Origin: Massilia atriviolacea
GTDB taxonomy: Bacteria; Pseudomonadota; Gammaproteobacteria; Burkholderiales; Burkholderiaceae_D
Direction: 5' to 3'
Length of the DNA: 64,000 nucleotides
NCBI RefSeq assembly: GCF_003953935.1
Contig: NZ_RXLQ01000013.1
Coordinates: forward strand, 62,001 to 126,000
The stretch's first letter is position 1. Each line of letters begins with the position of its first letter. This document shows positions 1 to 64,000 of this stretch, one piece after another. Made by a program: the position numbers and the translations under genes. The notes under the pieces are model-generated. The model saw only the letters and a program-made list of their open reading frames with translations, was not told the DNA's origin and did not search any database.

Positions 1-466
1 ACAGCGGGATCTGGTTGATGATGGCCGAGCCGTCGACCAGCCAGCCGATCGCGCCCATGTCGGCCCACGACAGGGTCGGGTAATTGAAGATGCTCGAATA
101 CTTGGCCTTGCCCGAGTGCAGGGCGGCCAGCAGCTCGTCGCGCGAGACGCCCAGCGTTTCGGCCGCACTATACAGATACAGTCCGTGCCCGGCCTCGTCC
201 TGGATCTTGGCCAGCAGGATCGATTTGCGCTTGAGCGTGGGGGCGCGCGTGACCCAGTTGCCCTCGGGCAGCTGGCCGACGATCTCGGAATGCGCATGCT
301 GGGAAATCTGGCGGATCAGGGTCTTGCGGTAAGCCTCGGGCATCCAGTCCTTGGCTTCGATCTTGACGCCGGCATCGATGCGCGCCTGGAACTCGCGCTC
401 CTGCTCATCCATGTCCTCGGCGCTCTGGACTTTCTTGAGGCCGGTTTCTACGAGTTGTGCGTACAT
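1..466 (-). CDS. paaA: Phenylacetyl-CoA epoxidase subunit PaaA (N-terminal part, cut by window edge)
   Basis: Catalytic alpha subunit of the multicomponent 1,2-phenylacetyl-CoA epoxidase, a di-iron oxygenase that starts aerobic phenylacetate breakdown in the cytoplasm. About 155 residues are visible of a family length near 330, so the C-terminus lies beyond base 1. The protein begins [14 protein letters not shown] and contains the PaaA-typical stretches [21 protein letters not shown] and [19 protein letters not shown]; the latter carries Glu and His of the ferritin-like di-iron site. ATG is at 466. The divergent neighbour is the repressor paaX, so this is very likely the first gene of a paaABCDE-type operon controlled from the shared intergenic region. 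Recognition rests on conserved motifs; confidence is high. Confidence 0.93.
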
Positions 467-500
467 GGTGCTTCTCCCATTGCAAAGGCGATCGAGCGAT

Positions 501-560
501 AATACGATACGTAAAATCAGATGTACACAGTTTAATTGAGTCGTATTGTATATCCGTATC
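501..560. promoter_or_regulatory. Candidate PaaX operator between paaA and paaX
   Basis: The 201-bp divergent gap holds a nested inverted repeat: AATACGA at 501-507 faces TCGTATT at 541-547, and GATACG at 506-511 faces CGTATC at 555-560. The region is AT-rich against the GC-rich coding background. PaaX-family repressors bind imperfect palindromes in paa promoters and release on phenylacetyl-CoA; assigning this repeat to PaaX is inference from position. Confidence 0.5.
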
Positions 561-667
561 TCTTCAAGATCGAACCGATGGCAAAAAAACCATGCTGCGC
601 CCAACACGCGCTAAAGTAAACGGCTGCTTTGCTTGACAATCCCCCCACCGCGCCAGACCATGCATCC

Positions 668-1642
668 ATGAAACAACTTACCAGCACAGCATGGATCGCC
701 GACTTTCTCGCGAGCGATCCGCCCCGTTCCAAGTCGCTCGTGATGACCATATTCGGCGACGCCATCGCCCCGCACGGCGGCGCCATCTGGCTCGGCAGCC
801 TGATCGACCTGCTGGCGCCGTTCGGCGTCAACGACCGCCTGCTGCGCACCAGCGTGTTCCGCCTGGCGCAAGAGGGCTGGCTGGTGGCCAACCGCGACGG
901 CCGCCGCAGTTCCTACGCCATCCTGCCGCAGGCCCTGCCCCGCTTCGAGCGCGCCAACCGGCGTATTTACGCGCCGCTGGCCGCGCACTGGGACGGCAAC
1001 TGGACGCTGGTGCTCTCCGGCGCCGGCGGCATCGACGCGCCCGGGCGCGCACTGCTGCGCAAGGAGATGCTGTGGGAAGGCTACGCCATGATCGCGCCGG
1101 GCATGTTCGGGCACCCGGCCGGCGATGCGGCGGTGCTGGAAGAACTGCTGGCGCGCGTGGGCGTGAAGGACAAGCTGTTCGTCTGCCGCGCCAGCGCGCT
1201 GCCCGGCGTATCGGGCCGTCCGCTGCAAGACCTGGTGCACGAGGGCTGGGACCTGTCGGGCGTGATCGCCGGCTACCGCCATTTCATCGAGCGCTTTGCG
1301 CCCTTGCTGGCCTTGCTCGACGCCGGCGCCGGCGCCGATGCCGCGCCGGCCCCGCAGCAAGCCTTCGTGATCCGCACGCTGCTGGTCCACGCCTACCGCC
1401 GCGTGCAGCTGCACGACCCGATGCTGCCGATCGAACTGCTGCCCGATCCCTGGCCCGGCAGCAGCGCCTATGAGCTGGCGCGCGCGGTCTATGCGCGTAC
1501 CTACGCGGGCGCGGAAACGCACATCATGGACACCCTCAAACGCGAGGACGAGCGCACGCCGCGGCTCGATGCCGGCTTCTTCCAGCGCTTCGGCGGGCTG
1601 GCCGGACAAGCGCCGGGAAATGTAAAACCCGCCGTGCGATAG
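668..1642 (+). CDS. paaX: PaaX family phenylacetate-responsive transcriptional repressor
   Basis: GntR-like winged-helix repressor of phenylacetate catabolism, normally relieved by phenylacetyl-CoA. The 324-residue product matches the usual PaaX length (about 300-320). The N-terminal DNA-binding part contains KSLVMTIFGDAIAPHGG and the wing-helix stretch DRLLRTSVFRLAQEGWL, which are strongly PaaX-like, followed by the PaaX central and C-terminal domains. I chose ATG 668 (MKQLTSTAWI) because conservation begins there; an in-frame TTG at 629 would add 13 unlikely residues. It is divergent from paaA, the standard arrangement for autoregulation and control of the paa operon. Confidence 0.92.
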   Translation: MKQLTSTAWIADFLASDPPRSKSLVMTIFGDAIAPHGGAIWLGSLIDLLAPFGVNDRLLRTSVFRLAQEGWLVANRDGRRSSYAILPQALPRFERANRRIYAPLAAHWDGNWTLVLSGAGGIDAPGRALLRKEMLWEGYAMIAPGMFGHPAGDAAVLEELLARVGVKDKLFVCRASALPGVSGRPLQDLVHEGWDLSGVIAGYRHFIERFAPLLALLDAGAGADAAPAPQQAFVIRTLLVHAYRRVQLHDPMLPIELLPDPWPGSSAYELARAVYARTYAGAETHIMDTLKREDERTPRLDAGFFQRFGGLAGQAPGNVKPAVR

Positions 1643-1735
1643 CGGCGCTACAATTACACGAAACTTTGGCGCGGACAAGCGGCTACAATGGGTCGCACGT
1701 CCCTCAGATATATTAAAAAAAACTCGGAGACTGTC

Positions 1736-2821
1736 ATGCAACGTCGTAGCTTCATCACCACCAGCGCGCTCGGCGCGACGGCCGGCGTCATCGCCACGCC
1801 GGCGTTCGCGCAGATTAACCCGGAAGTCAAATGGCGCCTGGCGTCGAGCTTTCCCAAGTCGCTCGACACCATCTTCGGGGCGGCCGAAGCGTTCACCAAG
1901 CGCGTGGCGCAGCTGACCGGCGGGCGCTTCCAGATCCGCCAGTTCGCCGCCGGCGACATCGTGCCGGGATTGCAGGTGATGGATGCGGTGCAGGCGGGGA
2001 CGGTGGAGATGGGGCACACGCCGTCGTACTACTACTTCGGCAAGGACCCCACCTTCGCCTTCGATTGCGCGGTGCCGTTCGGGCTCACCTCGCGCCAGCA
2101 GACCGCCTGGTTCGACCAGGGCGGCGGGCGCGACCTGATGCGCGATTTTTTCAAGGGCTACGGCATCGTCAACTTCATGGCCGGGAACACCGGCACGCAG
2201 ATGGGCGGCTGGTACCGCAAGGAGATCAAGTCGCTGGCCGACGTCAAGGGCATGAAGATCCGGATCGCCGGATTCGCCGGCCGCGTGATGGAACGCATGG
2301 GCGCGGTGCCGCAGCAGATTCCGGCCGGCGACGTCTATGCGGCGCTCGAAAAAGGCACGATCGACGCGGCCGAGTGGGTCGGTCCCTACGACGACGAAAA
2401 GCTGGGCCTGGCCAAGGTGGCGCCGCACTACTACACGCCGGGCTGGTGGGAAGCGGGACCGCAGCTGTCGTTCTACATCAACATCAAGGAATGGGAAAAG
2501 CTGCCCGCGCAGTACAAGGCGGCGGTGGAGGCGGCCAGCTTCGAGTGCCACGTGACGATGCAGGCGGCCTACGACACCAGGAACCCGGCCGCGCTGGCGC
2601 GCCTGATGAAGAACGGCGCCAGGCTGCACACGTTTTCGAAGGCGATCATGGACGAGGCCTACAAGATCTCGACCGCCGTCATGGAAGAGGAAGCGGCAAA
2701 GAACGCCAGGTTCAAAAAAGTGTACGAACCGTGGAAGCGGTTCCGACAGGACCAGAACATGTGGGCGTCGGTATCGGAGCAGACGATGCAGAATTATCTG
2801 ATTTCGATAGGACGGAAGTAA
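1736..2821 (+). CDS. TRAP transporter substrate-binding protein, DctP/TakP-like (copy 1)
   Basis: Periplasmic solute-binding protein of the TRAP (DctP) superfamily, 361 residues. It starts MQRRSFITTSALGA, a twin-arginine signal (RRSFI) with an Ala-rich h-region and a cleavage site near ATPAFAQ. The body carries family features: WRLASSFPKSLDTIFG, GMKIRIAGFAGRVMERMG (the DctP helix-strand hinge with the carboxylate-binding Arg) and AAEWVGPYDDEKLG. The closest named type is the 2-oxoacid/monocarboxylate binders (TakP group); the substrate is not determinable. No DctQ/DctM membrane subunits are adjacent, so it is an orphan binder here. A close paralogue lies at 6438-7523 on the other strand. Start ATG 1736 is preceded by CTCGGAGACTGTC, a usable ribosome site. 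Confidence 0.88.
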   Translation: MQRRSFITTSALGATAGVIATPAFAQINPEVKWRLASSFPKSLDTIFGAAEAFTKRVAQLTGGRFQIRQFAAGDIVPGLQVMDAVQAGTVEMGHTPSYYYFGKDPTFAFDCAVPFGLTSRQQTAWFDQGGGRDLMRDFFKGYGIVNFMAGNTGTQMGGWYRKEIKSLADVKGMKIRIAGFAGRVMERMGAVPQQIPAGDVYAALEKGTIDAAEWVGPYDDEKLGLAKVAPHYYTPGWWEAGPQLSFYINIKEWEKLPAQYKAAVEAASFECHVTMQAAYDTRNPAALARLMKNGARLHTFSKAIMDEAYKISTAVMEEEAAKNARFKKVYEPWKRFRQDQNMWASVSEQTMQNYLISIGRK

Positions 2822-2921
2822 TGCGGAGTCATTTGAGCCAGGTCAAACGAATCGCCTGGCGCATTTGATACCTTCGATACAAGCGACCCTGCCTGGGTAA
2901 ATGCTTAACGGGGACAAACAT

Positions 2922-3182
2922 ATGAATGGCATCTATTTTTCCTGCGCCGAAGTGACGAGCCTGAGCCCGCACGGCTTCTGGCTGCAGTGTGGCGAGGAGG
3001 AGCTGTACTTGCCGTTTGTCGAGTTTCCCCTGTTCGAACACGCGACGGTGGCGCAGATCTGCCGGGTCAAGTGCGTGAGCACCGGGCGCGTGTACTGGCC
3101 GGAGCTGGACGTCGACCTGGCGCTGGAAGCGATCCGCAACCCGATGGCGTTCTCGCGCGACAGCATGAATTACGATTGCTGA
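2922..3182 (+). CDS. DUF2442 domain-containing protein
   Basis: Small cytoplasmic protein of 86 residues. The core SPHGFWLQCGEEELYLPF, the mid-region FPLFEHATVAQICRV and the tail VYWPELDVDLALEAIRNP match the DUF2442 pattern (the WPELDVDL end is diagnostic). DUF2442 proteins are often found with DUF4160 partners in toxin-antitoxin-like pairs, but no DUF4160 gene is adjacent. I chose ATG 2922 over ATG 2901, which would add seven residues outside the conserved domain. Function is unknown. Confidence 0.8.
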   Translation: MNGIYFSCAEVTSLSPHGFWLQCGEEELYLPFVEFPLFEHATVAQICRVKCVSTGRVYWPELDVDLALEAIRNPMAFSRDSMNYDC

Positions 3183-3245
3183 GCCGACCCGCCGGCGCCG
3201 CTTGCGGGCGGCGGCCGGCCCAAACGGCGCCCGCCACGGCCCCTG

Positions 3246-3650
3246 CTACAGGTGGCGCGTTTCCGCTGGCACATTCCACCAGGCATTGTTCAGCCCATCC
3301 GCATACTTCACGGGCGCCGCGATCAATTCGTCGGGCGTCGCATCGTCGAGGGTCGCCACATTGATCGACACGAAGGCCCCGCCGATCTGTTCCACATAGC
3401 CGCGTCCGAACGGGCGCACGCCGCACTGCCTGCAAAACAGGTGGTGCCCGCTCCTGGTGTTGAACTGGTAATCGCTGAGCTGGTCCTCGCCGGCCAGCAG
3501 GCGAAACGCCTCCGGCTTGACGGTCAGGTTCCAGGCCCGCGTCTTGCGGCAGATCGAGCAGTTGCACTTGCCGGTGCCCTGGCTGAGGTCGATATCGGCT
3601 TGGTAGCGCACCGCGCCGCAGTGGCAGCTGCCGTGATAGGTCTTTTGCAT
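3246..3650 (-). CDS. GFA family zinc-binding protein
   Basis: Member of the GFA (glutathione-dependent formaldehyde-activating enzyme-like) fold family, 134 residues, normal length. The zinc-binding cysteines are all present: [20 protein letters not shown] and [14 protein letters not shown]. Most GFA-family proteins have no proven enzymatic role, so only the fold is assigned. The start [12 protein letters not shown] at 3650 is preceded by GAAGGAGAACAGCG on the coding strand, a good ribosome site. It stands alone between DUF2442 and the carboxypeptidase gene. Confidence 0.88.
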
Positions 3651-3799
3651 CGCTGTTCTCCTTCGCTGTTTTCAAAGCATCAGGGTAAGCCTCAATCAGG
3701 GCGCTTTTCGCCCTGTTAACCGTGTTTAATCCGAAGGCGTATCATGACGCCTCGCGCCGAAAGCGGTCGCACCACTCATTCACCAGCCAGGGACACATC

Positions 3800-4930
3800 A
3801 TGTCTATCAAAATCAGCAGCCAGTTCGACGCTGGCGCCATCGACATCGTCAGCGCCACCAGCGCCTCCTCGATCGACCTGAACATCCGGCGCGACTCGCA
3901 CGCCGACATCAGCCAGTGGTTCTATTTCCGCCTCCAGGGCGCGCAGGGCCAGGCCTGCACGATGCGCTTCCTGAACGCCGGCAAAAGCGCCTATCCGGCC
4001 GGCTGGGAAGGCTACCAGGCCATGGCCAGCTACGACCGCGTGGAATGGTTCCGGGTGCCGACCAGCTTCGACGGCGAGGTGATGACGATTTCCCACGCGC
4101 CCGAGATGGACAGCGTCTACTACGCCTACTTCGAGCCCTACTCGTGGGAACGCCACCTCGAACTGCTGGACCGCGCGCAGCTCTCGGAACAGGTGCGCAT
4201 GCTCGACCTGGGCAGCACGGTCGAAGGGCGCGACATGAACGTGCTGGCGATCGGCGACCCGGCGGCGAAGAAGACAGTCTGGGTCATCGCGCGCCAGCAT
4301 CCGGGCGAAACCATGGCCGAGTGGTTCGTCGAGGGCATGCTCGACGCCCTGCTCGACCCGGCCGACGCCTTCGGGCGCCAGCTGCTCAAGGAAGCGGTGT
4401 TCTACGTGGTGCCGAACATGAATCCGGACGGCTCGGTGCATGGCAACCTGCGCACCAACGCGGCAGGCGCCAACCTGAACCGCGAGTGGAATACGCCGAC
4501 CATGGAGCGCAGCCCCGAAGTATTCGTGGTCAAGGACAAGATGAAGGAAACCGGCTGCGACCTGTTCCTCGACGTGCATGGCGATGAAGGCTTGCCTTAT
4601 GTGTTCGTGGCCGGCAGCGAATCGCTGCCGGGCTTCACCCCGGCCCAGGCGGCGCAGCAGAAGCGCTTTTCGGACGACTTCAAGATCGCCAGCCCGGACT
4701 TCCAGGACGTGCATGGCTACGGCGATTCGCCCTACACCGACGAAACCCTGACCATGGGTTCGCCGCACATCACGCACGCCTTCGGCTGCCTGTCGCTGAC
4801 CCTGGAGTTGCCGTTCAAGGACAACGCCAACGACCCCGATCCGGTCTGCGGCTGGGACGGCGCGCGCAGCGCACGCCTTGGCGCCGCCGTGCTGCAACCG
4901 ATCTTGCAAGCGCTGCGCCACCCTGCCTGA
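3800..4930 (+). CDS. M14-family carboxypeptidase (cytosolic carboxypeptidase-like)
   Basis: Zinc carboxypeptidase of peptidase family M14, AGBL/CCP-like branch, 376 residues without signal peptide, so probably cytoplasmic. An N-terminal beta-rich domain (residues about 1-130, with FYFRLQGAQGQ) precedes the catalytic domain. Zinc ligands are visible in RQHPGETMAEW (His, Glu) and FLDVHGDEGLPYVF (His); the Arg/Asn substrate-binding set is in NMNPDGSVHGNLR and GANLNREW; the catalytic Glu is in SLTLELPFKD. ATG 3800 was chosen because the conserved N-terminal domain starts there. Bacterial members of this branch act on peptides with unknown physiological targets. Confidence 0.87.
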   Translation: MSIKISSQFDAGAIDIVSATSASSIDLNIRRDSHADISQWFYFRLQGAQGQACTMRFLNAGKSAYPAGWEGYQAMASYDRVEWFRVPTSFDGEVMTISHAPEMDSVYYAYFEPYSWERHLELLDRAQLSEQVRMLDLGSTVEGRDMNVLAIGDPAAKKTVWVIARQHPGETMAEWFVEGMLDALLDPADAFGRQLLKEAVFYVVPNMNPDGSVHGNLRTNAAGANLNREWNTPTMERSPEVFVVKDKMKETGCDLFLDVHGDEGLPYVFVAGSESLPGFTPAQAAQQKRFSDDFKIASPDFQDVHGYGDSPYTDETLTMGSPHITHAFGCLSLTLELPFKDNANDPDPVCGWDGARSARLGAAVLQPILQALRHPA

Positions 4931-4963
4931 CCCGATACCGCTTTTCATCATTGCTTCGTTTTT

Positions 4964-4999
4964 TTGATTCACATCAACGATTTTGTTGAGGTCAATCAA
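4964..4999 (+). promoter_or_regulatory. Two tandem FNR/ANR-type boxes upstream of ompW
   Basis: TTGATTCACATCAA at 4964-4977 is a perfect match to the FNR consensus TTGAT-N4-ATCAA. A second site, TTGAGGTCAATCAA at 4986-4999, differs at one position. Their centres are 22 bp apart, two helical turns. TAAACT at 5000-5005 could serve as -10 element, which would place the first box near -41.5, the class II activating position, and the second over the core promoter. This suggests oxygen-dependent control of ompW. Confidence 0.7.
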
Positions 5000-5043
5000 T
5001 AAACTTCAGTCATACCCAATGACAAACGAAGAAGGATGTTGTG

Positions 5044-5658
5044 ATGAAGAGCAAATTGTTAGCAGCAGTAGCAGTCAGCATGCTGGGCCTGGTCGCCGTT
5101 GAAGCTCAGGCGCAAGATGGACAATGGCTGGTGCGCGCGCGCGCCGCGCACCTGAATCCGGCCGACAAGTCGACCCCGGTGGCCGGGGTGGGCGCATCGG
5201 ACCGCATCTCGGTGTCCGACAAGACGATTCCGGAATTCGATGTCAGCTATTTCTTCACGCCGAACCTGGCGGCCGAACTGGTGCTGACCTATCCGCAAAA
5301 ACATGATGTGATGCTCGACGGCGCCAAGATCGGCACCTTCAAGCACCTGCCGCCCAGCCTGCTGGCGCAGTACCACTTCAACCCGATCGGGCAGTTCAAG
5401 CCTTACCTGGGCGCCGGTATCAACTACACGCGCATCTCGAAGGTCAAACTGCTCAACGGCGCGGGCAATCTGGAGAACGACAGCGTGGGACTGGCCTTCC
5501 AGGCCGGCGTGGATTACAGGATCGATAAAAACTGGTCGCTCAACCTGGACGTCAAGCGCATCAACATCCGCAGCGATGTGACGATCGCCGGCGTCAAGGC
5601 CAGCACCGTCAAGGTCGATCCGGTCCTGATCGCCGTCGGCGTCGGTTACCGCTTCTGA
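5044..5658 (+). CDS. ompW: OmpW family outer membrane protein
   Basis: Small eight-stranded beta-barrel of the outer membrane, 204 residues including a signal peptide (MKSKLLAAVAVSMLGLVAVEAQA, cut before QDGQW). OmpW features are DISVSDKTIPEFDVSYFFTPN-like strands, NLAAELVLTYPQ, GTFKHLPPSLLAQYHF, FKPYLGAGINYT and the terminal VDPVLIAVGVGYRF ending in Phe, the outer-membrane insertion signal. ATG 5044 has AAGGA seven bases upstream; GTG 5041 directly before it is the alternative. The upstream FNR boxes fit the known anaerobic regulation of ompW in enterobacteria. OmpW channels small hydrophobic compounds. Confidence 0.92.
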   Translation: MKSKLLAAVAVSMLGLVAVEAQAQDGQWLVRARAAHLNPADKSTPVAGVGASDRISVSDKTIPEFDVSYFFTPNLAAELVLTYPQKHDVMLDGAKIGTFKHLPPSLLAQYHFNPIGQFKPYLGAGINYTRISKVKLLNGAGNLENDSVGLAFQAGVDYRIDKNWSLNLDVKRINIRSDVTIAGVKASTVKVDPVLIAVGVGYRF

Positions 5659-5718
5659 TCGACGTGAAGGGGGCGCCCGCCAGGGCGCCGCGCAGGACGC
5701 CCTGCGCGGCGTTCGCGC

Positions 5719-6366
5719 TCAGCGCAGATTGGCCTGCGGCTTGTCCTTGAGTTCATTGACGGCCGCCAGGATCTCCGACTCGTTGTATCCGCCGAAGCGC
5801 CGGTATCCCACATACGTGAGCGGATAGCCGCTGCCCGCAAGCGAATTGTAGGCCATCAAGCCGGCTTCCGACTCCTCGACGTCGACATCCTCGAAGGGGA
5901 TGTTCTTTTCCTGGAACAATTCACGCTGCGCCTTGCAGTAGCCGCACCATTTGGTCCCGTACAACACGACCCTGGGCTTGTCCTGCTCGTCGAAATGAGC
6001 GGACAGGGCGATGCGCTCGCGCCGCGTCAGCGCATCCTTGCCCAGCACCTCGCCGAGCATGCCGGCCAGCTTGTGCACATCGTCGCCGACGGTGCGCTGC
6101 TTGCCGGCGATGACGGTCGGCATGGCGTTCACCCCGTATTTTCTGTCCGGCTCGCTCAGGATCACTTCCTGGAAGCCGATCACGCGCTTTTTCAGCTCGG
6201 TGCGGACCTTGTCGCACGGCTCGCCGCAGTCGGCGCTGGTAAACAGCATCACGGCCGGCTTGCCGTCCTTGTCGAAGGAGCCGCCGCCGTTGCCGCCGAG
6301 GCGGCCGGTTTTGTAGGCATACAGGGCGCCGCCGGCAACCAGGGCGAGGAAGAGAATTCGTTTCAT
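5719..6366 (-). CDS. Membrane-anchored or secreted tandem thioredoxin/glutaredoxin-like protein
   Basis: 215-residue redox protein. The N-terminus MKRILFLALVAGGALYAYKTG is a membrane anchor or uncleaved signal. A first thioredoxin-like half (residues about 35-105) has VMLFTSADCGEPCDKVRTELKKR, a degenerate CxxxC site, and a cis-Pro loop NAMPTVIAG. A second glutaredoxin-like half has LYGTKWCGYCKAQRELFQEKNIPFEDVDVE with the classical CGYC motif and a cis-Pro equivalent in SGYPLTYVG. Two fused glutaredoxin-type halves of this kind occur in Burkholderiales as glutaredoxin family proteins; the target is unknown. The start at 6366 was taken because the anchor begins there. It is followed on the same strand by nothing obviously related. 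Confidence 0.78.
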   Translation of the reverse strand: MKRILFLALVAGGALYAYKTGRLGGNGGGSFDKDGKPAVMLFTSADCGEPCDKVRTELKKRVIGFQEVILSEPDRKYGVNAMPTVIAGKQRTVGDDVHKLAGMLGEVLGKDALTRRERIALSAHFDEQDKPRVVLYGTKWCGYCKAQRELFQEKNIPFEDVDVEESEAGLMAYNSLAGSGYPLTYVGYRRFGGYNESEILAAVNELKDKPQANLR

Positions 6367-6385
6367 GATTGTTTTGTCAGATAGC

Positions 6386-6421
6386 GCATCCCGCCGTGCG
6401 CGCGAAGCGGTGACGGGATGC
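6386..6421 (-). other. Hairpin downstream of the second TRAP binding-protein gene
   Basis: GCATCCCG at 6386-6393 pairs with CGGGATGC at 6414-6421 around a GC-rich 20-base loop. It lies 16 bases past the stop of the minus-strand TRAP gene but lacks a U-run on that strand, so it may only stabilise mRNA ends. Confidence 0.4.
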
Positions 6422-6437
6422 TTTACTTTACTTGAGC

Positions 6438-7523
6438 TTACTTGCGGCCGGCCTTGATCATGTAATCGAGCATGGCCGCTTCCGACACCGAGGCCCACAT
6501 GTTCTGGTCCTGGCGGAATCGCTTCCACGGCTCGTAGATGGTCTTGAACTTGGCGTTCTTGGCCGCTTCCTCGTTCATCACGTCCTGCGCCGCCTTGTAG
6601 CAGCCATCCATGATGTCTTTCGAGAAGGTACGCAGCTTGACGCCGTTCTTCATCAGGCGCGCCAGCGCGGCCGGGTTCTTGGCGTCGTACTCGGCCTGCA
6701 TGCCGATGTGCGCTTCATACGTGGCGCATTCGAGCGCGGCCTGGTATTCCTTGGGCAGCTTTTCCCATTCCTTGATGCCGACGTAGAAGGAGAAGCTCGC
6801 GCCCGCTTCCCACCAGCCCGGCGCGTAGTAATACGGCGCCACCTTGTAGAAGCCCAGTTTTTCGTCATCGTAGGGACCGACCCATTCGGCCGCGTCGATC
6901 GTGCCTTTTTCCAGCGCGGGATAAATGTCGCCGCCGGCCAGTTGCTGCGGCACCAGGCCCAGGCGCTCCAACACCTTGCCCGCAAAACCGCCGACGCGCA
7001 TCTTGGTGCCCTTCAGGTCCGCCACGGACTTGATTTCTTTGCGGAACCAGCCGCCCATCTGGGTGCCGGAATTGCCGCCCAGGAAGTTGACGATGCCATA
7101 GCCCTTGAAGAAATTGCGCGTCAGTTCGCGTCCGCCGCCTTCCTGGTACCAGGCGGTATGCTGGCGCGAGGTCAGGCCGAACGGGACCGCGCAGTCGAAG
7201 GCGAAGGTGGCGTCCTTGCCGAAGTAGTAGTAGGACGCGCTGTGGCCGATTTCCACAGTGCCGGCCTGGACCGCGTCGAGCACCTGCAGGCCGGGGACGA
7301 TTTCGCCGGCCGCGAACGAGCGGATATTGAATTTGCCACCGGTCAGCTCGGACACGCGCTTGGTCAGGATATCGGCCGCGCCGAAAATGGTGTCCAGGGA
7401 TTTGGGAAAGCTGCTGGCGAGGCGCCAGTTGATGGTCGGTTGCGACTGGGCCAGCGCCGGTGCGGCGACGACGCCGGCCGCAGCGCCGACTGCCGCTTTT
7501 GTAATGAAGGAACGACGTTCCAT
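6438..7523 (-). CDS. TRAP transporter substrate-binding protein, DctP/TakP-like (copy 2)
   Basis: 361 residues, the same length as copy 1 at 1736 and closely similar throughout (shared WRLASSFPKSLDTIFGAA, DCAVPFGLTSRQ, AAEWVGPYDDEKLG, YEPWKRFRQDQNMWASVSE). It starts MERRSFITKAAVGAAAG, a Tat-type signal with cleavage near APALAQS. Differences cluster in the ligand-contact region (for example IRIAGFAGRVMERMGAV in copy 1 against MRVGGFAGKVLERLGLV here), so the two may bind different organic acids. It likewise has no adjacent DctQ/DctM. Start ATG 7523 is preceded by AGGAGACACAGACAT. Most likely the product of an old gene duplication, since the copies are in opposite orientation 4 kb apart. Confidence 0.88.
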   Translation of the reverse strand: MERRSFITKAAVGAAAGVVAAPALAQSQPTINWRLASSFPKSLDTIFGAADILTKRVSELTGGKFNIRSFAAGEIVPGLQVLDAVQAGTVEIGHSASYYYFGKDATFAFDCAVPFGLTSRQHTAWYQEGGGRELTRNFFKGYGIVNFLGGNSGTQMGGWFRKEIKSVADLKGTKMRVGGFAGKVLERLGLVPQQLAGGDIYPALEKGTIDAAEWVGPYDDEKLGFYKVAPYYYAPGWWEAGASFSFYVGIKEWEKLPKEYQAALECATYEAHIGMQAEYDAKNPAALARLMKNGVKLRTFSKDIMDGCYKAAQDVMNEEAAKNAKFKTIYEPWKRFRQDQNMWASVSEAAMLDYMIKAGRK

Positions 7524-7714
7524 ATGTCTGTGTCTCCTGAAGGGTTTACGTCACGGAAATACCACCAGTGTCATGGTGCCTGGGCTAGTGTATTTGCGTC
7601 TAGGCAAGCTGGCAACGTCTTTTATCTTACGGGAGCCTTACAGGGTCGTGCGGAGAATGCGGAAGGGGCTCGGCGTGGGCGCGACGGCCCACGCGCAGAA
7701 GAGAACGAGGCCGC

Positions 7715-9067
7715 TCAGCCGCCGGCCACCACCATTTTTTCGATCAGGATCGAGCCGGTCTGCTTGTTGCCACGGATCAGAACGTCATTGCCGATGGCGA
7801 CGATCTGCTGGAAGATATCCTTCATGTTGCCGGCGATGGTGATTTCCTCGACCGGATACTGGATCACCCCGTTTTCGACCCAGAACCCCGACGCGCCGCG
7901 CGAATAGTCGCCTGTGACGTAGTTGGTGCCCTGGCCCATCAGTTCGGTCACCAGCAGACCGCGCCCCATCTTCCTGATCATGCCGGCGAAGTCGTCGCCG
8001 CGCCTGGTCTGCGTGGAGCTCATGGTCAGGTTGTGCGAACCGCCCGCGTTGCCGGTGGTTTTCATGCCCAGCTTGCGCGCCGAGTAAGACGACAGGAAAT
8101 AGCCCTGCACCACGCCATCCTTGACCACATCGCGGCGCACGGTGCGCACGCCCTCTTCGTCGAACGGGGCCGAACCGACGCCGCCGATCACATGCGGGTC
8201 TTCCAGGATCTGTATATGCGAAGGGAAGACCGATTGCCCCAGCGAATCGAGCAGGAAGGTCGACTTGCGGTACAGCGCGCCGCCCGAGGTGGCCTGCACG
8301 AAGGAGCCGAGCAGGCCGGCCGCCAGCGGCGCTTCGAACAGCACCGGGCAGGTGCGCGTATCGAGCGTGCGCGCGTTCAGGCGCGCCAGCGCGCGCTCGG
8401 CCGCGTAACGGCCCACCGCTTCGGGCCGGGCCATTTTTTTCGGGTCGCGCACCGAGGTGTACCAGTCGTCGCGCTGCATCCTGGCGCCCTTGCCGGCGAT
8501 CGGCGCCACCGACAGGGTGTGGCGCGAGAACGGATAGCCGCCCGCGAAACCGCGCGAATTGGCCGACACGAAGTGCGACTGCTGCACATGCACGCTGGCG
8601 CCTTCGCTGTTGGTGATGCGCGGGTCGACGTCGAAGGCGGCCGCTTCGGCGCGCTGCGCCAGCGCCACCGCCTCTTCGGTCGAGATCATCCACGGGTAGC
8701 ACAGGCGCAGGTCGCGCGGCTTGGTCTCGAGCATGTCGGCATCGGCCAGGCCGGCGCAGTCGTCCTCGGCCGTGAAGCGGGCGATGTTGTAGGCCGCGTC
8801 GACCGTGGCGCGCAGGGCCGCCGGGGAAAAGTCGGAGGTGCTGGCATTGCCGCGTTTTTGACCGATATACACGGTCACGCCCATGCCCTTGTCCTTATTT
8901 TGCTCGATCGTCTCGATTTTGCCACGCCGGACCGAGACCGCCAGCCCGCTTCCCTCGCTGATGTCGACGGCGGCGTCGGTGCCGCCCATCTCTTTGGCAA
9001 AGGCCAAAACGTCGCGCGCCAGCTGCTGCAGCTGATCCTGGGTGTGGATAAAGACGGAGTCGTTCAT
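7715..9067 (-). CDS. pmbA: Metalloprotease PmbA/TldE
   Basis: TldE/PmbA subunit of the TldD-TldE metalloprotease complex, which trims peptides (microcin B17 leader, CcdA) in the cytoplasm. 450 residues, normal length. Family landmarks are VDISEGSGLAVSVRRGKIETIEQN at the N-terminus, SEGASVHVQQSHFVSANSRGF, and the C-terminal GYFLSSYSARKLGMKTTGNAGG, RGLLVTELMGQGTNYVTGDYSRGASGFW and EITIAGNMKDIF. TldE itself lacks the zinc site, which is in TldD; tldD is not in the window. It is divergent from darP at 9160, a pairing conserved in many proteobacteria, which supports both calls. Confidence 0.95.
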   Translation of the reverse strand: MNDSVFIHTQDQLQQLARDVLAFAKEMGGTDAAVDISEGSGLAVSVRRGKIETIEQNKDKGMGVTVYIGQKRGNASTSDFSPAALRATVDAAYNIARFTAEDDCAGLADADMLETKPRDLRLCYPWMISTEEAVALAQRAEAAAFDVDPRITNSEGASVHVQQSHFVSANSRGFAGGYPFSRHTLSVAPIAGKGARMQRDDWYTSVRDPKKMARPEAVGRYAAERALARLNARTLDTRTCPVLFEAPLAAGLLGSFVQATSGGALYRKSTFLLDSLGQSVFPSHIQILEDPHVIGGVGSAPFDEEGVRTVRRDVVKDGVVQGYFLSSYSARKLGMKTTGNAGGSHNLTMSSTQTRRGDDFAGMIRKMGRGLLVTELMGQGTNYVTGDYSRGASGFWVENGVIQYPVEEITIAGNMKDIFQQIVAIGNDVLIRGNKQTGSILIEKMVVAGG

Positions 9068-9159
9068 GTGTGGTTTTCTTCGGCTGTCCGGTTAAACGGG
9101 TATGATAGCAGTCGTTTACAGTTTTTACTGGTCGGCTTTACGCCTATCGGAACCATATC

Positions 9160-9792
9160 ATGCCAAATCCAAACCGGGGCGCCTGCGGCTTCCAATCCTC
9201 CGAGTTCGAACAAGAATACGAACGCCCTTCCAAGTCCGAACTCAAGCGCCAGATGAACGAGCTGCAAAAGCTCGGCGAAGAACTGGTCGCCGAAGCGCGC
9301 GACCGCGTCAAGCGCGTGCCGATGCCGGAAGACGTGCGCGACGCCATCCTGGCCTGCCAGCTGATCACCAACCACGAAGGGCGGCGCCGCCAGATGCAAT
9401 TCGTCGGCAAGAAGATGCGCACCCTCGACGAGGAAGAAGTGGCCGTCATCCAGCGCACCATCGACAGCTGGAAAGGCATGTCCAAGGCCGATACCGCCGC
9501 CCTGCACGCGCTCGAACGCCGCCGCGACAAGCTGCTGGCCGACGACAAGGCCCTGACCGTGTTGCTGGAAGAAAACCCGGAACTCGACGTGCAGCACCTG
9601 CGCACCCTGATCCGCAACGCGCGCAAGGAACAGGCCGAGAACAAGCCGCCCAAGGCTTACCGCGAGATCTTCCAGATCCTCAAGGATATCGACAAGAAGC
9701 GCAAGGCCGCCGCCAAGCCGGCCGGCCATGACGAAGACGGGGATCAGGACGAACACGGCGAGCTTATCGATGACGAGTCCGGCGACGCGTAA
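9160..9792 (+). CDS. darP: Ribosome-associated protein DarP (YjgA family)
   Basis: DUF615/YjgA family protein acting late in 50S subunit assembly, 210 residues. Conserved stretches are PSKSELKRQMNELQKLGEEL, RVPMPEDVRDAIL, NHEGRRRQMQFVGKKMR, and RTLIRNARKEQAENKPPKAYREIFQILK. The C-terminus is highly acidic (HDEDGDQDEHGELIDDE). The gene is divergent from pmbA, as in many proteobacteria, and its 3' end overlaps the mog start by 23 bases, so the two are co-transcribed. Confidence 0.94.
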   Translation: MPNPNRGACGFQSSEFEQEYERPSKSELKRQMNELQKLGEELVAEARDRVKRVPMPEDVRDAILACQLITNHEGRRRQMQFVGKKMRTLDEEEVAVIQRTIDSWKGMSKADTAALHALERRRDKLLADDKALTVLLEENPELDVQHLRTLIRNARKEQAENKPPKAYREIFQILKDIDKKRKAAAKPAGHDEDGDQDEHGELIDDESGDA

Positions 9793-10420
9793 TCCGGTGG
9801 CGCCGGCGCCCGGGCTGGTGATCGGCCTGGTCTCGGTCTCCGACCGCGCCAGCGGCGGCGTGTATGAAGACAAGGGCTTGCCGGCGCTGGCCGAGTGGCT
9901 GGCCGCCGCCCTCGCCACGCCCTACCGCATCGAAACGCGCCTGATTCCCGACGAACGCGCGCAGATCGAAGCGACCCTCACCGAGCTGGTCGACACGGCG
10001 CGCTGCCACCTGGTGCTCACCACCGGCGGCACCGGCCCGTCGCGGCGCGATGTCACGCCGGAAGCCACGCTCGCCATCGGCACCAAAGAAATGCCCGGCT
10101 TCGGCGAGCAGATGCGCCAGATCAGCCTGCGGTTCGTGCCGACCGCGATCCTGTCGCGCCAGACGGCGGTGATCCGCGAAATCGACGGCCACGCCGCGCT
10201 GGTGATGAACCTGCCGGGCCAGCCGAAAGCCATCAAAGAAACCCTCGAAGGCCTGAAAGACGCGGACGGCAAGCAACTGGTCGGCGGCATCTTCGCGGCC
10301 GTGCCCTACTGCGTCGACCTGATCGGCGGCCCCTACATGGAAACCAACCCGGCCGTGTGCAAGGCATTCCGGCCGAAATCGGCGCTGCGTCCCGCGCCCT
10401 CCACCGAGAACAACGCATGA
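9770..10420 (+). CDS. mog: Molybdopterin adenylyltransferase (MogA/MoaB family)
   Basis: Adenylylates molybdopterin with ATP, the step before molybdate insertion in molybdenum cofactor synthesis. 216 residues from ATG 9770. The diagnostic loop LTTGGTGPSRRDVTPEAT is present, preceded by GLVSVSDRASGGVYEDKG and followed by MPGFGEQMRQISLRFVPTAILSRQTAVIR and MNLPGQPKAIKE. ATG 9728 upstream in frame would give 14 extra residues that overlap darP further; the later start was chosen for sense of the N-terminus. Overlaps darP by 23 bases and the following esterase by 4 (ATGA), so translationally coupled. Confidence 0.92.
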   Translation: MTSPATRNPVAPAPGLVIGLVSVSDRASGGVYEDKGLPALAEWLAAALATPYRIETRLIPDERAQIEATLTELVDTARCHLVLTTGGTGPSRRDVTPEATLAIGTKEMPGFGEQMRQISLRFVPTAILSRQTAVIREIDGHAALVMNLPGQPKAIKETLEGLKDADGKQLVGGIFAAVPYCVDLIGGPYMETNPAVCKAFRPKSALRPAPSTENNA

Positions 10421-11085
10421 GCGAACTGTTAGAAAACATCGAAGTCGTCACCGCCCCGAACCCCACCGTGGCGATCATCTGGATGCACGGCCTGGGCGCC
10501 GACGGCAACGACTTCGTGCCGCTGGTCAATGAACTGGACCTGGCCGGCTTGCCCGGCATCCGTTTCGTCTTCCCGCATGCCAACACGATGCCGGTGACCA
10601 TCAACAACGGCTACGTGATGCGCTCGTGGTACGACATCGTCCACGCCGACCTCGGCCGCCGCGAAGACGAAGCCGGCCTGCGCGCCTCGCAATTGCAGGT
10701 CGAAGCGCTGATCGCGCGCGAAAAAGCGCGCGGCATTCCGGCCTCGCGCATCATCCTGGCGGGCTTTTCGCAGGGCTGCGCGATGACCTTGCAGACCGGC
10801 TTGCGCCATCCGGAAAGGCTGGCCGGCCTGATGTGCCTGTCCGGTTACGTGCCCCTGGCCGACAAGGTCGCCGCCGAGCGCTCGGAAGCGAGCCTGGGCA
10901 CGCCGGTGTTCATGGTGCACGGCCAGCACGACGGCGTGATTCCGATCGCCCGCGCCGCGGCGTCGCGCGACCTGCTCGCCTCGCTCGGTTACCAGGTCGA
11001 ATGGCACGATTACATGATGCAGCACTCGCTGTGCCAGGAAGAAATCGACCACATCGGCGCCTGGCTGAAAAAAGTCCTGGCCTGA
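10417..11085 (+). CDS. Alpha/beta-hydrolase, carboxylesterase/phospholipase family
   Basis: Serine carboxylesterase of the phospholipase/carboxylesterase family (Pseudomonas EstB type), 222 residues, cytoplasmic. The oxyanion region is TVAIIWMHGLGADGNDF; the nucleophile elbow is ILAGFSQGCAM (Ser in GFSQG); Asp is in MVHGQHDGVIPI; His is in YMMQHSLCQEEIDHIGAWL. All catalytic residues are present. Acts on short-chain esters; the natural substrate is unknown. It shares an ATGA overlap with mog. Confidence 0.92.
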   Translation: MSELLENIEVVTAPNPTVAIIWMHGLGADGNDFVPLVNELDLAGLPGIRFVFPHANTMPVTINNGYVMRSWYDIVHADLGRREDEAGLRASQLQVEALIAREKARGIPASRIILAGFSQGCAMTLQTGLRHPERLAGLMCLSGYVPLADKVAAERSEASLGTPVFMVHGQHDGVIPIARAAASRDLLASLGYQVEWHDYMMQHSLCQEEIDHIGAWLKKVLA

Positions 11086-11165
11086 TCCGGGAAGCGCGCC
11101 GGTGTAACTTGGGTCCGCCTGGCGCAGAGCGCGTAGAATGCGTTCTTTGATAGCAAAGGCAGACA

Positions 11166-11432
11166 ATGAAAAAAACCGGCTTGGCAAAGAGTGACGCCAA
11201 AAAATTGATGGGCAAGATGGTCGTCCCGGGCGGCGCCGGCTTCGGCACCGCCGCCAGCCCCGTCGTCGACCGCCGCGAGCAGCGCAAGCGCGACCAGGCA
11301 CTGGGCCTGGTTCCCTTCGCCGTGAAACTCAACAGCGAGCTGGTGTTGCAACTGCAAACCCTGGCCAGGGAACGCGACGCCGACCTCAATGCGCTCGTCG
11401 CCGAGCTGCTGGCCAAGGGCCTCGCGGCCTGA
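11166..11432 (+). CDS. Small hypothetical protein with possible ribbon-helix-helix C-terminus
   Basis: 88 residues, basic N-terminal half (MKKTGLAKSDAKKLMGKMV) with a low-complexity glycine/alanine linker, and a C-terminal half LVPFAVKLNSELVLQLQTLA followed by RERDADLNALVAELLAKGL, a strand plus two helices that resembles the Arc/MetJ ribbon-helix-helix pattern. I do not recognise a named family. The next gene starts nine bases after its stop, so they may be co-transcribed. Codon use looks like that of its neighbours, so it is probably a real gene. Confidence 0.65.
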   Translation: MKKTGLAKSDAKKLMGKMVVPGGAGFGTAASPVVDRREQRKRDQALGLVPFAVKLNSELVLQLQTLARERDADLNALVAELLAKGLAA

Positions 11433-11441
11433 CGACCCGGC

Positions 11442-12542
11442 ATGAAAACGGTCGTTCTCGGCGGATACGGTAACTTCGGCGCCCGCATCTGCCGTGCCCT
11501 GGCGCCCAGCCCGGGCATCGAGCTGATCGTTGCCGGGCGCAAGCTGGACAAGGCCAGCGCCCTGGCCCGCGCCTGCGGACACGGTGCCGGCGCCGCCCGC
11601 ATCGACATCCACGATCCCCAACTCGCACAAGCCCTGCGCGCCCTCGGCGCCGAACTGGTGATCCACACCGCCGGCCCCTTCCAGCAGCAGGATTACGGCA
11701 CCGCGCTGGCCACGGCCGCCGCCGGCGCCCACTACATCGACCTGGCCGACGGGCGCCGCTTCGTGTGCGACTTTCCGGCCGCGCTGGACCGGGCTTTCCG
11801 CCAGCACCAGCGCCTCGGCATCAGCGGCGCCAGCAGCGTGCCGGCCCTGTCCTCGGCCGTGGTCGACCACCTGACGGCGGGCTGGCGCAGCATCGACGCG
11901 ATCGAGATGTGCATCGCCCCGGCCCAGACCGCGCCGCGCGGGGTGGCGACCATGGAGGCGGTGCTGAGCTATTGCGGCGCGCCGGTCCAGGTCTGGCAGG
12001 ACGGCCGCTGGACCACCCAGCTCGGCTGGGCGGCGCCGACCACGGTCGCCTACGCGCGCCTGCGCCCGCGCCTGGCGTCGCTGTGCGACATTCCCGACCT
12101 CGAACTGTTTCCGGCCCACTATGCGGGCGTGAAGACCGTGATGTTCCGCGCCGCGCTGGAGACGGGCATCAGCCAGCGCGGCATGGCGGCGCTGGCGCTC
12201 TTGCGCCGGTTCGGGCTGCTGCGCCATCCGGAACGCTTCGCCGGCCTGCTCAACCGCGCCGCCGACGGCTTGAACTTCCTCGGCTCGGCGCTGGGCGGGA
12301 TGGTGGTGCGCGTGCGCGGCGTGGACGCCGCCGGCGCTCCCGCACAGCGCGCCTGGCATATCGCGGCCGACAACGACCATGGGCCGGAAATCCCGTGCAT
12401 GGCGGCCGTGCTGCTGGCGCGCCGGCTCGCTGCGGGCACGCTGAAGGCGGTCGGCGCGCATACCAGCGTCGGCCAGCTGACGCTGGCGCAGTTCGAACCG
12501 GAGTTCGCCAAGTGGGGCATGGTGACCGACCTCGGCGAGTGA
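11442..12542 (+). CDS. Saccharopine dehydrogenase-like NAD(P)-binding oxidoreductase
   Basis: 366-residue protein with an N-terminal Rossmann fold (MKTVVLGGYGNFGARICRAL, GxxGxxG motif) followed by VIHTAGPFQQQDYGTALA and CxxxGAHYIDLADGRRF-like regions typical of the saccharopine dehydrogenase NADP-binding family. The C-terminal part, with WHIAADNDHGPEIPCMAAVLLARRLA, resembles the uncharacterised short branch of this family rather than true lysine-pathway enzymes. Substrate unknown. It directly follows the small gene at 11166. Confidence 0.82.
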   Translation: MKTVVLGGYGNFGARICRALAPSPGIELIVAGRKLDKASALARACGHGAGAARIDIHDPQLAQALRALGAELVIHTAGPFQQQDYGTALATAAAGAHYIDLADGRRFVCDFPAALDRAFRQHQRLGISGASSVPALSSAVVDHLTAGWRSIDAIEMCIAPAQTAPRGVATMEAVLSYCGAPVQVWQDGRWTTQLGWAAPTTVAYARLRPRLASLCDIPDLELFPAHYAGVKTVMFRAALETGISQRGMAALALLRRFGLLRHPERFAGLLNRAADGLNFLGSALGGMVVRVRGVDAAGAPAQRAWHIAADNDHGPEIPCMAAVLLARRLAAGTLKAVGAHTSVGQLTLAQFEPEFAKWGMVTDLGE

Positions 12543-12589
12543 TCGGTTATCATCCGAGCTCGGACAACAACGCTGAAAGAGGTGGCAAC

Positions 12590-12787
12590 ATGGCCAAGAA
12601 AGAAGAACTCGACGAGGAAACCCTGGCGCTGATTCACTGGTGCATCGAGGTGGAAGGCTTCCTGGTGGCCGGCGGCGCAACCCAGAAGCAGGCGCAGGAG
12701 CATATCGAAGAACAGGTCGAGTGGTTTACCGACCAGTTCTACGATGGATTGACGCCGGAAGAAGCGGCGAAGGAAGCGCTCGCTTAA
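12590..12787 (+). CDS. Small acidic hypothetical protein
   Basis: 65 residues from ATG 12590, preceded by AAGAGGTGGCAAC, a good ribosome site. The sequence (MAKKEELDEETLALIHWCIE, then EEQVEWFTDQFYDGLTPEEA) is helical and acidic. I do not recognise a family. A GC-rich hairpin follows within ten bases of the stop. It is probably a real gene because of the ribosome site and clean boundaries. Confidence 0.65.
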   Translation: MAKKEELDEETLALIHWCIEVEGFLVAGGATQKQAQEHIEEQVEWFTDQFYDGLTPEEAAKEALA

Positions 12788-12796
12788 AGCGGCAAG

Positions 12797-12815
12797 GCGC
12801 GTCCCCCGGACGCGC
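12797..12815 (+). terminator. GC-rich hairpin after the small acidic gene
   Basis: GCGCGTCC at 12797-12804 pairs perfectly with GGACGCGC at 12808-12815 over a three-base loop. There is no downstream T-run, so it is a terminator candidate at best. Confidence 0.4.
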
Positions 12816-12989
12816 ATCCCCTCGCACCGCGCATTGCCCCGCAGTGCGACCTCGTCGGCCACATCGTGGGCCGGCTCCCGACTCCCCCTTTTTTGGCCTT
12901 GCTGGCGCGCCTGGCAGCGGCAAGCGAGGCGCGGATTGCAGTGCGTTGCCGATCGCCTAGTGTTGAGCCTGCAGGCCATCGAAGCGCGA

Positions 12990-13200
12990 CCGGCAAGCCC
13001 TTGAACGCCGGGCAGCAACAAGCCGTGTTCGGCGAATCGGTCTTCGCCGCCGCCGTCGATGCCGGCGTCTGCGCGTGCGCCACATGCATCACCCCGGGCA
13101 AAAACCGTCTGGCCTTTTGATCCCATCAAATCGATCATGTCGATGTCGTCGAACAGTGCACGCGCACAGATTGCACCGATGAGGTGCTGACGACGGCGCG
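12990..13200 (-). pseudogene. Decayed copy of the 14281 gene 3' end fused to the 14575 gene 3' end
   Basis: The 688-base gap 12788-13475 holds no intact gene but this relic. On the plus strand, 12990-13053 reads KPLNAGQQQAVFGESVFAAA, matching KPLTSEQAVALFGKSVFSAA at the end of the protein encoded at 14281. Directly adjoining, 13046-13195 on the minus strand matches the 3' end of the decarboxylase-like gene at 14575: shared words include GCCGGCGTCTGCGC and ATCAAATCGA, and frames shift between IDLMGSKGQ and the FLPGVMHVAHAQTPASTAA tail (intact copy: VDLMGINGYY and FLAMVMNAAQTPAPAST). About 95 bases between the two parts are missing relative to the intact locus. The rest of the gap (12816-12989, 13201-13475) shows nothing recognisable. 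Confidence 0.7.
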
Positions 13201-13475
13201 CCCGCACCACAGACTTCGTCCACTAACTTGCCCGGCAATCGTTGACCACCACACCAACCGATGCCTTGCATTCCCTCTGTGCGCCGACGGGCTCGTCGCA
13301 AAAGTTCAATATTCTCGATCGGTTGTTGAGCTGTCTCGCGCTGTCTTCAATTGGCATCGTAGCGGCCTGCGTGCGCGCAGTGACAGCGGGTAGGCTATTC
13401 AGACCTTCACCGCACACCGCAGGCACGCGCCGTGCCGGATTGGTGGCGAATTTCACCAACGCCAACACCCCCATC

Positions 13476-14237
13476 ATGACTAGCGACGTCCGATGCGACG
13501 AACAGGATATTCAAAAAATCGAGGCGCTCTTGCTCGCCCACGATATCGCAAGGAATTACTTCCGGGGTGAACTGTATGACTGGATGGGAAACAGCTTCGA
13601 TGGCGTTTTGCTGGAACTAAAAGGGGGGAGCCCGGTCAAACTTGATGCAGAAATAACTGCTCGTCTTTTCATGATTCCGGACAAGTCGACGGTATGGGCC
13701 CTTAAAGTGAACGAACATGGCAATGCACCCGCAGGCATGAACATCTATTCGACCAACCCGATTATCCCCGACGACGAGCAAAACAGCATCACCGTTTTTC
13801 GCTTGGAAAAGACGCCGGGCGACTGGTGCGATGCCCTATTTATTGGCAGGACAATGCTGCGCACCGATGCGCCATCCAGGTTCGGCACTGTGGCGTTCGG
13901 ATTGATGGCGGTGACGGCCTACCGCCTCGGTTTCGACCAGATTGGACTGTATGCGGCAGGACGCGGACCTTTGCGGCCAGCCGATCCGGACGCGTATATC
14001 GGCTATTTCGTCTGGCCCAAGTTTGGATTCGACGCCCCCGTGGACGTCGCCGAAATGAGCAGGCATCCTGCTCACTCGATGCATGGGTTGCGCACGGTAC
14101 AGGATGTCATCGCATGCGCCCCGGAGTGGTGGACAGACCACGGTAGCGCGCGGCATATGCAGTTCGATCTACGGCCCCACAGCCGATCATGGTCGATTTT
14201 GATAAACTATCTTTGGACGACGCTGACCGATTTTTAG
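13476..14237 (+). CDS. Unrecognised protein, possible GNAT-like toxin or effector domain
   Basis: 253 residues from ATG 13476; no ribosome site is visible before it, and the frame stays open upstream to a TTG at 13242, so the start is uncertain. I do not recognise a family. Visible features: IARNYFRGELYDWMGNSF near the N-terminus, FGLMAVTAYRLGFDQIGLYAAG and IGYFVWPKFGFDAPVDVAE in the middle, and DHGSARHMQFDLRPHSRSW near the end. The pair GFxxIxLxAAG...GYxxWPxxGFD resembles GNAT-like domains in the C-terminal parts of some phage and polymorphic toxin proteins; that is a weak resemblance only. Base composition looks less GC-rich than the neighbours, suggesting transfer. It is followed 43 bases later by a small gene that could encode its partner or immunity protein. 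Confidence 0.6.
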   Translation: MTSDVRCDEQDIQKIEALLLAHDIARNYFRGELYDWMGNSFDGVLLELKGGSPVKLDAEITARLFMIPDKSTVWALKVNEHGNAPAGMNIYSTNPIIPDDEQNSITVFRLEKTPGDWCDALFIGRTMLRTDAPSRFGTVAFGLMAVTAYRLGFDQIGLYAAGRGPLRPADPDAYIGYFVWPKFGFDAPVDVAEMSRHPAHSMHGLRTVQDVIACAPEWWTDHGSARHMQFDLRPHSRSWSILINYLWTTLTDF

Positions 14238-14280
14238 CTACTGTTGCGATTGCTAAAGAAACCATATTGAGGTGAATGTC

Positions 14281-14520
14281 ATGTCACTGAGCAAAGCTCA
14301 AGCAGAGCAGCTCGCCGAGTACAGGCGCGCAGCGGACGCATTACGCAAAAAGATCGCTGCCACGGCGGTCCGCGATGAACGGGAAATTCTTCCAGTCAAT
14401 GGCATCGTTCACTTCCCCGACAACTGCAAGCCACTGACGTCCGAGCAGGCCGTGGCCCTGTTTGGGAAGTCGGTATTTTCTGCCGCCTTGCTGCGCGAGA
14501 TCGCCGACGACGGTCGCTGA
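14281..14520 (+). CDS. Small unrecognised protein, candidate partner/immunity of the 13476 product
   Basis: 79 residues from ATG 14281, with TTGAGG nine bases upstream as ribosome site; GTG 14272 is the alternative but lies on the ribosome site. The N-terminal half is a charged helix (MSLSKAQAEQLAEYRRAADA), the C-terminal half reads NGIVHFPDNCKPLTSEQAVA then LFGKSVFSAALLREIADDG. No family recognised. A degenerate copy of its C-terminal region lies at 12990-13053, so this gene has been duplicated locally, as immunity genes often are. The function as partner of the upstream gene is inference from spacing. Confidence 0.6.
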   Translation: MSLSKAQAEQLAEYRRAADALRKKIAATAVRDEREILPVNGIVHFPDNCKPLTSEQAVALFGKSVFSAALLREIADDGR

Positions 14521-14574
14521 AACCGTTCTTCCCGCACCCACTAGCTTGCTTCGACGACTCACCGGACAGGTACG

Positions 14575-15129
14575 CTACTCCGGCAAGGGCGCCGCTGTCG
14601 ACGCCGGCGCCGGCGTCTGCGCCGCGTTCATCACCATCGCCAGAAAAGTATAGTACCCATTGATCCCCATCAAATCGACCACGCCTTTTTCGCCGAACAG
14701 CGCCAGCGCGTTCGCATAGGTCGCATCGCTGACGCGCTTGCTGCGGTGCAGCTCCACGCAAAAGTCGTACACCAGCGCCTCGTCGACCAGCATGGCCGGC
14801 GACTTGCGCCGTTCCGCAATCGCCCTGACGATGCCCGGCTCGATCCCGCTGCGCTCGGCAATCGGCGCATGGATCGCCCACTCCACCTGCTGGTCCCACT
14901 CGCGCGCCGTCACCAGGATGGCGATTTCCGACAGGCGCGTGCCGATCGCGCTGCGGTAGCGCAGGTACTCGCCCATGCGCTGGGCGCTTTCCATCAGTTC
15001 CGGACTGCGCAGCAGCGGCACGAAAGGCCCGTACACGGCCCCGCGCGGGCCGTCGATGATCGCCTGGGCCGCCGCCCGCTGCGCCGCCGTCAGTTGTCCG
15101 GGCGCCAGGGGCCCGAGTCGGTCGATCAT
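14575..15129 (-). CDS. Carboxymuconolactone decarboxylase-like protein
   Basis: 184-residue AhpD/CMD-fold protein. Family features are TRLSEIAILVTAREWDQQVEW and HAPIAERSGIEPGIVRAIAERR followed by ALVYDFCVELHRSKRVSD; these correspond to the CMD helices, with Glu and His at the positions where CxxC enzymes have cysteines, so it is not an AhpD-type peroxidase partner. Members act on lactones or have unknown roles. Ends PAPASTAAPLPE. Convergent with the 14281 gene, 54 bases apart, and a broken copy of its 3' end lies at about 13046-13195. Confidence 0.8.
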   Translation of the reverse strand: MIDRLGPLAPGQLTAAQRAAAQAIIDGPRGAVYGPFVPLLRSPELMESAQRMGEYLRYRSAIGTRLSEIAILVTAREWDQQVEWAIHAPIAERSGIEPGIVRAIAERRKSPAMLVDEALVYDFCVELHRSKRVSDATYANALALFGEKGVVDLMGINGYYTFLAMVMNAAQTPAPASTAAPLPE

Positions 15130-15260
15130 GAGCCTGCCTTTCCTGTGTTGCGTTTATTGCCGCAGGCAAAAATATTTGCACACGGCAAGGGTTAGATCAA
15201 CAGAATCGCGACGTTCTCCGTCTATTGTCGATCATCAACAATTTCAGCGATGAGGACCGT

Positions 15261-16583
15261 ATGAGCCACATGATTCACCGTAATCTCCGGCAAACCCCGC
15301 CGGTTGCCGTCAGCGCCCAGGGCATGCTGGTGCGCGACAGCGAGGGGCGCACCTACATCGATGCCTGCGGCGGCGCGGCGGTGTCCTCGCTCGGCCACGG
15401 CCACCCCGACATCCTGAGCGCGATGCACCGCCAGATCGACCGCAACGCCTATGCCCACACCGCCTTCTTCACCACCGATGTGGCCGAGGAACTGGCCGAC
15501 CGCCTGACCGCCGGCGCGCCCGAAGGCTTGACCGAAGTGTACCTCGTCTCGGGCGGCTCGGAAGCGATGGAGACGGCGATGAAGCTGGCGCGCCAGTATT
15601 TCGTCGAGAATGGCGAGACCCAGCGCACCAAATTCATCGCGCGCCGCCAGAGCTACCACGGCAACACGCTGGGCGCGCTGGCCGTGGGCGGCAACGAATG
15701 GCGGCGCCGCCATTTCGCGCCGCTGCTGATCGACGTGGCGCGCGTGGCGCCCTGCTACGAATACCGCGACCGCCTGCCCGACCAGACCCAGGACCAGTAC
15801 ACCAGCGCCCTGCTGCGCGAACTCGACGAACAGATCCACGCGGCCGGCCCGCACAACATCATCGCCTTCGTGGCCGAGCCGGTGGTGGGCGCGACCGGCG
15901 GCGCGATTCCGCCCACGCCCGGCTACTTTCGCGGCGTGCGCAGCCTGTGCGACCGCTACGGCATCCTGTTCATCGCCGACGAAGTCATGTGCGGCATGGG
16001 CCGCACCGGCACCATGTATTCGATCGAGCAGGATGGCGTCTCGCCCGACATCATCACCATCGCCAAGGGCCTCGGGGCCGGCTACCAGCCGATCGGCGCG
16101 GTGCTGGCCCAGCGCGCCCTGGTCGAGCAGCTGCGCAAGGGCAGCGGCGCCTTCCAGCACGGGCACACCTACATCGGCCATCCGGTCGCCGCCGCCGCCG
16201 CGCTGGCGGTGCAGAAGGTGATCGAGCGCGACGACCTGCTGGCGGCGGTGCGCCTGCGCGGCGAATCGCTGCGGCGCATGCTGCTGGCCGAATTCGGCTC
16301 GCACCCGAACGTCGGCGATATCCGCGGGCGCGGCCTGCTGATGGCGCTCGAACTGGTGCGCGATCGCGACAGCAAGCAGCCCTTCGATCCGGCGCGCAAG
16401 CTGCACGCCTCGGTCAAGAACAAGGCCATGGCGAACGGCTTGATGGTCTATCCGATGGGCGGCACCATCGATGGCGTGCACGGCGACCATATCCTGCTGG
16501 CGCCGCCGTTCATCGCCACCGACGCCGACCTGTCGGAAATCGTCGCGCGCCTGTCCGATGCGCTGGCGGCGGCGCTCGACTGA
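15261..16583 (+). CDS. Class III aminotransferase (PLP-dependent)
   Basis: 440-residue aspartate-aminotransferase-superfamily class III enzyme, omega-amino acid:pyruvate/2-oxoglutarate type, cytoplasmic. Landmarks: GGAAVSSLGHGHPDI near the N-terminus, YLVSGGSEAMETAMKLARQYF (phosphate-binding Gly-Ser), FIADEVMCGMGRTG (Asp for PLP N1) and ITIAKGLGAGYQPIGAVL with the Schiff-base Lys. ATG 15261 has GAGGA five bases upstream; an in-frame TTG at 15225 lacks one. The amino donor cannot be told. It is divergent from the CMD-like gene, with a 131-bp gap. Confidence 0.92.
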   Translation: MSHMIHRNLRQTPPVAVSAQGMLVRDSEGRTYIDACGGAAVSSLGHGHPDILSAMHRQIDRNAYAHTAFFTTDVAEELADRLTAGAPEGLTEVYLVSGGSEAMETAMKLARQYFVENGETQRTKFIARRQSYHGNTLGALAVGGNEWRRRHFAPLLIDVARVAPCYEYRDRLPDQTQDQYTSALLRELDEQIHAAGPHNIIAFVAEPVVGATGGAIPPTPGYFRGVRSLCDRYGILFIADEVMCGMGRTGTMYSIEQDGVSPDIITIAKGLGAGYQPIGAVLAQRALVEQLRKGSGAFQHGHTYIGHPVAAAAALAVQKVIERDDLLAAVRLRGESLRRMLLAEFGSHPNVGDIRGRGLLMALELVRDRDSKQPFDPARKLHASVKNKAMANGLMVYPMGGTIDGVHGDHILLAPPFIATDADLSEIVARLSDALAAALD

Positions 16584-16606
16584 AGCGGCAGACGCCGGCC
16601 CGCGCC

Positions 16607-18211
16607 CTAATCGGCCGGCGTCTTGACGATCAGGTCGACGATGGTCCACGAAAAGTCGGAGCGCAAGGTGTTGTCGAACACCGGATCGGTAATGCTCATG
16701 TAAAAGTCGCTGGCGTAGGGCATCATCGGTTTCGGCGCCGGCGCGTAGGCCGCCATGTTGTGGCAGGTGATGCAGTTCGACTGGATCCCGGTGCTGGCAT
16801 TGATGCTGCCATTGATCGGGCGGCTGATGCCGGCGAACACATCCGGCCCGAAGCCCGCTTCCAGGTAGGGGTTGTAGCCGTACACCGGGGTGCCGACGTT
16901 CTTGCCATTGGTAATCGGCTGGGCCGGCACCACGCTCGAATACGCCAGCGCCATCGCATAGTGGCGCGCGGCGCCGTCCAGGTAGGCCAGCGGACGCGAG
17001 CCGGCGATGGTGGGCGAACTGGGCGCGAACGGGCGCTCGGGATCGGCCACCCACCAGAAGGTCTGCCAGGTCCACATCTTGTTTTCGCGCGTCGTGACGT
17101 GCATGCCGATCAAGATGGCGATGTCGCCGGCCGCGACCTGCTTGTTGAGCTGGGCCGACAGGTAGGGCGCGTTCTCGGCGGTGATGCGCGTGTGGATGAA
17201 GTCGCTAAGGTAAAAGGTATTGGCCGGCGTGCGCCGCTTGCATCCCGCATCGTTGCTGTTGCCGCCGATGCCGACCGGACGGTTGATGTCCACATACACG
17301 CAACTGTTCCAGGCGGTTTCGGCGAATCCGCTGTCGGGCCTGGCGGCGCCCGGTCCCGGCCAGCCCGGAAAGGCGTAGATGCCGCGCTCCACATTCCTGG
17401 GAATGATCTTGAACACCGGCTTGATGGCGATCGCGTTGGTGGGGAAATTCGGCAGCTCGGTGTAGCCGTTGGCCATCAGCTGCTTGAGCGTGCTCTCGTA
17501 GAACAGGCGGTTGCTGATCGCGTGCTGCGCGGCCGGCGGGTTGTAGGCGACCGAGACCAGGATCGCGGTATCGGGCCTGCCGGGCGCGGGGGCCGGGGCC
17601 GACACCAGGCTGGCGCTCTTGTCCGCCGGCCGGTGGCCATGCTGGAACTGGCGCGGCAGGTGCAGGTCGAGCGTGGGGCGCTCCAGCGGACCGCGCCTGC
17701 CTTCGTCGCGCCGGCCCTCGTCGCGCTTGCGCTCGGGTGCGCTGCGGAAGATGATATTGCCCGGGGTGGTCCAGGTTTCGAAGGCGCGCACCGGCGTGCC
17801 GTCGACCATCCCGACCGGCTGGGTCAGCCCGGCCCACACTCCCCATGCGTGCTGGTGGATCTGGCTGTCCAGGGCGCCGTAAATCCACTGGTTCAGCTGG
17901 GTCTCGGCCTTGGGAAACACGAACGCCGGGTTGGGACGCGGCAAGTCCGGCAGGCACAGGAGATTGCCGTCGATATTGCCGATGTCGCCGTACTGGCGGA
18001 TCGCGTTGACGCAGGCATCGAGATTGTCCAGGGTCGTGCTCTGCTGGGTGCCGCCGAGCTTCCTGCAATTGGCCTTGAGCTTGTCGCCATGGACCGCGAT
18101 ATTGCTGCAAGAAAGTTGATAGCTGCCTTGGGGAATCGACTGGGCGGCGCCGGCGAGCGGAACGGCCCAGCTGGCGAGGGCGAACAGGAGGGGGGTGCGA
18201 TAGCTGCTCAT
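16607..18211 (-). CDS. Secreted CVNH-domain protein fused to a c-type haem domain
   Basis: 534 residues from ATG 18211, preceded by AAGAAAGAGACC. A signal peptide (MSSYRTPLLFALASWAVPLAGAAQ) leads into a cyanovirin-N homology domain at about residues 26-85: IPQGSYQLSCSNIAVHGDKL, then CRKLGG and NIDGNLLC, with the CVNH cysteines. A low-complexity basic stretch (RKRDEGRRDEGRRG) follows near residue 160. The large remaining part has no family name that I know but includes one CxxCH haem motif, SNCITCHNMAAYAP, near residue 480, and GMHVTTRENKMWTWQTFWW. CVNH domains bind carbohydrate in cyanobacterial and fungal lectins; a fusion to a cytochrome-like module is unusual. Location is presumably periplasmic or extracellular. 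Function unknown. Confidence 0.78.
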   Translation of the reverse strand: MSSYRTPLLFALASWAVPLAGAAQSIPQGSYQLSCSNIAVHGDKLKANCRKLGGTQQSTTLDNLDACVNAIRQYGDIGNIDGNLLCLPDLPRPNPAFVFPKAETQLNQWIYGALDSQIHQHAWGVWAGLTQPVGMVDGTPVRAFETWTTPGNIIFRSAPERKRDEGRRDEGRRGPLERPTLDLHLPRQFQHGHRPADKSASLVSAPAPAPGRPDTAILVSVAYNPPAAQHAISNRLFYESTLKQLMANGYTELPNFPTNAIAIKPVFKIIPRNVERGIYAFPGWPGPGAARPDSGFAETAWNSCVYVDINRPVGIGGNSNDAGCKRRTPANTFYLSDFIHTRITAENAPYLSAQLNKQVAAGDIAILIGMHVTTRENKMWTWQTFWWVADPERPFAPSSPTIAGSRPLAYLDGAARHYAMALAYSSVVPAQPITNGKNVGTPVYGYNPYLEAGFGPDVFAGISRPINGSINASTGIQSNCITCHNMAAYAPAPKPMMPYASDFYMSITDPVFDNTLRSDFSWTIVDLIVKTPAD

Positions 18212-18389
18212 GGTCTCTTTCTTCCGGGTTGAAGGGAGAAAGACCGGCATGGCGGGAACGATGCGTCATGCAGGCCGCGCGCGCCGGTTTTTTGACGTGC
18301 TGGACTGCATGGTGGACCTGAATTCCCAGCCTAATCTCACGAAAAGTCACTGCGAAGCAAAGCCATGTATTTACACAACAGAAGCGTTG

Positions 18390-18408
18390 CGCCAGCGTTG
18401 CGCTGGCG
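18390..18408. other. Perfect hairpin in the 217-bp gap before the FAH-family gene end
   Basis: CGCCAGCG at 18390-18397 pairs with CGCTGGCG at 18401-18408 over TTG. It lies 20 bases past the stop of the minus-strand FAH gene but has no U-run; it may mark the transcript end. Nothing else is seen in 18212-18428. Confidence 0.4.
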
Positions 18409-18428
18409 ACGATACGCCCCTGTCCGGG

Positions 18429-19280
18429 TCAGGATTTGGCGTAGGCGATCACGTCCTGCTGCTGCTCGCCGAGGCCGGCGATGCCGAGGCGCAAGGTGTC
18501 GCCTTTTTTCAGGAAGCGCTGCGGGCTGCGCGCCACGCCCACGCCCGGCGGCGTGCCGGTGGCGATGATGTCGCCCGGTTCCAGGGTCATGAAGCGCGAC
18601 AGGTAGCTGACGATCTGCGCCACGCTGAAGATCATGGTTTCGGTGGAGCCGGTCTGCATGCGCTTGCCGTTCAGTTCCAGGTACAGGTCGAGGCGCTGCA
18701 CGTCGATCACTTCATCGCGCGTGACCAGCCACGGGCCGACCGGGCCGAAGGTGTCGCAGCCCTTGCCCTTGTCCCACTGCGGGCCGCGTTCGAGCTGGAA
18801 CGAGCGCTCCGAGACATCGTTGACGACGCAGTAGCCGGCCACGTAATCGAGCGCGTCGTCTTCGCTGACGTACTGCGCGCGGGTGCCGATCACCACGCCG
18901 AGTTCGACTTCCCAGTCGGTCTTCTTCGCGCCTTGCGGCAGCATCACCGGGTCGTCCGGGCCGGACAGGCAGCTGATCGCCTTCATGAACACGATCGGTT
19001 CCGTGGGCGGCGTGGCGCCGGTTTCGGCGGCGTGGTCGGCGTAATTGAGGCCGATGCCGATGAATTTGCCGACGCCGTGAAGCGGCACGCCCAGGCGCGG
19101 ATTGCCGCGCACCAGCGGCAAGGTCTTGTAGTCGATCCTGGCCAGCTTGCGCAGGGCCTTGTCGGACAGGACCGAGGCATCGATATCGGCGACGACGCCG
19201 GACAGGTCGCGCAGGCGCCCTTCCTCGTCGAACAAGCCGGGTTTTTCCTTGCCGGGACGGCCGTAACGAACCAGTTTCAT
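18429..19280 (-). CDS. Fumarylacetoacetate hydrolase family protein
   Basis: FAH-superfamily enzyme (2-keto-acid hydratase/hydrolase or decarboxylase), 283 residues, cytoplasmic. Core signatures are GKFIGIGLNYADHAAETG, EPIVFMKAISCLSGPDDPV, DWEVELGVVIG (metal-binding Glu), GYCVVNDVSERSFQLER and DIIATGTPPGVG. It matches the short ureidoglycolate-lyase/2,4-diketo-3-deoxy-L-fuconate-hydrolase-like branch, but the substrate cannot be read from sequence. The start MKLVRYGRPGKEKP at 19280 is typical of that branch. Confidence 0.9.
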   Translation of the reverse strand: MKLVRYGRPGKEKPGLFDEEGRLRDLSGVVADIDASVLSDKALRKLARIDYKTLPLVRGNPRLGVPLHGVGKFIGIGLNYADHAAETGATPPTEPIVFMKAISCLSGPDDPVMLPQGAKKTDWEVELGVVIGTRAQYVSEDDALDYVAGYCVVNDVSERSFQLERGPQWDKGKGCDTFGPVGPWLVTRDEVIDVQRLDLYLELNGKRMQTGSTETMIFSVAQIVSYLSRFMTLEPGDIIATGTPPGVGVARSPQRFLKKGDTLRLGIAGLGEQQQDVIAYAKS

Positions 19281-19345
19281 GTGTATTCCTTCGTGGGGGA
19301 CAGCGTAAAGTCGCCCGCGATTGTAGCGCAGGCCGGCGCGGCCGA

Positions 19346-20194
19346 TCAGCGCAGGGTCAGGAGATAGGCGCTGATGTCGACCGCGTCGGCCTCGCTCACG
19401 TCCTGCACCGGCATGGCGGTGAGCGGATCGATGGCGTGCGGATCGCGGATCCAGCGCACCAGGTTTTCCTGCGTGTTGGGCAGATGGCCGGCGATGAAGC
19501 GGCGCTTGCCGAGACCCGCCAGGGGCCGCCCGACATAGGTGTCGGGACCGGTCACGCCGGGCACCACGTGGCAGGCGTTGCAGGCGTACTGGGTCAGGGC
19601 GATGCGCCCGCGCCCGGGATTGCCGGGCCAGCGCGCCGGCAGTGCGGGCGGCGGCGCCGCGCGCGCGGACGCTGCGGTCATGGCGGCATAGGCCGGCGGC
19701 GCCAGTTCCGGCAGCTTGACCATGAAAGCCACCAGCGACCAGATCTCGGCATCGGCCAGGTGGTATTCCCAGGCCGGCATGCCGCTCATCTTGATGCCGT
19801 TCCTGGTGATCCAGTACAGCTGCGCCGCCTGCCAGCGGCGCGCCGCGTCGACCAGCGGCCCGGGCACCGGCTGCATGCTCTTGCCGAAGTCCTGCTGCGC
19901 CACGCCGGGCGCGCCGTGGCACTGCACGCAGTGGTCGCGGTACAGCAGCGCCCCCTGGGCCACGCGCGCCGCGTCCAGCTGCGGCACCGCGACATCGCGC
20001 GCGTGGAAGCGCACCGAGTCGCGCATGCCCTGCTCCAGCAGCGTGTGGACGAACTGGAAATGCTGGTCGGTCGAACCGACGTTGTACCAGCCGCTCTTGA
20101 GCACCAGCGCGGCGCCGGCGGCGCCCGCCACGGCAAGCACAGCGAGGGTCGCGGCGGCGGTTTTCAGGATCAGGCGGACGCGGTTGGAAGGCAT
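19346..20194 (-). CDS. Membrane-anchored dihaem cytochrome c
   Basis: 282 residues. An N-terminal transmembrane anchor (LILKTAAATLAVLAVAGAAGAALVLKSG) is followed by GWYNVGSTDQHFQFVHTLLE and two class I haem c domains: CVQCHGAPGVAQQ with axial Met in KMSGMPAWEY, and CNACHVVPGVTG with Met in LTAMPVQDV. Located in the periplasm on the inner membrane. It is divergent from the cytochrome oxidase operon at 20288, so it is probably an electron donor to it, which is inference from position. Confidence 0.9.
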   Translation of the reverse strand: MPSNRVRLILKTAAATLAVLAVAGAAGAALVLKSGWYNVGSTDQHFQFVHTLLEQGMRDSVRFHARDVAVPQLDAARVAQGALLYRDHCVQCHGAPGVAQQDFGKSMQPVPGPLVDAARRWQAAQLYWITRNGIKMSGMPAWEYHLADAEIWSLVAFMVKLPELAPPAYAAMTAASARAAPPPALPARWPGNPGRGRIALTQYACNACHVVPGVTGPDTYVGRPLAGLGKRRFIAGHLPNTQENLVRWIRDPHAIDPLTAMPVQDVSEADAVDISAYLLTLR

Positions 20195-20222
20195 GGCGGA
20201 GCGCCGCCGGGGGCGCGTTCTG

Positions 20223-20252
20223 TTGAAAAAATGATAGCAATTTTTCTAGTAT
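20223..20252 (+). promoter_or_regulatory. Candidate promoter of the cytochrome oxidase operon
   Basis: TTGAAA at 20223-20228 and TAGTAT at 20247-20252 with an 18-bp AT-rich spacer lie in the divergent gap between the dihaem cytochrome and the oxidase operon. The match is moderate. Confidence 0.45.
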
Positions 20253-20287
20253 TATATCGATCCAAGTCGCTTTCGCAGGATCGTAAC

Positions 20288-20662
20288 GTGCGCGTGTTTC
20301 CCCTTCCGATCGCCGTGGCGGCCGTGCTGTGCGCGGCGCTGGCCGGCTGCGACAACCGCGCCGCGCCCGTGCCCGTCGGCGCCGGCGACGCCGCCCTCGG
20401 CAAGCGCCTGATGGAGCAGTACCAGTGCGGCGCCTGCCACGCCATCCCCGGCGTGGGCGCGGCCACCGGCACGGCCGGCCCGCCGCTCGACAAATTCGGC
20501 CGGCGCAGCTACATCGCCGGCCGCATTCCCAACCTGCCAGGCCCGCTGGCCGACTGGCTGGTCGATCCTCCCTCCCTGAAACCCGGCACCATGATGCCCA
20601 ATGTCGGCGTCTCCAGGGCCGAAGCACGCCACATGGCGGCCTACCTGGCCACCCTGCGATGA
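20288..20662 (+). CDS. Small lipoprotein cytochrome c
   Basis: 124 residues from a GTG start at 20288 with AGGA seven bases upstream. A lipoprotein signal (VFPLPIAVAAVLCAALAGC, lipobox LAGC) is followed by one class I haem c domain: YQCGACHAIPGVG with axial Met in GTMMPNVG, and the recurring FGRRSYIAGRIPNLP also seen in the dihaem cytochrome. Tethered to the periplasmic face of the inner membrane, it probably carries electrons to the oxidase. Overlaps coxB by four bases (ATGA). No ATG gives a fit that keeps the signal peptide. Confidence 0.85.
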   Translation: MRVFPLPIAVAAVLCAALAGCDNRAAPVPVGAGDAALGKRLMEQYQCGACHAIPGVGAATGTAGPPLDKFGRRSYIAGRIPNLPGPLADWLVDPPSLKPGTMMPNVGVSRAEARHMAAYLATLR

Positions 20663-21597
20663 GCCGCGTGCCCTTGCAGTCGGTGCTGCACCCGGCCGGC
20701 CCCGACGCGGCCATCATCAGCCAGTTCGCCTGGGTCCTGTTCGGCGGCGGCGCGCTGGTGTTCGCGCTGGTGATGGCGCTGACCGCGCTCGGCCTCGGAC
20801 GGCGCGCGCGCAGCGTGCGGCCGATGGCCTGGATCGCCGGCGCCGGCGTGGCCTTTCCGGTGGCGGTGCTGAGCGTGCTGCTGGCGTGGAGCACCTGGCG
20901 CAGCGGCCAGATGGCGGCCCAGAGCTCGCAGCACGCCACCCGCATCGCGCTCAGCGCCCATATGTGGTGGTGGGAAGTGCGCTACCCCGACCCCGGCGGC
21001 GGGCCGGATATCGTCAGCGCCAACGAAATCCATATTCCCACCGGGCGCCCGGTGTACCTGGGCCTGACCGCCGGCGACGTGATCCACAGCCTGTGGGTGC
21101 CTGCGCTGGGCGGCAAGATGGACATGGTGCCGGGCCGCGTCACCGGCCTGACGCTGCAGGCCGACCGGCCCGGCGTGTACCGCGGCCAGTGCGCCGAATA
21201 CTGCGGCGAGCAGCACGCGCGCATGGCGCTGCATGTCGTCGCCCACACGCCGGCCGGCTACCAGCAATGGCTGGCGCGCCAGGCCGGCCCGGCCGCCGCG
21301 CCGTCGGATCCATCGGATCCATCAATCGCGCGCGGACGGCAAGCCTTCATCGCGCAGCGCTGCGTGGCCTGCCATACGATACGCGGCGTGAACGCGGCCA
21401 CGCGCCTGGGGCCGGACCTGACCCGCGTCGGCGCCCGGCTGCACATCGGCGCCGGCACCCTGCGCACCCATCGCGGCACGCTGGCCGGCTGGATCGCCGA
21501 CCCGCACAGCATCAAGCCGGGCGTGCGCATGCCGCCGGCCGGCATGGACGGCGACACCCTGAACGCGCTGGCCGCCTACCTGGAACAGCTCAAATGA
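20659..21597 (+). CDS. coxB: Cytochrome c oxidase subunit II with fused cytochrome c domain (caa3 type)
   Basis: 312 residues. Two N-terminal transmembrane helices (AWVLFGGGALVFALVMALTA and a second near residues 55-75) are followed by the cupredoxin domain that holds CuA: ligands in VIHSLWVPALGGKMDMVPGR (His) and GQCAEYCGEQHARMAL (Cys, Glu, Cys, His, Met). The C-terminal extension is a cytochrome c domain with CVACHTIRGVN and Met in VRMPPAGMDG, giving the caa3 architecture. It accepts electrons from periplasmic cytochrome c and passes them to subunit I. ATGA overlaps couple it to the genes on both sides. Confidence 0.94.
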   Translation: MSRVPLQSVLHPAGPDAAIISQFAWVLFGGGALVFALVMALTALGLGRRARSVRPMAWIAGAGVAFPVAVLSVLLAWSTWRSGQMAAQSSQHATRIALSAHMWWWEVRYPDPGGGPDIVSANEIHIPTGRPVYLGLTAGDVIHSLWVPALGGKMDMVPGRVTGLTLQADRPGVYRGQCAEYCGEQHARMALHVVAHTPAGYQQWLARQAGPAAAPSDPSDPSIARGRQAFIAQRCVACHTIRGVNAATRLGPDLTRVGARLHIGAGTLRTHRGTLAGWIADPHSIKPGVRMPPAGMDGDTLNALAAYLEQLK

Positions 21598-24098
21598 GCG
21601 GCACCGCGCTGCCCAACAGCCTGCCGCGTCCGCCCGGCGAACGCGAACGCCTGGCGGCGGCGTGGAAGACGCCGGCCGGCTGGCGCTATCCGACCACCGT
21701 CAACAACACCAATATCGGCCTGCTCTACATCGGCACCTCGCTGCTGTTCTTCCTGCTGGCCGGTATCCTCGGCCTCTTGATGCGCATGCAGCTGGCGGTT
21801 CCCGACAATACCTTCCTGAGCGCCTCGACCTACAACCAGGTGTTCACCATGCACGGCACGGTGATGATGTTCCTGTTTGCGATTCCGGTGGTCGAGGCCA
21901 TCGCGGTCTACCTGCTGCCGAACATGCTGGGCGCGCGCGACCTGCCCTTTCCGCGCCTGTCGGCCTACGCCTTCTGGGCCTACGCCATTGGCGGGCTGGC
22001 GTTTTTCTGCACCCTGTTCGTGGGACTGGCGCCGGACGGCGGCTGGTTCATGTATCCGCCGCTGACCGGCAAGGCCTATTCGCCGGGACTGAACGCCGAT
22101 TTCTGGCTGCTCGGGATCGGCTTCATCGAAATTTCGGCCATCGCCGGCGCGATCGAACTGATCGTCGGCATCCTGTTTACGCGCGCGCCCGGCATGACCC
22201 TGGGCCGCATGCCGGTGTACGCCTGGGCCATGCTGGTGGTGGGCGTGATGATCGTGTTCGCCTTCCCGGCCATCATCGCCGGCACCGCCCTGCTGGAACT
22301 CGAACGCGCCTACGACTGGCCGATCTTCATCGCCGAGCGTGGCGGCGACCCGATCCTGTGGCAGCACCTGTTCTGGTTCTTCGGCCATCCCGAGGTGTAC
22401 ATCATCTTCCTGCCGGCCGCCGGGATGGTCTCGACCATGATCCCGGCGCTTGCCGGCGTGCCGCTGGTGGGACGGCGCGCCATCGTCGTGGCGCTGGTGG
22501 CGGTGGGCTTTTTCAGCTTTGCGCTGTGGGCCCACCACATGTTCACGGCGGGGCTGGGCGTGCTGAAAATGAGCTTCGTGTCGGCCGCCAGCATGGCCGT
22601 CGCTGTGCCGACCGCGATCCAGGTGTTCGCCTGGATCGCCACCATGTGGCGCGGGCGCGTGGCCATGTCGGCGCCGGCCCTGTTCCTGCTCGGCTTCCTG
22701 TTCATTTTCGTCCTCGGCGGGCTGACCGGGGTGATGGTCGCCGTGCTGCCGTTCGACTGGCAGGTGCACGACACCTACTTCATCGTCGCCCACCTGCACT
22801 ATGTGCTCATCGGCGGCATGCTGTTTCCGGTGTTCGCGGCGCTGTACTACTGGATCCCGCTGATCAACGGCAACCGGCTCTCCGAACGCCTGGCGCGCTG
22901 GGTGTTCGGCCTGATGTTCGGGGGCTTCAACGTGGCCTTCTTCCCGATGCATATCACGGGCCTGCTGGGCATGCCGCGCCGCGTCTACACCTACAGCGGC
23001 GAGATGGGCTGGGATGGGCTGAACATGGTCTCCACCGTGGGCGCCTTCGTGTTCGCCTCCGGGGTGCTGCTGTTCCTGTTCGACCTGGCGCGCACCCTGC
23101 GCATGGCGGACAGGCAGGTCGGCAATCCGTGGAACGCCGCCACGCTGGAATGGCTGCCGTCGGAAGACTACGGCAACCGCAGCATCCCGCGGATTTCCTC
23201 GGGCGACCCGCTGTGGGAGCAGCCGACGCTGGCGCGCGAGGTCGAGGCGGGCCGGCACTACCTGCCCGGCAGCGTCAGCGGAGGGCGCGAGACGATCGCC
23301 ACCAGCGCGCTCGGCGCCGTGCCGCGCTACCTGATGATCCTGCCCGGCGACAGCTGGTGGCCATTGATCGCCGCCGCCGGCACCGCCGGCTTCTTCCTGC
23401 TGCTGACGGTCAAATTCACCTGGACCGCCTGGGCCTGCGGGATCGCGGCGATGGTCGGCATCGTGGCGTGGCTGTGGCAGTCGGACCGGCCGCCGCCGCT
23501 GGCGCACGCCAAAGTCGGCGACGAACTGACCCTGCCCGTCGGCGCGCGCGGCACGGCCTCGCATTCGTGGTGGGCGACCCTGATCATGCTGGTGGTCGAT
23601 GCGACCATCTTCGCGTCCTTCGTGTTCGCCTACATCCATATCTCGATGCGCCTGACCGTGTGTCCGCCGCCGCAGGCCGCGCTGGCCGCGCCGGTGTGGC
23701 CGCTGCTCTCGAGCGGGCTACTGGTCGCCAGTTCGGCGCTGGTCCGGCTGGCCAGCCGCGCGGTGGAGCGGCGCCGCCTGACGCCGCTGGTGCTGGCGGC
23801 GCTGGCGTGCATGCTGGCCGCGTTTGCGTGCGACTTCCACGGCCAGCGCCTGGCCGGGCTGGAGCCGACCGCGCAAGCCTGGAGCGCGACGGTGGCGACC
23901 CTGCTCGCCTACCAGGGCCTGCACGTGATCGTGCTGGCGATGGCGGCGCTGTACCTGTGCGCGCGCGCGTGGAGCGGCATGCTGACCGGCGCCAGCCGCG
24001 CCACGCTGGACAACACGGCGCTGATGTGGCACTACACCAGCCTGCAGGGGATCGTGGCGGCGGGCGCGATCCACCTCGTGCCATGGGTGATGGGATGA
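21594..24098 (+). CDS. Cytochrome c oxidase subunit I fused to subunit III
   Basis: 834 residues; subunit I alone is about 530, and the rest, from about residue 640, has subunit III character (HSWWATLIMLVVDATIFASFVFAYIHI, YQGLHVIVLAMAALYL). Key subunit I residues are intact: haem a ligand in TMHGTVMMF near residue 86, D-channel Asp in NMLGARDLPFPRL, CuB His and cross-linked Tyr in FFGHPEVYIIFLP near residue 263, CuB His pair in WAHHMFTAGL near 312, and the haem ligands in VAHLHYVLIGG near 400. An inner-membrane proton-pumping terminal oxidase of the SoxM/A type is predicted. Fusions of subunits I and III are known in caa3 oxidases. Assembly genes (ctaG, cox10, cox15, sco) are absent here. Confidence 0.94.
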   Translation: MSGTALPNSLPRPPGERERLAAAWKTPAGWRYPTTVNNTNIGLLYIGTSLLFFLLAGILGLLMRMQLAVPDNTFLSASTYNQVFTMHGTVMMFLFAIPVVEAIAVYLLPNMLGARDLPFPRLSAYAFWAYAIGGLAFFCTLFVGLAPDGGWFMYPPLTGKAYSPGLNADFWLLGIGFIEISAIAGAIELIVGILFTRAPGMTLGRMPVYAWAMLVVGVMIVFAFPAIIAGTALLELERAYDWPIFIAERGGDPILWQHLFWFFGHPEVYIIFLPAAGMVSTMIPALAGVPLVGRRAIVVALVAVGFFSFALWAHHMFTAGLGVLKMSFVSAASMAVAVPTAIQVFAWIATMWRGRVAMSAPALFLLGFLFIFVLGGLTGVMVAVLPFDWQVHDTYFIVAHLHYVLIGGMLFPVFAALYYWIPLINGNRLSERLARWVFGLMFGGFNVAFFPMHITGLLGMPRRVYTYSGEMGWDGLNMVSTVGAFVFASGVLLFLFDLARTLRMADRQVGNPWNAATLEWLPSEDYGNRSIPRISSGDPLWEQPTLAREVEAGRHYLPGSVSGGRETIATSALGAVPRYLMILPGDSWWPLIAAAGTAGFFLLLTVKFTWTAWACGIAAMVGIVAWLWQSDRPPPLAHAKVGDELTLPVGARGTASHSWWATLIMLVVDATIFASFVFAYIHISMRLTVCPPPQAALAAPVWPLLSSGLLVASSALVRLASRAVERRRLTPLVLAALACMLAAFACDFHGQRLAGLEPTAQAWSATVATLLAYQGLHVIVLAMAALYLCARAWSGMLTGASRATLDNTALMWHYTSLQGIVAAGAIHLVPWVMG

Positions 24099-24433
24099 TG
24101 GTGCGCGAGCGCCTTGGCGGCAAGCTGCTGCACGCCTGCGCGCCGCTGCTGGTGTGGGCGCTGCATTTTGTCGCGTGCTATGTGTGGGTGGCGGCGCTGT
24201 GCGCGCCCGGCCTGATCGATGGCGAAGCGCCGCGCCGCTGGGTGCCGGGCGTGGCGTCGGTGCTGGCCCTGGGGGTGTGCCTATGGCTGGCGTGGCGCGC
24301 GCGCCATGTGCTGGCAACGGCATCGGAACAGACAAGGCTGCTGGACTGGGCCAGCGCCGGCAGTGCGGTGCTGGCCGTGGTCGGCGTGGCCTGGACCAGC
24401 CTGCCGGTGCTGATGATCGACGGCTGCGCTTGA
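24095..24433 (+). CDS. Small membrane protein of the oxidase operon
   Basis: 112 residues from ATG 24095 (ATGATG, the second ATG is an alternative), overlapping the oxidase gene by four bases. Three hydrophobic segments are visible (LLVWALHFVACYVWVAALC, VASVLALGVCLWLAW, AGSAVLAVVGVAWTSLPVLM). I recognise no family, but its place suggests an accessory subunit, like the small subunit IV proteins of other oxidases. Confidence 0.75.
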   Translation: MMVRERLGGKLLHACAPLLVWALHFVACYVWVAALCAPGLIDGEAPRRWVPGVASVLALGVCLWLAWRARHVLATASEQTRLLDWASAGSAVLAVVGVAWTSLPVLMIDGCA

Positions 24434-24485
24434 GAACGTCGTTCCCGCGCCAAGGCGGCGCCCGGCGGGAACGACGGCCCAGGCG

Positions 24486-25847
24486 CTAGTTGGCTGGCGG
24501 CGGGCTTGGTACTGGAACTGCTGCCGCCACCGCCGACGGCGTCACGCGCCAGACCACATTGCCCACGTCGTCGGCCACCAGCAGGGCGCCTGCCTTGTCG
24601 ACCGCCACCCCGACCGGCCGCCCGTAGGCGTCGCCCGCCTCGTTCACGAAGCCCGTCAGTATCTCGATCGGCTTACCTTTCGGCATGCCCTTTTCGAAGG
24701 GCACAAACACCACGTTGTAGCCGCTCAGCGGTTCGCGGTTCCACGAACCGTGCTGGCCGATGAAGGCCCCGCCCGCGTACTGCGCCGGGAACAGGCTGCC
24801 CTCATAGAACACCAGGCCCAGCGGCGCCACGTGGCTGCCCAGCGCGAAGTCCGGCACGATGGCCTTGGCCACCAGCTCCGGCTTGGGCGGCTTGACCCGC
24901 TCGTCCACATGCTTGCCGTAGTAGCTGTACGGCCAGCCATAAAAACCGCCGTCCTTCACCGAGGTCAGGTAGTCCGGCACCAGGTCGCTGCCCAGCTCGT
25001 CACGTTCGTTGACCACCGTCCACAACGCCCCGCTCTGCGGTTGCCAGCCCATGCCGTTCGGATTGCGCAGGCCCGAGGCGAACAGGCGCGTGGCCTTGCT
25101 GGCCAGGTCGACTTCCAGGATCGCGGCGCGGTTGAGCTCGTTCTCCATGCCGTTCTCGGCCACGTTGCTGTTCGAGCCGACCGTCGCGTACAGCTTGCTG
25201 CCATCCTTGCTGGCGATGATGTTCTTGGTCCAGTGGTGGTTGATCGGCCCGCCAGGCAGGGGGGCCACCGTCTCGGGCGCGGCGGAAATGGCCGTCTCGC
25301 CGCTGCGGTACGGGAACTTGACGATGGCGTCGGCATTCGCGACGTACAGCACGTCGCCGACCAGCGCCATGCCGAACGGCGAATTGAGGCCCTTGAGGAA
25401 TTCGGTGCGCACTTCGGCCGTGCCGTCGCCGTCGGCATCGCGCAGCAGGGTGATGCGGTTGGCGCTGGGCACCCCGGCGCCGGCCTTGGCCATCACCTTT
25501 TTCATCACGAAGCCCTTGATGCCCTTGCCATCCTCCGGCTTGGGCGGAGCGTTGGTTTCGGCCACCAGCACGTCGCCATTCGGCAGCACGTACAGCCAGC
25601 GCGGATGGTCCAGGCCGCTGGCCAGGGCCTTGACGGCCAGGCCGCCGGCGGCGCGCGGGGTGACGCCTGCCGGCCAGCTCCTGGCAGGGGCGATATTGAC
25701 GGTCGGAATAAGCGTCTTGTTCGGCGCGGAAATCACCGGCGCCGCACCGACATCGGCGGTGGCGGGCAGGGTGGACTTTTCGCCGCAGGCCGCAAGGCCC
25801 AGCAGCATGCAGCCTGCGAGCAGGCGAACGGGCGGATGGTCGCGCAT
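24486..25847 (-). CDS. Sorbosone dehydrogenase-like beta-propeller lipoprotein
   Basis: 453 residues with a lipoprotein signal ([16 protein letters not shown], lipobox LAAC), so anchored in the periplasm. The body is a six-bladed propeller of the glucose/sorbosone dehydrogenase family: [79 protein letters not shown] and the C-terminal [22 protein letters not shown]. Homologues bind PQQ and oxidise sugars; the residues needed for PQQ could not be verified from reading alone. Start 25847 has AAGGAG just upstream. Probably monocistronic. Confidence 0.86.
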
Positions 25848-25919
25848 GGAAAATCTCCTTGGATTGGTCGGGAAGCGGTCCCGGCGATTCTAGACGAATC
25901 GTCCAATCTTGCTCGCCCG

Positions 25920-27206
25920 TTACGCCACCGCGCCCTCCCGCCGCTCCTGCATCCCGGCTGCGGCCGGCGCGCGGCCGCGCCGCCACACGTACAGCACCAA
26001 GCCGGGCAACTGCAGCAGCACCAGGATGCCGAACGCCGTCTGGTAAGCCATGGCCGGATATTGGTGCAGCACATTCGCATTCCACCAGCCCAGCACCTGG
26101 CCGAAACCGGCCTGCACCAGGAAGGCGCCGATAAAGATCAGCAGATTCAGGCAGGTGGCGGCGCGCCCGGTCAGGCTGGGCGGCATCGAGCGCGCCACGA
26201 TCGCGTACTCGATGCCGGTGATGGTGCCGACCAGGGTAAACATCACGGACAGGGTCTGGAAGCCCGGCTTGAAATTGAGCACGATGCCGACCTGCACCAG
26301 CAGGAACAGGCCGATCCCGACCGCCGCCACGTCCAGCGGCACCACGCCGCGCCGCCCGGCCCACTCGGTCAGCATGCCGACCGCGATCGCCCCGAAAATC
26401 ACGGCGGCCATGCTCAGGTACAGCAGGTAGGCCACGGCGGCGTCGGAAAAATGCGCCACGTCCGACAGCCAGCGCCCCATCCACAAGCCCTGGATGCCGA
26501 AGAACACCATGTGCGGCACCACCATCAGCGAGATGGTCTTGCGAAAGGCCGGATCGCGATACACGTCCAGGATCGATTGCACGGTCGGCGCGGGCGCCTT
26601 GGGCGCGCTGGCGGCCGGACGCGGCGTCACCAGCCAGATCAACAGGCCGATGCAGGCGGCCAGCGCGCCGAGCATGGTGAACAGCCCGCGCCAGTCGGTA
26701 AATTGCAGCGCCAGCCGCACCGGCAAGGTGGCCGAGGCCGCCCCCAGGCCGCCGACAGCGATCAGGTAGCCGTGCACCGAGGGCAGGCGCTCGGGCGCGA
26801 TCCAGCCGGAAATCGACTTGACCGCCGACATGAAGCAGCCGCCCAGCCCGAAGCCGATGACGGCGCGTGCCAGCACCAGTTCGGCGAAGCTGTCGCCATG
26901 CGCGAACATCAGGGCGCCGGCCCCGGCCAGCAACATCAGCACCAGCTGCACCTTGCGCGGTCCGTAGCGGTCGAGTGCGATGCCGACCGGCAGTTGCACC
27001 AGCGCGAAGGAAAAGAAGAAGGCGCTGGTGAGCAGCCCCAGCTGCCCGGAGCTGAGCGAGAGCGACTGCACCAGGTTCGGCGCCAGCACGGCGTTGACGG
27101 TGCGCAGCAGGGACGACAGGTAGTGCCCCAGCGCAAACGGCAGGAACACGGAGAAGAAAACCGCCAGCCCCGACAAGCGCTGGCTGTGCTGTGCGCAGCC
27201 TGTCAT
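25920..27206 (-). CDS. MFS transporter
   Basis: Twelve-helix major facilitator, 428 residues, inner membrane. The signature between helices 2 and 3 is GIALDRYGPRKVQLVLMLLAG, and FGLGGCFMSAVKSISGWIAPERLP matches the helix 4-5 region of anion/organic acid symporters. Substrate unknown. It follows the KamA-like gene with 14 bases between stop and start, so both are one operon; the transporter may carry the substrate or product of that enzyme. Confidence 0.9.
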   Translation of the reverse strand: MTGCAQHSQRLSGLAVFFSVFLPFALGHYLSSLLRTVNAVLAPNLVQSLSLSSGQLGLLTSAFFFSFALVQLPVGIALDRYGPRKVQLVLMLLAGAGALMFAHGDSFAELVLARAVIGFGLGGCFMSAVKSISGWIAPERLPSVHGYLIAVGGLGAASATLPVRLALQFTDWRGLFTMLGALAACIGLLIWLVTPRPAASAPKAPAPTVQSILDVYRDPAFRKTISLMVVPHMVFFGIQGLWMGRWLSDVAHFSDAAVAYLLYLSMAAVIFGAIAVGMLTEWAGRRGVVPLDVAAVGIGLFLLVQVGIVLNFKPGFQTLSVMFTLVGTITGIEYAIVARSMPPSLTGRAATCLNLLIFIGAFLVQAGFGQVLGWWNANVLHQYPAMAYQTAFGILVLLQLPGLVLYVWRRGRAPAAAGMQERREGAVA

Positions 27207-27220
27207 GGTGCCCCCGCGCG

Positions 27221-28621
27221 TCAGGCGGCGTCGGTCTGCTGGCTGCAGCCGCCGGCCTCGACGCGCTGGGCGGCCTTGATCGGGATCACCTTGCCGAGCG
27301 GCGCATGGACAGCGCCATCGTCCTCGCCCTCGAAGAAGAACCTGGTCTTGCCGAACGCGGGCACCAGGTGGTCCATCCAGGTCGCCTTGTCGTCGTACTT
27401 GGCGAAGAAGGGCTTGCGCACCCAGTCCGGATTGCGCGCCTGCAAAAATTGCAGGGCGAACAGTTTCTCGCCATTGATGTTGACCACCCCATCGATCACG
27501 ACCTTGCCCGGAAACGCGCTCATCGACGGCCCGCGCACCGTGCGCGACAGGCCCGACACCATCTGGTAGGCCGCCTGGAAAATTTCGTGGGCGCGCGCCA
27601 GCGGCAGCGAGAAATACTCGCTGGGGCCGGTGTCGCGCTCGACGAACATATAGTAGGGAATCGCCCCCAGGCGCACGCCGGTGGTCCACAGCTCGGCCCA
27701 GCTGGCCGGGTCTTCGTTGATATGGCGGATCAGCGGGCCTTGCATGCGCAGGGTGGCGCCGGTCGAGACGATGCGCTTGACCGCCTTTTGCGCCATCTCG
27801 TTGCGCAACTCCACCGCGTGGCTGTAGTGGCCCATGATGGCCAGGTTCTTGCCGGCGGCGACCACTTTTTCGAACAGGCGCATCAGGTCGTCGGCATCGC
27901 GGTCGGTGACGAAACGCTGCGGCCAGTAGGCCACCGCCTTGGTGCCGATGCGGATGTTCTGGATGTGCGCCAGCTCGGGCACCAGCAGCGATTCGAGGAA
28001 CACCGCCAGCGAACGGGTATTCATGATCATCGGGTCGCCCCCGGTGATGAGCACGTCGGTCACGTCCGGATGGGTCGCCAGGTAGGCCACCAGCTCGGTG
28101 GTTTCGCGCGCATCGAACTTCATGTCGTCCATGCCGACGAACTGCGGCCAGCGGAAGCAGAAGGTGCAGTAAGCGTGGCAGGTCTGGCCGGCGCTGGGGA
28201 AGAACAGCACCGTTTCCTTGTACTTGTGCTGCAAGCCGCGCAAGGGCGCATCGTTTACGCGCGGCACGTTGTGGGTCATCTGGCCGGCCGGATGCGGATT
28301 CATGCGCATGCGGATCGTGTGCACCAGCTGGTTGATGGCCGCCTCATCCTTCTTGAACAGCACCAGCTCGCGCAACTGCGCATATTCCTGCGGCTGCAGC
28401 ATGTCGCGGTGCGGAAACACCAGGCGATAGATGGGATCGTCCGGAATATTGCTCCAGTCGATCAGCTGGTCCATCACGTAGTCGTTGGTGCGAAACGGCA
28501 GCACGCGCGAGACCACCTCCACCGCTTCCTGCAGTTCGGGCGACATGAATTGCCACTGGCGCGCATTGGCAATCGACTGGCGGGTGTAAGGCTTGAATTT
28601 GGGTGGCGAAAGATCGGTCAC
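27221..28621 (-). CDS. KamA family radical SAM protein (lysine 2,3-aminomutase-like)
   Basis: 466 residues. The radical SAM cluster motif CHAYCTFC (CxxxCxxC) lies near residue 150, followed by the SAM-binding GGDP in VLITGGDPMIMNTRSL. The C-terminal SAFPGKVVIDG holds a Lys where aminomutases bind PLP (PGGGGK in lysine 2,3-aminomutase), so the PLP site is probable but not canonical. Lysine/glutamate/arginine 2,3-aminomutases or the EF-P modifying EpmB are the known members; it is longer than EpmB (about 340). GTG start at 28621 with AGGAG upstream. The operon partner is the MFS transporter at 25920. Confidence 0.85.
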   Translation of the reverse strand: MTDLSPPKFKPYTRQSIANARQWQFMSPELQEAVEVVSRVLPFRTNDYVMDQLIDWSNIPDDPIYRLVFPHRDMLQPQEYAQLRELVLFKKDEAAINQLVHTIRMRMNPHPAGQMTHNVPRVNDAPLRGLQHKYKETVLFFPSAGQTCHAYCTFCFRWPQFVGMDDMKFDARETTELVAYLATHPDVTDVLITGGDPMIMNTRSLAVFLESLLVPELAHIQNIRIGTKAVAYWPQRFVTDRDADDLMRLFEKVVAAGKNLAIMGHYSHAVELRNEMAQKAVKRIVSTGATLRMQGPLIRHINEDPASWAELWTTGVRLGAIPYYMFVERDTGPSEYFSLPLARAHEIFQAAYQMVSGLSRTVRGPSMSAFPGKVVIDGVVNINGEKLFALQFLQARNPDWVRKPFFAKYDDKATWMDHLVPAFGKTRFFFEGEDDGAVHAPLGKVIPIKAAQRVEAGGCSQQTDAA

Positions 28622-28863
28622 GACAGGCTCCTGAACAGGGTGGAAAGGCAGAAATCCATCATAGGCTTGCCCTGCGGAACCAAATTGCCTTACATCAACA
28701 TCATGGACGCGCCTTGTTCTTGTGCCCGCGCAAGCGGCCTGAAGTGTGGCGTGCGCGCATCCTTCGCCTCGGCCTTGACATGGCGCAATCGGCGCGCGAC
28801 ACGGGGGCGTAGATTACGCAATGCACCCAAGCAACACCCCTCCATTCCCCGAAAGGATTTGCC

Positions 28864-29319
28864 ATGAAATTGCTGCTGAGCGCCACCGCCCTGTGCTGTA
28901 CCTTCGCCGCCGGCGCCGCCTGCGCCACCGAGCCGACCGAAAAGGATGCGATCGCCATGGTCGAACGCGGCGTCGCCCTGATCAAGTCCAAGGGCAAGGA
29001 TGAAATGGTCAAGCGCATCAACGCCAAGGACAAGGATTTCGTCCAGGGCGAGCTGTACATCGACATGCGCGACCTGCAGACCGGCATCGTGCTGGCACAT
29101 CCGATCAATCCCTCGATCGTGGGCAAGGACCTGACCGACGTGCCCGATGCCAGCGGAAAAAAATATCGCCGCGACATCATCAACCTGGGCCAGTCCAAGG
29201 GCAAGGGCTGGGTCGACTACCAGTACAAGAACCCCACCAACGGCAAGATCGAGCCGAAAACCACCTACATCCAGCGGGTGGACGACGTGATCCTGGAAGC
29301 GGGCATCTACAAAAACTAA
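28864..29319 (+). CDS. Secreted single Cache domain protein
   Basis: 151 residues. A signal peptide (MKLLLSATALCCTFAAGAACA) precedes a small Cache-type sensor domain: AIAMVERGVALIKSKGKDEM, LYIDMRDLQTGIVLAHPINP, VGKDLTDVPDASGKKY and KGWVDYQYKNPTNGKIEPK, the last being the sCache beta-hairpin with its ligand-side WVDY. Periplasmic and with no transmembrane helix. The chemoreceptor gene begins 58 bases downstream, so the pair may act together in ligand sensing. RBS AAAGGATTTGCC. Confidence 0.85.
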   Translation: MKLLLSATALCCTFAAGAACATEPTEKDAIAMVERGVALIKSKGKDEMVKRINAKDKDFVQGELYIDMRDLQTGIVLAHPINPSIVGKDLTDVPDASGKKYRRDIINLGQSKGKGWVDYQYKNPTNGKIEPKTTYIQRVDDVILEAGIYKN

Positions 29320-29377
29320 ACAACTGCAAAGCGGGCGGCGCCGGCCGCCCTGCCGAACGTTCTGTCGGGAGTAAAGC

Positions 29378-31096
29378 ATGCTGAACAAACTGCGTATTGG
29401 GCCCAAACTGCTGCTGGCCCCGGGGCTGGTACTGATCTTGCTGATGCTGGTGGCCGCGGGCGCCTGGTACGGCATGGTGCGCCAGAATGCTTCGCTGGAA
29501 AAAATGGTGCAGGTGCACGCCACGCGCCAGAAAGCCGCGGCCGACGTCGCCGGCGACGCCAAGCATGCGCACGCCAACATCTATCAATTGCTGGCCTGGA
29601 TCAACGGCAGCTTCGCCCAGTCGCGCGTCGATGCGCTGGCGAACGACATCGGCAAGAAGCACGGCGCCATCGCCGGCCAGCTGGGCGCGCTGGCGCGCAT
29701 GTCGGACCCGTCCGCGAAAAAGCTGATCGACGCGTCCGCCACGGCGCTCGGCGCTTACCGCAAGAGCGTCGTGGAAACCATCGAAATGGCGCAGATGGAC
29801 CAGTCGATCGCCACCAACTCGATGCAAAAGGCGGAAAAGGAATTCGTCGCCCTGAGCGCCAGCCTGGGCCAGCTGGCGACCATGGAAAAAACCCTGGCCG
29901 AGCGCGCCTACGCCGACGCCCGCGAAGAATTCCGCGCGCTGGTGGGCGCCATGGCGGTGCTGGTGCTGCTCTCGATCGGCCTGTCGCTGCTGGCCACGAT
30001 GCTGGTGCGGCGCGGCATGCTGGCCGACATCCGCGCCATTGCCGGGGTGGTGGGCGAACTGTCCAACGGGCGCCTGACGGTGGGAGCGCCGAATCGCGGC
30101 CGTGACGAAATCGCCGACACCTCGCGCGCACTGGACCAGACCATCGGGACCCTGAACCAGACCCTGCGTTCCGTCCTCAGTTCGGTGCAGTCGATCGACA
30201 CCGCCTCGCACGAAATCGCCACCGGCAATATGGACTTGTCGAACCGCACCGAAATGCAGGCCGGCTCCCTGCAACAGACCGCCAGCGCGATGGAAACCCT
30301 GACCCTGGCGGTGAAGGAAAACGCCAGCAACGCCCGGCGCGCCAACGACCTGGCCGCCAGTGCCGCCACCCTGGCCGCCAACGGTGGCAAGGCGGTCGAC
30401 CGCGCGGTGACGACCATGGCCCAGATCAAGGCCAGTTCGGCCAAGATTGTCGACATCATCGGCGTCATCGACGGCATTTCCTTCCAGACCAATATTTTGG
30501 CGCTGAACGCGGCGGTGGAAGCGGCGCGGGCCGGCGAACAAGGGCGCGGTTTCGCCGTCGTGGCGGCCGAAGTGCGCACCCTGGCGCAGCGTTCGGCGGC
30601 GGCGGCCAAGGAAATCAAGGGCCTGATCGCCGATTCGGTCGCCATCATCGACGGCGGCAGCGCCTCGGTCAACCAGGCCGGCAGCAGCATGGGCGACATC
30701 GTGGCCTCGGTGAAACAGGTCAACGACATCATCGAGCGCATCAGCCTGGCCAGTTCCGAGCAGGCCGACGGCATCGCCGAAGTCAATATGGCGGTCGGCC
30801 AGATGGACGCCATGACCCAGCAGAACGCCGCGCTGGTCGAAGAAGCGGCGGCGGCGGCCGAGAGCCTGCACGAGCAGACGGTCAAGCTGTCGAAAGCGGT
30901 ATCGATTTTCCAGATCGATACCACTGCGGCGGAACAGGCGGCGCCGCCGGGCGCCCAGGCCGGACTGCCCGGCGGCCCGGGCGCCGCTGAGCGCGAACCG
31001 GCCGAGCGGCGCGCGGGGTCGAGCCGGATGCGGGCGGTGGGCGCGCGCGGACTGTCGCCGGCGGCGCGCGAAGCGGCCGGACGGCGCGTGGTGTAG
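29378..31096 (+). CDS. Methyl-accepting chemotaxis protein
   Basis: 572 residues. Transmembrane helix 1 ([21 protein letters not shown]), a four-helix-bundle periplasmic ligand domain (about 35-180), transmembrane helix 2 ([22 protein letters not shown]), HAMP domain and a cytoplasmic signalling domain with the hairpin [20 protein letters not shown] then [20 protein letters not shown]. Methylation helices flank it, and the C-terminus is low-complexity and lacks a CheR-tethering pentapeptide. Reports to CheA/CheW at the cell pole. It lies directly after the secreted Cache protein and may read its ligand state. Confidence 0.93.
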
Positions 31097-31219
31097 GCGG
31101 CGGCCCTGGAGCCTACGCAGTGGATCGACGTCGCTGCCGGCGCGCCTGACAAGCGAGCGCCGCGTTGTTGGTCCTTGCATGGCCAGCCATGCGGCCTCCT
31201 CGCGCCTTGCCCCCGCTTG

Positions 31220-31840
31220 TCATGCATCACCATCGGCTTCCCGATCTACCGAGACAGGCTCTTGGCGGAAGGGCCGGCTCAGGAAGCGCGAGCCGGCCAG
31301 GCCGAAGCGCCAGGGCAGGTCCATGGCCTTGGAAATGCCGATGCGCGGCCCGGCCACCAGCACGGCCGGCTCGGCGGGGGCGAGGAGGACGAACGGCGGC
31401 GCATCGAGCGCCAGCGCGTTGTGCAAGCGCGTGATCCCCAGCGCCTGGCTCAGTTTGCCCGGTCCAGAGCACAGCAGGCGCGCATCGTCCACCCCGCGCC
31501 GCGTGCGCATCAGGTCGATGCCTGCGCGCGGTTCGATGGCGCGGATCAGCACCCCGGCGCCATGGCCCTCCTCGCGGCAGACGAAGTTCAGGCACCAGTG
31601 GATGCCGTAGGAGCGATAGACATAGGCATGGCCGGGCGGGCCGAACATGGCCAGGTTGCGTTCGCTGGGGCCGGAAAAACTGTGCGAGGCCGGATCGTCG
31701 CGGTCGTAGGCCTCGGTCTCGACGATGCGCCCGCCCACGCCATCGACCAGCAGCTCGACCCCGATCAGCTGGCGCGCCACCTCCTGCGACGGCGCGCCGA
31801 AATCGACGCCCGCCAAGTGTGTCTTGATCCCCATTTTCAT
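31220..31840 (-). CDS. DNA-3-methyladenine glycosylase (AAG/MPG family)
   Basis: 206 residues, normal for bacterial AAG. It excises alkylated purines and hypoxanthine from DNA. Landmarks are [25 protein letters not shown] (active-site Glu in ETEAY), [39 protein letters not shown] (quoted here in part: [22 protein letters not shown]) and [18 protein letters not shown] 31840 was chosen; TTG 31849 would add three residues. It is one of three alkylation/deamination repair genes in the window. Confidence 0.94.
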
Positions 31841-31869
31841 GAAAAGCAATTCTACCTAAACTCCCGCCG

Positions 31870-32031
31870 CTGCCAGGTCTGGCAATCGGACACGGGCTCT
31901 ACCGCAGTAATGCCGAGACCGTGTCCACCCCGGTGCCAGGTCTGACAATCGGACACGGACTCTACCGCAGTAATGCCGAGGCCGTGTCCACTTGTCAGAC
32001 CTGGCACCGGCGGGACACCGGCGGGACACCG
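31870..32031. repeat. REP-like repeat cluster with dyad symmetry
   Basis: The 345-base gap 31841-32194 holds two 58-bp direct repeats, 31871-31928 and 31934-31991 (period 63 bp, a few mismatches). Each contains GGACACGG facing CCGTGTCC, so each can fold into a hairpin. GTGCCAGGTCTGACAA at 31933-31948 returns inverted as TTGTCAGACCTGGCAC at 31992-32007. Three short GGGACACCGGC units follow to about 32031. This is typical of REP/BIME-type extragenic repeats. Bases 32032-32194 show nothing beyond the HDOD promoter region. Confidence 0.8.
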
Positions 32032-32194
32032 GCGGTTGGCGTTAAGGCAAGCTTGCCGTTGTCGGACATCCAGTGTGACGGCGGGCCAACAGTGGATAAA
32101 GATTCCTTGAGAGAAGATGAGCCGCTGGCACCCAGACTGGTTTATAGTGACGCATTGCAAGAGATTCCGCACGGAAATTAATCTTCGATATCAT

Positions 32195-33061
32195 ATGAGC
32201 AATCCCGCCCTCGCCACCCCTGCCGACGACCCGGTCGATGCCCTGATCAAGTCGATCCGCATTCCGCCGCGTCCGAGCCTGCTGGCCGACCTGCAGCGCG
32301 AACTGATGTCGGAAGATCCCTCGCCGGCCACCATCGGACGCATCATCGCCAGCGATGTCGGCATGTCCGGGGCGCTGCTCAAACTCGCCAATTCCTCCTT
32401 CTACGGCGGCAAGCGCAAGGCCAAGTCGATCGAGCAGGCGATTCTGTTCCTGGGCATCAACCAGGTCGCGGCCCTGATGACGGGCCTGCTGGCGCGCCGC
32501 AGCATCGGCACCGACCATGCCTCGCTGGCCAGTTTCTGGGACCTGTCGACCCGGCGCGCCCAGGCCATGGTGTACCTGTCGCGCCGCCTGCGCATCGGCG
32601 AAGCCGACGTGGCCCACACCTTCGGCCTGTTCTGCGACACCGGCGTGCCGCTCCTGATGCAGCGCTTCCCCGCCTACGCCTCCACCTTCGCCGAAGCGGC
32701 CAACGACCCGGTGCGCCCCTTCACGGCGCTCGAAGATGAACGCCACAGCACCAACCACGCGGCCATCGGCTGCCTGCTGGCGCGCAACTGGGGCCTGTCG
32801 AGCGAGGTGGCCTGGGCCATCCTGCACCACCAGGACTACACCGTCCTCGAAGACGACGCCACCGACGACGGCGTGCGCGCCCTGGTGGCGCTGTCGCTGC
32901 TGGCCGAAAGCGCCATCCAGCAGTACCAGGGCCACGGCGGCTCGCTCGAATGGGCCAAGGGCGGCGCCCGCGCCAGCGCCTACCTCGGCCTGTCCGACGA
33001 CGACATCACCGACCTGCTTGACGAACTGCACGATTCCTTCCACGGCGAACACGAAAACTAG
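32195..33061 (+). CDS. HDOD domain signalling protein
   Basis: 288 residues of almost pure HDOD domain, an HD-like fold without full metal site, found in bacterial signal output proteins. Typical stretches are SIRIPPRPSLLADLQREL, IIASDVGMSGALLKLANSSFYGG, SIEQAILFLGINQVAALMTG and AAIGCLLARNWGLSSEVAWAILHHQDY. No additional GGDEF, EAL or receiver domain. Cytoplasmic; function unknown beyond signalling in motility or stress. Start ATG 32195 lies before MSNPALAT. Confidence 0.88.
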   Translation: MSNPALATPADDPVDALIKSIRIPPRPSLLADLQRELMSEDPSPATIGRIIASDVGMSGALLKLANSSFYGGKRKAKSIEQAILFLGINQVAALMTGLLARRSIGTDHASLASFWDLSTRRAQAMVYLSRRLRIGEADVAHTFGLFCDTGVPLLMQRFPAYASTFAEAANDPVRPFTALEDERHSTNHAAIGCLLARNWGLSSEVAWAILHHQDYTVLEDDATDDGVRALVALSLLAESAIQQYQGHGGSLEWAKGGARASAYLGLSDDDITDLLDELHDSFHGEHEN

Positions 33062-33118
33062 ACTTTCGCCGTCGCGGCGACGATACTGAAAGTAAACGTC
33101 ATACTTCAGGAGGCGACG

Positions 33119-34306
33119 ATGCGATCCCTTGCCAGCTTGTTCATCCTTGGCCTGTCCCTGCTGTGCAGCGGCTGCGCCGGCGTGCGCGTGCCGGCCCCCT
33201 TCCCGCTGCCGGCGGTGTTCAGCGACGCCAGCTTCGCCCCGCCGCCTTCACCGGTCGGCCCGGACCAGCTGTTCGTGCTCAGTCCGGCCATGCGGGCCTA
33301 CATCGAGAGCCCGGAATTCGCCGGCGCCATGCGCAGGCTGGGACCGGAGCGCGGCCTGGTCGAGGCGCTCTACACCAAGGGCGAGCTGAAACTCCAATAC
33401 GACGCCAGCGTCACCCGCAACGCCGCCGAAACCTTCGACGCGCGCATGGGCAACTGCCTCTCGCTGGTGGTCATGACCGCCGCTTTCGCCAAGCACCTGG
33501 GACTGGAAGTGCAGTACCAGGACGTGATGATCGACGATGTCTGGACCCGCAACAACGGCCTGTATTTCGCCAGCACCCACGTCAACCTCTCGATGGGCAA
33601 GCGGCGCACGGCGCAGGCGCGCATATTGGGCGGCGACGAGCGCATGCTGAACATCGACTTCCTGCCGCCCGAGGACAGCGCGCGCTACAACACGCACGTC
33701 ATCGAAGAACGCATGATCGAAGCGATGTTCATGAATAACCGCGCGGCCGAAGCGCTGGCCGACAAGCGCCTCGACGACGCCTACTGGTGGGCGCGCGCGG
33801 CGGTGGCGCACCTGCCGACCTACGCCACGCCCTACAACACCCTGGGCGTGATCTACCAGCGCCACGGCGACCAGCTGCTGGCCGAACGCGCGTTCAAGGC
33901 CAGCCTGACCCTGGAACCCGAAAGCACGATCGCCATGCACAACCTGGTGCCGGTGCTGTCCAAACTGGGCAAGGCCGAGGAATCGAAGGCGCTGGCGGCG
34001 CGCCTGGCCGCGCTGGAACCCACCCCGCCCTACCACTACTTCCACCAGGCGATCAAGGCGCTGGAAGAACTGCGCTATGCCGACGCGCGCGAACTGCTGC
34101 ACAAGGAAGTGCGGCGCGCGCCCTTCAACCACGAGTTCCACTTCTGGCTGGCGATCGCGCACTGGCGCCTGGGCGAAGCCGGCGCGGCGCGCGACCAGCT
34201 GGCGCTGGCGCTCGACAACAGCACCACGCACGCGGCCAGCGAGCGCTATTCGGCCAAGCTGGCGTTTTTGCGCGCCCAGACGGGCAAGCGCCAGCGCGCT
34301 TATTGA
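33119..34306 (+). CDS. TPR lipoprotein with transglutaminase-like domain
   Basis: 395 residues. A lipoprotein signal (SLASLFILGLSLLCSGC, lipobox CSGC) anchors it in the envelope. Residues about 90-180 look like a bacterial transglutaminase-like fold: ETFDARMGNCLSLVVMTAAFAKHLG holds the catalytic-type Cys (GNCLSL), and FASTHVNLSMG could supply His. The C-terminal half has TPR repeats (ALADKRLDDAYWWARAAVAH, YNTLGVIYQRHGDQLLAERAF, LVPVLSKLGKAEESKALAAR, FWLAIAHWRLGEAGAARDQL). Such proteins may process or scaffold periplasmic peptides. RBS AGGAGG at 33108 is strong. The stop lies inside a 12-bp tandem repeat. Confidence 0.82.
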   Translation: MRSLASLFILGLSLLCSGCAGVRVPAPFPLPAVFSDASFAPPPSPVGPDQLFVLSPAMRAYIESPEFAGAMRRLGPERGLVEALYTKGELKLQYDASVTRNAAETFDARMGNCLSLVVMTAAFAKHLGLEVQYQDVMIDDVWTRNNGLYFASTHVNLSMGKRRTAQARILGGDERMLNIDFLPPEDSARYNTHVIEERMIEAMFMNNRAAEALADKRLDDAYWWARAAVAHLPTYATPYNTLGVIYQRHGDQLLAERAFKASLTLEPESTIAMHNLVPVLSKLGKAEESKALAARLAALEPTPPYHYFHQAIKALEELRYADARELLHKEVRRAPFNHEFHFWLAIAHWRLGEAGAARDQLALALDNSTTHAASERYSAKLAFLRAQTGKRQRAY

Positions 34307-34335
34307 GGCGCTTATTGAGGCGCGAAGTGAGGCGC
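34300..34335. repeat. 12-bp tandem repeat over the TPR gene stop
   Basis: TTATTGAGGCGC occurs at 34300-34311 and 34312-34323, with a third diverged unit to 34335. The stop codon TGA of the TPR gene is in the first unit and is repeated in frame in the second, so copy number changes would not affect the protein. Confidence 0.75.
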
Positions 34336-34427
34336 GATACCGTGGCCGGCCCTACGTAGAAGTCGCAACTGGCGCGCCCCATGAGGGCCGCCTATACTTT
34401 GAGCTCGTCCATTCTTAACGAGCTTCC

Positions 34428-34994
34428 ATGCGCAACGACCTGCCCGCCCTGATCATCATCGACATGCAAGAAGCCATGGCCAATCCGGCTGCGGGACAAC
34501 GTAACAACCCGGACGCCGCCGAACGCATCGCGCGCCTGCTGGGCGCCTGGCGCGCGGCCGATGCGCCGGTGATCCACGTGCGCCACATCTCGCGCACCCC
34601 GGGCAGCCTGTTCTGGCCCGGCCAGCCGGGCGTGCAGTTCCAGGAAGCGCTGGCGCCCCTGCCGCACGAGCACGTGGTCGAGAAAAACGTGCCCGACGCG
34701 TTCATCCGCTCGGGCCTGGAGCGCTGGCTGCATGCGCGCGGCATCGAACGGCTCGTGCTCGTCGGCGTGAGCACCAACAATTCGGTCGAGGGCAGCGCCC
34801 GCAGCGCCGGCAACCTCGGTTTCGACACCACCGTGGTGGCCGACGCCTGCTTCGCCTTTGCCGGCACCGACTACGCCGGCCAGGCGCGCAGCGCCGACGA
34901 GGTGCACGCGATGGCGCTGGCCAACCTGGACGGCGAATACGCCACCGTCAGCGACAGCGCCAGCGTGCTTCACTGCCTGTTCGACGCAACGTAA
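34428..34994 (+). CDS. Isochorismatase-family hydrolase with Ser in place of the catalytic Cys
   Basis: 188 residues, isochorismatase-like alpha/beta hydrolase fold. The Asp is in LIIIDMQEAM, Lys in VVEKNVPDAF. The position where cysteine hydrolases (nicotinamidase, YcaC) have Cys reads VGVSTNNSVEGSARSAGNLGF, with Ser. True isochorismatases also lack that Cys and cleave an enol ether, so this is not expected to be an amidase through thiolate chemistry. No siderophore or phenazine genes are nearby, so the substrate is unknown. Confidence 0.85.
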   Translation: MRNDLPALIIIDMQEAMANPAAGQRNNPDAAERIARLLGAWRAADAPVIHVRHISRTPGSLFWPGQPGVQFQEALAPLPHEHVVEKNVPDAFIRSGLERWLHARGIERLVLVGVSTNNSVEGSARSAGNLGFDTTVVADACFAFAGTDYAGQARSADEVHAMALANLDGEYATVSDSASVLHCLFDAT

Positions 34995-35067
34995 TTTCCC
35001 TCTTGGCAATTCATCAATAGGTCATAAAGAGGCTCTAGACTTCCAGCCATCTTTCACTGGAGCCTTC

Positions 35068-36678
35068 ATGACCTCAACACTTTCACGCCGCGGTTTCCTC
35101 ACGCGCGGCGGCATCATCGCCGGCGGCACGGCGCTCAATGGTTCGCTGCTGCTGTCGGCCTGCGGCGGTTCGGATTCGCCCGCCCCGTCCATCGTCCCGA
35201 GCGAGGCCGAACGGCCCAAGCTGCCGTCGGGGATCCAGTTCGGCGACGTGACCGGCGAGCGCGCCGTGATCTGGAGCCGCAGCGACCGCAATGCGCAGAT
35301 GATCGTCGAATACGACACCAGCGAACGCTTTACCAACGCCAGCCGCATTGTCGGCCCCTACGCCACCGAGGCCAGCGACTTCACCTCGCGCGTCGACCTG
35401 TCGGGACTGCCGGCCGGCCAGACCGTGTTCGTGCGCGTCAAGTACATCGACCCGGCCAACGGCCGCATCGAGAGCGAAGCGGTGTCGGGCCAGTTCCGCA
35501 CCATGCCGCAGGCCGACGGCAAGCGCGCCATCCGCTTCCACTGGAGCGGCGACCAGGCCGGCCAGGGCTGGGGCATCAACACCGATTTCGGCGGCGTGCG
35601 CATGTACGAGTCGATGCGCAAGCGCGATCCGGATTTCTTCATCCATAACGGCGACACCGTCTACGCCGACGGCCCGATCGCGGCCGAAGCGAAAGCCGAA
35701 AACGGCCAGATCTGGAAAAGCATCGTGACCGAAGAAGTGAGCAAGGTCGCCGAAACGCTCAAGGAATTCCGCGGCCGCCATGCGTACAACACGCTCGACC
35801 TGAACTTCCGCAAATTCGCGGCCCAGGTGCCGCAGCTCTGGCAGTGGGACGACCACGAGGTGACCAACAACTACAGCGGCGCCAAGGACCTGTCGGCCGA
35901 TGCGCGCTACAAGGAAAAGAACGTCGCCACCCTGGCCGAACGGGGCCGCCGCGCCTTCCTCGAATACGCGCCGATGCGCTTCTACAAACAGGCCGAACCC
36001 CAGCGCATCTACCGCAGCATCGGCTACGGCCCGCTGCTGGACGTGTTCGTGATCGACATGCGCAGCTACCGTGGTCCTAACAGCGCCAACCTGCAGACCG
36101 AGGAAAATACCAGCTCGGCGCTCCTTGGCTCGGCCCAGGTGGACTGGCTGATCGCCGAACTCAATGCCTCGAAGGCCACCTGGAAGGTCATCTCCTCGGA
36201 CATGCCGATCGGGCTGGAAGTGGCCGACGGCAAGGACGCCAAGGGCGTGGCGATGTGGGAAGCCGTCGCCAATGGCGTGAGCGGTCCGGCCTCGGGTCGC
36301 GAACTGGAAATGGCGCGCCTGCTCAAGGGGATCAAGAACGTGCCGAACGTGGTCTGGATCACCACCGACGTGCATTACTGCGCGGCGCACTTTTACGACC
36401 CGGCCAAGGCGCACTTCACCGACTTCGCGCCGTTCTGGGAATTCGTGGCCGGCCCGATGAATGCCGGCTCCTTCGGTCCTGGCAAACTGGATATGACCTT
36501 CGGCCCGACCGAGGTCTTTGCCAAGGCGCCGCCGGTGCAGAACTCCTCGCCGTTCGCCGGCTACCAGTTCTTCGGCGAGGTCAACATCGACCCCCTATCG
36601 AAAGCGATGAAGGTCGACCTGCTGGACCTGAACGGCGTGACGCAGTTCAGCAAGACGCTGCCGGCGGCCGGCGTCTAG
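35068..36678 (+). CDS. phoD: Alkaline phosphatase D (PhoD-like)
   Basis: 536 residues. A Tat signal (SRRGFLTRGGIIAGG) runs into a lipobox-like LLSACGG, so it is exported folded and possibly lipid-anchored. The PhoD N-terminal beta domain (IQFGDVTGERAVIWSRSDR) precedes the calcium/iron phosphoesterase core: HWSGDQAG, FFIHNGDTVYADGP, WQWDDHEVTNNYSG, FVIDMRSYRGPN and VWITTDVHYCAAHFYDP, which carry Asp, Asn and His metal ligands. Hydrolyses phosphate mono- and diesters in the periplasm. Its stop overlaps the convergent ABC gene in CTAG. It may be Pho-regulated, but no clear Pho box was found. Confidence 0.93.
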   Translation: MTSTLSRRGFLTRGGIIAGGTALNGSLLLSACGGSDSPAPSIVPSEAERPKLPSGIQFGDVTGERAVIWSRSDRNAQMIVEYDTSERFTNASRIVGPYATEASDFTSRVDLSGLPAGQTVFVRVKYIDPANGRIESEAVSGQFRTMPQADGKRAIRFHWSGDQAGQGWGINTDFGGVRMYESMRKRDPDFFIHNGDTVYADGPIAAEAKAENGQIWKSIVTEEVSKVAETLKEFRGRHAYNTLDLNFRKFAAQVPQLWQWDDHEVTNNYSGAKDLSADARYKEKNVATLAERGRRAFLEYAPMRFYKQAEPQRIYRSIGYGPLLDVFVIDMRSYRGPNSANLQTEENTSSALLGSAQVDWLIAELNASKATWKVISSDMPIGLEVADGKDAKGVAMWEAVANGVSGPASGRELEMARLLKGIKNVPNVVWITTDVHYCAAHFYDPAKAHFTDFAPFWEFVAGPMNAGSFGPGKLDMTFGPTEVFAKAPPVQNSSPFAGYQFFGEVNIDPLSKAMKVDLLDLNGVTQFSKTLPAAGV

Positions 36679-38432
36679 GCCGCTGCCGGCGCGGCGGCGC
36701 GTGCCAGCTGGTGGCGCATCAGGTGGAAGTACAAGCCCTCCTGCTGCGCCACCAGTTGCGCGTGGGTGCCGTGCTGCGCCAGGCGGCCCTGTTCCAGCAC
36801 CAGGATGCGGTCGGCCTTGACGATGGTGGAAAAGCGGTGCGCGATGATGATCGTGGTGCGCCCCTGCATCAGGGTGTCGAGCGCGCGCTGCACCTGCAGT
36901 TCGCTGGCCGAATCGAGCGCGCTGGTCGCTTCGTCGAGGATCAGGATGCGCGGGTCGCGCAGCAGCGCGCGGGCAATCGCGATGCGCTGTTTCTGCCCGC
37001 CCGAGAGCTGCGCGCCGCGCTCGCCGACCACGGTATCGTAACCATCCGGGAAGGCGCTGATGAAATCGTGGGCGTAGGCCAGGGCGGCGGCGGCCTTGAC
37101 TTCGTCCAGCGTCACCTCGCGTTCGGCCACGGCGAACGCGATGTTCTCGAATATGCTGCCCGAGAACAGCGAGGGCTCCTGCTCCACGATCGCCAGCTTG
37201 CTGCGGATGGCGGCCAGCGGCATGGCGGCGGCGTCGACGCCGTCGAACAGGATGCGGCCGCTGTCGGGCCGGTAGAAGCCCAGGATCAGGCTCGCGATGG
37301 TGGACTTGCCGGCGCCGGACGCGCCGACCAGCGCGATGGTGTCGCCGGCGGCGATGGAAAAATCGATCTTGTTCAAGGCTGGCGCGTCAGGCCGTTCCGG
37401 ATACGCAAACGCCACGTCCTCGAAGGCCAGCCTGCCCTGCAGGCCTGCCTCGCCGGCCGGCGCTTCCTGTGCGCGTTCGGTGTTGATGACCTTGAAAATC
37501 CATTCGGTGGCGCCGATGGTGCGCATCCACGCGTTCCAGAATTCGCCGATGGCCCCCGCCGCTTCGGTCACCATGCTGGCATACAGGATGAAGGCGGTCA
37601 GGTCGCCCACCGTCATCTGGCCCTGCCCGATCAGGCGTGCGCCGAACCACAAGGTGCCCAGCAGCGCCAGGTACACGAGGAAGGACGAGCCGCCGCGAAA
37701 CAGCGCAAACAGCGCACTGCTCGACACCGACAGCGACAGCGCGTGTTCGGTGGCGCCGGCATAGCGTGCGCGCGCGGTGCGCTGCTGGCTGAAGGCGTGC
37801 ACCAGGCGGATGTTCGAAAAATGCTCCTGCGCGACCTTGCCGCATTCGGCCTGGCCGTCCTGCATCAGGCTCGCTCGCTTGCGGTACACCTTGCCCGTCA
37901 TTTTGCCGATGAACAGGGTGGCCGGCAAAAAGATCACCAGCATCAGGCTGAGCACCGGCGAAATCGTCAGCAGCATCACCACCCCGCCAATGAACACGCA
38001 CAGGCAGCGCAGCGACACCGCCATGCCCATGGTCAGCGTGTCGTGCAGGATTTCGACATCGGCCGTGAGGCGGTTATTCAGTTCGCCGACGTGGTGCTTG
38101 TCGTAGAAGCGGATCGGCTGCTCGATCAGCGCCGCGTACAACTGGCGCCGGATGCGGGTGACGATCATGTAGCCGGTCGACTCGAAAATATAATAGCGCG
38201 CCGTGGCGGCCACCGCCTGCAGCGCCAGCACCGCCAGCATGGTCAGGGCCAGTGAGCTGAACCACGCCATGTCCTTGCGCACGTTGATGTTATCGATGAA
38301 GTACGACAGCGCCTTCGGGTAGGCCAGCTGGATCAGCACCGTGACCGCCATGCACACCAGGCCCGCGCCCAAGCGCCAGGCGAAGGGGCGCAGCAGGCGC
38401 AGGCGGTCGAGGTGGGGCGACGGCCGGCTCAC
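36675..38432 (-). CDS. ABC exporter, MsbA/LapB-type, of the RiPP cluster
   Basis: 585 residues from GTG 38432, overlapping the MauD-like gene by four bases (GTGA). An N-terminal six-helix membrane domain (FAWRLGAGLVCMAVTVLIQL, MAWFSSLALTMLAVLALQAV, and others) precedes a nucleotide-binding domain with Walker A (ALVGASGAGKST), Q-loop, signature AQLSGGQKQRIAIARALL and Walker B ILILDEATSAL. It is a homodimeric type IV exporter without a C39 peptidase domain. As last gene of the RiPP unit it probably exports the mature peptide, with the leader removed elsewhere. It could instead be a lipid or drug exporter; gene order makes a peptide role more likely. Confidence 0.92.
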   Translation of the reverse strand: MSRPSPHLDRLRLLRPFAWRLGAGLVCMAVTVLIQLAYPKALSYFIDNINVRKDMAWFSSLALTMLAVLALQAVAATARYYIFESTGYMIVTRIRRQLYAALIEQPIRFYDKHHVGELNNRLTADVEILHDTLTMGMAVSLRCLCVFIGGVVMLLTISPVLSLMLVIFLPATLFIGKMTGKVYRKRASLMQDGQAECGKVAQEHFSNIRLVHAFSQQRTARARYAGATEHALSLSVSSSALFALFRGGSSFLVYLALLGTLWFGARLIGQGQMTVGDLTAFILYASMVTEAAGAIGEFWNAWMRTIGATEWIFKVINTERAQEAPAGEAGLQGRLAFEDVAFAYPERPDAPALNKIDFSIAAGDTIALVGASGAGKSTIASLILGFYRPDSGRILFDGVDAAAMPLAAIRSKLAIVEQEPSLFSGSIFENIAFAVAEREVTLDEVKAAAALAYAHDFISAFPDGYDTVVGERGAQLSGGQKQRIAIARALLRDPRILILDEATSALDSASELQVQRALDTLMQGRTTIIIAHRFSTIVKADRILVLEQGRLAQHGTHAQLVAQQEGLYFHLMRHQLARAAAPAAA

Positions 38433-38995
38433 GCGCTGGCCTCGTGCGCCATCTGCACCTCGTCCATCTGTTCGCAGAAGCTGCGCCAGTCCTCGTCGCC
38501 GATCATGCCGCGCGCGTCCAGCGTGCCGTCCTGGCTGACGAACAGGTACGAGGGCGACGACATGAGCGGGTTGAGCATCTCGTACTCGGCTGCCGCCACG
38601 CGCACGGCATGGGCGTCCAGCGCCGTCGCTTGCAGGAAGCGGCGCAGGCGCCAGCCCGGTTCGACGCTGACCAGCCAGAGCGCCACGCCGGCCTGCTGCG
38701 CCAGCGGCGCCAGGCGCGCGATCTCGGGCAGCTTGTGGCGGCACTTGGGACAGGCGCTGGACAGGAACAGCAGCACCGCCGGCTGGCCATCGCCGCCCAC
38801 CGTGAGCGGCGCGCCGCCGACGAGAGATTTACCGGTGAAGGCGCCGACTTCCTCGCCCAGCGGCAGGATCGATGCCGCCTTCGCCGCCGCGCTCAGGCTG
38901 GCGACAACCTTTAACAGATGCAGCGACAGCGTGAGATTGAGCGCCACGCTCAGGGCCAGCAGCAGCAGGATGACGGCCAGGACGTCGCTATCCAT
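38429..38995 (-). CDS. MauD-like membrane-anchored thioredoxin
   Basis: 188 residues. A single N-terminal helix (VLAVILLLLALSVALNLTLSL) anchors a periplasmic thioredoxin-fold domain, with LLFLSSACPKCRHKLPEIARL (CPKC redox site), WLVSVEP and the cis-Pro loop SSPSYLFVSQDGTLDARGMI. This layout matches MauD, which together with MauE forms disulfides in methylamine dehydrogenase. Here the MauE partner is encoded directly upstream (1-base overlap), and the two cysteines of the precursor peptides are the likely target. No mau structural genes exist in the window. Confidence 0.85.
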   Translation of the reverse strand: MDSDVLAVILLLLALSVALNLTLSLHLLKVVASLSAAAKAASILPLGEEVGAFTGKSLVGGAPLTVGGDGQPAVLLFLSSACPKCRHKLPEIARLAPLAQQAGVALWLVSVEPGWRLRRFLQATALDAHAVRVAAAEYEMLNPLMSSPSYLFVSQDGTLDARGMIGDEDWRSFCEQMDEVQMAHEASA

Positions 38996-39516
38996 CAGGC
39001 GCTCCGTTTCAGGGCGCGCGCGAGATCGTGAAAGCCGATGGCGCCGATGGTGGCGATCAGCGCCAGCGCGGCGGCCAGCACGCTGTCTTTCCTGCCGAAG
39101 GCGGCGCCGCCGGAGAACGCGAGGCAGACGCCGATACTGGCGATGACCAGGCCATTGCGCAGCAGATCGTAGCCCGATACCGGCCGTTCGCTCTCGCCGA
39201 AGCAGCTGCATTTGACGCTGCCTTCGACCACGTAGCGATAGCCGACCAGCGCCGTCAGCGCCACGAACAGCACCAGGGCGGCGCCCATGCCGAGGCGCCC
39301 GACGGCGCCGCCGGCGAGAATCAGGGCTGCCAGCAGCGCCTCCAGCGCCACCACGGCCGGCGCGACGACGGCCGCCGCCCGCCGCGGTACGCCGAAGGAC
39401 TCGGCCAGGTTGTGCGAAAACGCGGCCAGCGTGCGCAATTTGCCGAATGCGGCGCAGGCCAGCAGGAACGCGGTGAAATAGCGGATGATCTCCGCAAGGT
39501 AGGCCGGCGCGCTCAT
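38995..39516 (-). CDS. MauE/DoxX-like membrane protein
   Basis: 173 residues with about four or five transmembrane helices. IIRYFTAFLLACAAFGKLRTLAAF at the N-terminus and the loop YVVEGSVKCSCFGESERPVSGYDLLRNG are typical of MauE/DoxX (the paired cysteines CSC sit in the periplasmic loop next to the quinone-type helix bundle). MauE is thought to reoxidise MauD, like DsbB. It overlaps the preceding Clp-fold gene by four bases. Confidence 0.85.
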   Translation of the reverse strand: MSAPAYLAEIIRYFTAFLLACAAFGKLRTLAAFSHNLAESFGVPRRAAAVVAPAVVALEALLAALILAGGAVGRLGMGAALVLFVALTALVGYRYVVEGSVKCSCFGESERPVSGYDLLRNGLVIASIGVCLAFSGGAAFGRKDSVLAAALALIATIGAIGFHDLARALKRSA

Positions 39517-40397
39517 ACGGCCAGCTTGCCCCAGCGCGGCAGGAAGCCGCCGCTGCGGTGTTCGCGCAGCATGCCGCCGTCGCGCGTGGCCAGCAGCACA
39601 TCGTTCCACGGGGCGTCGGCCGATTCGCGCAGGCCGCCGCCGACGATCGTTTGCAGCACGCGCGACATGCGCCAGGCGCACTCCTCGACTTCCGGCTCGC
39701 GCCGGATGCGCAGGCCCAGTCTGGCCATCTCCTCGCGGGTGAGCGCGTAATTGTGCGAGTAGTAGCCGAACATCAGCTCCTTGACCACGTCCTGGCGAAC
39801 GCTCTCGGGTTTGTCGGGCATCTGGAAGCGCAGCAGTTCTTCGCCGATCCGCATCACTTCCTGGGTGGTGCGGTAGAACGCGGTGAGGGTCGGCGGGAAG
39901 ATGCTGTTGCACAGGAGGCCCAGCGACTGCAAGCGCGCCTCGTCGGAGCTGATGCCGAACCATTCCTCGCTCATGGCGCCGAACATCTTGATGTCCTGGC
40001 ACGAGAACGACGAGGCTGGGCTGTCTTCATCGGTGCCGCCATGCAGGTGCGGGTCGATCGGCGAAAACATGGCCAGGTCGCCGGCGATGATTTCATCGGC
40101 GGCCAGCGCCAGGATGGTGGCCGAGGACTCGCACTGATAGGGCACGATGAAGGCCAGGCGCTCGCTGAACTGGCGCAGCAGCAGCGCGATGCGGCGCGCC
40201 GCGTTGACGATGCCGCCACGGCATTGCAGCACCACGTCCAGGCGCGGCACGCGGCCGATGGCGCGGCACTGTTCATACAGGGCCGGCAGGATCTCCATGT
40301 CCAGGTTCGAGGCGGCGAAGACCAGCACGCGGCTGTCGCGCAGCGCTTCGATCTCCTTGATCTGCTCGCGCACGGGAAAACGGTGTGACTGCGTCAT
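39513..40397 (-). CDS. Clp-fold serine protease (SDH_sah/SppA-like), candidate leader peptidase
   Basis: 294 residues; ATG at 40397 (GAGGAGTGCGC upstream), overlapping the ATP-grasp gene by four bases. The ClpP/crotonase fold is seen in LVFAASNLDMEILPALYEQC, RLDVVLQCRGGIVNAARRIALLL (oxyanion Gly-Gly) and FIVPYQCESSATILALAADEIIAGDLAMFSPIDPHL, where the Ser after Glu-Ser is the probable nucleophile, as in the serine dehydrogenase proteinase family (pfam01972). No signal peptide, so cytoplasmic or peripheral. In this operon it is the best candidate to cut the leader from the modified peptides; the role is inference. The gene name is not known to me. Confidence 0.82.
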   Translation of the reverse strand: MTQSHRFPVREQIKEIEALRDSRVLVFAASNLDMEILPALYEQCRAIGRVPRLDVVLQCRGGIVNAARRIALLLRQFSERLAFIVPYQCESSATILALAADEIIAGDLAMFSPIDPHLHGGTDEDSPASSFSCQDIKMFGAMSEEWFGISSDEARLQSLGLLCNSIFPPTLTAFYRTTQEVMRIGEELLRFQMPDKPESVRQDVVKELMFGYYSHNYALTREEMARLGLRIRREPEVEECAWRMSRVLQTIVGGGLRESADAPWNDVLLATRDGGMLREHRSGGFLPRWGKLAV

Positions 40398-41392
40398 GCG
40401 CACTCCTCAATGAGTCGGCCGGCCAGCGCGTCGAGCATGGCGAAGGCGGGAATCAACTGCTCGATGTAGAGAAACTGGCCGACCGGATTATTTTCCAGGA
40501 AAACCACGTCGTCGTCCGGCGTGACGATCAGGTCCAGCGCGCTGTAGGCCAGGCCGTAGCTGCGCACGAAGGCCAGGCAGCGCTCGCGCAGCGCATCCGG
40601 CAGCACGGTCGCCTCGTACAGGATATCGGCCGACATGTCGCGCGAATCGATGGCGGTGCGTTCGTCGTCCTGCGAGTGGATCTTGGCCGCGAACACGCGC
40701 TCGCCGATGATCGTCACGCGCAGTTCGTACTGCTTGGGGATGTACTGCTGAAAATGGCAGGCCAGTTCGGCCACCGACGCCAGGTTCTCCAGCATGGCGT
40801 CGTCGACCAGGGTGGTGCCGATGCCGTTGGCCACGCGGTCCTCGTCGGCCAGGTCTTCGCCGCCCAGGTTGGGGCTGGAGAGGGCCTTGAAGATCATGGG
40901 GCCGTCGAAGCTGGCGCGAAAGGCGCTCACCTCGGCCGGCGAATTGGTGGTCAGCGAAGCGGGAATGCGAAAGCCCATGCGCGCGGCGCGCTGCAACTGC
41001 TCGCCCTTCCACATGGCGCCGCGCAGGGCCAGCGGATGGCTCATCCAGAAGCAGTCGAGCGTATAAAGCATGCCGAACAGCGCCTGCTCCGTCTCTCCCC
41101 TGGCGTAGGCACGTTCCTGGACGCCCAGGTCGGGGCTGAGAAAACTGAATTCGGCCGGCTTGCGGCTCCAGATCGCGCCCACGTCGGCCAGGTCGAGCGT
41201 GTCGCCCGAGGGCAGGTGGCGGATCGACTGGCGCAGGCTGCCGGCGGCGAACCATTGCGAGCTCTGGTAATCGCGCGGAAAGGCGTCCAGGTCGATGCGG
41301 AAGGCCGCGCAGCCCTTGGCCTGCAGGATGGGGATCAGGAGGTCGACATGCAGGTCGGCGCTGTTACTGACAATCAGAACCTTTTTCGCCAT
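40394..41392 (-). CDS. MvdD-like ATP-grasp peptide ligase (graspetide maturase)
   Basis: 332 residues from ATG 41392. It belongs to the MvdC/MvdD family, which links Ser/Thr or Lys side chains to Asp/Glu in a precursor peptide by ester or amide bonds using ATP. Landmarks: N-terminal VLIVSNSADLHVDLLIPILQ, leader-side DVGAIWSRKPAEFSF and ETEQALFGMLY, and the ATP-grasp fold with PMIFKALSSPNLGGED, QQYIPKQYELRVTIIGERVFAAKIHSQ and VFLENNPVGQFLYIEQLIP (metal-binding Glu and Asn). The ribosome site is weak (no AGGAG), and an intrinsic terminator lies upstream after the first precursor gene, so it may be made in small amounts through read-through. Two adjacent precursor genes make it a maturation enzyme with high probability. 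Confidence 0.9.
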   Translation of the reverse strand: MAKKVLIVSNSADLHVDLLIPILQAKGCAAFRIDLDAFPRDYQSSQWFAAGSLRQSIRHLPSGDTLDLADVGAIWSRKPAEFSFLSPDLGVQERAYARGETEQALFGMLYTLDCFWMSHPLALRGAMWKGEQLQRAARMGFRIPASLTTNSPAEVSAFRASFDGPMIFKALSSPNLGGEDLADEDRVANGIGTTLVDDAMLENLASVAELACHFQQYIPKQYELRVTIIGERVFAAKIHSQDDERTAIDSRDMSADILYEATVLPDALRERCLAFVRSYGLAYSALDLIVTPDDDVVFLENNPVGQFLYIEQLIPAFAMLDALAGRLIEECA

Positions 41393-41413
41393 AAGCCAGT
41401 TGGAAGAGGTCGG

Positions 41414-41442
41414 AAAAAAAGCCCTGCCCGACGAGCAGGGCT
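41414..41442 (-). terminator. Intrinsic terminator/attenuator between precursor 1 and the ATP-grasp gene
   Basis: On the minus strand AGCCCTGC pairs perfectly with GCAGGGCT over a seven-base loop, followed directly by a run of seven T. It begins 17 bases after the precursor stop and ends 21 bases before the ATP-grasp start. Confidence 0.85.
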
Positions 41443-41459
41443 GCCTGGGTGTCAGCCGA

Positions 41460-41636
41460 TCAGCACCACACGCCCAGATCGTGGCCCCAGTAACCGTCGG
41501 CGCGATGCTCTTCGCCGGAGCAGCCGGCGCTGGCGACGCCGTCGCGCAGTTTCCATTGCGGCGCCGGGTTGGCTTGCTTTTCCTTTTTTTCTGCGAGTTT
41601 GAAGGCAAACAGCTTGGTGTTCTCTTGCTTTTCCAT
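41460..41636 (-). CDS. RiPP precursor peptide 1 (58 residues)
   Basis: 58 residues starting MEKQENTKLFAFKLAEKKEK and ending HDLGVWC. Leader (about 1-25) and core (about 26-58) are predicted. Compared with the second precursor at 41728, the leader FAFKLAEKK, the PAPQW box, the AGCSG box and the final G-(V/I)-(W/Y)-C are conserved; the middle of the core varies. Cysteines at positions 39 and 58 are invariant. Ser (36, 40) and Asp/Glu in the core could be linked by the ATP-grasp enzyme. No microviridin-type PFFARFL leader motif and no TxKYPSD core motif, so it is not a microviridin. Start 41636 agrees with precursor 2 in length; an in-frame ATG at 41705 is unlikely since it overlaps a terminator. 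Confidence 0.85.
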   Translation of the reverse strand: MEKQENTKLFAFKLAEKKEKQANPAPQWKLRDGVASAGCSGEEHRADGYWGHDLGVWC

Positions 41637-41681
41637 GGACCGGTCTTTCAAAAAAGTGAAGTCGACGACAGTGGCGGGGAT

Positions 41682-41709
41682 AAAAAAAAGCCCTGCGATA
41701 CGCAAGGCT
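41682..41709 (-). terminator. Intrinsic terminator between precursors 2 and 1
   Basis: On the minus strand AGCCTTGC pairs with GCAGGGCT (one wobble pair), then a run of eight T. It lies 18 bases after the stop of precursor 2, the same arrangement as after precursor 1. Confidence 0.83.
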
Positions 41710-41727
41710 TTTTATCCGGTGAATCGG

Positions 41728-41904
41728 TCAGCAGTAGATGCCGTTGTCGCGGCCTGGGCGGCGGTCGCCGCGCGCATCAGGACCGGAGCAGCCGGCAGTG
41801 GAAACGCCTTCGCGTGCTTGCCACTGTGGTGCGGGTTTGACTTCCTTGGTTTTTTTCTCGGCCAGCTTGAACGCGAACGTTTTCATTCCATTTTGATTTT
41901 TCAT
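41728..41904 (-). CDS. RiPP precursor peptide 2 (58 residues)
   Basis: Too short for usual gene finders: 58 residues, MKNQNGMKTFAFKLAEKKTK at the start and GRDNGIYC at the end, read on the minus strand. It has the same length as precursor 1, with conserved leader FAFKLAEKK, PAPQW, GV-x-x-AGCSG and terminal Cys. The core has Ser/Thr (35, 36, 40) and Asp (43, 47, 53) that could form ester links, and Cys 39 and 58. Upstream sequence (GAAAGATACGGAA) resembles that of precursor 1 (GAAAGACCGGTCC). It is the first gene after the promoter, so probably the most strongly expressed. Confidence 0.85.
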   Translation of the reverse strand: MKNQNGMKTFAFKLAEKKTKEVKPAPQWQAREGVSTAGCSGPDARGDRRPGRDNGIYC

Positions 41905-41969
41905 TTCCGTATCTTTCTAAAAAATAGCGAAATTCAATCCAACGGTGTACCGCTTGTAGCGGCAAGGAA

Positions 41970-41998
41970 ATCCTATTCCGATGACAAACTTGCGTCAA
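41970..41998 (-). promoter_or_regulatory. Promoter of the RiPP operon
   Basis: On the minus strand TTGACG (41998-41993) and TAGGAT (41975-41970) are separated by exactly 17 bp, about 65 bases before the start of precursor 2, in the AT-rich stretch between precursor 2 and the glycosylase gene. A good sigma-70-type promoter. Confidence 0.7.
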
Positions 41999-42096
41999 GA
42001 TAAAAATTATTCTTTGCTTAATGCATATCGCATTGACGCAGGTCAGCAAGATTCCAGGCACCAATCCCGCCCTGCGATGCGAACGCCTGGAGGCGG

Positions 42097-42651
42097 CTAC
42101 GCCAGGTCGCTCGCAAGGGGCCGCGCATGATCGCGCAATGTGCGCCATACCAGCATCTTTTCCGCATACGGCGCCGTGTACGCCGGACTGCTCGACGGCA
42201 AGTTCACGATGCGATAGCGCTGCGCCAGCCCGCCCAGCGCCTTCACGCCCAGCCGCGCCGCCGTGCCGCCATTGAAGGCAATCGTCGCCAGCTGCGGCAA
42301 GCTCTCGACCAGCCCCGCCAGGTCGTTGCCGACCTGGCCGCGAATCTGACTGTCCAGGCTGCCTTCGCGGCGGGCTTCGGCCACCACATCCCACAGGCCG
42401 ATACCGTGCGCCAGCAGCGCCGCCAGGCGCGCCTCGTAATCGAGCGCCACCAGGTCGGCGCCGGTCACTTCCGACATCAAGGCCCAGAAACGGTTCTGGC
42501 GATGGCCGTAGTACTGCTGCTGCGCAAGCGAGCGCTCGCCCGGCAGGCTGCCGAGCACCAGGATGCGCGTGCGGACGTCGACCACCGGCGCAAAACAGCG
42601 CTTGAGCTGCGGCGCATCCGGGTCGGCATCGGCGGGCTGGAAATGGTTCAT
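42097..42651 (-). CDS. DNA-deoxyinosine glycosylase (uracil-DNA glycosylase superfamily)
   Basis: 184 residues. Family landmarks: RILVLGSLPGERSLAQQQYYGHRQNRFW (quoted in parts: LGSLPGERS, YYGHRQNRFW), GIGLWDVVAEARREGSLD, IAFNGGTAA and LPSSSPAYTAPYAEK. It removes hypoxanthine, the deamination product of adenine, from DNA (hypoxanthine-DNA glycosylase subgroup). Start ATG 42651. Its stop is about 100 bases beyond the RiPP promoter, so transcription from this gene could run into the RiPP cluster. Confidence 0.9.
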   Translation of the reverse strand: MNHFQPADADPDAPQLKRCFAPVVDVRTRILVLGSLPGERSLAQQQYYGHRQNRFWALMSEVTGADLVALDYEARLAALLAHGIGLWDVVAEARREGSLDSQIRGQVGNDLAGLVESLPQLATIAFNGGTAARLGVKALGGLAQRYRIVNLPSSSPAYTAPYAEKMLVWRTLRDHARPLASDLA

Positions 42652-42731
42652 GGCAGCGATTCTAGCAGCCCCCAGGACAGGTGTAGAATCGTCTGGCAAG
42701 CCAATCACGACAACAAAATCCGGAGACTCCC

Positions 42732-43178
42732 ATGGACCAAGCATCGGCGCCGCGCGCCATCGATACCTTGCTCGCCAAATACAGCGAAAGCCACCTGAAC
42801 CACACCAACGAGTTGATTCACTTTGTCTGCGTGCCGGTGATCGTGTTTACCCTGCTCGGCATTATCTGGTGGATCCACCCGTTCGCCGCCGTGGCCGTCA
42901 CCGTGCTGTCGCTGTGCTATTACTTCCAGCTATCGAAACCCTTCGCGCTCGGCATGCTGGCCATGTCGGCGGCGATGCTCGGCCTGCTCAGCCTGATGCC
43001 GCCGGCCGCCGTGCTGCCATTGTCGCTGGCCATCTTCGTGCTGGCCTGGATCGGGCAATTTATCGGCCACAAGATCGAGGGTAAAAAGCCATCGTTCTTC
43101 GAGGACCTGCGTTTTCTGCTGATCGGCCCGCTGTTCGTGCTGAGCTTCCTGTACCGGCGCCTGAATCTGTCCTGGTAG
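42732..43178 (+). CDS. Mpo1-like DUF962 membrane protein
   Basis: 148 residues with about four membrane helices. The conserved N-terminal AKYSESHLNHTNELIHFVCVP (His pair) and the inner HKIEGKKPSFFEDLRFLLIGP (His, Glu) are the DUF962 signature. Yeast Mpo1 is an iron-dependent dioxygenase of 2-hydroxy fatty acids in membranes; the same residues are present here, so lipid alpha-oxidation is possible but not proven in bacteria. Confidence 0.88.
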   Translation: MDQASAPRAIDTLLAKYSESHLNHTNELIHFVCVPVIVFTLLGIIWWIHPFAAVAVTVLSLCYYFQLSKPFALGMLAMSAAMLGLLSLMPPAAVLPLSLAIFVLAWIGQFIGHKIEGKKPSFFEDLRFLLIGPLFVLSFLYRRLNLSW

Positions 43179-43248
43179 GCGATATCGCGCACCGATGGGG
43201 AATCGAGGATGGCGGGCAGGAAGTCGGGAATCACCGTATACTTTCCGC

Positions 43249-44211
43249 ATGTCATCTCCTCTCCTCTTCGCGATCGCGGCCCTGATCTGGGGCTCCACCT
43301 TTTTTGCCATCACCTTGCAGCTGGGCGAAGTCGCGCCGGCGGTGTCGGTGGTCTACCGTTTCGGCCTGGCCTCGGCCACCCTGTTCGCCTGGTGTCTGCT
43401 GCGCGGCGACAAGTTATACCTGCCGTGGCGCGCCCAGCGCTGGGTCGTGCTGCAGGGCTTCTTCACCTTCGCCCTCTCCTATGTGTGTACTTACGGTTCC
43501 GAGCAATACCTGGTGTCGGGCCTGGTCGCGGTGCTGTTCGCGCTGATGGTGTTCTGGACCCCGATCTGCAGCCGCATCGCGTTCGGCACGCCGATTGCCT
43601 GGCGCACCTGGGCGGCCGGCATGATCGCCCTGGTCGGCGTGACGATGCTGTTCTATCGCTCGATTGCGGGCGCCTGGAACGAGATCGCCGGCGGCGGCAC
43701 CGGCCACTTCCTGCTCGGCCTGACCCTGGCCCTGGCCGCCACCATTGCCAGCTCGGCCGGCACGGTGGTGGTCTCCAAGGTGCGCGAACAATCGTCGAAC
43801 CTGTTGCTGACCATGGCCTGGTCGATGTTCTGGGGCACCTCGATGGTGACCGCCTGGGCGCTCGCGACCGGCCAGCCCTTCGTGCTGCCGGGCGCGCCGC
43901 GTTACTGGATGGCGCTGCTGTACCTGTCGCTGTTCGGCTCGGTGATCGCCTTCCATGCCTACTTTACGCTGATTAACCGCATCGGCTCGGCGAAAGCCGT
44001 GTACATCGGCGTGGTCACGCCCGTCATTTCCGTGCTGCTGTCGATCCAGCTCGAGCATTACCGGCCCGGTCCGGTCGAATGGCTGGGCATGGCAGTGTGC
44101 CTGGCCAGTGTCGCCTGGGCGCTGCGTGCGCCGGCCGCCGTTGCAACACCTTCCCCTTCAAGCCAACCCGCGCCAGAGGCAAGCCTGGCCGCCATTCCCG
44201 AGGTTCCATGA
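43249..44211 (+). CDS. EamA/DMT family transporter
   Basis: 320 residues with ten predicted membrane helices in two EamA repeats; ALIWGSTFFAI starts the first and SSAGTVVVSKVREQSS the second. PVISVLLS and GMAVCLASVAWAL close the fold. DMT exporters move metabolites, often amino acids. ATG 43249 was chosen over an upstream GTG, as the first helix begins right after it. It shares ATGA with the GNAT gene downstream. Confidence 0.9.
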   Translation: MSSPLLFAIAALIWGSTFFAITLQLGEVAPAVSVVYRFGLASATLFAWCLLRGDKLYLPWRAQRWVVLQGFFTFALSYVCTYGSEQYLVSGLVAVLFALMVFWTPICSRIAFGTPIAWRTWAAGMIALVGVTMLFYRSIAGAWNEIAGGGTGHFLLGLTLALAATIASSAGTVVVSKVREQSSNLLLTMAWSMFWGTSMVTAWALATGQPFVLPGAPRYWMALLYLSLFGSVIAFHAYFTLINRIGSAKAVYIGVVTPVISVLLSIQLEHYRPGPVEWLGMAVCLASVAWALRAPAAVATPSPSSQPAPEASLAAIPEVP

Positions 44212-44699
44212 CTACCGATAACAACTTCCGCATCCGCCCCGCCCAGCCATCCGACGTTGCCCACATTTACGGCATGATCGTCGAGCTGGCCGTGTTCGAA
44301 AAGCTCGAACACCTGGTCGTGGCCACCGAAGCGCAACTGCACGATGCGCTGTTCGGCGAGCGCCCATCGTGCGAAGCCCTGGTCGGCGAGGAGCATGGCG
44401 AGGTGGCCTGCTTCGCCCTGTTCTTCCACAATTTTTCGACCTTCCTCACGCGCAAGGGCTTGTACCTGGAAGACCTGTACGTCAAACAAGTCCATCGCGG
44501 CAAGGGCTACGGCAAGCAGATGCTGGCCGCGCTGGCGCAACTGGCGGTGCAGCGCCAGTGCGGACGGTTCGAGTGGTCGGTGCTCGACTGGAACGAGAAC
44601 GCCATCAACTTCTACAAGGGCATGGGAGCGCAGATCTTGCCGGACTGGCGCATCTGCCGCGTCGACGGCGAAGCGCTGGCCAAGCTGGCGGCGGCCTGA
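44208..44699 (+). CDS. GNAT family N-acetyltransferase
   Basis: 163 residues with the acetyl-CoA binding loop VHRGKGYGKQMLAALAQLAV (R/Q-x-x-G-x-G) and NENAINFYKGMGAQ near the end. It is similar to the diamine/thialysine acetyltransferase group (LYLEDLYVKQVHRGKGYG, FEWSVLDWNENAINFYKG). Coupled to the EamA gene by a four-base overlap, so export and acetylation may concern the same compound. Confidence 0.92.
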   Translation: MTTDNNFRIRPAQPSDVAHIYGMIVELAVFEKLEHLVVATEAQLHDALFGERPSCEALVGEEHGEVACFALFFHNFSTFLTRKGLYLEDLYVKQVHRGKGYGKQMLAALAQLAVQRQCGRFEWSVLDWNENAINFYKGMGAQILPDWRICRVDGEALAKLAAA

Positions 44700-44709
44700 A
44701 AAAGAAAAA

Positions 44710-44735
44710 GCCCACGGGTTAAATTCACCGTGGGC
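44710..44735. terminator. Bidirectional terminator between the GNAT gene and the hut operon end
   Basis: GCCCACGG at 44710-44717 pairs with CCGTGGGC at 44728-44735. On the minus strand it is followed by CTTTTTCTTTTT, a good terminator for the hut unit ending at 44919; on the plus strand a T-run lies nine bases past it. A second small stem, CCCATT/AATGGG, is at 44739-44756. Confidence 0.75.
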
Positions 44736-44918
44736 AAACCCATTTTTTAGAATGGGGAGGGGAGACTGGAGACAATCTACGGCTTCACTATAGTTGCCGG
44801 TCAGCGTGAATTGGCGGGCCTTTACAATTGCTTACCGGTGTAAGCAATTATTACCCTCCCAAAAACCGCAGGCTTGACACGGCGCAAATGAGGAAACACG
44901 TCGTTCAAACACGCAACA

Positions 44919-46412
44919 CTAATTGCGGCGCGCGATCAAGCGTTCTCCTGCTTCAAACAGACCCTGGGTCAGCAAGGCCAGCAGCGCCGCCGGAATCGCC
45001 CCAGCCAGCAACATATCGTTATCGTTGAGCGCCAGGCCGATCGTGATGCGCTCGCCGAATCCGCCCGCGCCGATGAAGGCCGCAATCGTCGCCGTGCCGA
45101 CGCTCATCACCGCCGCCGTCTTGATGCCCGCCAGGATGACCGGCAGCGCCAGCGGCAGCTCGACATCGATCAATGTCGCGCGCCGCCCCAGCCCCAGGGC
45201 CTGCGCCGCCGTGCGCAAGCCCTGCGGCACGCCGAGCAGGCCGGTGCAGGTGTTGCGCACGATCGGCAGCAGCGCGTACACGAACAGCGCCACCAGCGCC
45301 GGCACGGTGCCGATCATGCCCAGCAGCGGAATCAGGATCGCCAGCAGGGCCAGCGACGGCACCGTCTGCAGCATCCCGGCCAGCGCCAGCACCGGTTGCC
45401 GCAGGCGCGGCGCAAACGCGGCCACGATCCCGAGCGGAATGCCGACCAGGCAGGCCAGGATCACCGATGCCAGCACCAGCACGAGGTGCTGGCGCGTCAG
45501 GGTCCACAGGCTGGCGTCGAATATCTTGGTGATCAGGCCGGCGCGCGCGTCGCCCGCCGCATTGGCCGGGCTCAGCCAGTGCCTGGCCACGGCGGCGAAG
45601 CTCTTGCCTTCCAGTTCCACCTGCGCGTTCATGGCGATCATCTGTTCGGCGCTGATGCGCCCTTCCAGGGCGGCGATGGCCGCCCACTCCTTCGGGAAGC
45701 GCTGCGGCGCGTCGAGCCGGTACAGCAGCATGGCGTCGTAGCGCGGAAAATAGCCCAGGTCGTCCTTGAGCACGCGCAGGCCGTACTGGCGGATCTTGGC
45801 GTCGGTCGAGTAGATGTCGATCAGGTCGACCTGGCGCTGCGCCAGGGCCTCGTAGGCGATGCCGTGATCGAGGCCGCGCGGCGTGTGCGGCAGGCCGTAG
45901 CGCTGCTTCAGGCCCGGCCAGCCATCGGCGCGGCCGATGAATTCGTGCGACAGGCCGAGTTTGAGCGTCGGCTGGCGCGCCAGGTCCGACAGGCTCTCGA
46001 TCCCCTTGCTGTCGGCGCGCATGGCCAGCGCGTAGGTATTGTTAAAGCCCAGCGGCACGGCCACGCCCAGGCCCATGGGTTGCAAGGCCGCGCGCATCTG
46101 CTCGAGCGAACTGGCGCTGCTGTTCTTGAGGATTTCGAGGTCGATCGTGCCCATATATTCGGGATACACGTCGATGCTGCCGGCCTGCAGGGCGGCCAGC
46201 ACGATGGCCGTATTGCCCAGGCCCTGGCGGTGTTCGGCCCTGCCGCCCCGGGCGGCGGCGCTCTGGGTCAGCACCTCGCCCAGGATGTACGACTCGGTAA
46301 AGCGCTTGGAACCGACGCGCAGGGTGTCGGCATCGGCCGCCGTGGCGGCGCCTCCCAGGACCAGCGTCAACACAGCTACCCAGCGCAAGGCCGTGGCAAA
46401 AAAGGTGCGCAC
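44919..46412 (-). CDS. Betaine/osmoprotectant-type ABC transporter: binding protein fused to permease
   Basis: 497 residues from GTG 46412 (GGGAGAG upstream). A signal peptide (FFATALRWVAVLTLVLGG) precedes an OpuAC/YehZ-type binding domain (RVGSKRFTESYILGEVLTQ, GNTAIVLAALQAGSIDVYPEYMGT, IDIYSTDAKIRQYGLRVL) and then a C-terminal permease (VILACLVGIPLGIVAAFAP, GMLQTVPSLALLAILIPLLG, GTATIAAFIGAGGFGERITIG). Known fusions such as OpuA place the binding domain last; here it is first. It follows hutI by 17 bases in the hut operon, so histidine, urocanate or a related ligand is plausible (HutXWV of rhizobia is of the same type). No ATPase gene is adjacent. Confidence 0.87.
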   Translation of the reverse strand: MRTFFATALRWVAVLTLVLGGAATAADADTLRVGSKRFTESYILGEVLTQSAAARGGRAEHRQGLGNTAIVLAALQAGSIDVYPEYMGTIDLEILKNSSASSLEQMRAALQPMGLGVAVPLGFNNTYALAMRADSKGIESLSDLARQPTLKLGLSHEFIGRADGWPGLKQRYGLPHTPRGLDHGIAYEALAQRQVDLIDIYSTDAKIRQYGLRVLKDDLGYFPRYDAMLLYRLDAPQRFPKEWAAIAALEGRISAEQMIAMNAQVELEGKSFAAVARHWLSPANAAGDARAGLITKIFDASLWTLTRQHLVLVLASVILACLVGIPLGIVAAFAPRLRQPVLALAGMLQTVPSLALLAILIPLLGMIGTVPALVALFVYALLPIVRNTCTGLLGVPQGLRTAAQALGLGRRATLIDVELPLALPVILAGIKTAAVMSVGTATIAAFIGAGGFGERITIGLALNDNDMLLAGAIPAALLALLTQGLFEAGERLIARRN

Positions 46413-46429
46413 GGCACTCTCCCGACAAA

Positions 46430-47665
46430 TTAATCGGGCAAGCTTACCACCGGTTTGCGCAGCACGCCCGCATTCACGACAGCGCGGCAGGGGTTCAGGC
46501 CCATGGCGTACGACAGGTCGGCCGGACGGGCGATGTTCCACAGCGCGAAGTCGGCGCGTTTGCCGACCGCCAGCGAGCCGATCTCGGCCGCCAGGCCGAG
46601 CGCGCGCGCGGCGTGGATGGTGGCGCCGGCCAGCGCCTCCTGCGGCGTCAGGCGCCACAGGGTGCAGGCCATGTTCATCGCCAGCAGGATCGAGGTCAGG
46701 GGCGAGGTGCCGGGATTGCAGTCGGTGGCCACCGCCATCGGCACGCTTGCCGCGCGCAGCGCCGCCACCGGCGGCTGCACGGTATCGCGCAGGAAGTAGT
46801 AGGCGCCCGGCAGCAGCACCGCCACCGTGCCGGCGGCCGCCATCGCATCGATGCCGGCCAGGCTGAGGTGTTCCAGGTGGTCGGCCGAGAGCCCGCCGAA
46901 GCGCGCCACCAGTTGCGCCCCGCCCTGGTCCGACAGCTGTTCCGCGTGCAGCTTGACCGGCATGCCGTGGCGCCGCGCCGCCTCGAAAATGCGCTCGGTC
47001 TGGTCCCTGGTAAAGCCGATGCGCTCGCAGAAGGCGTCGACCGCGTCGGCCAGGCCGAGCGCCGCCAGTTGCGGCAGCATGTGCTGGCAGATCTCGTCGA
47101 CGTAATCGTCGGCGCGGCCGGCGAATTCGGGCGGCAGCGCATGCGCGCCGAGGAAGGTGGTCGAGACGCGCACCGGCAGCACCTGCCCCACGCGGCGCGC
47201 CGCGCGCAGCATCTTGGCCTCGTCGTCCAGGCTCAGGCCGTAGCCGGACTTGATTTCGAGCGTGGTCACGCCTTCGGCCAGCAGGCTGGCCACGCGCGCC
47301 AGGCTCTGGCGCAGCAATTCGTCTTCCGGGGCGGCGCGCGTTGCGCGCACGGTGGACATGATGCCGCCGCCGGCCTTGGCGATCTCTTCATAGGTGGCGC
47401 CGTTCAGGCGCGCCTCGAATTCGTCGCTGCGGTTGCCGGCGTGGACGATGTGGGTATGGCAGTCGATCAGGCCCGGCGTGAGCCAGCAGCCGCCGCCATC
47501 GTGCACGCTGGCCGCCCGCGGCGCCTCGGCGCGCGGCCCGAGCCAGGCGATGCGCCCGTCGGCCACCGCAATGGCGCCGTCACGCAGTTCGCCATAGCCC
47601 TGCTCCATGGTGGCCAGGTGCACATTGGTAAACAGGGCGTCGCAAGGGGTGTCGCGCTGCGTCAT
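46430..47665 (-). CDS. hutI: Imidazolonepropionase
   Basis: Third step of histidine breakdown: opens 4-imidazolone-5-propanoate to N-formimino-L-glutamate. 411 residues, the usual length, with the metal motif [42 protein letters not shown] and the catalytic region [27 protein letters not shown], and [14 protein letters not shown] near the end. Preceded by hutD with only three bases between. Confidence 0.96.
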
Positions 47666-47668
47666 CGC

Positions 47669-48253
47669 TCAATCCTCATGGAAGTGGATATCGACGATGA
47701 AAATCGTCGCCTGGCCCGCTTCGAGGGTCCAGCTGGCGTCGCCGTCGAACAGCACGGCGTCGTAGCGCACCATGCCGAAGCGCTGCTCGTCGTTGCTCAC
47801 TTCCAGGCTGTCGCCTTCGGCCAGGAACAGCACCGTCAGGTCGGCCCGCGTGGCGAAGCCGGACATGCCCGACAGGCTGCGCCTGCCCAGCTGGTGCGCA
47901 CAGCGCGCGCGCCGCGTCATGACGTTGAAGTCGGTGGTCGGGCGGGCGCCCACGGTGGCGGCGACCTGCGCCTCGCCGGCGAATTCCAGCACCGGCTCGT
48001 CCTCGCTGAGCACGAAGCGGCCGTCGCCGTCGATATCGAGCGTCACGCCCGGGCCGTCGACCAGCGCCAGGGTGCGGTCGATGCCCTCGAAGACCGAGAA
48101 CGGCCCGCTGGCCGCGATGGTGGCGAGGCTGATGCGCCAGTCGAAGGTGTCGAGCCCCGCGCCAGGGGGCGAAATGGCGATTTCGGTGGTGCTGCCGCCG
48201 CCGTTTTTCCACGGGGAGGCAAGCAGGCTGGCGTAGGGGATCAGGATGGTCAT
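47669..48253 (-). CDS. hutD: HutD family protein
   Basis: 194 residues, cupin-like HutD. Landmarks: PWKNGGGSTTEIAISPPGAGL, FDWRISLATIAASGPFSVFEGIDRTL and FNVMTRRARC. HutD is thought to govern the flux or set an upper limit for the Hut pathway, perhaps by binding formylglutamate. It shares a four-base overlap with hutF. Confidence 0.94.
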   Translation of the reverse strand: MTILIPYASLLASPWKNGGGSTTEIAISPPGAGLDTFDWRISLATIAASGPFSVFEGIDRTLALVDGPGVTLDIDGDGRFVLSEDEPVLEFAGEAQVAATVGARPTTDFNVMTRRARCAHQLGRRSLSGMSGFATRADLTVLFLAEGDSLEVSNDEQRFGMVRYDAVLFDGDASWTLEAGQATIFIVDIHFHED

Positions 48254-49623
48254 GGTCGTAGCTTGCGCAGTTCGGCGATGGTCTGTTTGTAGCGCTGCGC
48301 AATCGCCCCTTGCGCAATGTGCTCGCGATGGCGCACGACCCAGCGGCCGCCCACCATCACATCCCTGACTGGATTGTCGTTACCGCAAAAGATGACACTG
48401 CCCAGCACATCGTCGGCGCCGATGCCGGCCAGGTTCGGCGAATCGCTGTCCAGTACCAGCAGGTCGGCCCGTTTGCCCGCCTCCAGCACGCCCACCGGGC
48501 GTCCGCTGGCCAGCGCGCCGCCATGCAAGGCACTGTGCCACAAAAAGTCGCCCACGCGGCGCTGCGTTGGGGACGAGGCCACATTGCGCTTCTGGTGCAG
48601 CAGGCGCTGGCCGTATTCGAGCCAGCGCAGTTCTTCCAGCGGCGACTGCGACACATGGCTGTCGCTGCCGATGCCGATGCGCCCGCCGGCGGCCAGGAAG
48701 GGCGCGAGCGGGAACAGGCCGTCGCCCAGGTTGGCCTCGGTGGTCGGGCACAGGCCCGCCACGGCGCCGCTGGCGGCCAGCGCCGCCACTTCGCCCTCGT
48801 CCAGGTGGGTGGCGTGCACCAGGCACCAGCGCGCATCCAGCGCGACATGGTCCATCAGGTAGCGCACCGGGCGCTGGCCGGTCGCCGCCAGGCACTGCGC
48901 GATTTCGCCCTGCTGCTCGGCGATGTGGATGTGCAGCGGACGGCTTGCCGGCAGCGCCGCCAGCACCGCGCGGATCTGGCCGAGCGACGCCGCGCGCAGC
49001 GAATGCGGGGCCACGCCGACTTCGACCTGGCTCGAGCGCAAGGGTTCGAGCGCCTCGACGATGCGCAGCACGTCGGCGGCGTCGGTGCGGAAGCGCCCCT
49101 GTTGCGGCGCCAGCGGCTGGTCGCCGAAGCCCGCATAGCTGTACAGGACCGGCAGCATGGTCACGCCGATGCCGGTCGCGTGCGCGGCGGCGACCACGCG
49201 TTCGGCCGTTTGCGCCGGACGCGCGTACATGGCGCCGTCCTGGTCGCGCTGCACGTAATGGAATTCGCACACCGAGGTGTAGCCGTGGCGCAGGCATTCC
49301 GAGAACAGCTGCGCGGCGATGGCCTCGATATGCCCGGGCGTGATGTTGTGGGCGAAGCGGTACATCAGCTGGCGCCAGGTCCAGAAGCTGTCCGGGCCCT
49401 CGCCCGCCGTTTCGGTCAGCCCGCCCAAGGCGCGCTGGAAGGCGTGCGAATGCAGGTTGACCATGCCCGGCAGGACGATATCGGCCTCGGGCTCGCCCTG
49501 GTGCGGGGCGTCCGGCGCCACCGCCAGCAGCGTGCCGCCGGCATCCCATTCGAGGCGCACGTCGCGCTGCCAACCCTGCGCCAGCAACGCCTGGCGCGCG
49601 AACAGCACGCGCGGCTCGCTCAT
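48250..49623 (-). CDS. hutF: Formimidoylglutamate deiminase
   Basis: 457 residues, amidohydrolase superfamily. Converts N-formimino-L-glutamate to N-formyl-L-glutamate plus ammonia, the mark of the five-step Hut pathway. The metal site is in PGMVNLHSHAFQRALGG, with TWRQLMYRFAHNITP and HYVQRDQDG as family signatures, and further ligands in HIHIAEQQGEI, LVHATHLDEGE and GIGSDSHVS. Overlaps hutG and hutD by four bases each. Confidence 0.96.
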   Translation of the reverse strand: MSEPRVLFARQALLAQGWQRDVRLEWDAGGTLLAVAPDAPHQGEPEADIVLPGMVNLHSHAFQRALGGLTETAGEGPDSFWTWRQLMYRFAHNITPGHIEAIAAQLFSECLRHGYTSVCEFHYVQRDQDGAMYARPAQTAERVVAAAHATGIGVTMLPVLYSYAGFGDQPLAPQQGRFRTDAADVLRIVEALEPLRSSQVEVGVAPHSLRAASLGQIRAVLAALPASRPLHIHIAEQQGEIAQCLAATGQRPVRYLMDHVALDARWCLVHATHLDEGEVAALAASGAVAGLCPTTEANLGDGLFPLAPFLAAGGRIGIGSDSHVSQSPLEELRWLEYGQRLLHQKRNVASSPTQRRVGDFLWHSALHGGALASGRPVGVLEAGKRADLLVLDSDSPNLAGIGADDVLGSVIFCGNDNPVRDVMVGGRWVVRHREHIAQGAIAQRYKQTIAELRKLRP

Positions 49624-50408
49624 GCCCGCACCCAGCCCACGGCCGCTTCGGTCAGTTTGCGCAGCAGCGGCTGGACCTCGGCCGCGACTTGCGGCCGGTA
49701 GGCGAAGGGCGCGCTTTCGTCCATGTACAGCACCTGGCACATCTCGAGCTGGATCGCATGCACGTGCGCATCCGGCTGGCCGTAGTGGCGCGTGATGTAG
49801 CCGCCCTTGAAGCGGCCGTTGACGGCCACCGAAAAGCGCTCCTGCGCCCGGGCCACGCCGACCACGGCCTGTTCCAGGCCGGGCGCGCACGAGGTGCCCT
49901 GGGCGCTGCCGAAATTGAGGTCCGGCAGGCGCCCTTCGAAAAAGCGCGGCACCACCGAGGCGATCGAATGCGCATCCCACAGCACCACCTTGCCGTGCAG
50001 CGCCAGCAGGCGGTCGATTTCGGACCGTAGCTGGCGGTGGTAAGGCTGCCAGTAGCGCACCAGCCGCCCGCGCACGTCGTGCTCGTCGGGCGCCTGGCCT
50101 TCCAGGTACAGCGCCGTGCTGGCGAAGGTATCGAGCGGACACAGCCCGGTCGTGTCCATGCCCGGATACAGGTTGGTGTCTTCGGGCGGACGATTCAGGT
50201 CGATCACGTAGCGCGACCAGCGCGCGGCCAGGGTCGAGGCCCCCATCTCGCCCAGGAAACCATAGAGCTGCGCCAGGTGCCAGTCGGTGTCGGGACGGGC
50301 CAGCGCGTCGGCCGACAGGCGCGCCGCGATGTCGTCCGGGATGTCGGTGCCCACGTGCGGCATCGACACCAGCAAAGGAATACTGCCCGCCTTGAAGTCA
50401 AAATCCAT
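49620..50408 (-). CDS. hutG: N-formylglutamate deformylase
   Basis: 262 residues, zinc deformylase of the HutG2 type. It releases formate and glutamate, the last step. Landmarks: LLVSMPHVGTDIPDDI, DTDWHLAQLYGFL, YVIDLNRPPEDTNLYPG, LWDAHSIASVVPRFFEGRLPDLN-like region and GGYITRHYGQPDAHVHAIQLEM with zinc His/Glu. This confirms the HutF route instead of formiminoglutamase. Confidence 0.95.
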   Translation of the reverse strand: MDFDFKAGSIPLLVSMPHVGTDIPDDIAARLSADALARPDTDWHLAQLYGFLGEMGASTLAARWSRYVIDLNRPPEDTNLYPGMDTTGLCPLDTFASTALYLEGQAPDEHDVRGRLVRYWQPYHRQLRSEIDRLLALHGKVVLWDAHSIASVVPRFFEGRLPDLNFGSAQGTSCAPGLEQAVVGVARAQERFSVAVNGRFKGGYITRHYGQPDAHVHAIQLEMCQVLYMDESAPFAYRPQVAAEVQPLLRKLTEAAVGWVRA

Positions 50409-50448
50409 GATCGCCCACCTTTACCTTTTTTGCATTATTGCCTGAATA

Positions 50449-52014
50449 TCAATTCGAAGGCACGGCGCCGTACAAGGCCGCGAACAGCGGCTTGCACGAT
50501 GCGCTCAGTTCGCCGTCCAGCACCATCCGGCGCGCCGCCTCGATATCCGGCGCGAAGAAGCGGTCGGACTCGAAGAACGGCACCTTGCCGCGCAGCTGCC
50601 GGTGCACATGCTCCAGGTGCGGCGACGACGTGAGCGGACGGTGGAAATCGATCCCCTGCGCCGCCGCCAGCAGCTCGATGCCGACGATGACGGCGGTATT
50701 GTGCGCCATCTCGTCCAGGCGCCGTGCCGCAAACGTCGCCATGCTGACGTGGTCTTCCTGGTTGGCGGAGGTCGGCAGGCTGTCCACGCTGGCCGGATGC
50801 GCCAGCGACTTGTTCTCCGACGCCAGCGCGGCGGCGGTGACGTGGGCGATCATGAAGCCGGAATTGACGCCCGGCTCGCGCACCAGGAACGGCGGCAGGC
50901 CGGACAGGGTGGCGTCGATCAGCAGCGCGATGCGGCGCTCGGCCAGGCCGCCGATTTCGGCGATCGCCAGCGCCAGCGTGTCGGCCGCAAAGGCGACCGG
51001 CTCGGCGTGGAAATTCCCGCCCGAGATGATCTCGCCGGTGTCGGCGAAGATCAGCGGATTGTCGGTCACCGCATTGGCCTCGATCAGGAGGGTGCGCGCG
51101 GCGTTCGCGATCAGGTCCATGATCGCGCCCATGACCTGCGGCTGGCAGCGCAGGCTGTACGGATCCTGCACGCGCTCGTCGCCCACCAGGTGCGAGGCGC
51201 GGATCGCGCTCGACGCCACCAGCTGGCGATAGATGGCGGCGGCGGCGATCTGGCCCGGCTGGCCGCGCACCTCGTGCACGCGCGCGTCGAACGGCGCATC
51301 GCTGCCCTTGGCCGCATCGAGCGACAGGGAACCGGCCACCATGGCCGCTTCCAGCAGGCGCTCGGCCATGAACAGGCCATGCAGCGCCAGCGCGGTCGAG
51401 ACCTGGGTGCCGTTGATCAGCGCCAGCCCTTCCTTGGGACCGAGCACCACCGGCGCGATGCCGGCCGCCTTGAGCGCGTCGGCCGCTTCCATCAGTTCGC
51501 CGTTGACGCGCACCTGGCCCACGCCCAGCATGGCCAGGGTCATGTGCGCCAGCGGCGCCAGGTCGCCCGAGGCGCCGACCGAGCCCTTGGCCGGAATGGC
51601 CGGCATGATGCCGGCGTTGTACAGCGCGATCAGGGTATCGATGATGAGCGGACGCACGCCCGAAAAGCCGCGCGCCAGGCTGCCGATTTTCATCAGCACG
51701 ATCAGGCGCACGACGGCGTCCGGCAGCAGCGCGCCGGTGCCGACCGAGTGCGACAGGATCAGGTTGCGCTGCAGTTCTTCCAGCTGCGCGTCCGGGATGC
51801 GGGTCTTGGCCAGGATGCCGAAACCGGTGTTGATGCCGTAGGCGGCGTCGCCCTTGGCGACGATGGCGTCGACCGCCGCGGCCGAAGCCTCGATGACAGG
51901 GTAAGCCGATGGCGCCAGCGCCAGCGCACCGGGTGCGGCCCAGACGGCGCGCAGGTCGGCCATGCTCATGGCGCCGGGAGTGAGGGTCCAGCCTTGGTTC
52001 GAAGTCGTGTTCAT
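50449..52014 (-). CDS. hutH: Histidine ammonia-lyase
   Basis: 521 residues. First step: histidine to trans-urocanate plus ammonia. The MIO cofactor forms from Ala-Ser-Gly in [27 protein letters not shown] and [10 protein letters not shown] sit earlier, with [35 protein letters not shown] and [17 protein letters not shown] as further family features. Start [14 protein letters not shown] at 52014. A 40-base gap separates it from hutG and 32 from hutU. Confidence 0.97.
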
Positions 52015-52046
52015 GTGTGCTCTGTTCGGATGTGCGTGAAGGAGGG

Positions 52047-53759
<1,713 letters not shown>

Positions 53760-53826
53760 GGCATCTCCTTCATGAGTTTAGGGGGCAGGCGCGCGCGCAA
53801 CCGCCACGCGCCCCGTGCAGCTTCAA

Positions 53827-53855
53827 AGTCTAAGTTGTATATACAACCAAGTCAA
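53827..53855 (-). promoter_or_regulatory. hut promoter with embedded HutC operator
   Basis: On the minus strand TTGACT (53855-53850) and TAGACT (53832-53827) are 17 bp apart, and the spacer contains the perfect 14-bp palindrome GTTGTATATACAAC (53834-53847). It closely resembles the known HutC site CTTGTATGTACAAG of pseudomonads. Binding there would block RNA polymerase directly. Confidence 0.85.
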
Positions 53856-53879
53856 ATCATTTGTGCACCCCCTCCCCGC

Positions 53880-55553
53880 CTACTCCTTTTTGAAGACCTG
53901 GCGCCCGCCGACCCAGGTTTGCAGCACGCCGACCTTGTGGATGTCGGCCGCCGGCATGCTGAACAGGTCCTGGTCGATCACGATGAAATCGGCCCATTTG
54001 CCTTTTTCCAGCGAGCCGGTGGATTTTTCCCGGTGGCCGGCCCAGGCCGCGTCGAGGGTGAAGCAGCGCAGCGCTTCCTTGAGCGTCATGGCCTCGTTGG
54101 CGTACCAGCCGGCGGCCGGCCTGCCCGCCGCATCCTGGCGCGTGACGGCCGCGTGGATGCCGAAGAAGGGGTTGGACGACTCCACCGGGAAGTCCGATCC
54201 GCAGGCGATGCGCGAGCCCTGCTTGAGAAAGGTGCGCCAGGCGTAGGCGCCCTTGATGCGCTGCGGGCCGACGCGCTGTTCGGCCATGTTCATGTCGGAC
54301 GTGGCGTGGGTCGGCTGCATCGACGGCACGATGCCGATGGTCTTGAAGCGCGCGATGTCGGCCGGGGCCACGACCTGCGCGTGCTCGATGCGGTGGCGCA
54401 GGGACGCACTGTTGTGGCGCGGGATCAGTTGCTGGTAGCCGTCCAGGATCTGGCGGTTGCCGGCGTCGCCGATGGCGTGCACGTTGACCTGGTAGCCGCG
54501 CTTCATCGCCTTGTCCATCATGGCGACGATGTCGGCGTCCTTGCGGAACAGCAGGCCGTGCGACGCCGGTTCGTCGCTGTAGGGCGCGATCAGGGCGGCG
54601 CCGCGGCTGCCCAGGGCGCCGTCCGAATACAGCTTGACCGCGCGCAGGGCATACAGCTCGCCGGCGTAGGTTTTCAGCGGGCCCCTGGCCGCGAGCTGGT
54701 CGAAGTCGGCGCCGACGTCGCCGATCATGCCGTAGATGCGCGCGGTCAGTTTGCCCTGGTCGGCGTAGCTGCGGTAGAGGGCGTCCTGGCCGACGCTCAC
54801 GCCGGCGTCGTGCACGCTGGTCAGGCCCATCTGCGCGATCTGGCCGAGGGCGCGATCGAGGACGACTTTGGCCTGGGCTTCGGATTGCTTGGGCAGCACC
54901 TTGGCGACCAGGTCCTGGGCGGCGTCGATCAGGACCCCGGTGGCGTTGCCGTCGGCGTCGCGCACGATCTTGCCGCCGGCGGGATCGGGGGTGTCCTTGC
55001 CGATGCCCGCCAGTTGCAGCGCGCGCGTGTTGGCCCAGCCGGCGTGGCCGTCGACGCGTTCGAGCCAGATGGGGCGGTCGGCGACGGCGCCATCGAGTTC
55101 GGCGGCGGTGGGGAAGCGGCCCAGCTTCCAGATCTCCTGGTTCCAGCCGCGTCCGCGCAGCCAGGCGTGCGAGGGATTGGCGCGGGCGTAGTCGGCGGCG
55201 GCCTTGAGGGCATCGGCCAGGGTGGCGCTGCCGGCCAGGTCGAGCTGGGTGAGCATCTCGCCGAGGCCGAACACGTGGCCGTGGGCGTCGATCAGGCCGG
55301 GCAGGACGGTTTTGCCTTGCAGGTCGATGTGGCGCGCCTTGGGCGCCCTGGCGCGGGTCTGGGCGGCGCTGCCGACGGCCAGGATGCGGCCCTTGTCGTC
55401 GAACGCCAGGGACGTGAAGCGCAGCAGCTCGTTGCGGCTGTCGAGGGTATAGCCGTTGGCGTTATCGAGGACGGTGTCCGCCTGCGCCGGCGCGAGCGGC
55501 CCGAGGGCGGCGAGGATGGCGAGGCAGCACTGCAGAGGGATCGGACGCATCAT
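53880..55553 (-). CDS. Exported amidohydrolase (YtcJ-like)
   Basis: 557 residues with a signal peptide (MMRPIPLQCCLAILAALGPLAPAQA), so probably periplasmic. YtcJ-type amidohydrolase: metal motif LPGLIDAHGHVFGLGEML, RGRGWNQEIWKLGRFPTAAELD, LERVDGHAGWANTRAL, HAIGDAGNRQILDGY, RHRIEHAQVV and the final Asp in ACGSDFPVESSNPFFGIHAAVTR. Substrate unknown; these enzymes cleave amides or cyclic ureas. It ends 120 bases before the hutU start on the same strand, but the hut promoter lies between, so a link to histidine use is uncertain. Confidence 0.9.
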   Translation of the reverse strand: MMRPIPLQCCLAILAALGPLAPAQADTVLDNANGYTLDSRNELLRFTSLAFDDKGRILAVGSAAQTRARAPKARHIDLQGKTVLPGLIDAHGHVFGLGEMLTQLDLAGSATLADALKAAADYARANPSHAWLRGRGWNQEIWKLGRFPTAAELDGAVADRPIWLERVDGHAGWANTRALQLAGIGKDTPDPAGGKIVRDADGNATGVLIDAAQDLVAKVLPKQSEAQAKVVLDRALGQIAQMGLTSVHDAGVSVGQDALYRSYADQGKLTARIYGMIGDVGADFDQLAARGPLKTYAGELYALRAVKLYSDGALGSRGAALIAPYSDEPASHGLLFRKDADIVAMMDKAMKRGYQVNVHAIGDAGNRQILDGYQQLIPRHNSASLRHRIEHAQVVAPADIARFKTIGIVPSMQPTHATSDMNMAEQRVGPQRIKGAYAWRTFLKQGSRIACGSDFPVESSNPFFGIHAAVTRQDAAGRPAAGWYANEAMTLKEALRCFTLDAAWAGHREKSTGSLEKGKWADFIVIDQDLFSMPAADIHKVGVLQTWVGGRQVFKKE

Positions 55554-55631
55554 GTCTCCATTCGGTGGGCAAGACCAAAGTGTAGCGCGCTTTGCTTTGT
55601 CGTCAACGTGTTGCTACACCGCTGCTACACC

Positions 55632-56605
55632 GGGGTCAGAGCTTTAACTTGCAATTAAATTCTCAATCGCATGATGTCGAGGCCATCGGGGTCAGAGCTT
55701 TCATTAGCAATAAAACCGCCTGCGGTTGATGCAAGGCCATGATCAAACCGCCTCAAGGGATACGCTGGTGCAGCTTAGTTATGTCCAACTATTTTCGAGA
55801 GTAACTTATGCCTCGCCGCCCCCGCCTGACCGTCCCGAACGTTCCACTTCACATCATTCAACGAGGAAATAACCGCTTGCCGTGCTTTTTTTCTGAAGCA
55901 GATTATCTGGTGTATCTCGACATGCTCCGGCGCTCCGCTCAACAGGCAGGATGCCGTGTGCATGCATATGTACTGATGACCAACCACGTGCATTTACTGC
56001 TCACTCCGCAGTCCTGCTCATCGCCTGCGATCATGATGAAAGCACTGGGAGAACGTTATGTTCCGTATATCAACCGGCGCCGCAACCGCACCGGTACCTT
56101 ATGGGAGGGACGATATCGCTCCTGCCTGGTGCAGGACGCGGAATACCTGTTTGTATGCCAACGCTACATCGAACTGAACCCTGTGAGGGCAAGCATGGTG
56201 ACTCATCCACTCGACTACCGGTGGTCGAGCTATCAAGCCAACGCCTACGGCGAGAAAAGCAATATTGTCGAACCTCACTCCCTCTACATGGCGCTCGGGA
56301 CCGAGCGGTTCGAACGCGAACGCAGGTATCGTGCACTGTTCGAAAATGAAATGCCCTGGGGAATGGTCGAGCAAGTACGCAAGGCAACGCATCGGAACGC
56401 GGTTTTCGGAAGCGAAGACTTCATTGAACGGATGGCAATTGCCAGTGACAACGACGTCATGCCACGGCGCAGGGGACGGTGTCGAGACTGAACCATCGAC
56501 AATGATTTCATTTAAAAGCTCTGACCCCGGTTGTAGGAATTCTGACCGTCGTCGTCAGGCTAAGATGGCTCACCGGCAACAATTTCAAATTAAAGCTCTG
56601 ACCCT
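55632..56605. mobile_element. RAYT transposase unit with flanking inverted repeats
   Basis: The left side has GGGGTCAGAGCTTT at 55632-55645 and again at 55688-55701; the right side has the complement AAAGCTCTGACCCC at 56515-56528 and AAAGCTCTGACCCT at 56592-56605. These inverted copies frame the RAYT gene at 55808. The arrangement matches a REP-associated transposase with its cognate repeats. Confidence 0.8.
55808..56491 (+). CDS. REP-associated tyrosine transposase (Y1, IS200/IS605-like)
   Basis: 227 residues. MPRRPRLTVPNVPLHIIQRGNN is the RAYT start, TNHVHLLLTP holds the HUH metal pair, and CQRYIELNPVRASM with Tyr gives the catalytic tyrosine region; YRWSSYQANAYG follows. It acts on single-stranded DNA at REP hairpins. 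The adjoining repeats frame the gene. It separates the hut operon from hutC. Confidence 0.9.
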   Translation: MPRRPRLTVPNVPLHIIQRGNNRLPCFFSEADYLVYLDMLRRSAQQAGCRVHAYVLMTNHVHLLLTPQSCSSPAIMMKALGERYVPYINRRRNRTGTLWEGRYRSCLVQDAEYLFVCQRYIELNPVRASMVTHPLDYRWSSYQANAYGEKSNIVEPHSLYMALGTERFERERRYRALFENEMPWGMVEQVRKATHRNAVFGSEDFIERMAIASDNDVMPRRRGRCRD

Positions 56606-56615
56606 GGTTGTAGGA

Positions 56616-57311
56616 CTATTCGGCGTCGTGGAAGATGATGCCGAGGGTGTGGCGTTGTCCGGCGTGCAGGCGGCTGACGCCGTGGCGCATCGTGACGCGG
56701 TAGGCGCCGCGCGTGCCGTTGACCGGCCGCTGGTTCACCGGAAAGATCACGGCGTCGCCCTGCCCCAGCCCCACCACCTCGACCCGCGATTGCATGCGCG
56801 GCCGCTGTTCGGTCAGGACGAATTCGCCGCCGCTGAAATCGTCCTGCGGCCGCGATAGCAGCACCGCGACCTGCAAGGGAAACACGTGTTCGCCATACAG
56901 GTCCTGGTGCAGGCAGTTGTAGTCGCCCGCGCGGTAGCGCAGGATCAAGGGCGTGGGCCGCTCCTGCCCTGCCGCGTGGCAGCGCGCCAAAAATTCCGCG
57001 TGCGACGCCGGAAAGCGGGTGGCGATCCGCATCGCCTCGTGCCAGCGGTTGGCGATGCGCGCCAGCGGCCCGTACAGCCCTGCGCGCAGCGCAGCGAGGC
57101 CCTCGGGCAGCGGATACGCAAAGTAGCGGTATTCGCCGCGCCCGAAACCGTGCCGCTCCATCACGACCCGGCTGCGGTAGCGCGCCTCGTCGTCGTAGGC
57201 GCCGGCGTAGGCGCGGCAGGTCGCGCCGTCCAGCAAGCCCTTGACCACGGCGCAGCCGTGCGCGTCGAGATCGGCGCCGGCCAGCTCCCAGTCGACCGAC
57301 CCGGCGCTCAT
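56616..57311 (-). CDS. 2OG-Fe(II) oxygenase
   Basis: 231 residues with a double-stranded beta-helix. Iron ligands are seen in HQDLYGEHVFPLQVAVLLS (HxD) and VTMRHGVSRLHAG (His), with Arg in QRHTLGIIFHDAE for 2-oxoglutarate. FSGGEFVLTEQRPR and GDAVIFPVNQRPVNGTRG are typical of the prolyl-hydroxylase-like group that often lies next to ada in proteobacteria. Overlaps ada by four bases, so it probably takes part in alkylation repair or stress. Confidence 0.88.
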   Translation of the reverse strand: MSAGSVDWELAGADLDAHGCAVVKGLLDGATCRAYAGAYDDEARYRSRVVMERHGFGRGEYRYFAYPLPEGLAALRAGLYGPLARIANRWHEAMRIATRFPASHAEFLARCHAAGQERPTPLILRYRAGDYNCLHQDLYGEHVFPLQVAVLLSRPQDDFSGGEFVLTEQRPRMQSRVEVVGLGQGDAVIFPVNQRPVNGTRGAYRVTMRHGVSRLHAGQRHTLGIIFHDAE

Positions 57312-58498
57312 GCCCCGCCCTCGCTCTCGCGGTCGAGCAGGATGCGCTTGCGCTCGACGCCCCAGCGGTAGCCGGACAGCGCGCCGTCGGTGCGCACCAC
57401 GCGGTGGCAGGGAATGGCGACCGCCACCGGGTTGGCGGCGCAGGCCCCGGCAATCGCGCGCGCCCCCGCCGGCATGCCGATGCGCGCCGCCAGTTCGGCG
57501 TAGCTGACCGTCTGCCCCGCCGGAATCTCGCGCAAGGCTTGCCAGACGCGCTGCTGGAAGGCGGTGCCGCGCACGTCGAGCGGCAGGTCGAGTCCGACAT
57601 TCGGCGCTTCGACCAGGCCGACCACGCGCGCCACCGTTTCTTCATAAGCGGCATCGGCGCCGCGCAGCTCGGCCGCGGGAAAACGGTCCTGCAGGTCGCG
57701 CGCCAGCGCATCCGGATCGTCGCCGATCAGGATGGCGCAGATGCCTTTCTCGGTCGATGCCACCAGAATCGCACCGAGCGAGCAGGCGCCGATGGCGAAG
57801 CGGATCACGGCGCCGCTGCCGCCGGCGCGCCAGGCGGTCGGGGTCATGCCCAGCCGCGCGGGGGCATTCGCATAAAAACGCCCGCTCGAGTTGTAGCCGG
57901 CCGCGTAAATGGCTTCGGTCACGCTGCCGGCCGTGGCCAGGCCGGCGTCGACCTTGCCGGCGCGGCGCGCGGCGGCATACGCCTTGGGGGTGATGCCGGT
58001 GTGCTGCTTGAAGATGCGGTGAAAGTGAAAACGGCTCATGCCGCAGGCCGTGGCCAGGCTGTCGAGGTCCGGCTCGGCCTCGCTGGCGTCGATCAGGCGG
58101 CAGGCTTGCGCGACCACCCGCGCGTGGCGCTCGGCCAGCGGCGGCTGGTCGGGCTTGCAGCGCAGGCAGGGACGAAAGCCGGCCCGCTCGGCATCGGCGC
58201 CGCTGGCGTGGAAGGCGACGTTGGCGCGCAGCGCCGCGCGCGCGCCGCACGAGGGCCGGCAGTACACGCCGGTGGTGCGCACCGAATAGTAAAAGCGGCC
58301 GTCGGCGCCGCCGTCGCGCCGCTGCACGGCGGCCCAGCGCGCCTCGTCGCTGCCGAAAGGGTCGATTCCGGCGCCGATCGCCGTGCCGCTGGCGACGTCG
58401 CTGGCGACGTCGCTTGTGAGGTCGCTGGTGACGTCGCTGGTGAGGTCGCTTGTGACGTCGCTTGTATTGACGCTGGTTCTCTCGATTGCTCTGTTCAT
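57308..58498 (-). CDS. ada: Bifunctional Ada: AraC-type activator/O6-methylguanine-DNA methyltransferase
   Basis: 396 residues from ATG 58498. An unusual N-terminal extension of about 44 residues with (T/A)SD(V/L) repeats precedes the zinc/Cys methyl-acceptor domain (YSVRTTGVYCRPSCGAR and FRPCLRCKPDQPP), an AraC helix-turn-helix pair (LATACGMSRFHFHRIFKQHTG and TEAIYAAGYNSSGRFY) and the C-terminal methyltransferase with NPVAVAIPCHRVV (acceptor Cys). Methylation of the N-terminal Cys turns Ada into an activator of the adaptive response. The extension is due to a 12-bp repeat; whether translation begins at 58498 or later is unclear. Confidence 0.92.
   Translation of the reverse strand: MNRAIERTSVNTSDVTSDLTSDVTSDLTSDVASDVASGTAIGAGIDPFGSDEARWAAVQRRDGGADGRFYYSVRTTGVYCRPSCGARAALRANVAFHASGADAERAGFRPCLRCKPDQPPLAERHARVVAQACRLIDASEAEPDLDSLATACGMSRFHFHRIFKQHTGITPKAYAAARRAGKVDAGLATAGSVTEAIYAAGYNSSGRFYANAPARLGMTPTAWRAGGSGAVIRFAIGACSLGAILVASTEKGICAILIGDDPDALARDLQDRFPAAELRGADAAYEETVARVVGLVEAPNVGLDLPLDVRGTAFQQRVWQALREIPAGQTVSYAELAARIGMPAGARAIAGACAANPVAVAIPCHRVVRTDGALSGYRWGVERKRILLDRESEGGA
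58394..58465. repeat. 12-bp tandem repeat at the ada 5' end (six units)
   Basis: Six units of 12 bp, GACGTCGCTGGC and variants, encode TSDV/TSDL/ASDV on the minus strand. The unit is a multiple of three, so slippage changes length but not frame. Confidence 0.9.
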
Positions 58499-58636
58499 TG
58501 CCCTGCTCCCGATCCTGTTCGCATGCCCCCATACTGGGCCACGCGGCGCCGGCAGGCTTCCCGTCGCTTGCTTTTGAATCCGGGCGCGCCGCCCCGGTGC
58601 TAAAATCGGGTTTTGAGCCGGCTTTCGGAGAGTAGT

Positions 58637-59356
58637 TTGGAACAGCAGATTGCGCAAGACACGACGCCGATTTTCCAGCGCATCAAGGATTATCTGCTGG
58701 GCGAGATCGCCGCCGGCCGCTGGAAGGAGGGCGATGTGGTGCCGTCCGAACAGGCCCTGGTGCGCCAGTTCGGGGTCTCGCGCATGACCGTCAACCGCGC
58801 CGTGCGCGAACTGACCGCCGAGCAGGTGCTGACGCGCCGCCAGGGCTCGGGCACCTTCGTCGCGCCGCAGAAATACCAGGCTACCCTGGTCGAAATCCGC
58901 AGCATCGCCGATGAAATCCGCGCGCGCGGCCACGCCCACCGCAGCAGCCTGCACCTGCTGGAAAAGGGCCGCGCGAGCGAACTGCTGGCGCGCCAGTTCG
59001 AACTGGCGCCGGGCCAGCCGCTGTTTCATTCGGTGATCGTGCACTTCGAGAACGAGGTGCCGATCCAGGTCGAGGACCGCTGGGTCAATCCGGCCTGCGC
59101 GCCGGCTTACCTGGCCCAGGATTTTTCGGCCATGACGCCCAACGAGCACCTGATGCAGGCCGCGCCCCTGCAAGGCGCCAGCTACAGCATCGAGGCCCTG
59201 CCCGCCCCGCGCGAGATCGCCGCCATGCTGGCGGTGGCGCCGCGCCAGTGCTGCCTGGTGCTCAAGCGCCAGACCCGCGCCCTGGGACAGGTTGCCTCGG
59301 TGGTGACAATGTGGCATCCCGGCCAGTTATATCAGTTCACCGGCAAACTTGGCTGA
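58637..59356 (+). CDS. hutC: Histidine utilisation repressor HutC (GntR/UTRA)
   Basis: 239 residues with a GntR winged helix (PIFQRIKDYLLGEIAAGRWKEGDVVPSEQALVRQFGVSRMTVNRAVREL, of which SRMTVNRAVREL is the recognition helix) and a UTRA ligand domain (HFENEVPIQVEDRWVNP, PRQCCLVLKRQTRALG) that senses urocanate. TTG 58637 has GGAG upstream and was chosen; TTG 58613 is an alternative. It matches HutC, and its likely target is the palindrome at 53834, some 4.8 kb away. Confidence 0.93.
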   Translation: MEQQIAQDTTPIFQRIKDYLLGEIAAGRWKEGDVVPSEQALVRQFGVSRMTVNRAVRELTAEQVLTRRQGSGTFVAPQKYQATLVEIRSIADEIRARGHAHRSSLHLLEKGRASELLARQFELAPGQPLFHSVIVHFENEVPIQVEDRWVNPACAPAYLAQDFSAMTPNEHLMQAAPLQGASYSIEALPAPREIAAMLAVAPRQCCLVLKRQTRALGQVASVVTMWHPGQLYQFTGKLG

Positions 59357-59494
59357 ATCGCCACAAGCGCGCCCACGCAGCAGAAATACGACACTTTTAT
59401 CCGCACGATACGCGAAGATTCCTGTTGGTAAATTCTCTCCGCCAAAAAATGGCTACTATGGAGCTTCGCCCACATCTCTCCAGATGGCCCCGCC

Positions 59495-63349
<3,855 letters not shown>

Positions 63350-63468
63350 AAAATACGCGCGCACGGCTGCCGTTCGGGGGCGACTTCCCTGATAATAGCG
63401 GCGCACACGCCGCAAAATGCCCTGCGGCGCGATGCCCATAACGAGAATAACAGCCGCTAAAGACAACC

Positions 63469-63951
63469 ATGGACGAGCTTGCCAAACAGGCCCCGCCGCC
63501 ACGCATCCGCGTGCTGCTGCTGGACGACGATCATTTCATGCTGGAATTGCTGACCGATATGCTGGCCGATCTCGGCGGCGCCACGGACGGCGCCCCCGCC
63601 TTCGAGGTGCGCACCGAGTCCGACGCGCGGCGCGCCCTGGCCGGGCTGGCGGCCGAGGCGCCGGCGCTGCTGATCTGCGACCTGTCGATGCCGGACATGG
63701 ATGGCATCGAGTTCATGCAGGCAGCCGCCGCGGCCGGTTTCGGCGGCGGCGTGATGCTGCTCTCGGGCATGGACAGCGGGGTGCGCAAGGCGGCCGAACG
63801 GCTGGCGCGGGCGCATGGCCTGAACGTGCTGGGCGCCTTCAAGAAGCCGATCAGCCCGCGCGAACTGCAGGCCGCGCTGGCCCCGCTGCTGGCCCCGGAC
63901 GGACCCGGGCACGAGAATTTGTACAATCTCTCTCCCCTTTCGGGAAAATAG
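63469..63951 (+). CDS. Single-domain response regulator
   Basis: 160 residues: a receiver domain with acidic pair in RVLLLDDDHFMLELLTDML, phospho-acceptor Asp in ALLICDLSMPDMDGIEFM and Lys in GAFKKPISPRELQAAL. No DNA-binding or enzymatic output domain before the stop. It probably takes a phosphate from the kinase at 59495 and signals to another protein. About 50 bases after its stop lie before the window end and hold no gene. Confidence 0.9.
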   Translation: MDELAKQAPPPRIRVLLLDDDHFMLELLTDMLADLGGATDGAPAFEVRTESDARRALAGLAAEAPALLICDLSMPDMDGIEFMQAAAAAGFGGGVMLLSGMDSGVRKAAERLARAHGLNVLGAFKKPISPRELQAALAPLLAPDGPGHENLYNLSPLSGK

Positions 63952-64000
63952 GTTATTATTTCGGCTAAATCCCCGCCTGACACCCTCTGCCGCCCTTCCC

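Follow-up and report, generated by a model that had tools for sequence, protein, structure and literature searches.

A seven-gene cluster in Massilia atriviolacea, predicted to be of graspetide type, joins an ATP-grasp ligase to an SDH/ClpP-fold protease and MauE/MauD-like proteins

We analysed a window of 64,000 nucleotides (the whole stretch of DNA presented here) from Massilia atriviolacea and found a seven-gene cluster that, on sequence comparison, is very probably a graspetide-type RiPP cluster. All seven genes lie on the minus strand, running from 41904 to 36675, as a sequence-only reading of this DNA had placed them:

41728..41904, minus strand: precursor 1 (58 aa), with FAF10-12, Trp28, Gly38-Cys39-Ser40, Asp53 and C-terminal Cys58
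41460..41636, minus strand: precursor 2 (58 aa), a homologue of precursor 1 with the invariant residues at identical positions
40394..41392, minus strand: MvdD-like ATP-grasp peptide ligase (332 aa), PF21068
39513..40397, minus strand: SDH/ClpP-fold serine protease (294 aa), candidate leader peptidase, PF01972
38995..39516, minus strand: MauE-family membrane protein (173 aa), PF07291, with Cys103-x-Cys105
38429..38995, minus strand: MauD-like / TlpA-like membrane-anchored redoxin (188 aa), PF00578, with Cys82-x-x-Cys85
36675..38432, minus strand: ABC exporter (585 aa, GTG start), PF00664 and PF00005, membrane and ATPase domains

The two homologous 58-residue precursors proposed upstream of the ligase were confirmed, with 91 bases between them and 67 before the ligase gene. 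The overlaps of 1-4 bases claimed for the cluster held at the four junctions from the ATP-grasp to the ABC gene (4, 4, 1 and 4 bases) but not at the precursors, where these gaps lie. The identities proposed for the MvdD-like ligase, the Clp-fold protease, the MauE and MauD-like proteins and the exporter were borne out by Pfam matches above the gathering cut-off.

The ligase exceeded the gathering cut-off for the MvdD pre-ATP-grasp domain (PF21068, 2.9e-12), and its profile matched graspetide synthetases over the whole length, the closest solved relatives of the family by sequence being the graspetide-type ATP-grasp ligases CdnC 7MGV (8e-65) and 5IG9 (5.7e-62). This full-length similarity and the constant presence of precursors beside related ligases support the reading as a graspetide-like RiPP cluster. 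In the tree, the ligases of the cluster formed one clade (support 100/97), separate from MvdC/MvdD and TgmB. The best NCBIfam match was TIGR04187 (TgmB-like, 3e-62), which at 210.6 of 350 bits stays below the curated cut-off; the microviridin equivalogs TIGR04184 (MvdD) and TIGR04185 (MvdC) also fell below theirs, with 196.5 of 475 and 144.6 of 425 bits. No match to the YheC/D ATP-grasp family (PF14398) was found in the same genome.

Homologous ligases lacking adjacent precursors, which the sequence-only reading had named as an observation that would speak against it, were not encountered: precursor homologues lay directly upstream of the ligase in 23/23 related loci (genome_contigs), indicating that the arrangement is more than chance. 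These loci were distributed over beta-, gamma- and alphaproteobacteria. The whole gene set was present in 20 of the 23, including rearranged or divergent gene orders; two of the three incomplete loci reach a contig end and in one the set breaks off at another gene. Locus L020 had precursors and ligase with none of the partner genes within the 3.6 kb available. Four further loci (L071-L074) all carried precursors, ligase and the full gene set. Precursor-profile matches occurred in at least 24 of 294, at least 1 of 360 and at least 1 of 398 genomes in the genome samples, and the search of viral_contigs confirmed no relative. In the plasmid collection, 75 records matched the ligase, every one at less than 60% identity, and the nine ligase surroundings inspected among them gave no SDH, MauE or MauD match at 1e-4. 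Within the fetched stretches of 13 other graspetide-type loci, none had the SDH protease or the MauE/MauD pair. At locus L077, a single MauE-model match (12.9 bits, E 1.3e-4) lies 5.3 kb upstream of the ligase, just outside the 1e-4 threshold, and is read as chance.

We reduced 150 precursor copies to 77 distinct sequences; many of the copies came from a genome listed more than once under different locus names. The results showed that the leader FAF, the Trp, Gly-Cys-[Ser/Thr] and a terminal Asp-x4-Cys(-Ala), the Asp sitting five positions ahead of the final Cys, were present in all 77 (the Trp is Trp28 in precursors 1 and 2), and AGC in 74. The Phhx(1,2)h leader motif is reported for about half of graspetide precursors (PMC8939145); Pro stands ahead of the FAF in just 2/77 here. 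Loci held 1-10 precursors each, and their loops were hypervariable (10-25 residues, 60 distinct among the 77). After the first Cys, two or more acids occurred in 76 precursors, leaving the invariant Asp as the sole acid in one, and two or more Ser/Thr in 61, leaving the invariant Ser/Thr alone in 16. Lys after the first Cys was found in only 9/77, so an amide linkage cannot be general. Two other candidates for the linked acid were weakened: position 32 is Asp/Glu in 64 precursors and Lys, Gln, Ala, Ser, Asn or Val in 13, which counts against Asp/Glu32 as a general ester acid, and three precursors, all in one tandem array, end in Cys-Ala, which counts against the C-terminal Cys carboxylate as ligase substrate.

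The partner proteins were likewise conserved. The protease passed the cut-off of PF01972 (3.3e-15, 56.3 against 31.3 bits) and has no membrane segment. Its Gly61-Gly62, Ser91 and Asp115 were invariant in 23/23 alignment rows and His215 in all 22 rows long enough to include the position, suggesting a putative catalytic site. The MauE protein (PF07291, 5.7e-22, 78.8 against 27 bits) carried Cys-x-Cys(-Phe-Gly) in 21/22 rows, the remaining row being a spurious fragment. The redoxin, with Cys-x-x-Cys in 21/21 rows, passed the AhpC-TSA cut-off (PF00578, 9.8e-07, thioredoxin fold) and missed that of the MauD equivalog TIGR02661 (27.8 of 188.6 bits), and is therefore best named MauD-like. In the exporter, ABC_membrane and ABC_tran were the sole domains above the Pfam cut-off, and no peptidase (C39) domain was found.

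We consider it moderately probable that the product is a graspetide with an omega-ester between Ser40 and Asp53 and a MauE/MauD-made disulfide between Cys39 and Cys58, its leader being cut by the SDH protease. The ATP-grasp enzyme would bind the N-terminal FAFKLA leader, activate the Asp53 side chain and link it to the hydroxyl of Ser/Thr40, giving one omega-ester (-18 Da). Cytoplasmic leader removal, by a cut ahead of Trp28 or at the Gly38/Cys39 bond, would then fall to the SDH/ClpP-fold protease; this role is assigned to it because the exporter lacks a peptidase domain. After export by the ABC protein, the MauE/MauD-like pair would oxidise Cys39 and Cys58 to a disulfide in the periplasm (-2 Da), and the predicted bicyclic product would enclose the hypervariable loop in a conserved frame and tail. 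The calculated monoisotopic mass is 6380.169 for untagged precursor 1 and 6544.169 for precursor 2, falling to 6362.158 and 6526.159 on loss of one water; for precursor 1 carrying both ester and disulfide, 2143.939 is predicted after a cut at Cys39 and 3286.486 after one at Trp28. Which residues are linked, where the leader is cut, in what sequence the steps occur and in which direction the redox pair works are all inferred; a redoxin of TlpA/ResA type might act as a reductant instead. It also counts against the scheme that a single ligase would make one ring whose size varies this widely, which is unusual among graspetides, and that locus L020 showed no partner genes in its 3.6 kb. That the peptide is secreted and bacteriocin-like, or serves as a signal, is no more than a guess at its role.

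Asp/Glu at position 32 in most precursors, and the Ser/Thr that some copies have at positions 35 and 36, leave room for a graspetide with other linkages, in which the ester or esters would involve variable-loop residues or Asp/Glu32, the invariant Ser/Thr and Asp would serve recognition or folding, and cleavage and export would proceed as above. The surplus of acids and of Ser/Thr after the first Cys fits such a product, and graspetide synthetases are described as often making several rings (PMC8939145). However, no alternative residue is invariant over the 77 precursors, position 32 itself varies, and 16 of them offer a single Ser/Thr after the first Cys, and we regard this arrangement as rather unlikely. 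A very unlikely variant makes the Cys39 thiol the nucleophile: a thioester with Asp53 would be followed by cleavage at Gly38/Cys39 and a shift to the new N-terminal amine, yielding a macrolactam. Both residues are invariant and the small Ala-Gly pair before Cys39 could be a cleavage site, but the invariant Ser/Thr40, the second Cys and the MauE/MauD pair would be left unexplained, and no graspetide synthetase acting through Cys is known to us. The Val-Ala-Gly-Cys region might also be taken for a lipobox, the residues before Cys39 resembling the lipobox consensus in many copies. Over the 25 residues before Cys, however, the 12-residue Kyte-Doolittle mean reached a maximum of 0.75 with a median of -0.25 across the 77 precursors, so that no hydrophobic segment is present; the lipoprotein reading was rejected on this basis and is extremely improbable.

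The protease could instead be an immunity or turnover factor, with the leader removed by a housekeeping protease. Self-resistance has been proposed for proteins near some graspetide groups, including 'a serine proteinase' in group 9 (PMC13097080), and graspetide leader peptidases can belong to other families, since NosP, which is homologous to AplP, cleaves microviridin leaders (PMC13039773). Against this, the protease gene directly follows the ligase gene in most loci, none of the 20 full loci lacks it, and the protein is the single PF01972 match above the cut-off in its own genome, so there is no obvious duplicate and its origin as a housekeeping copy is unsupported. We judge the immunity or turnover role unlikely.

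Compared with the microviridin type (MvdC/MvdD; MdnC, CdnC), the cluster shares the MvdD-like pre-ATP-grasp domain, full-length ligase similarity, a short precursor beside the ligase and a conserved aromatic leader motif, but it has one ligase instead of two, in a separate clade, and no microviridin core; the fetched stretch of a Nostoc microviridin locus showed no Cys pair, SDH protease or MauE/MauD. The actinobacterial TgmB / TIGR04187 synthetases are the best NCBIfam match, although below the cut-off and on a separate branch, and TgmA is unrelated in sequence to the precursors and neighboured by a methyltransferase. Nearest to the family in the tree (98/91) was the ligase of a Deinococcus wulumuqiensis plasmid locus, where a small upstream ORF starts MKNLFAF, the leader motif of the cluster; its ligase, however, aligns with 88% of the query at 37.7% identity, the core is unrelated and without Cys, and no SDH, MauE or MauD match was found in 12.9 kb. 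Among seven likely precursors from other graspetide-type loci, picked by eye, Cys was absent from those of G160, G184, Deinococcus and Nostoc, single in Croceicoccus and TgmA, and double in the G336 repeat precursor, whose fetched stretch had no MauE or MauD match. The association of a Cys pair with the redox pair thus holds in the cluster family without a Cys pair being exclusive to it, which counts slightly against the proposed scheme.

Over half of the members of graspetide group 9 are said to have a serine proteinase (PMC13097080), a likeness by description only. The group 9 motif falls in precursor cluster 2, whose ligases are called actinobacterial (PMC8939145), which disfavours identity with our cluster. 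The cluster may still overlap a numbered, uncharacterised published group. Among decRiPPter candidates, mauE (once with mauD) is described beside Cys-containing precursor candidates, with a proposed disulfide role, but these are from Streptomyces with at least eight Cys per precursor, and the ATP-grasp candidates there are described as having no direct similarity to graspetide ligases (PMC7794033). The stryphnines of sponges combine disulfides with one side-chain ester, Ser preceding Glu, but they are knottins of animal origin whose disulfides form a knotted core, with no bacterial gene cluster of this type (PMC13418204).

A distinct graspetide class, with an omega-ester, a dedicated periplasmic MauE/MauD disulfide and an SDH leader peptidase producing a naturally diversified library of doubly stapled loops, is a tentative proposal that we hold at somewhat below even chance. 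If true, a single small bacterial peptide system would unite a side-chain ester with an enzymatic disulfide, and a part in RiPP maturation would be assigned both to SDH/ClpP-fold proteases and to MauE/MauD-like proteins. Graspetide leader removal was called unknown in 2022 (PMC8939145); for class I microviridins, a later report names NosP (PMC13039773). The cluster supplies a candidate leader peptidase from another family. The precursors' variable loop points to a scaffold tolerant of change, and the invariant residues make the predicted chemistry directly testable.

An Rfam search of 36500-42800 gave no RNA element at the gathering threshold. Two regulatory candidates flank the precursors:

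41970..41998, minus strand: sigma-70-like promoter upstream of precursor 1, TTGACG-17-TAGGAT, a consensus match only
41420..41442, minus strand: terminator-like hairpin between precursors and ligase (10 pairs, T-run), the longest of the region

Promoter-like sites numbered 2 in the region against 0.7 expected from shuffles, and terminator-like sites 4 against 4.1. A clear hairpin with T-run occupied the same interval in 18/24 loci including the window, a count made without shuffled control, and the hairpin at 41420..41442 possibly lowers expression of the enzymes relative to the precursors.

All seven reading frames named in the sequence-only reading were present on the minus strand, from 41904 down to 36675. 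The 1-4 base overlaps it had described were borne out at the four junctions from the ATP-grasp ligase gene to the ABC exporter gene (4, 4, 1 and 4 bases), but not for the precursor genes, which are spaced by 91 and 67 bases. The region is arranged as follows:

41998-41970, minus strand: sigma-70-like promoter (promoter-like sites in the region: 2 found versus 0.7 expected)
41904-41728, minus strand: precursor 1
41636-41460, minus strand: precursor 2
41442-41420, minus strand: 10-pair hairpin with T-run between the precursor and enzyme genes, the longest of 4 terminator-like sites
ending at 36675, minus strand: ATP-grasp ligase, SDH protease, MauE, MauD-like redoxin and ABC exporter, in this order 3' of the precursors

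Terminator-like sites in the region were not above chance (4 found versus 4.1 expected). By our own count, without a shuffled control, 18 of 24 loci, the window counted, carried a clear hairpin with T-run between the precursor and enzyme genes; none was found there in loci L020 and L028, and it was weak or irregular in L021, L022, L026 and L031.

A genome_contigs scan returned 23 loci with ligase identities of 45-92%, hosted by Massilia, Janthinobacterium, Pseudoduganella, Bowmanella, Lysobacter, another Lysobacteraceae, Phenylobacterium, Brevundimonas, Hellea, Altererythrobacter, Pseudoalteromonas and one further alphaproteobacterium. One to four precursor genes lay upstream of the ligase gene in all 23, upholding the earlier pairing of precursors with this ligase. 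The SDH, MauE, MauD and ABC genes were complete in 20 of the 23; L021 and L022 were incomplete, their short contigs ending within the locus, and in L020 the ligase was followed by a different gene on the other strand, which looks like hisS, with no partner in the 3.6 kb available. Some genes were divergent or relocated in the alphaproteobacterial L026, L027, L028, L030 and L032, so the set is retained without a fixed order. Pairwise identities of the five proteins correlated at 0.91-0.98 across 17 non-redundant loci, values that still include shared species history. Four additional loci from the taxonomic family of the window's own genome (L071-L074) carried the complete gene set. L071 (genome G642) has ten tandem precursor genes ahead of one ligase (about 9444-11662, minus strand), three of which end in Cys-Ala.

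The precursors, collected by a search with the family's own profile, comprised 150 copies and 77 distinct sequences. All 77 contained FAF in the leader, a Trp at a constant place, Gly-Cys-[Ser/Thr] and, at the C-terminal end, Asp-x4-Cys with or without one Ala (Cys-Ala in 3); Ala preceded Gly-Cys in 74, and Asp-x-Gly-x-x-Cys(-Ala) was found in 76. Two Cys were present in 70 and three in 7. The stretch between Ser/Thr and Asp varied from 10 to 25 residues (60 distinct sequences), and the 13-residue frame ahead of it took 41 distinct sequences. The Ser/Thr of Gly-Cys-[Ser/Thr] was the sole Ser/Thr after the first Cys in 16/77, and the conserved Asp the sole acid there in 1/77. Since Asp or Glu at position 32 (64/77) and Ser/Thr at positions 35 (15) and 36 (23) occur in only part of the set, they are possible, not general, linkage partners. 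Outside the profile-collected set, a separate look for small ORFs carrying the leader motif gave nine matches, none precursor-like, and the precursors (47 members scanned) had no Pfam or NCBIfam match beyond chance level.

Pfam cut-offs were exceeded for MvdD pre-ATP-grasp, SDH protease, MauE, AhpC-TSA and the ABC membrane and ATPase domains; the Pfam search found no peptidase domain in the exporter. The ligase fell below every NCBIfam cut-off (TIGR04187, 210.6/350 bits; MvdD, 196.5/475; MvdC, 144.6/425), as did the redoxin for MauD (27.8/188.6 bits). A PDB search with a profile of 24 family ligases matched CdnC at 8e-65 and 5IG9, an ATP-grasp ligase, at 5.7e-62, both alignments spanning nearly the full length. 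The SDH protease, for which its own genome holds no second PF01972 match above cut-off, retained Gly61, Gly62, Ser91 and Asp115 in 23/23 rows and His215 in the 22/22 rows extending to it; a crude hydropathy scan showed no membrane segment. MauE had four hydrophobic segments and Cys-x-Cys-Phe in 21/22 rows, the remaining row being a spurious piece of a truncated locus, and the redoxin had one N-terminal hydrophobic segment and Cys-x-x-Cys in 21/21.

A maximum-likelihood tree computed for 33 ligases (midpoint root, several long outgroup branches) placed the 17 family ligases on one side of a branch with support 100/97; the MvdC/MvdD group (100/99) and TgmB lay apart from them. The gene set, the residue conservation and this clade form the established part of a graspetide-type scheme. 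Within it, the ligase would join Ser40 to Asp53 as an ester, Cys39 and Cys58 would form a disulfide, and the SDH protease is the candidate leader peptidase. FAF may serve a leader role by analogy with the PFFARFL precedent described in the main text of PMC8939145. The MauE/MauD-like pair would run in the oxidising direction; MauE may form disulfides according to the main text of PMC7794033, which cites methylamine dehydrogenase work.

At 1e-4, no SDH, MauE or MauD was found in 13 other graspetide-type loci (6-13 kb fetched each); a MauE match of 12.9 bits in L077, 5.3 kb from the ligase, lay just outside this limit. Seven likely precursors in such loci included four without Cys, two with one and that of genome G336 with two. 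Thus, the protease and redox module distinguishes the cluster family within this comparison, whereas precursor Cys alone does not, because the G336 precursor has two. The ligase adjoining the family in the tree (98/91) belongs to Deinococcus plasmid NZ_CP031163.1 (L079), where a 71-residue ORF (5672-5887) upstream shares the FAF leader but has a Cys-free, Thr/Asp-rich core unrelated to the cluster precursors; this ORF and ligase likely represent a further graspetide type. L076 and L077 (genomes G336 and G184) encode long precursors of a multi-core type, with several LxTKTxxxxExDDD-like repeats, ahead of the ligase. On Pedobacter plasmid NZ_MN657144.1 (L112, 2165-5891), a graspetide-type ATP-grasp gene directly precedes a small ORF, beyond which lie genes for a lasso peptide B2 protein and an asparagine synthase-related protein, possibly a natural graspetide/lasso neighbourhood.

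Neither an SDH protease nor MauE nor a redoxin appears among the common graspetide partners tabulated in PMC8939145 (its Table 1). The main text of PMC13097080 gives one sentence to group 9 with a serine proteinase, which could concern the cluster family; the group 9 motif is tied to actinobacterial ligases in the main text of PMC8939145. Set against the main texts of openly licensed PMC papers, the cluster is a variant, new within the graspetide kind, and published datasets could contain the family.

Precursor-profile matches occurred in at least 24/294 sampled genomes and 5/44 genera of the taxonomic family, and in at least 7/17 genomes of the genus. Wider samples gave at least 1/360 class and 1/398 phylum genomes, the own genome being the sole one among the matches listed. 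The ligase profile matched 7/398 phylum genomes at 1e-20, with a family-level score in the own genome only (587.6 bits versus ≤220.5 for the others). Among genus genomes G000-G016, the seven with the cluster measured 7.4-7.8 Mb and the ten without it 4.5-6.3 Mb, two of the latter being incomplete (48% and 81%); possession of the cluster is possibly the mark of a single lineage in the genus. In five congener regions without the cluster, neither it nor the neighbouring phoD-like gene was found (flanking genes were named by eye). In one of them, L104, 60 bases separated the flanking hydrolase-like gene from the uracil-glycosylase-like gene, at the place taken up in the window by phoD and the cluster, so that at this site the two are present or absent jointly. 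The uracil-glycosylase-like gene beside the cluster (window 42097-42744) gave a two-piece match in congeners G002, G008 and G016, suggesting a frameshift or a differing N-terminus.
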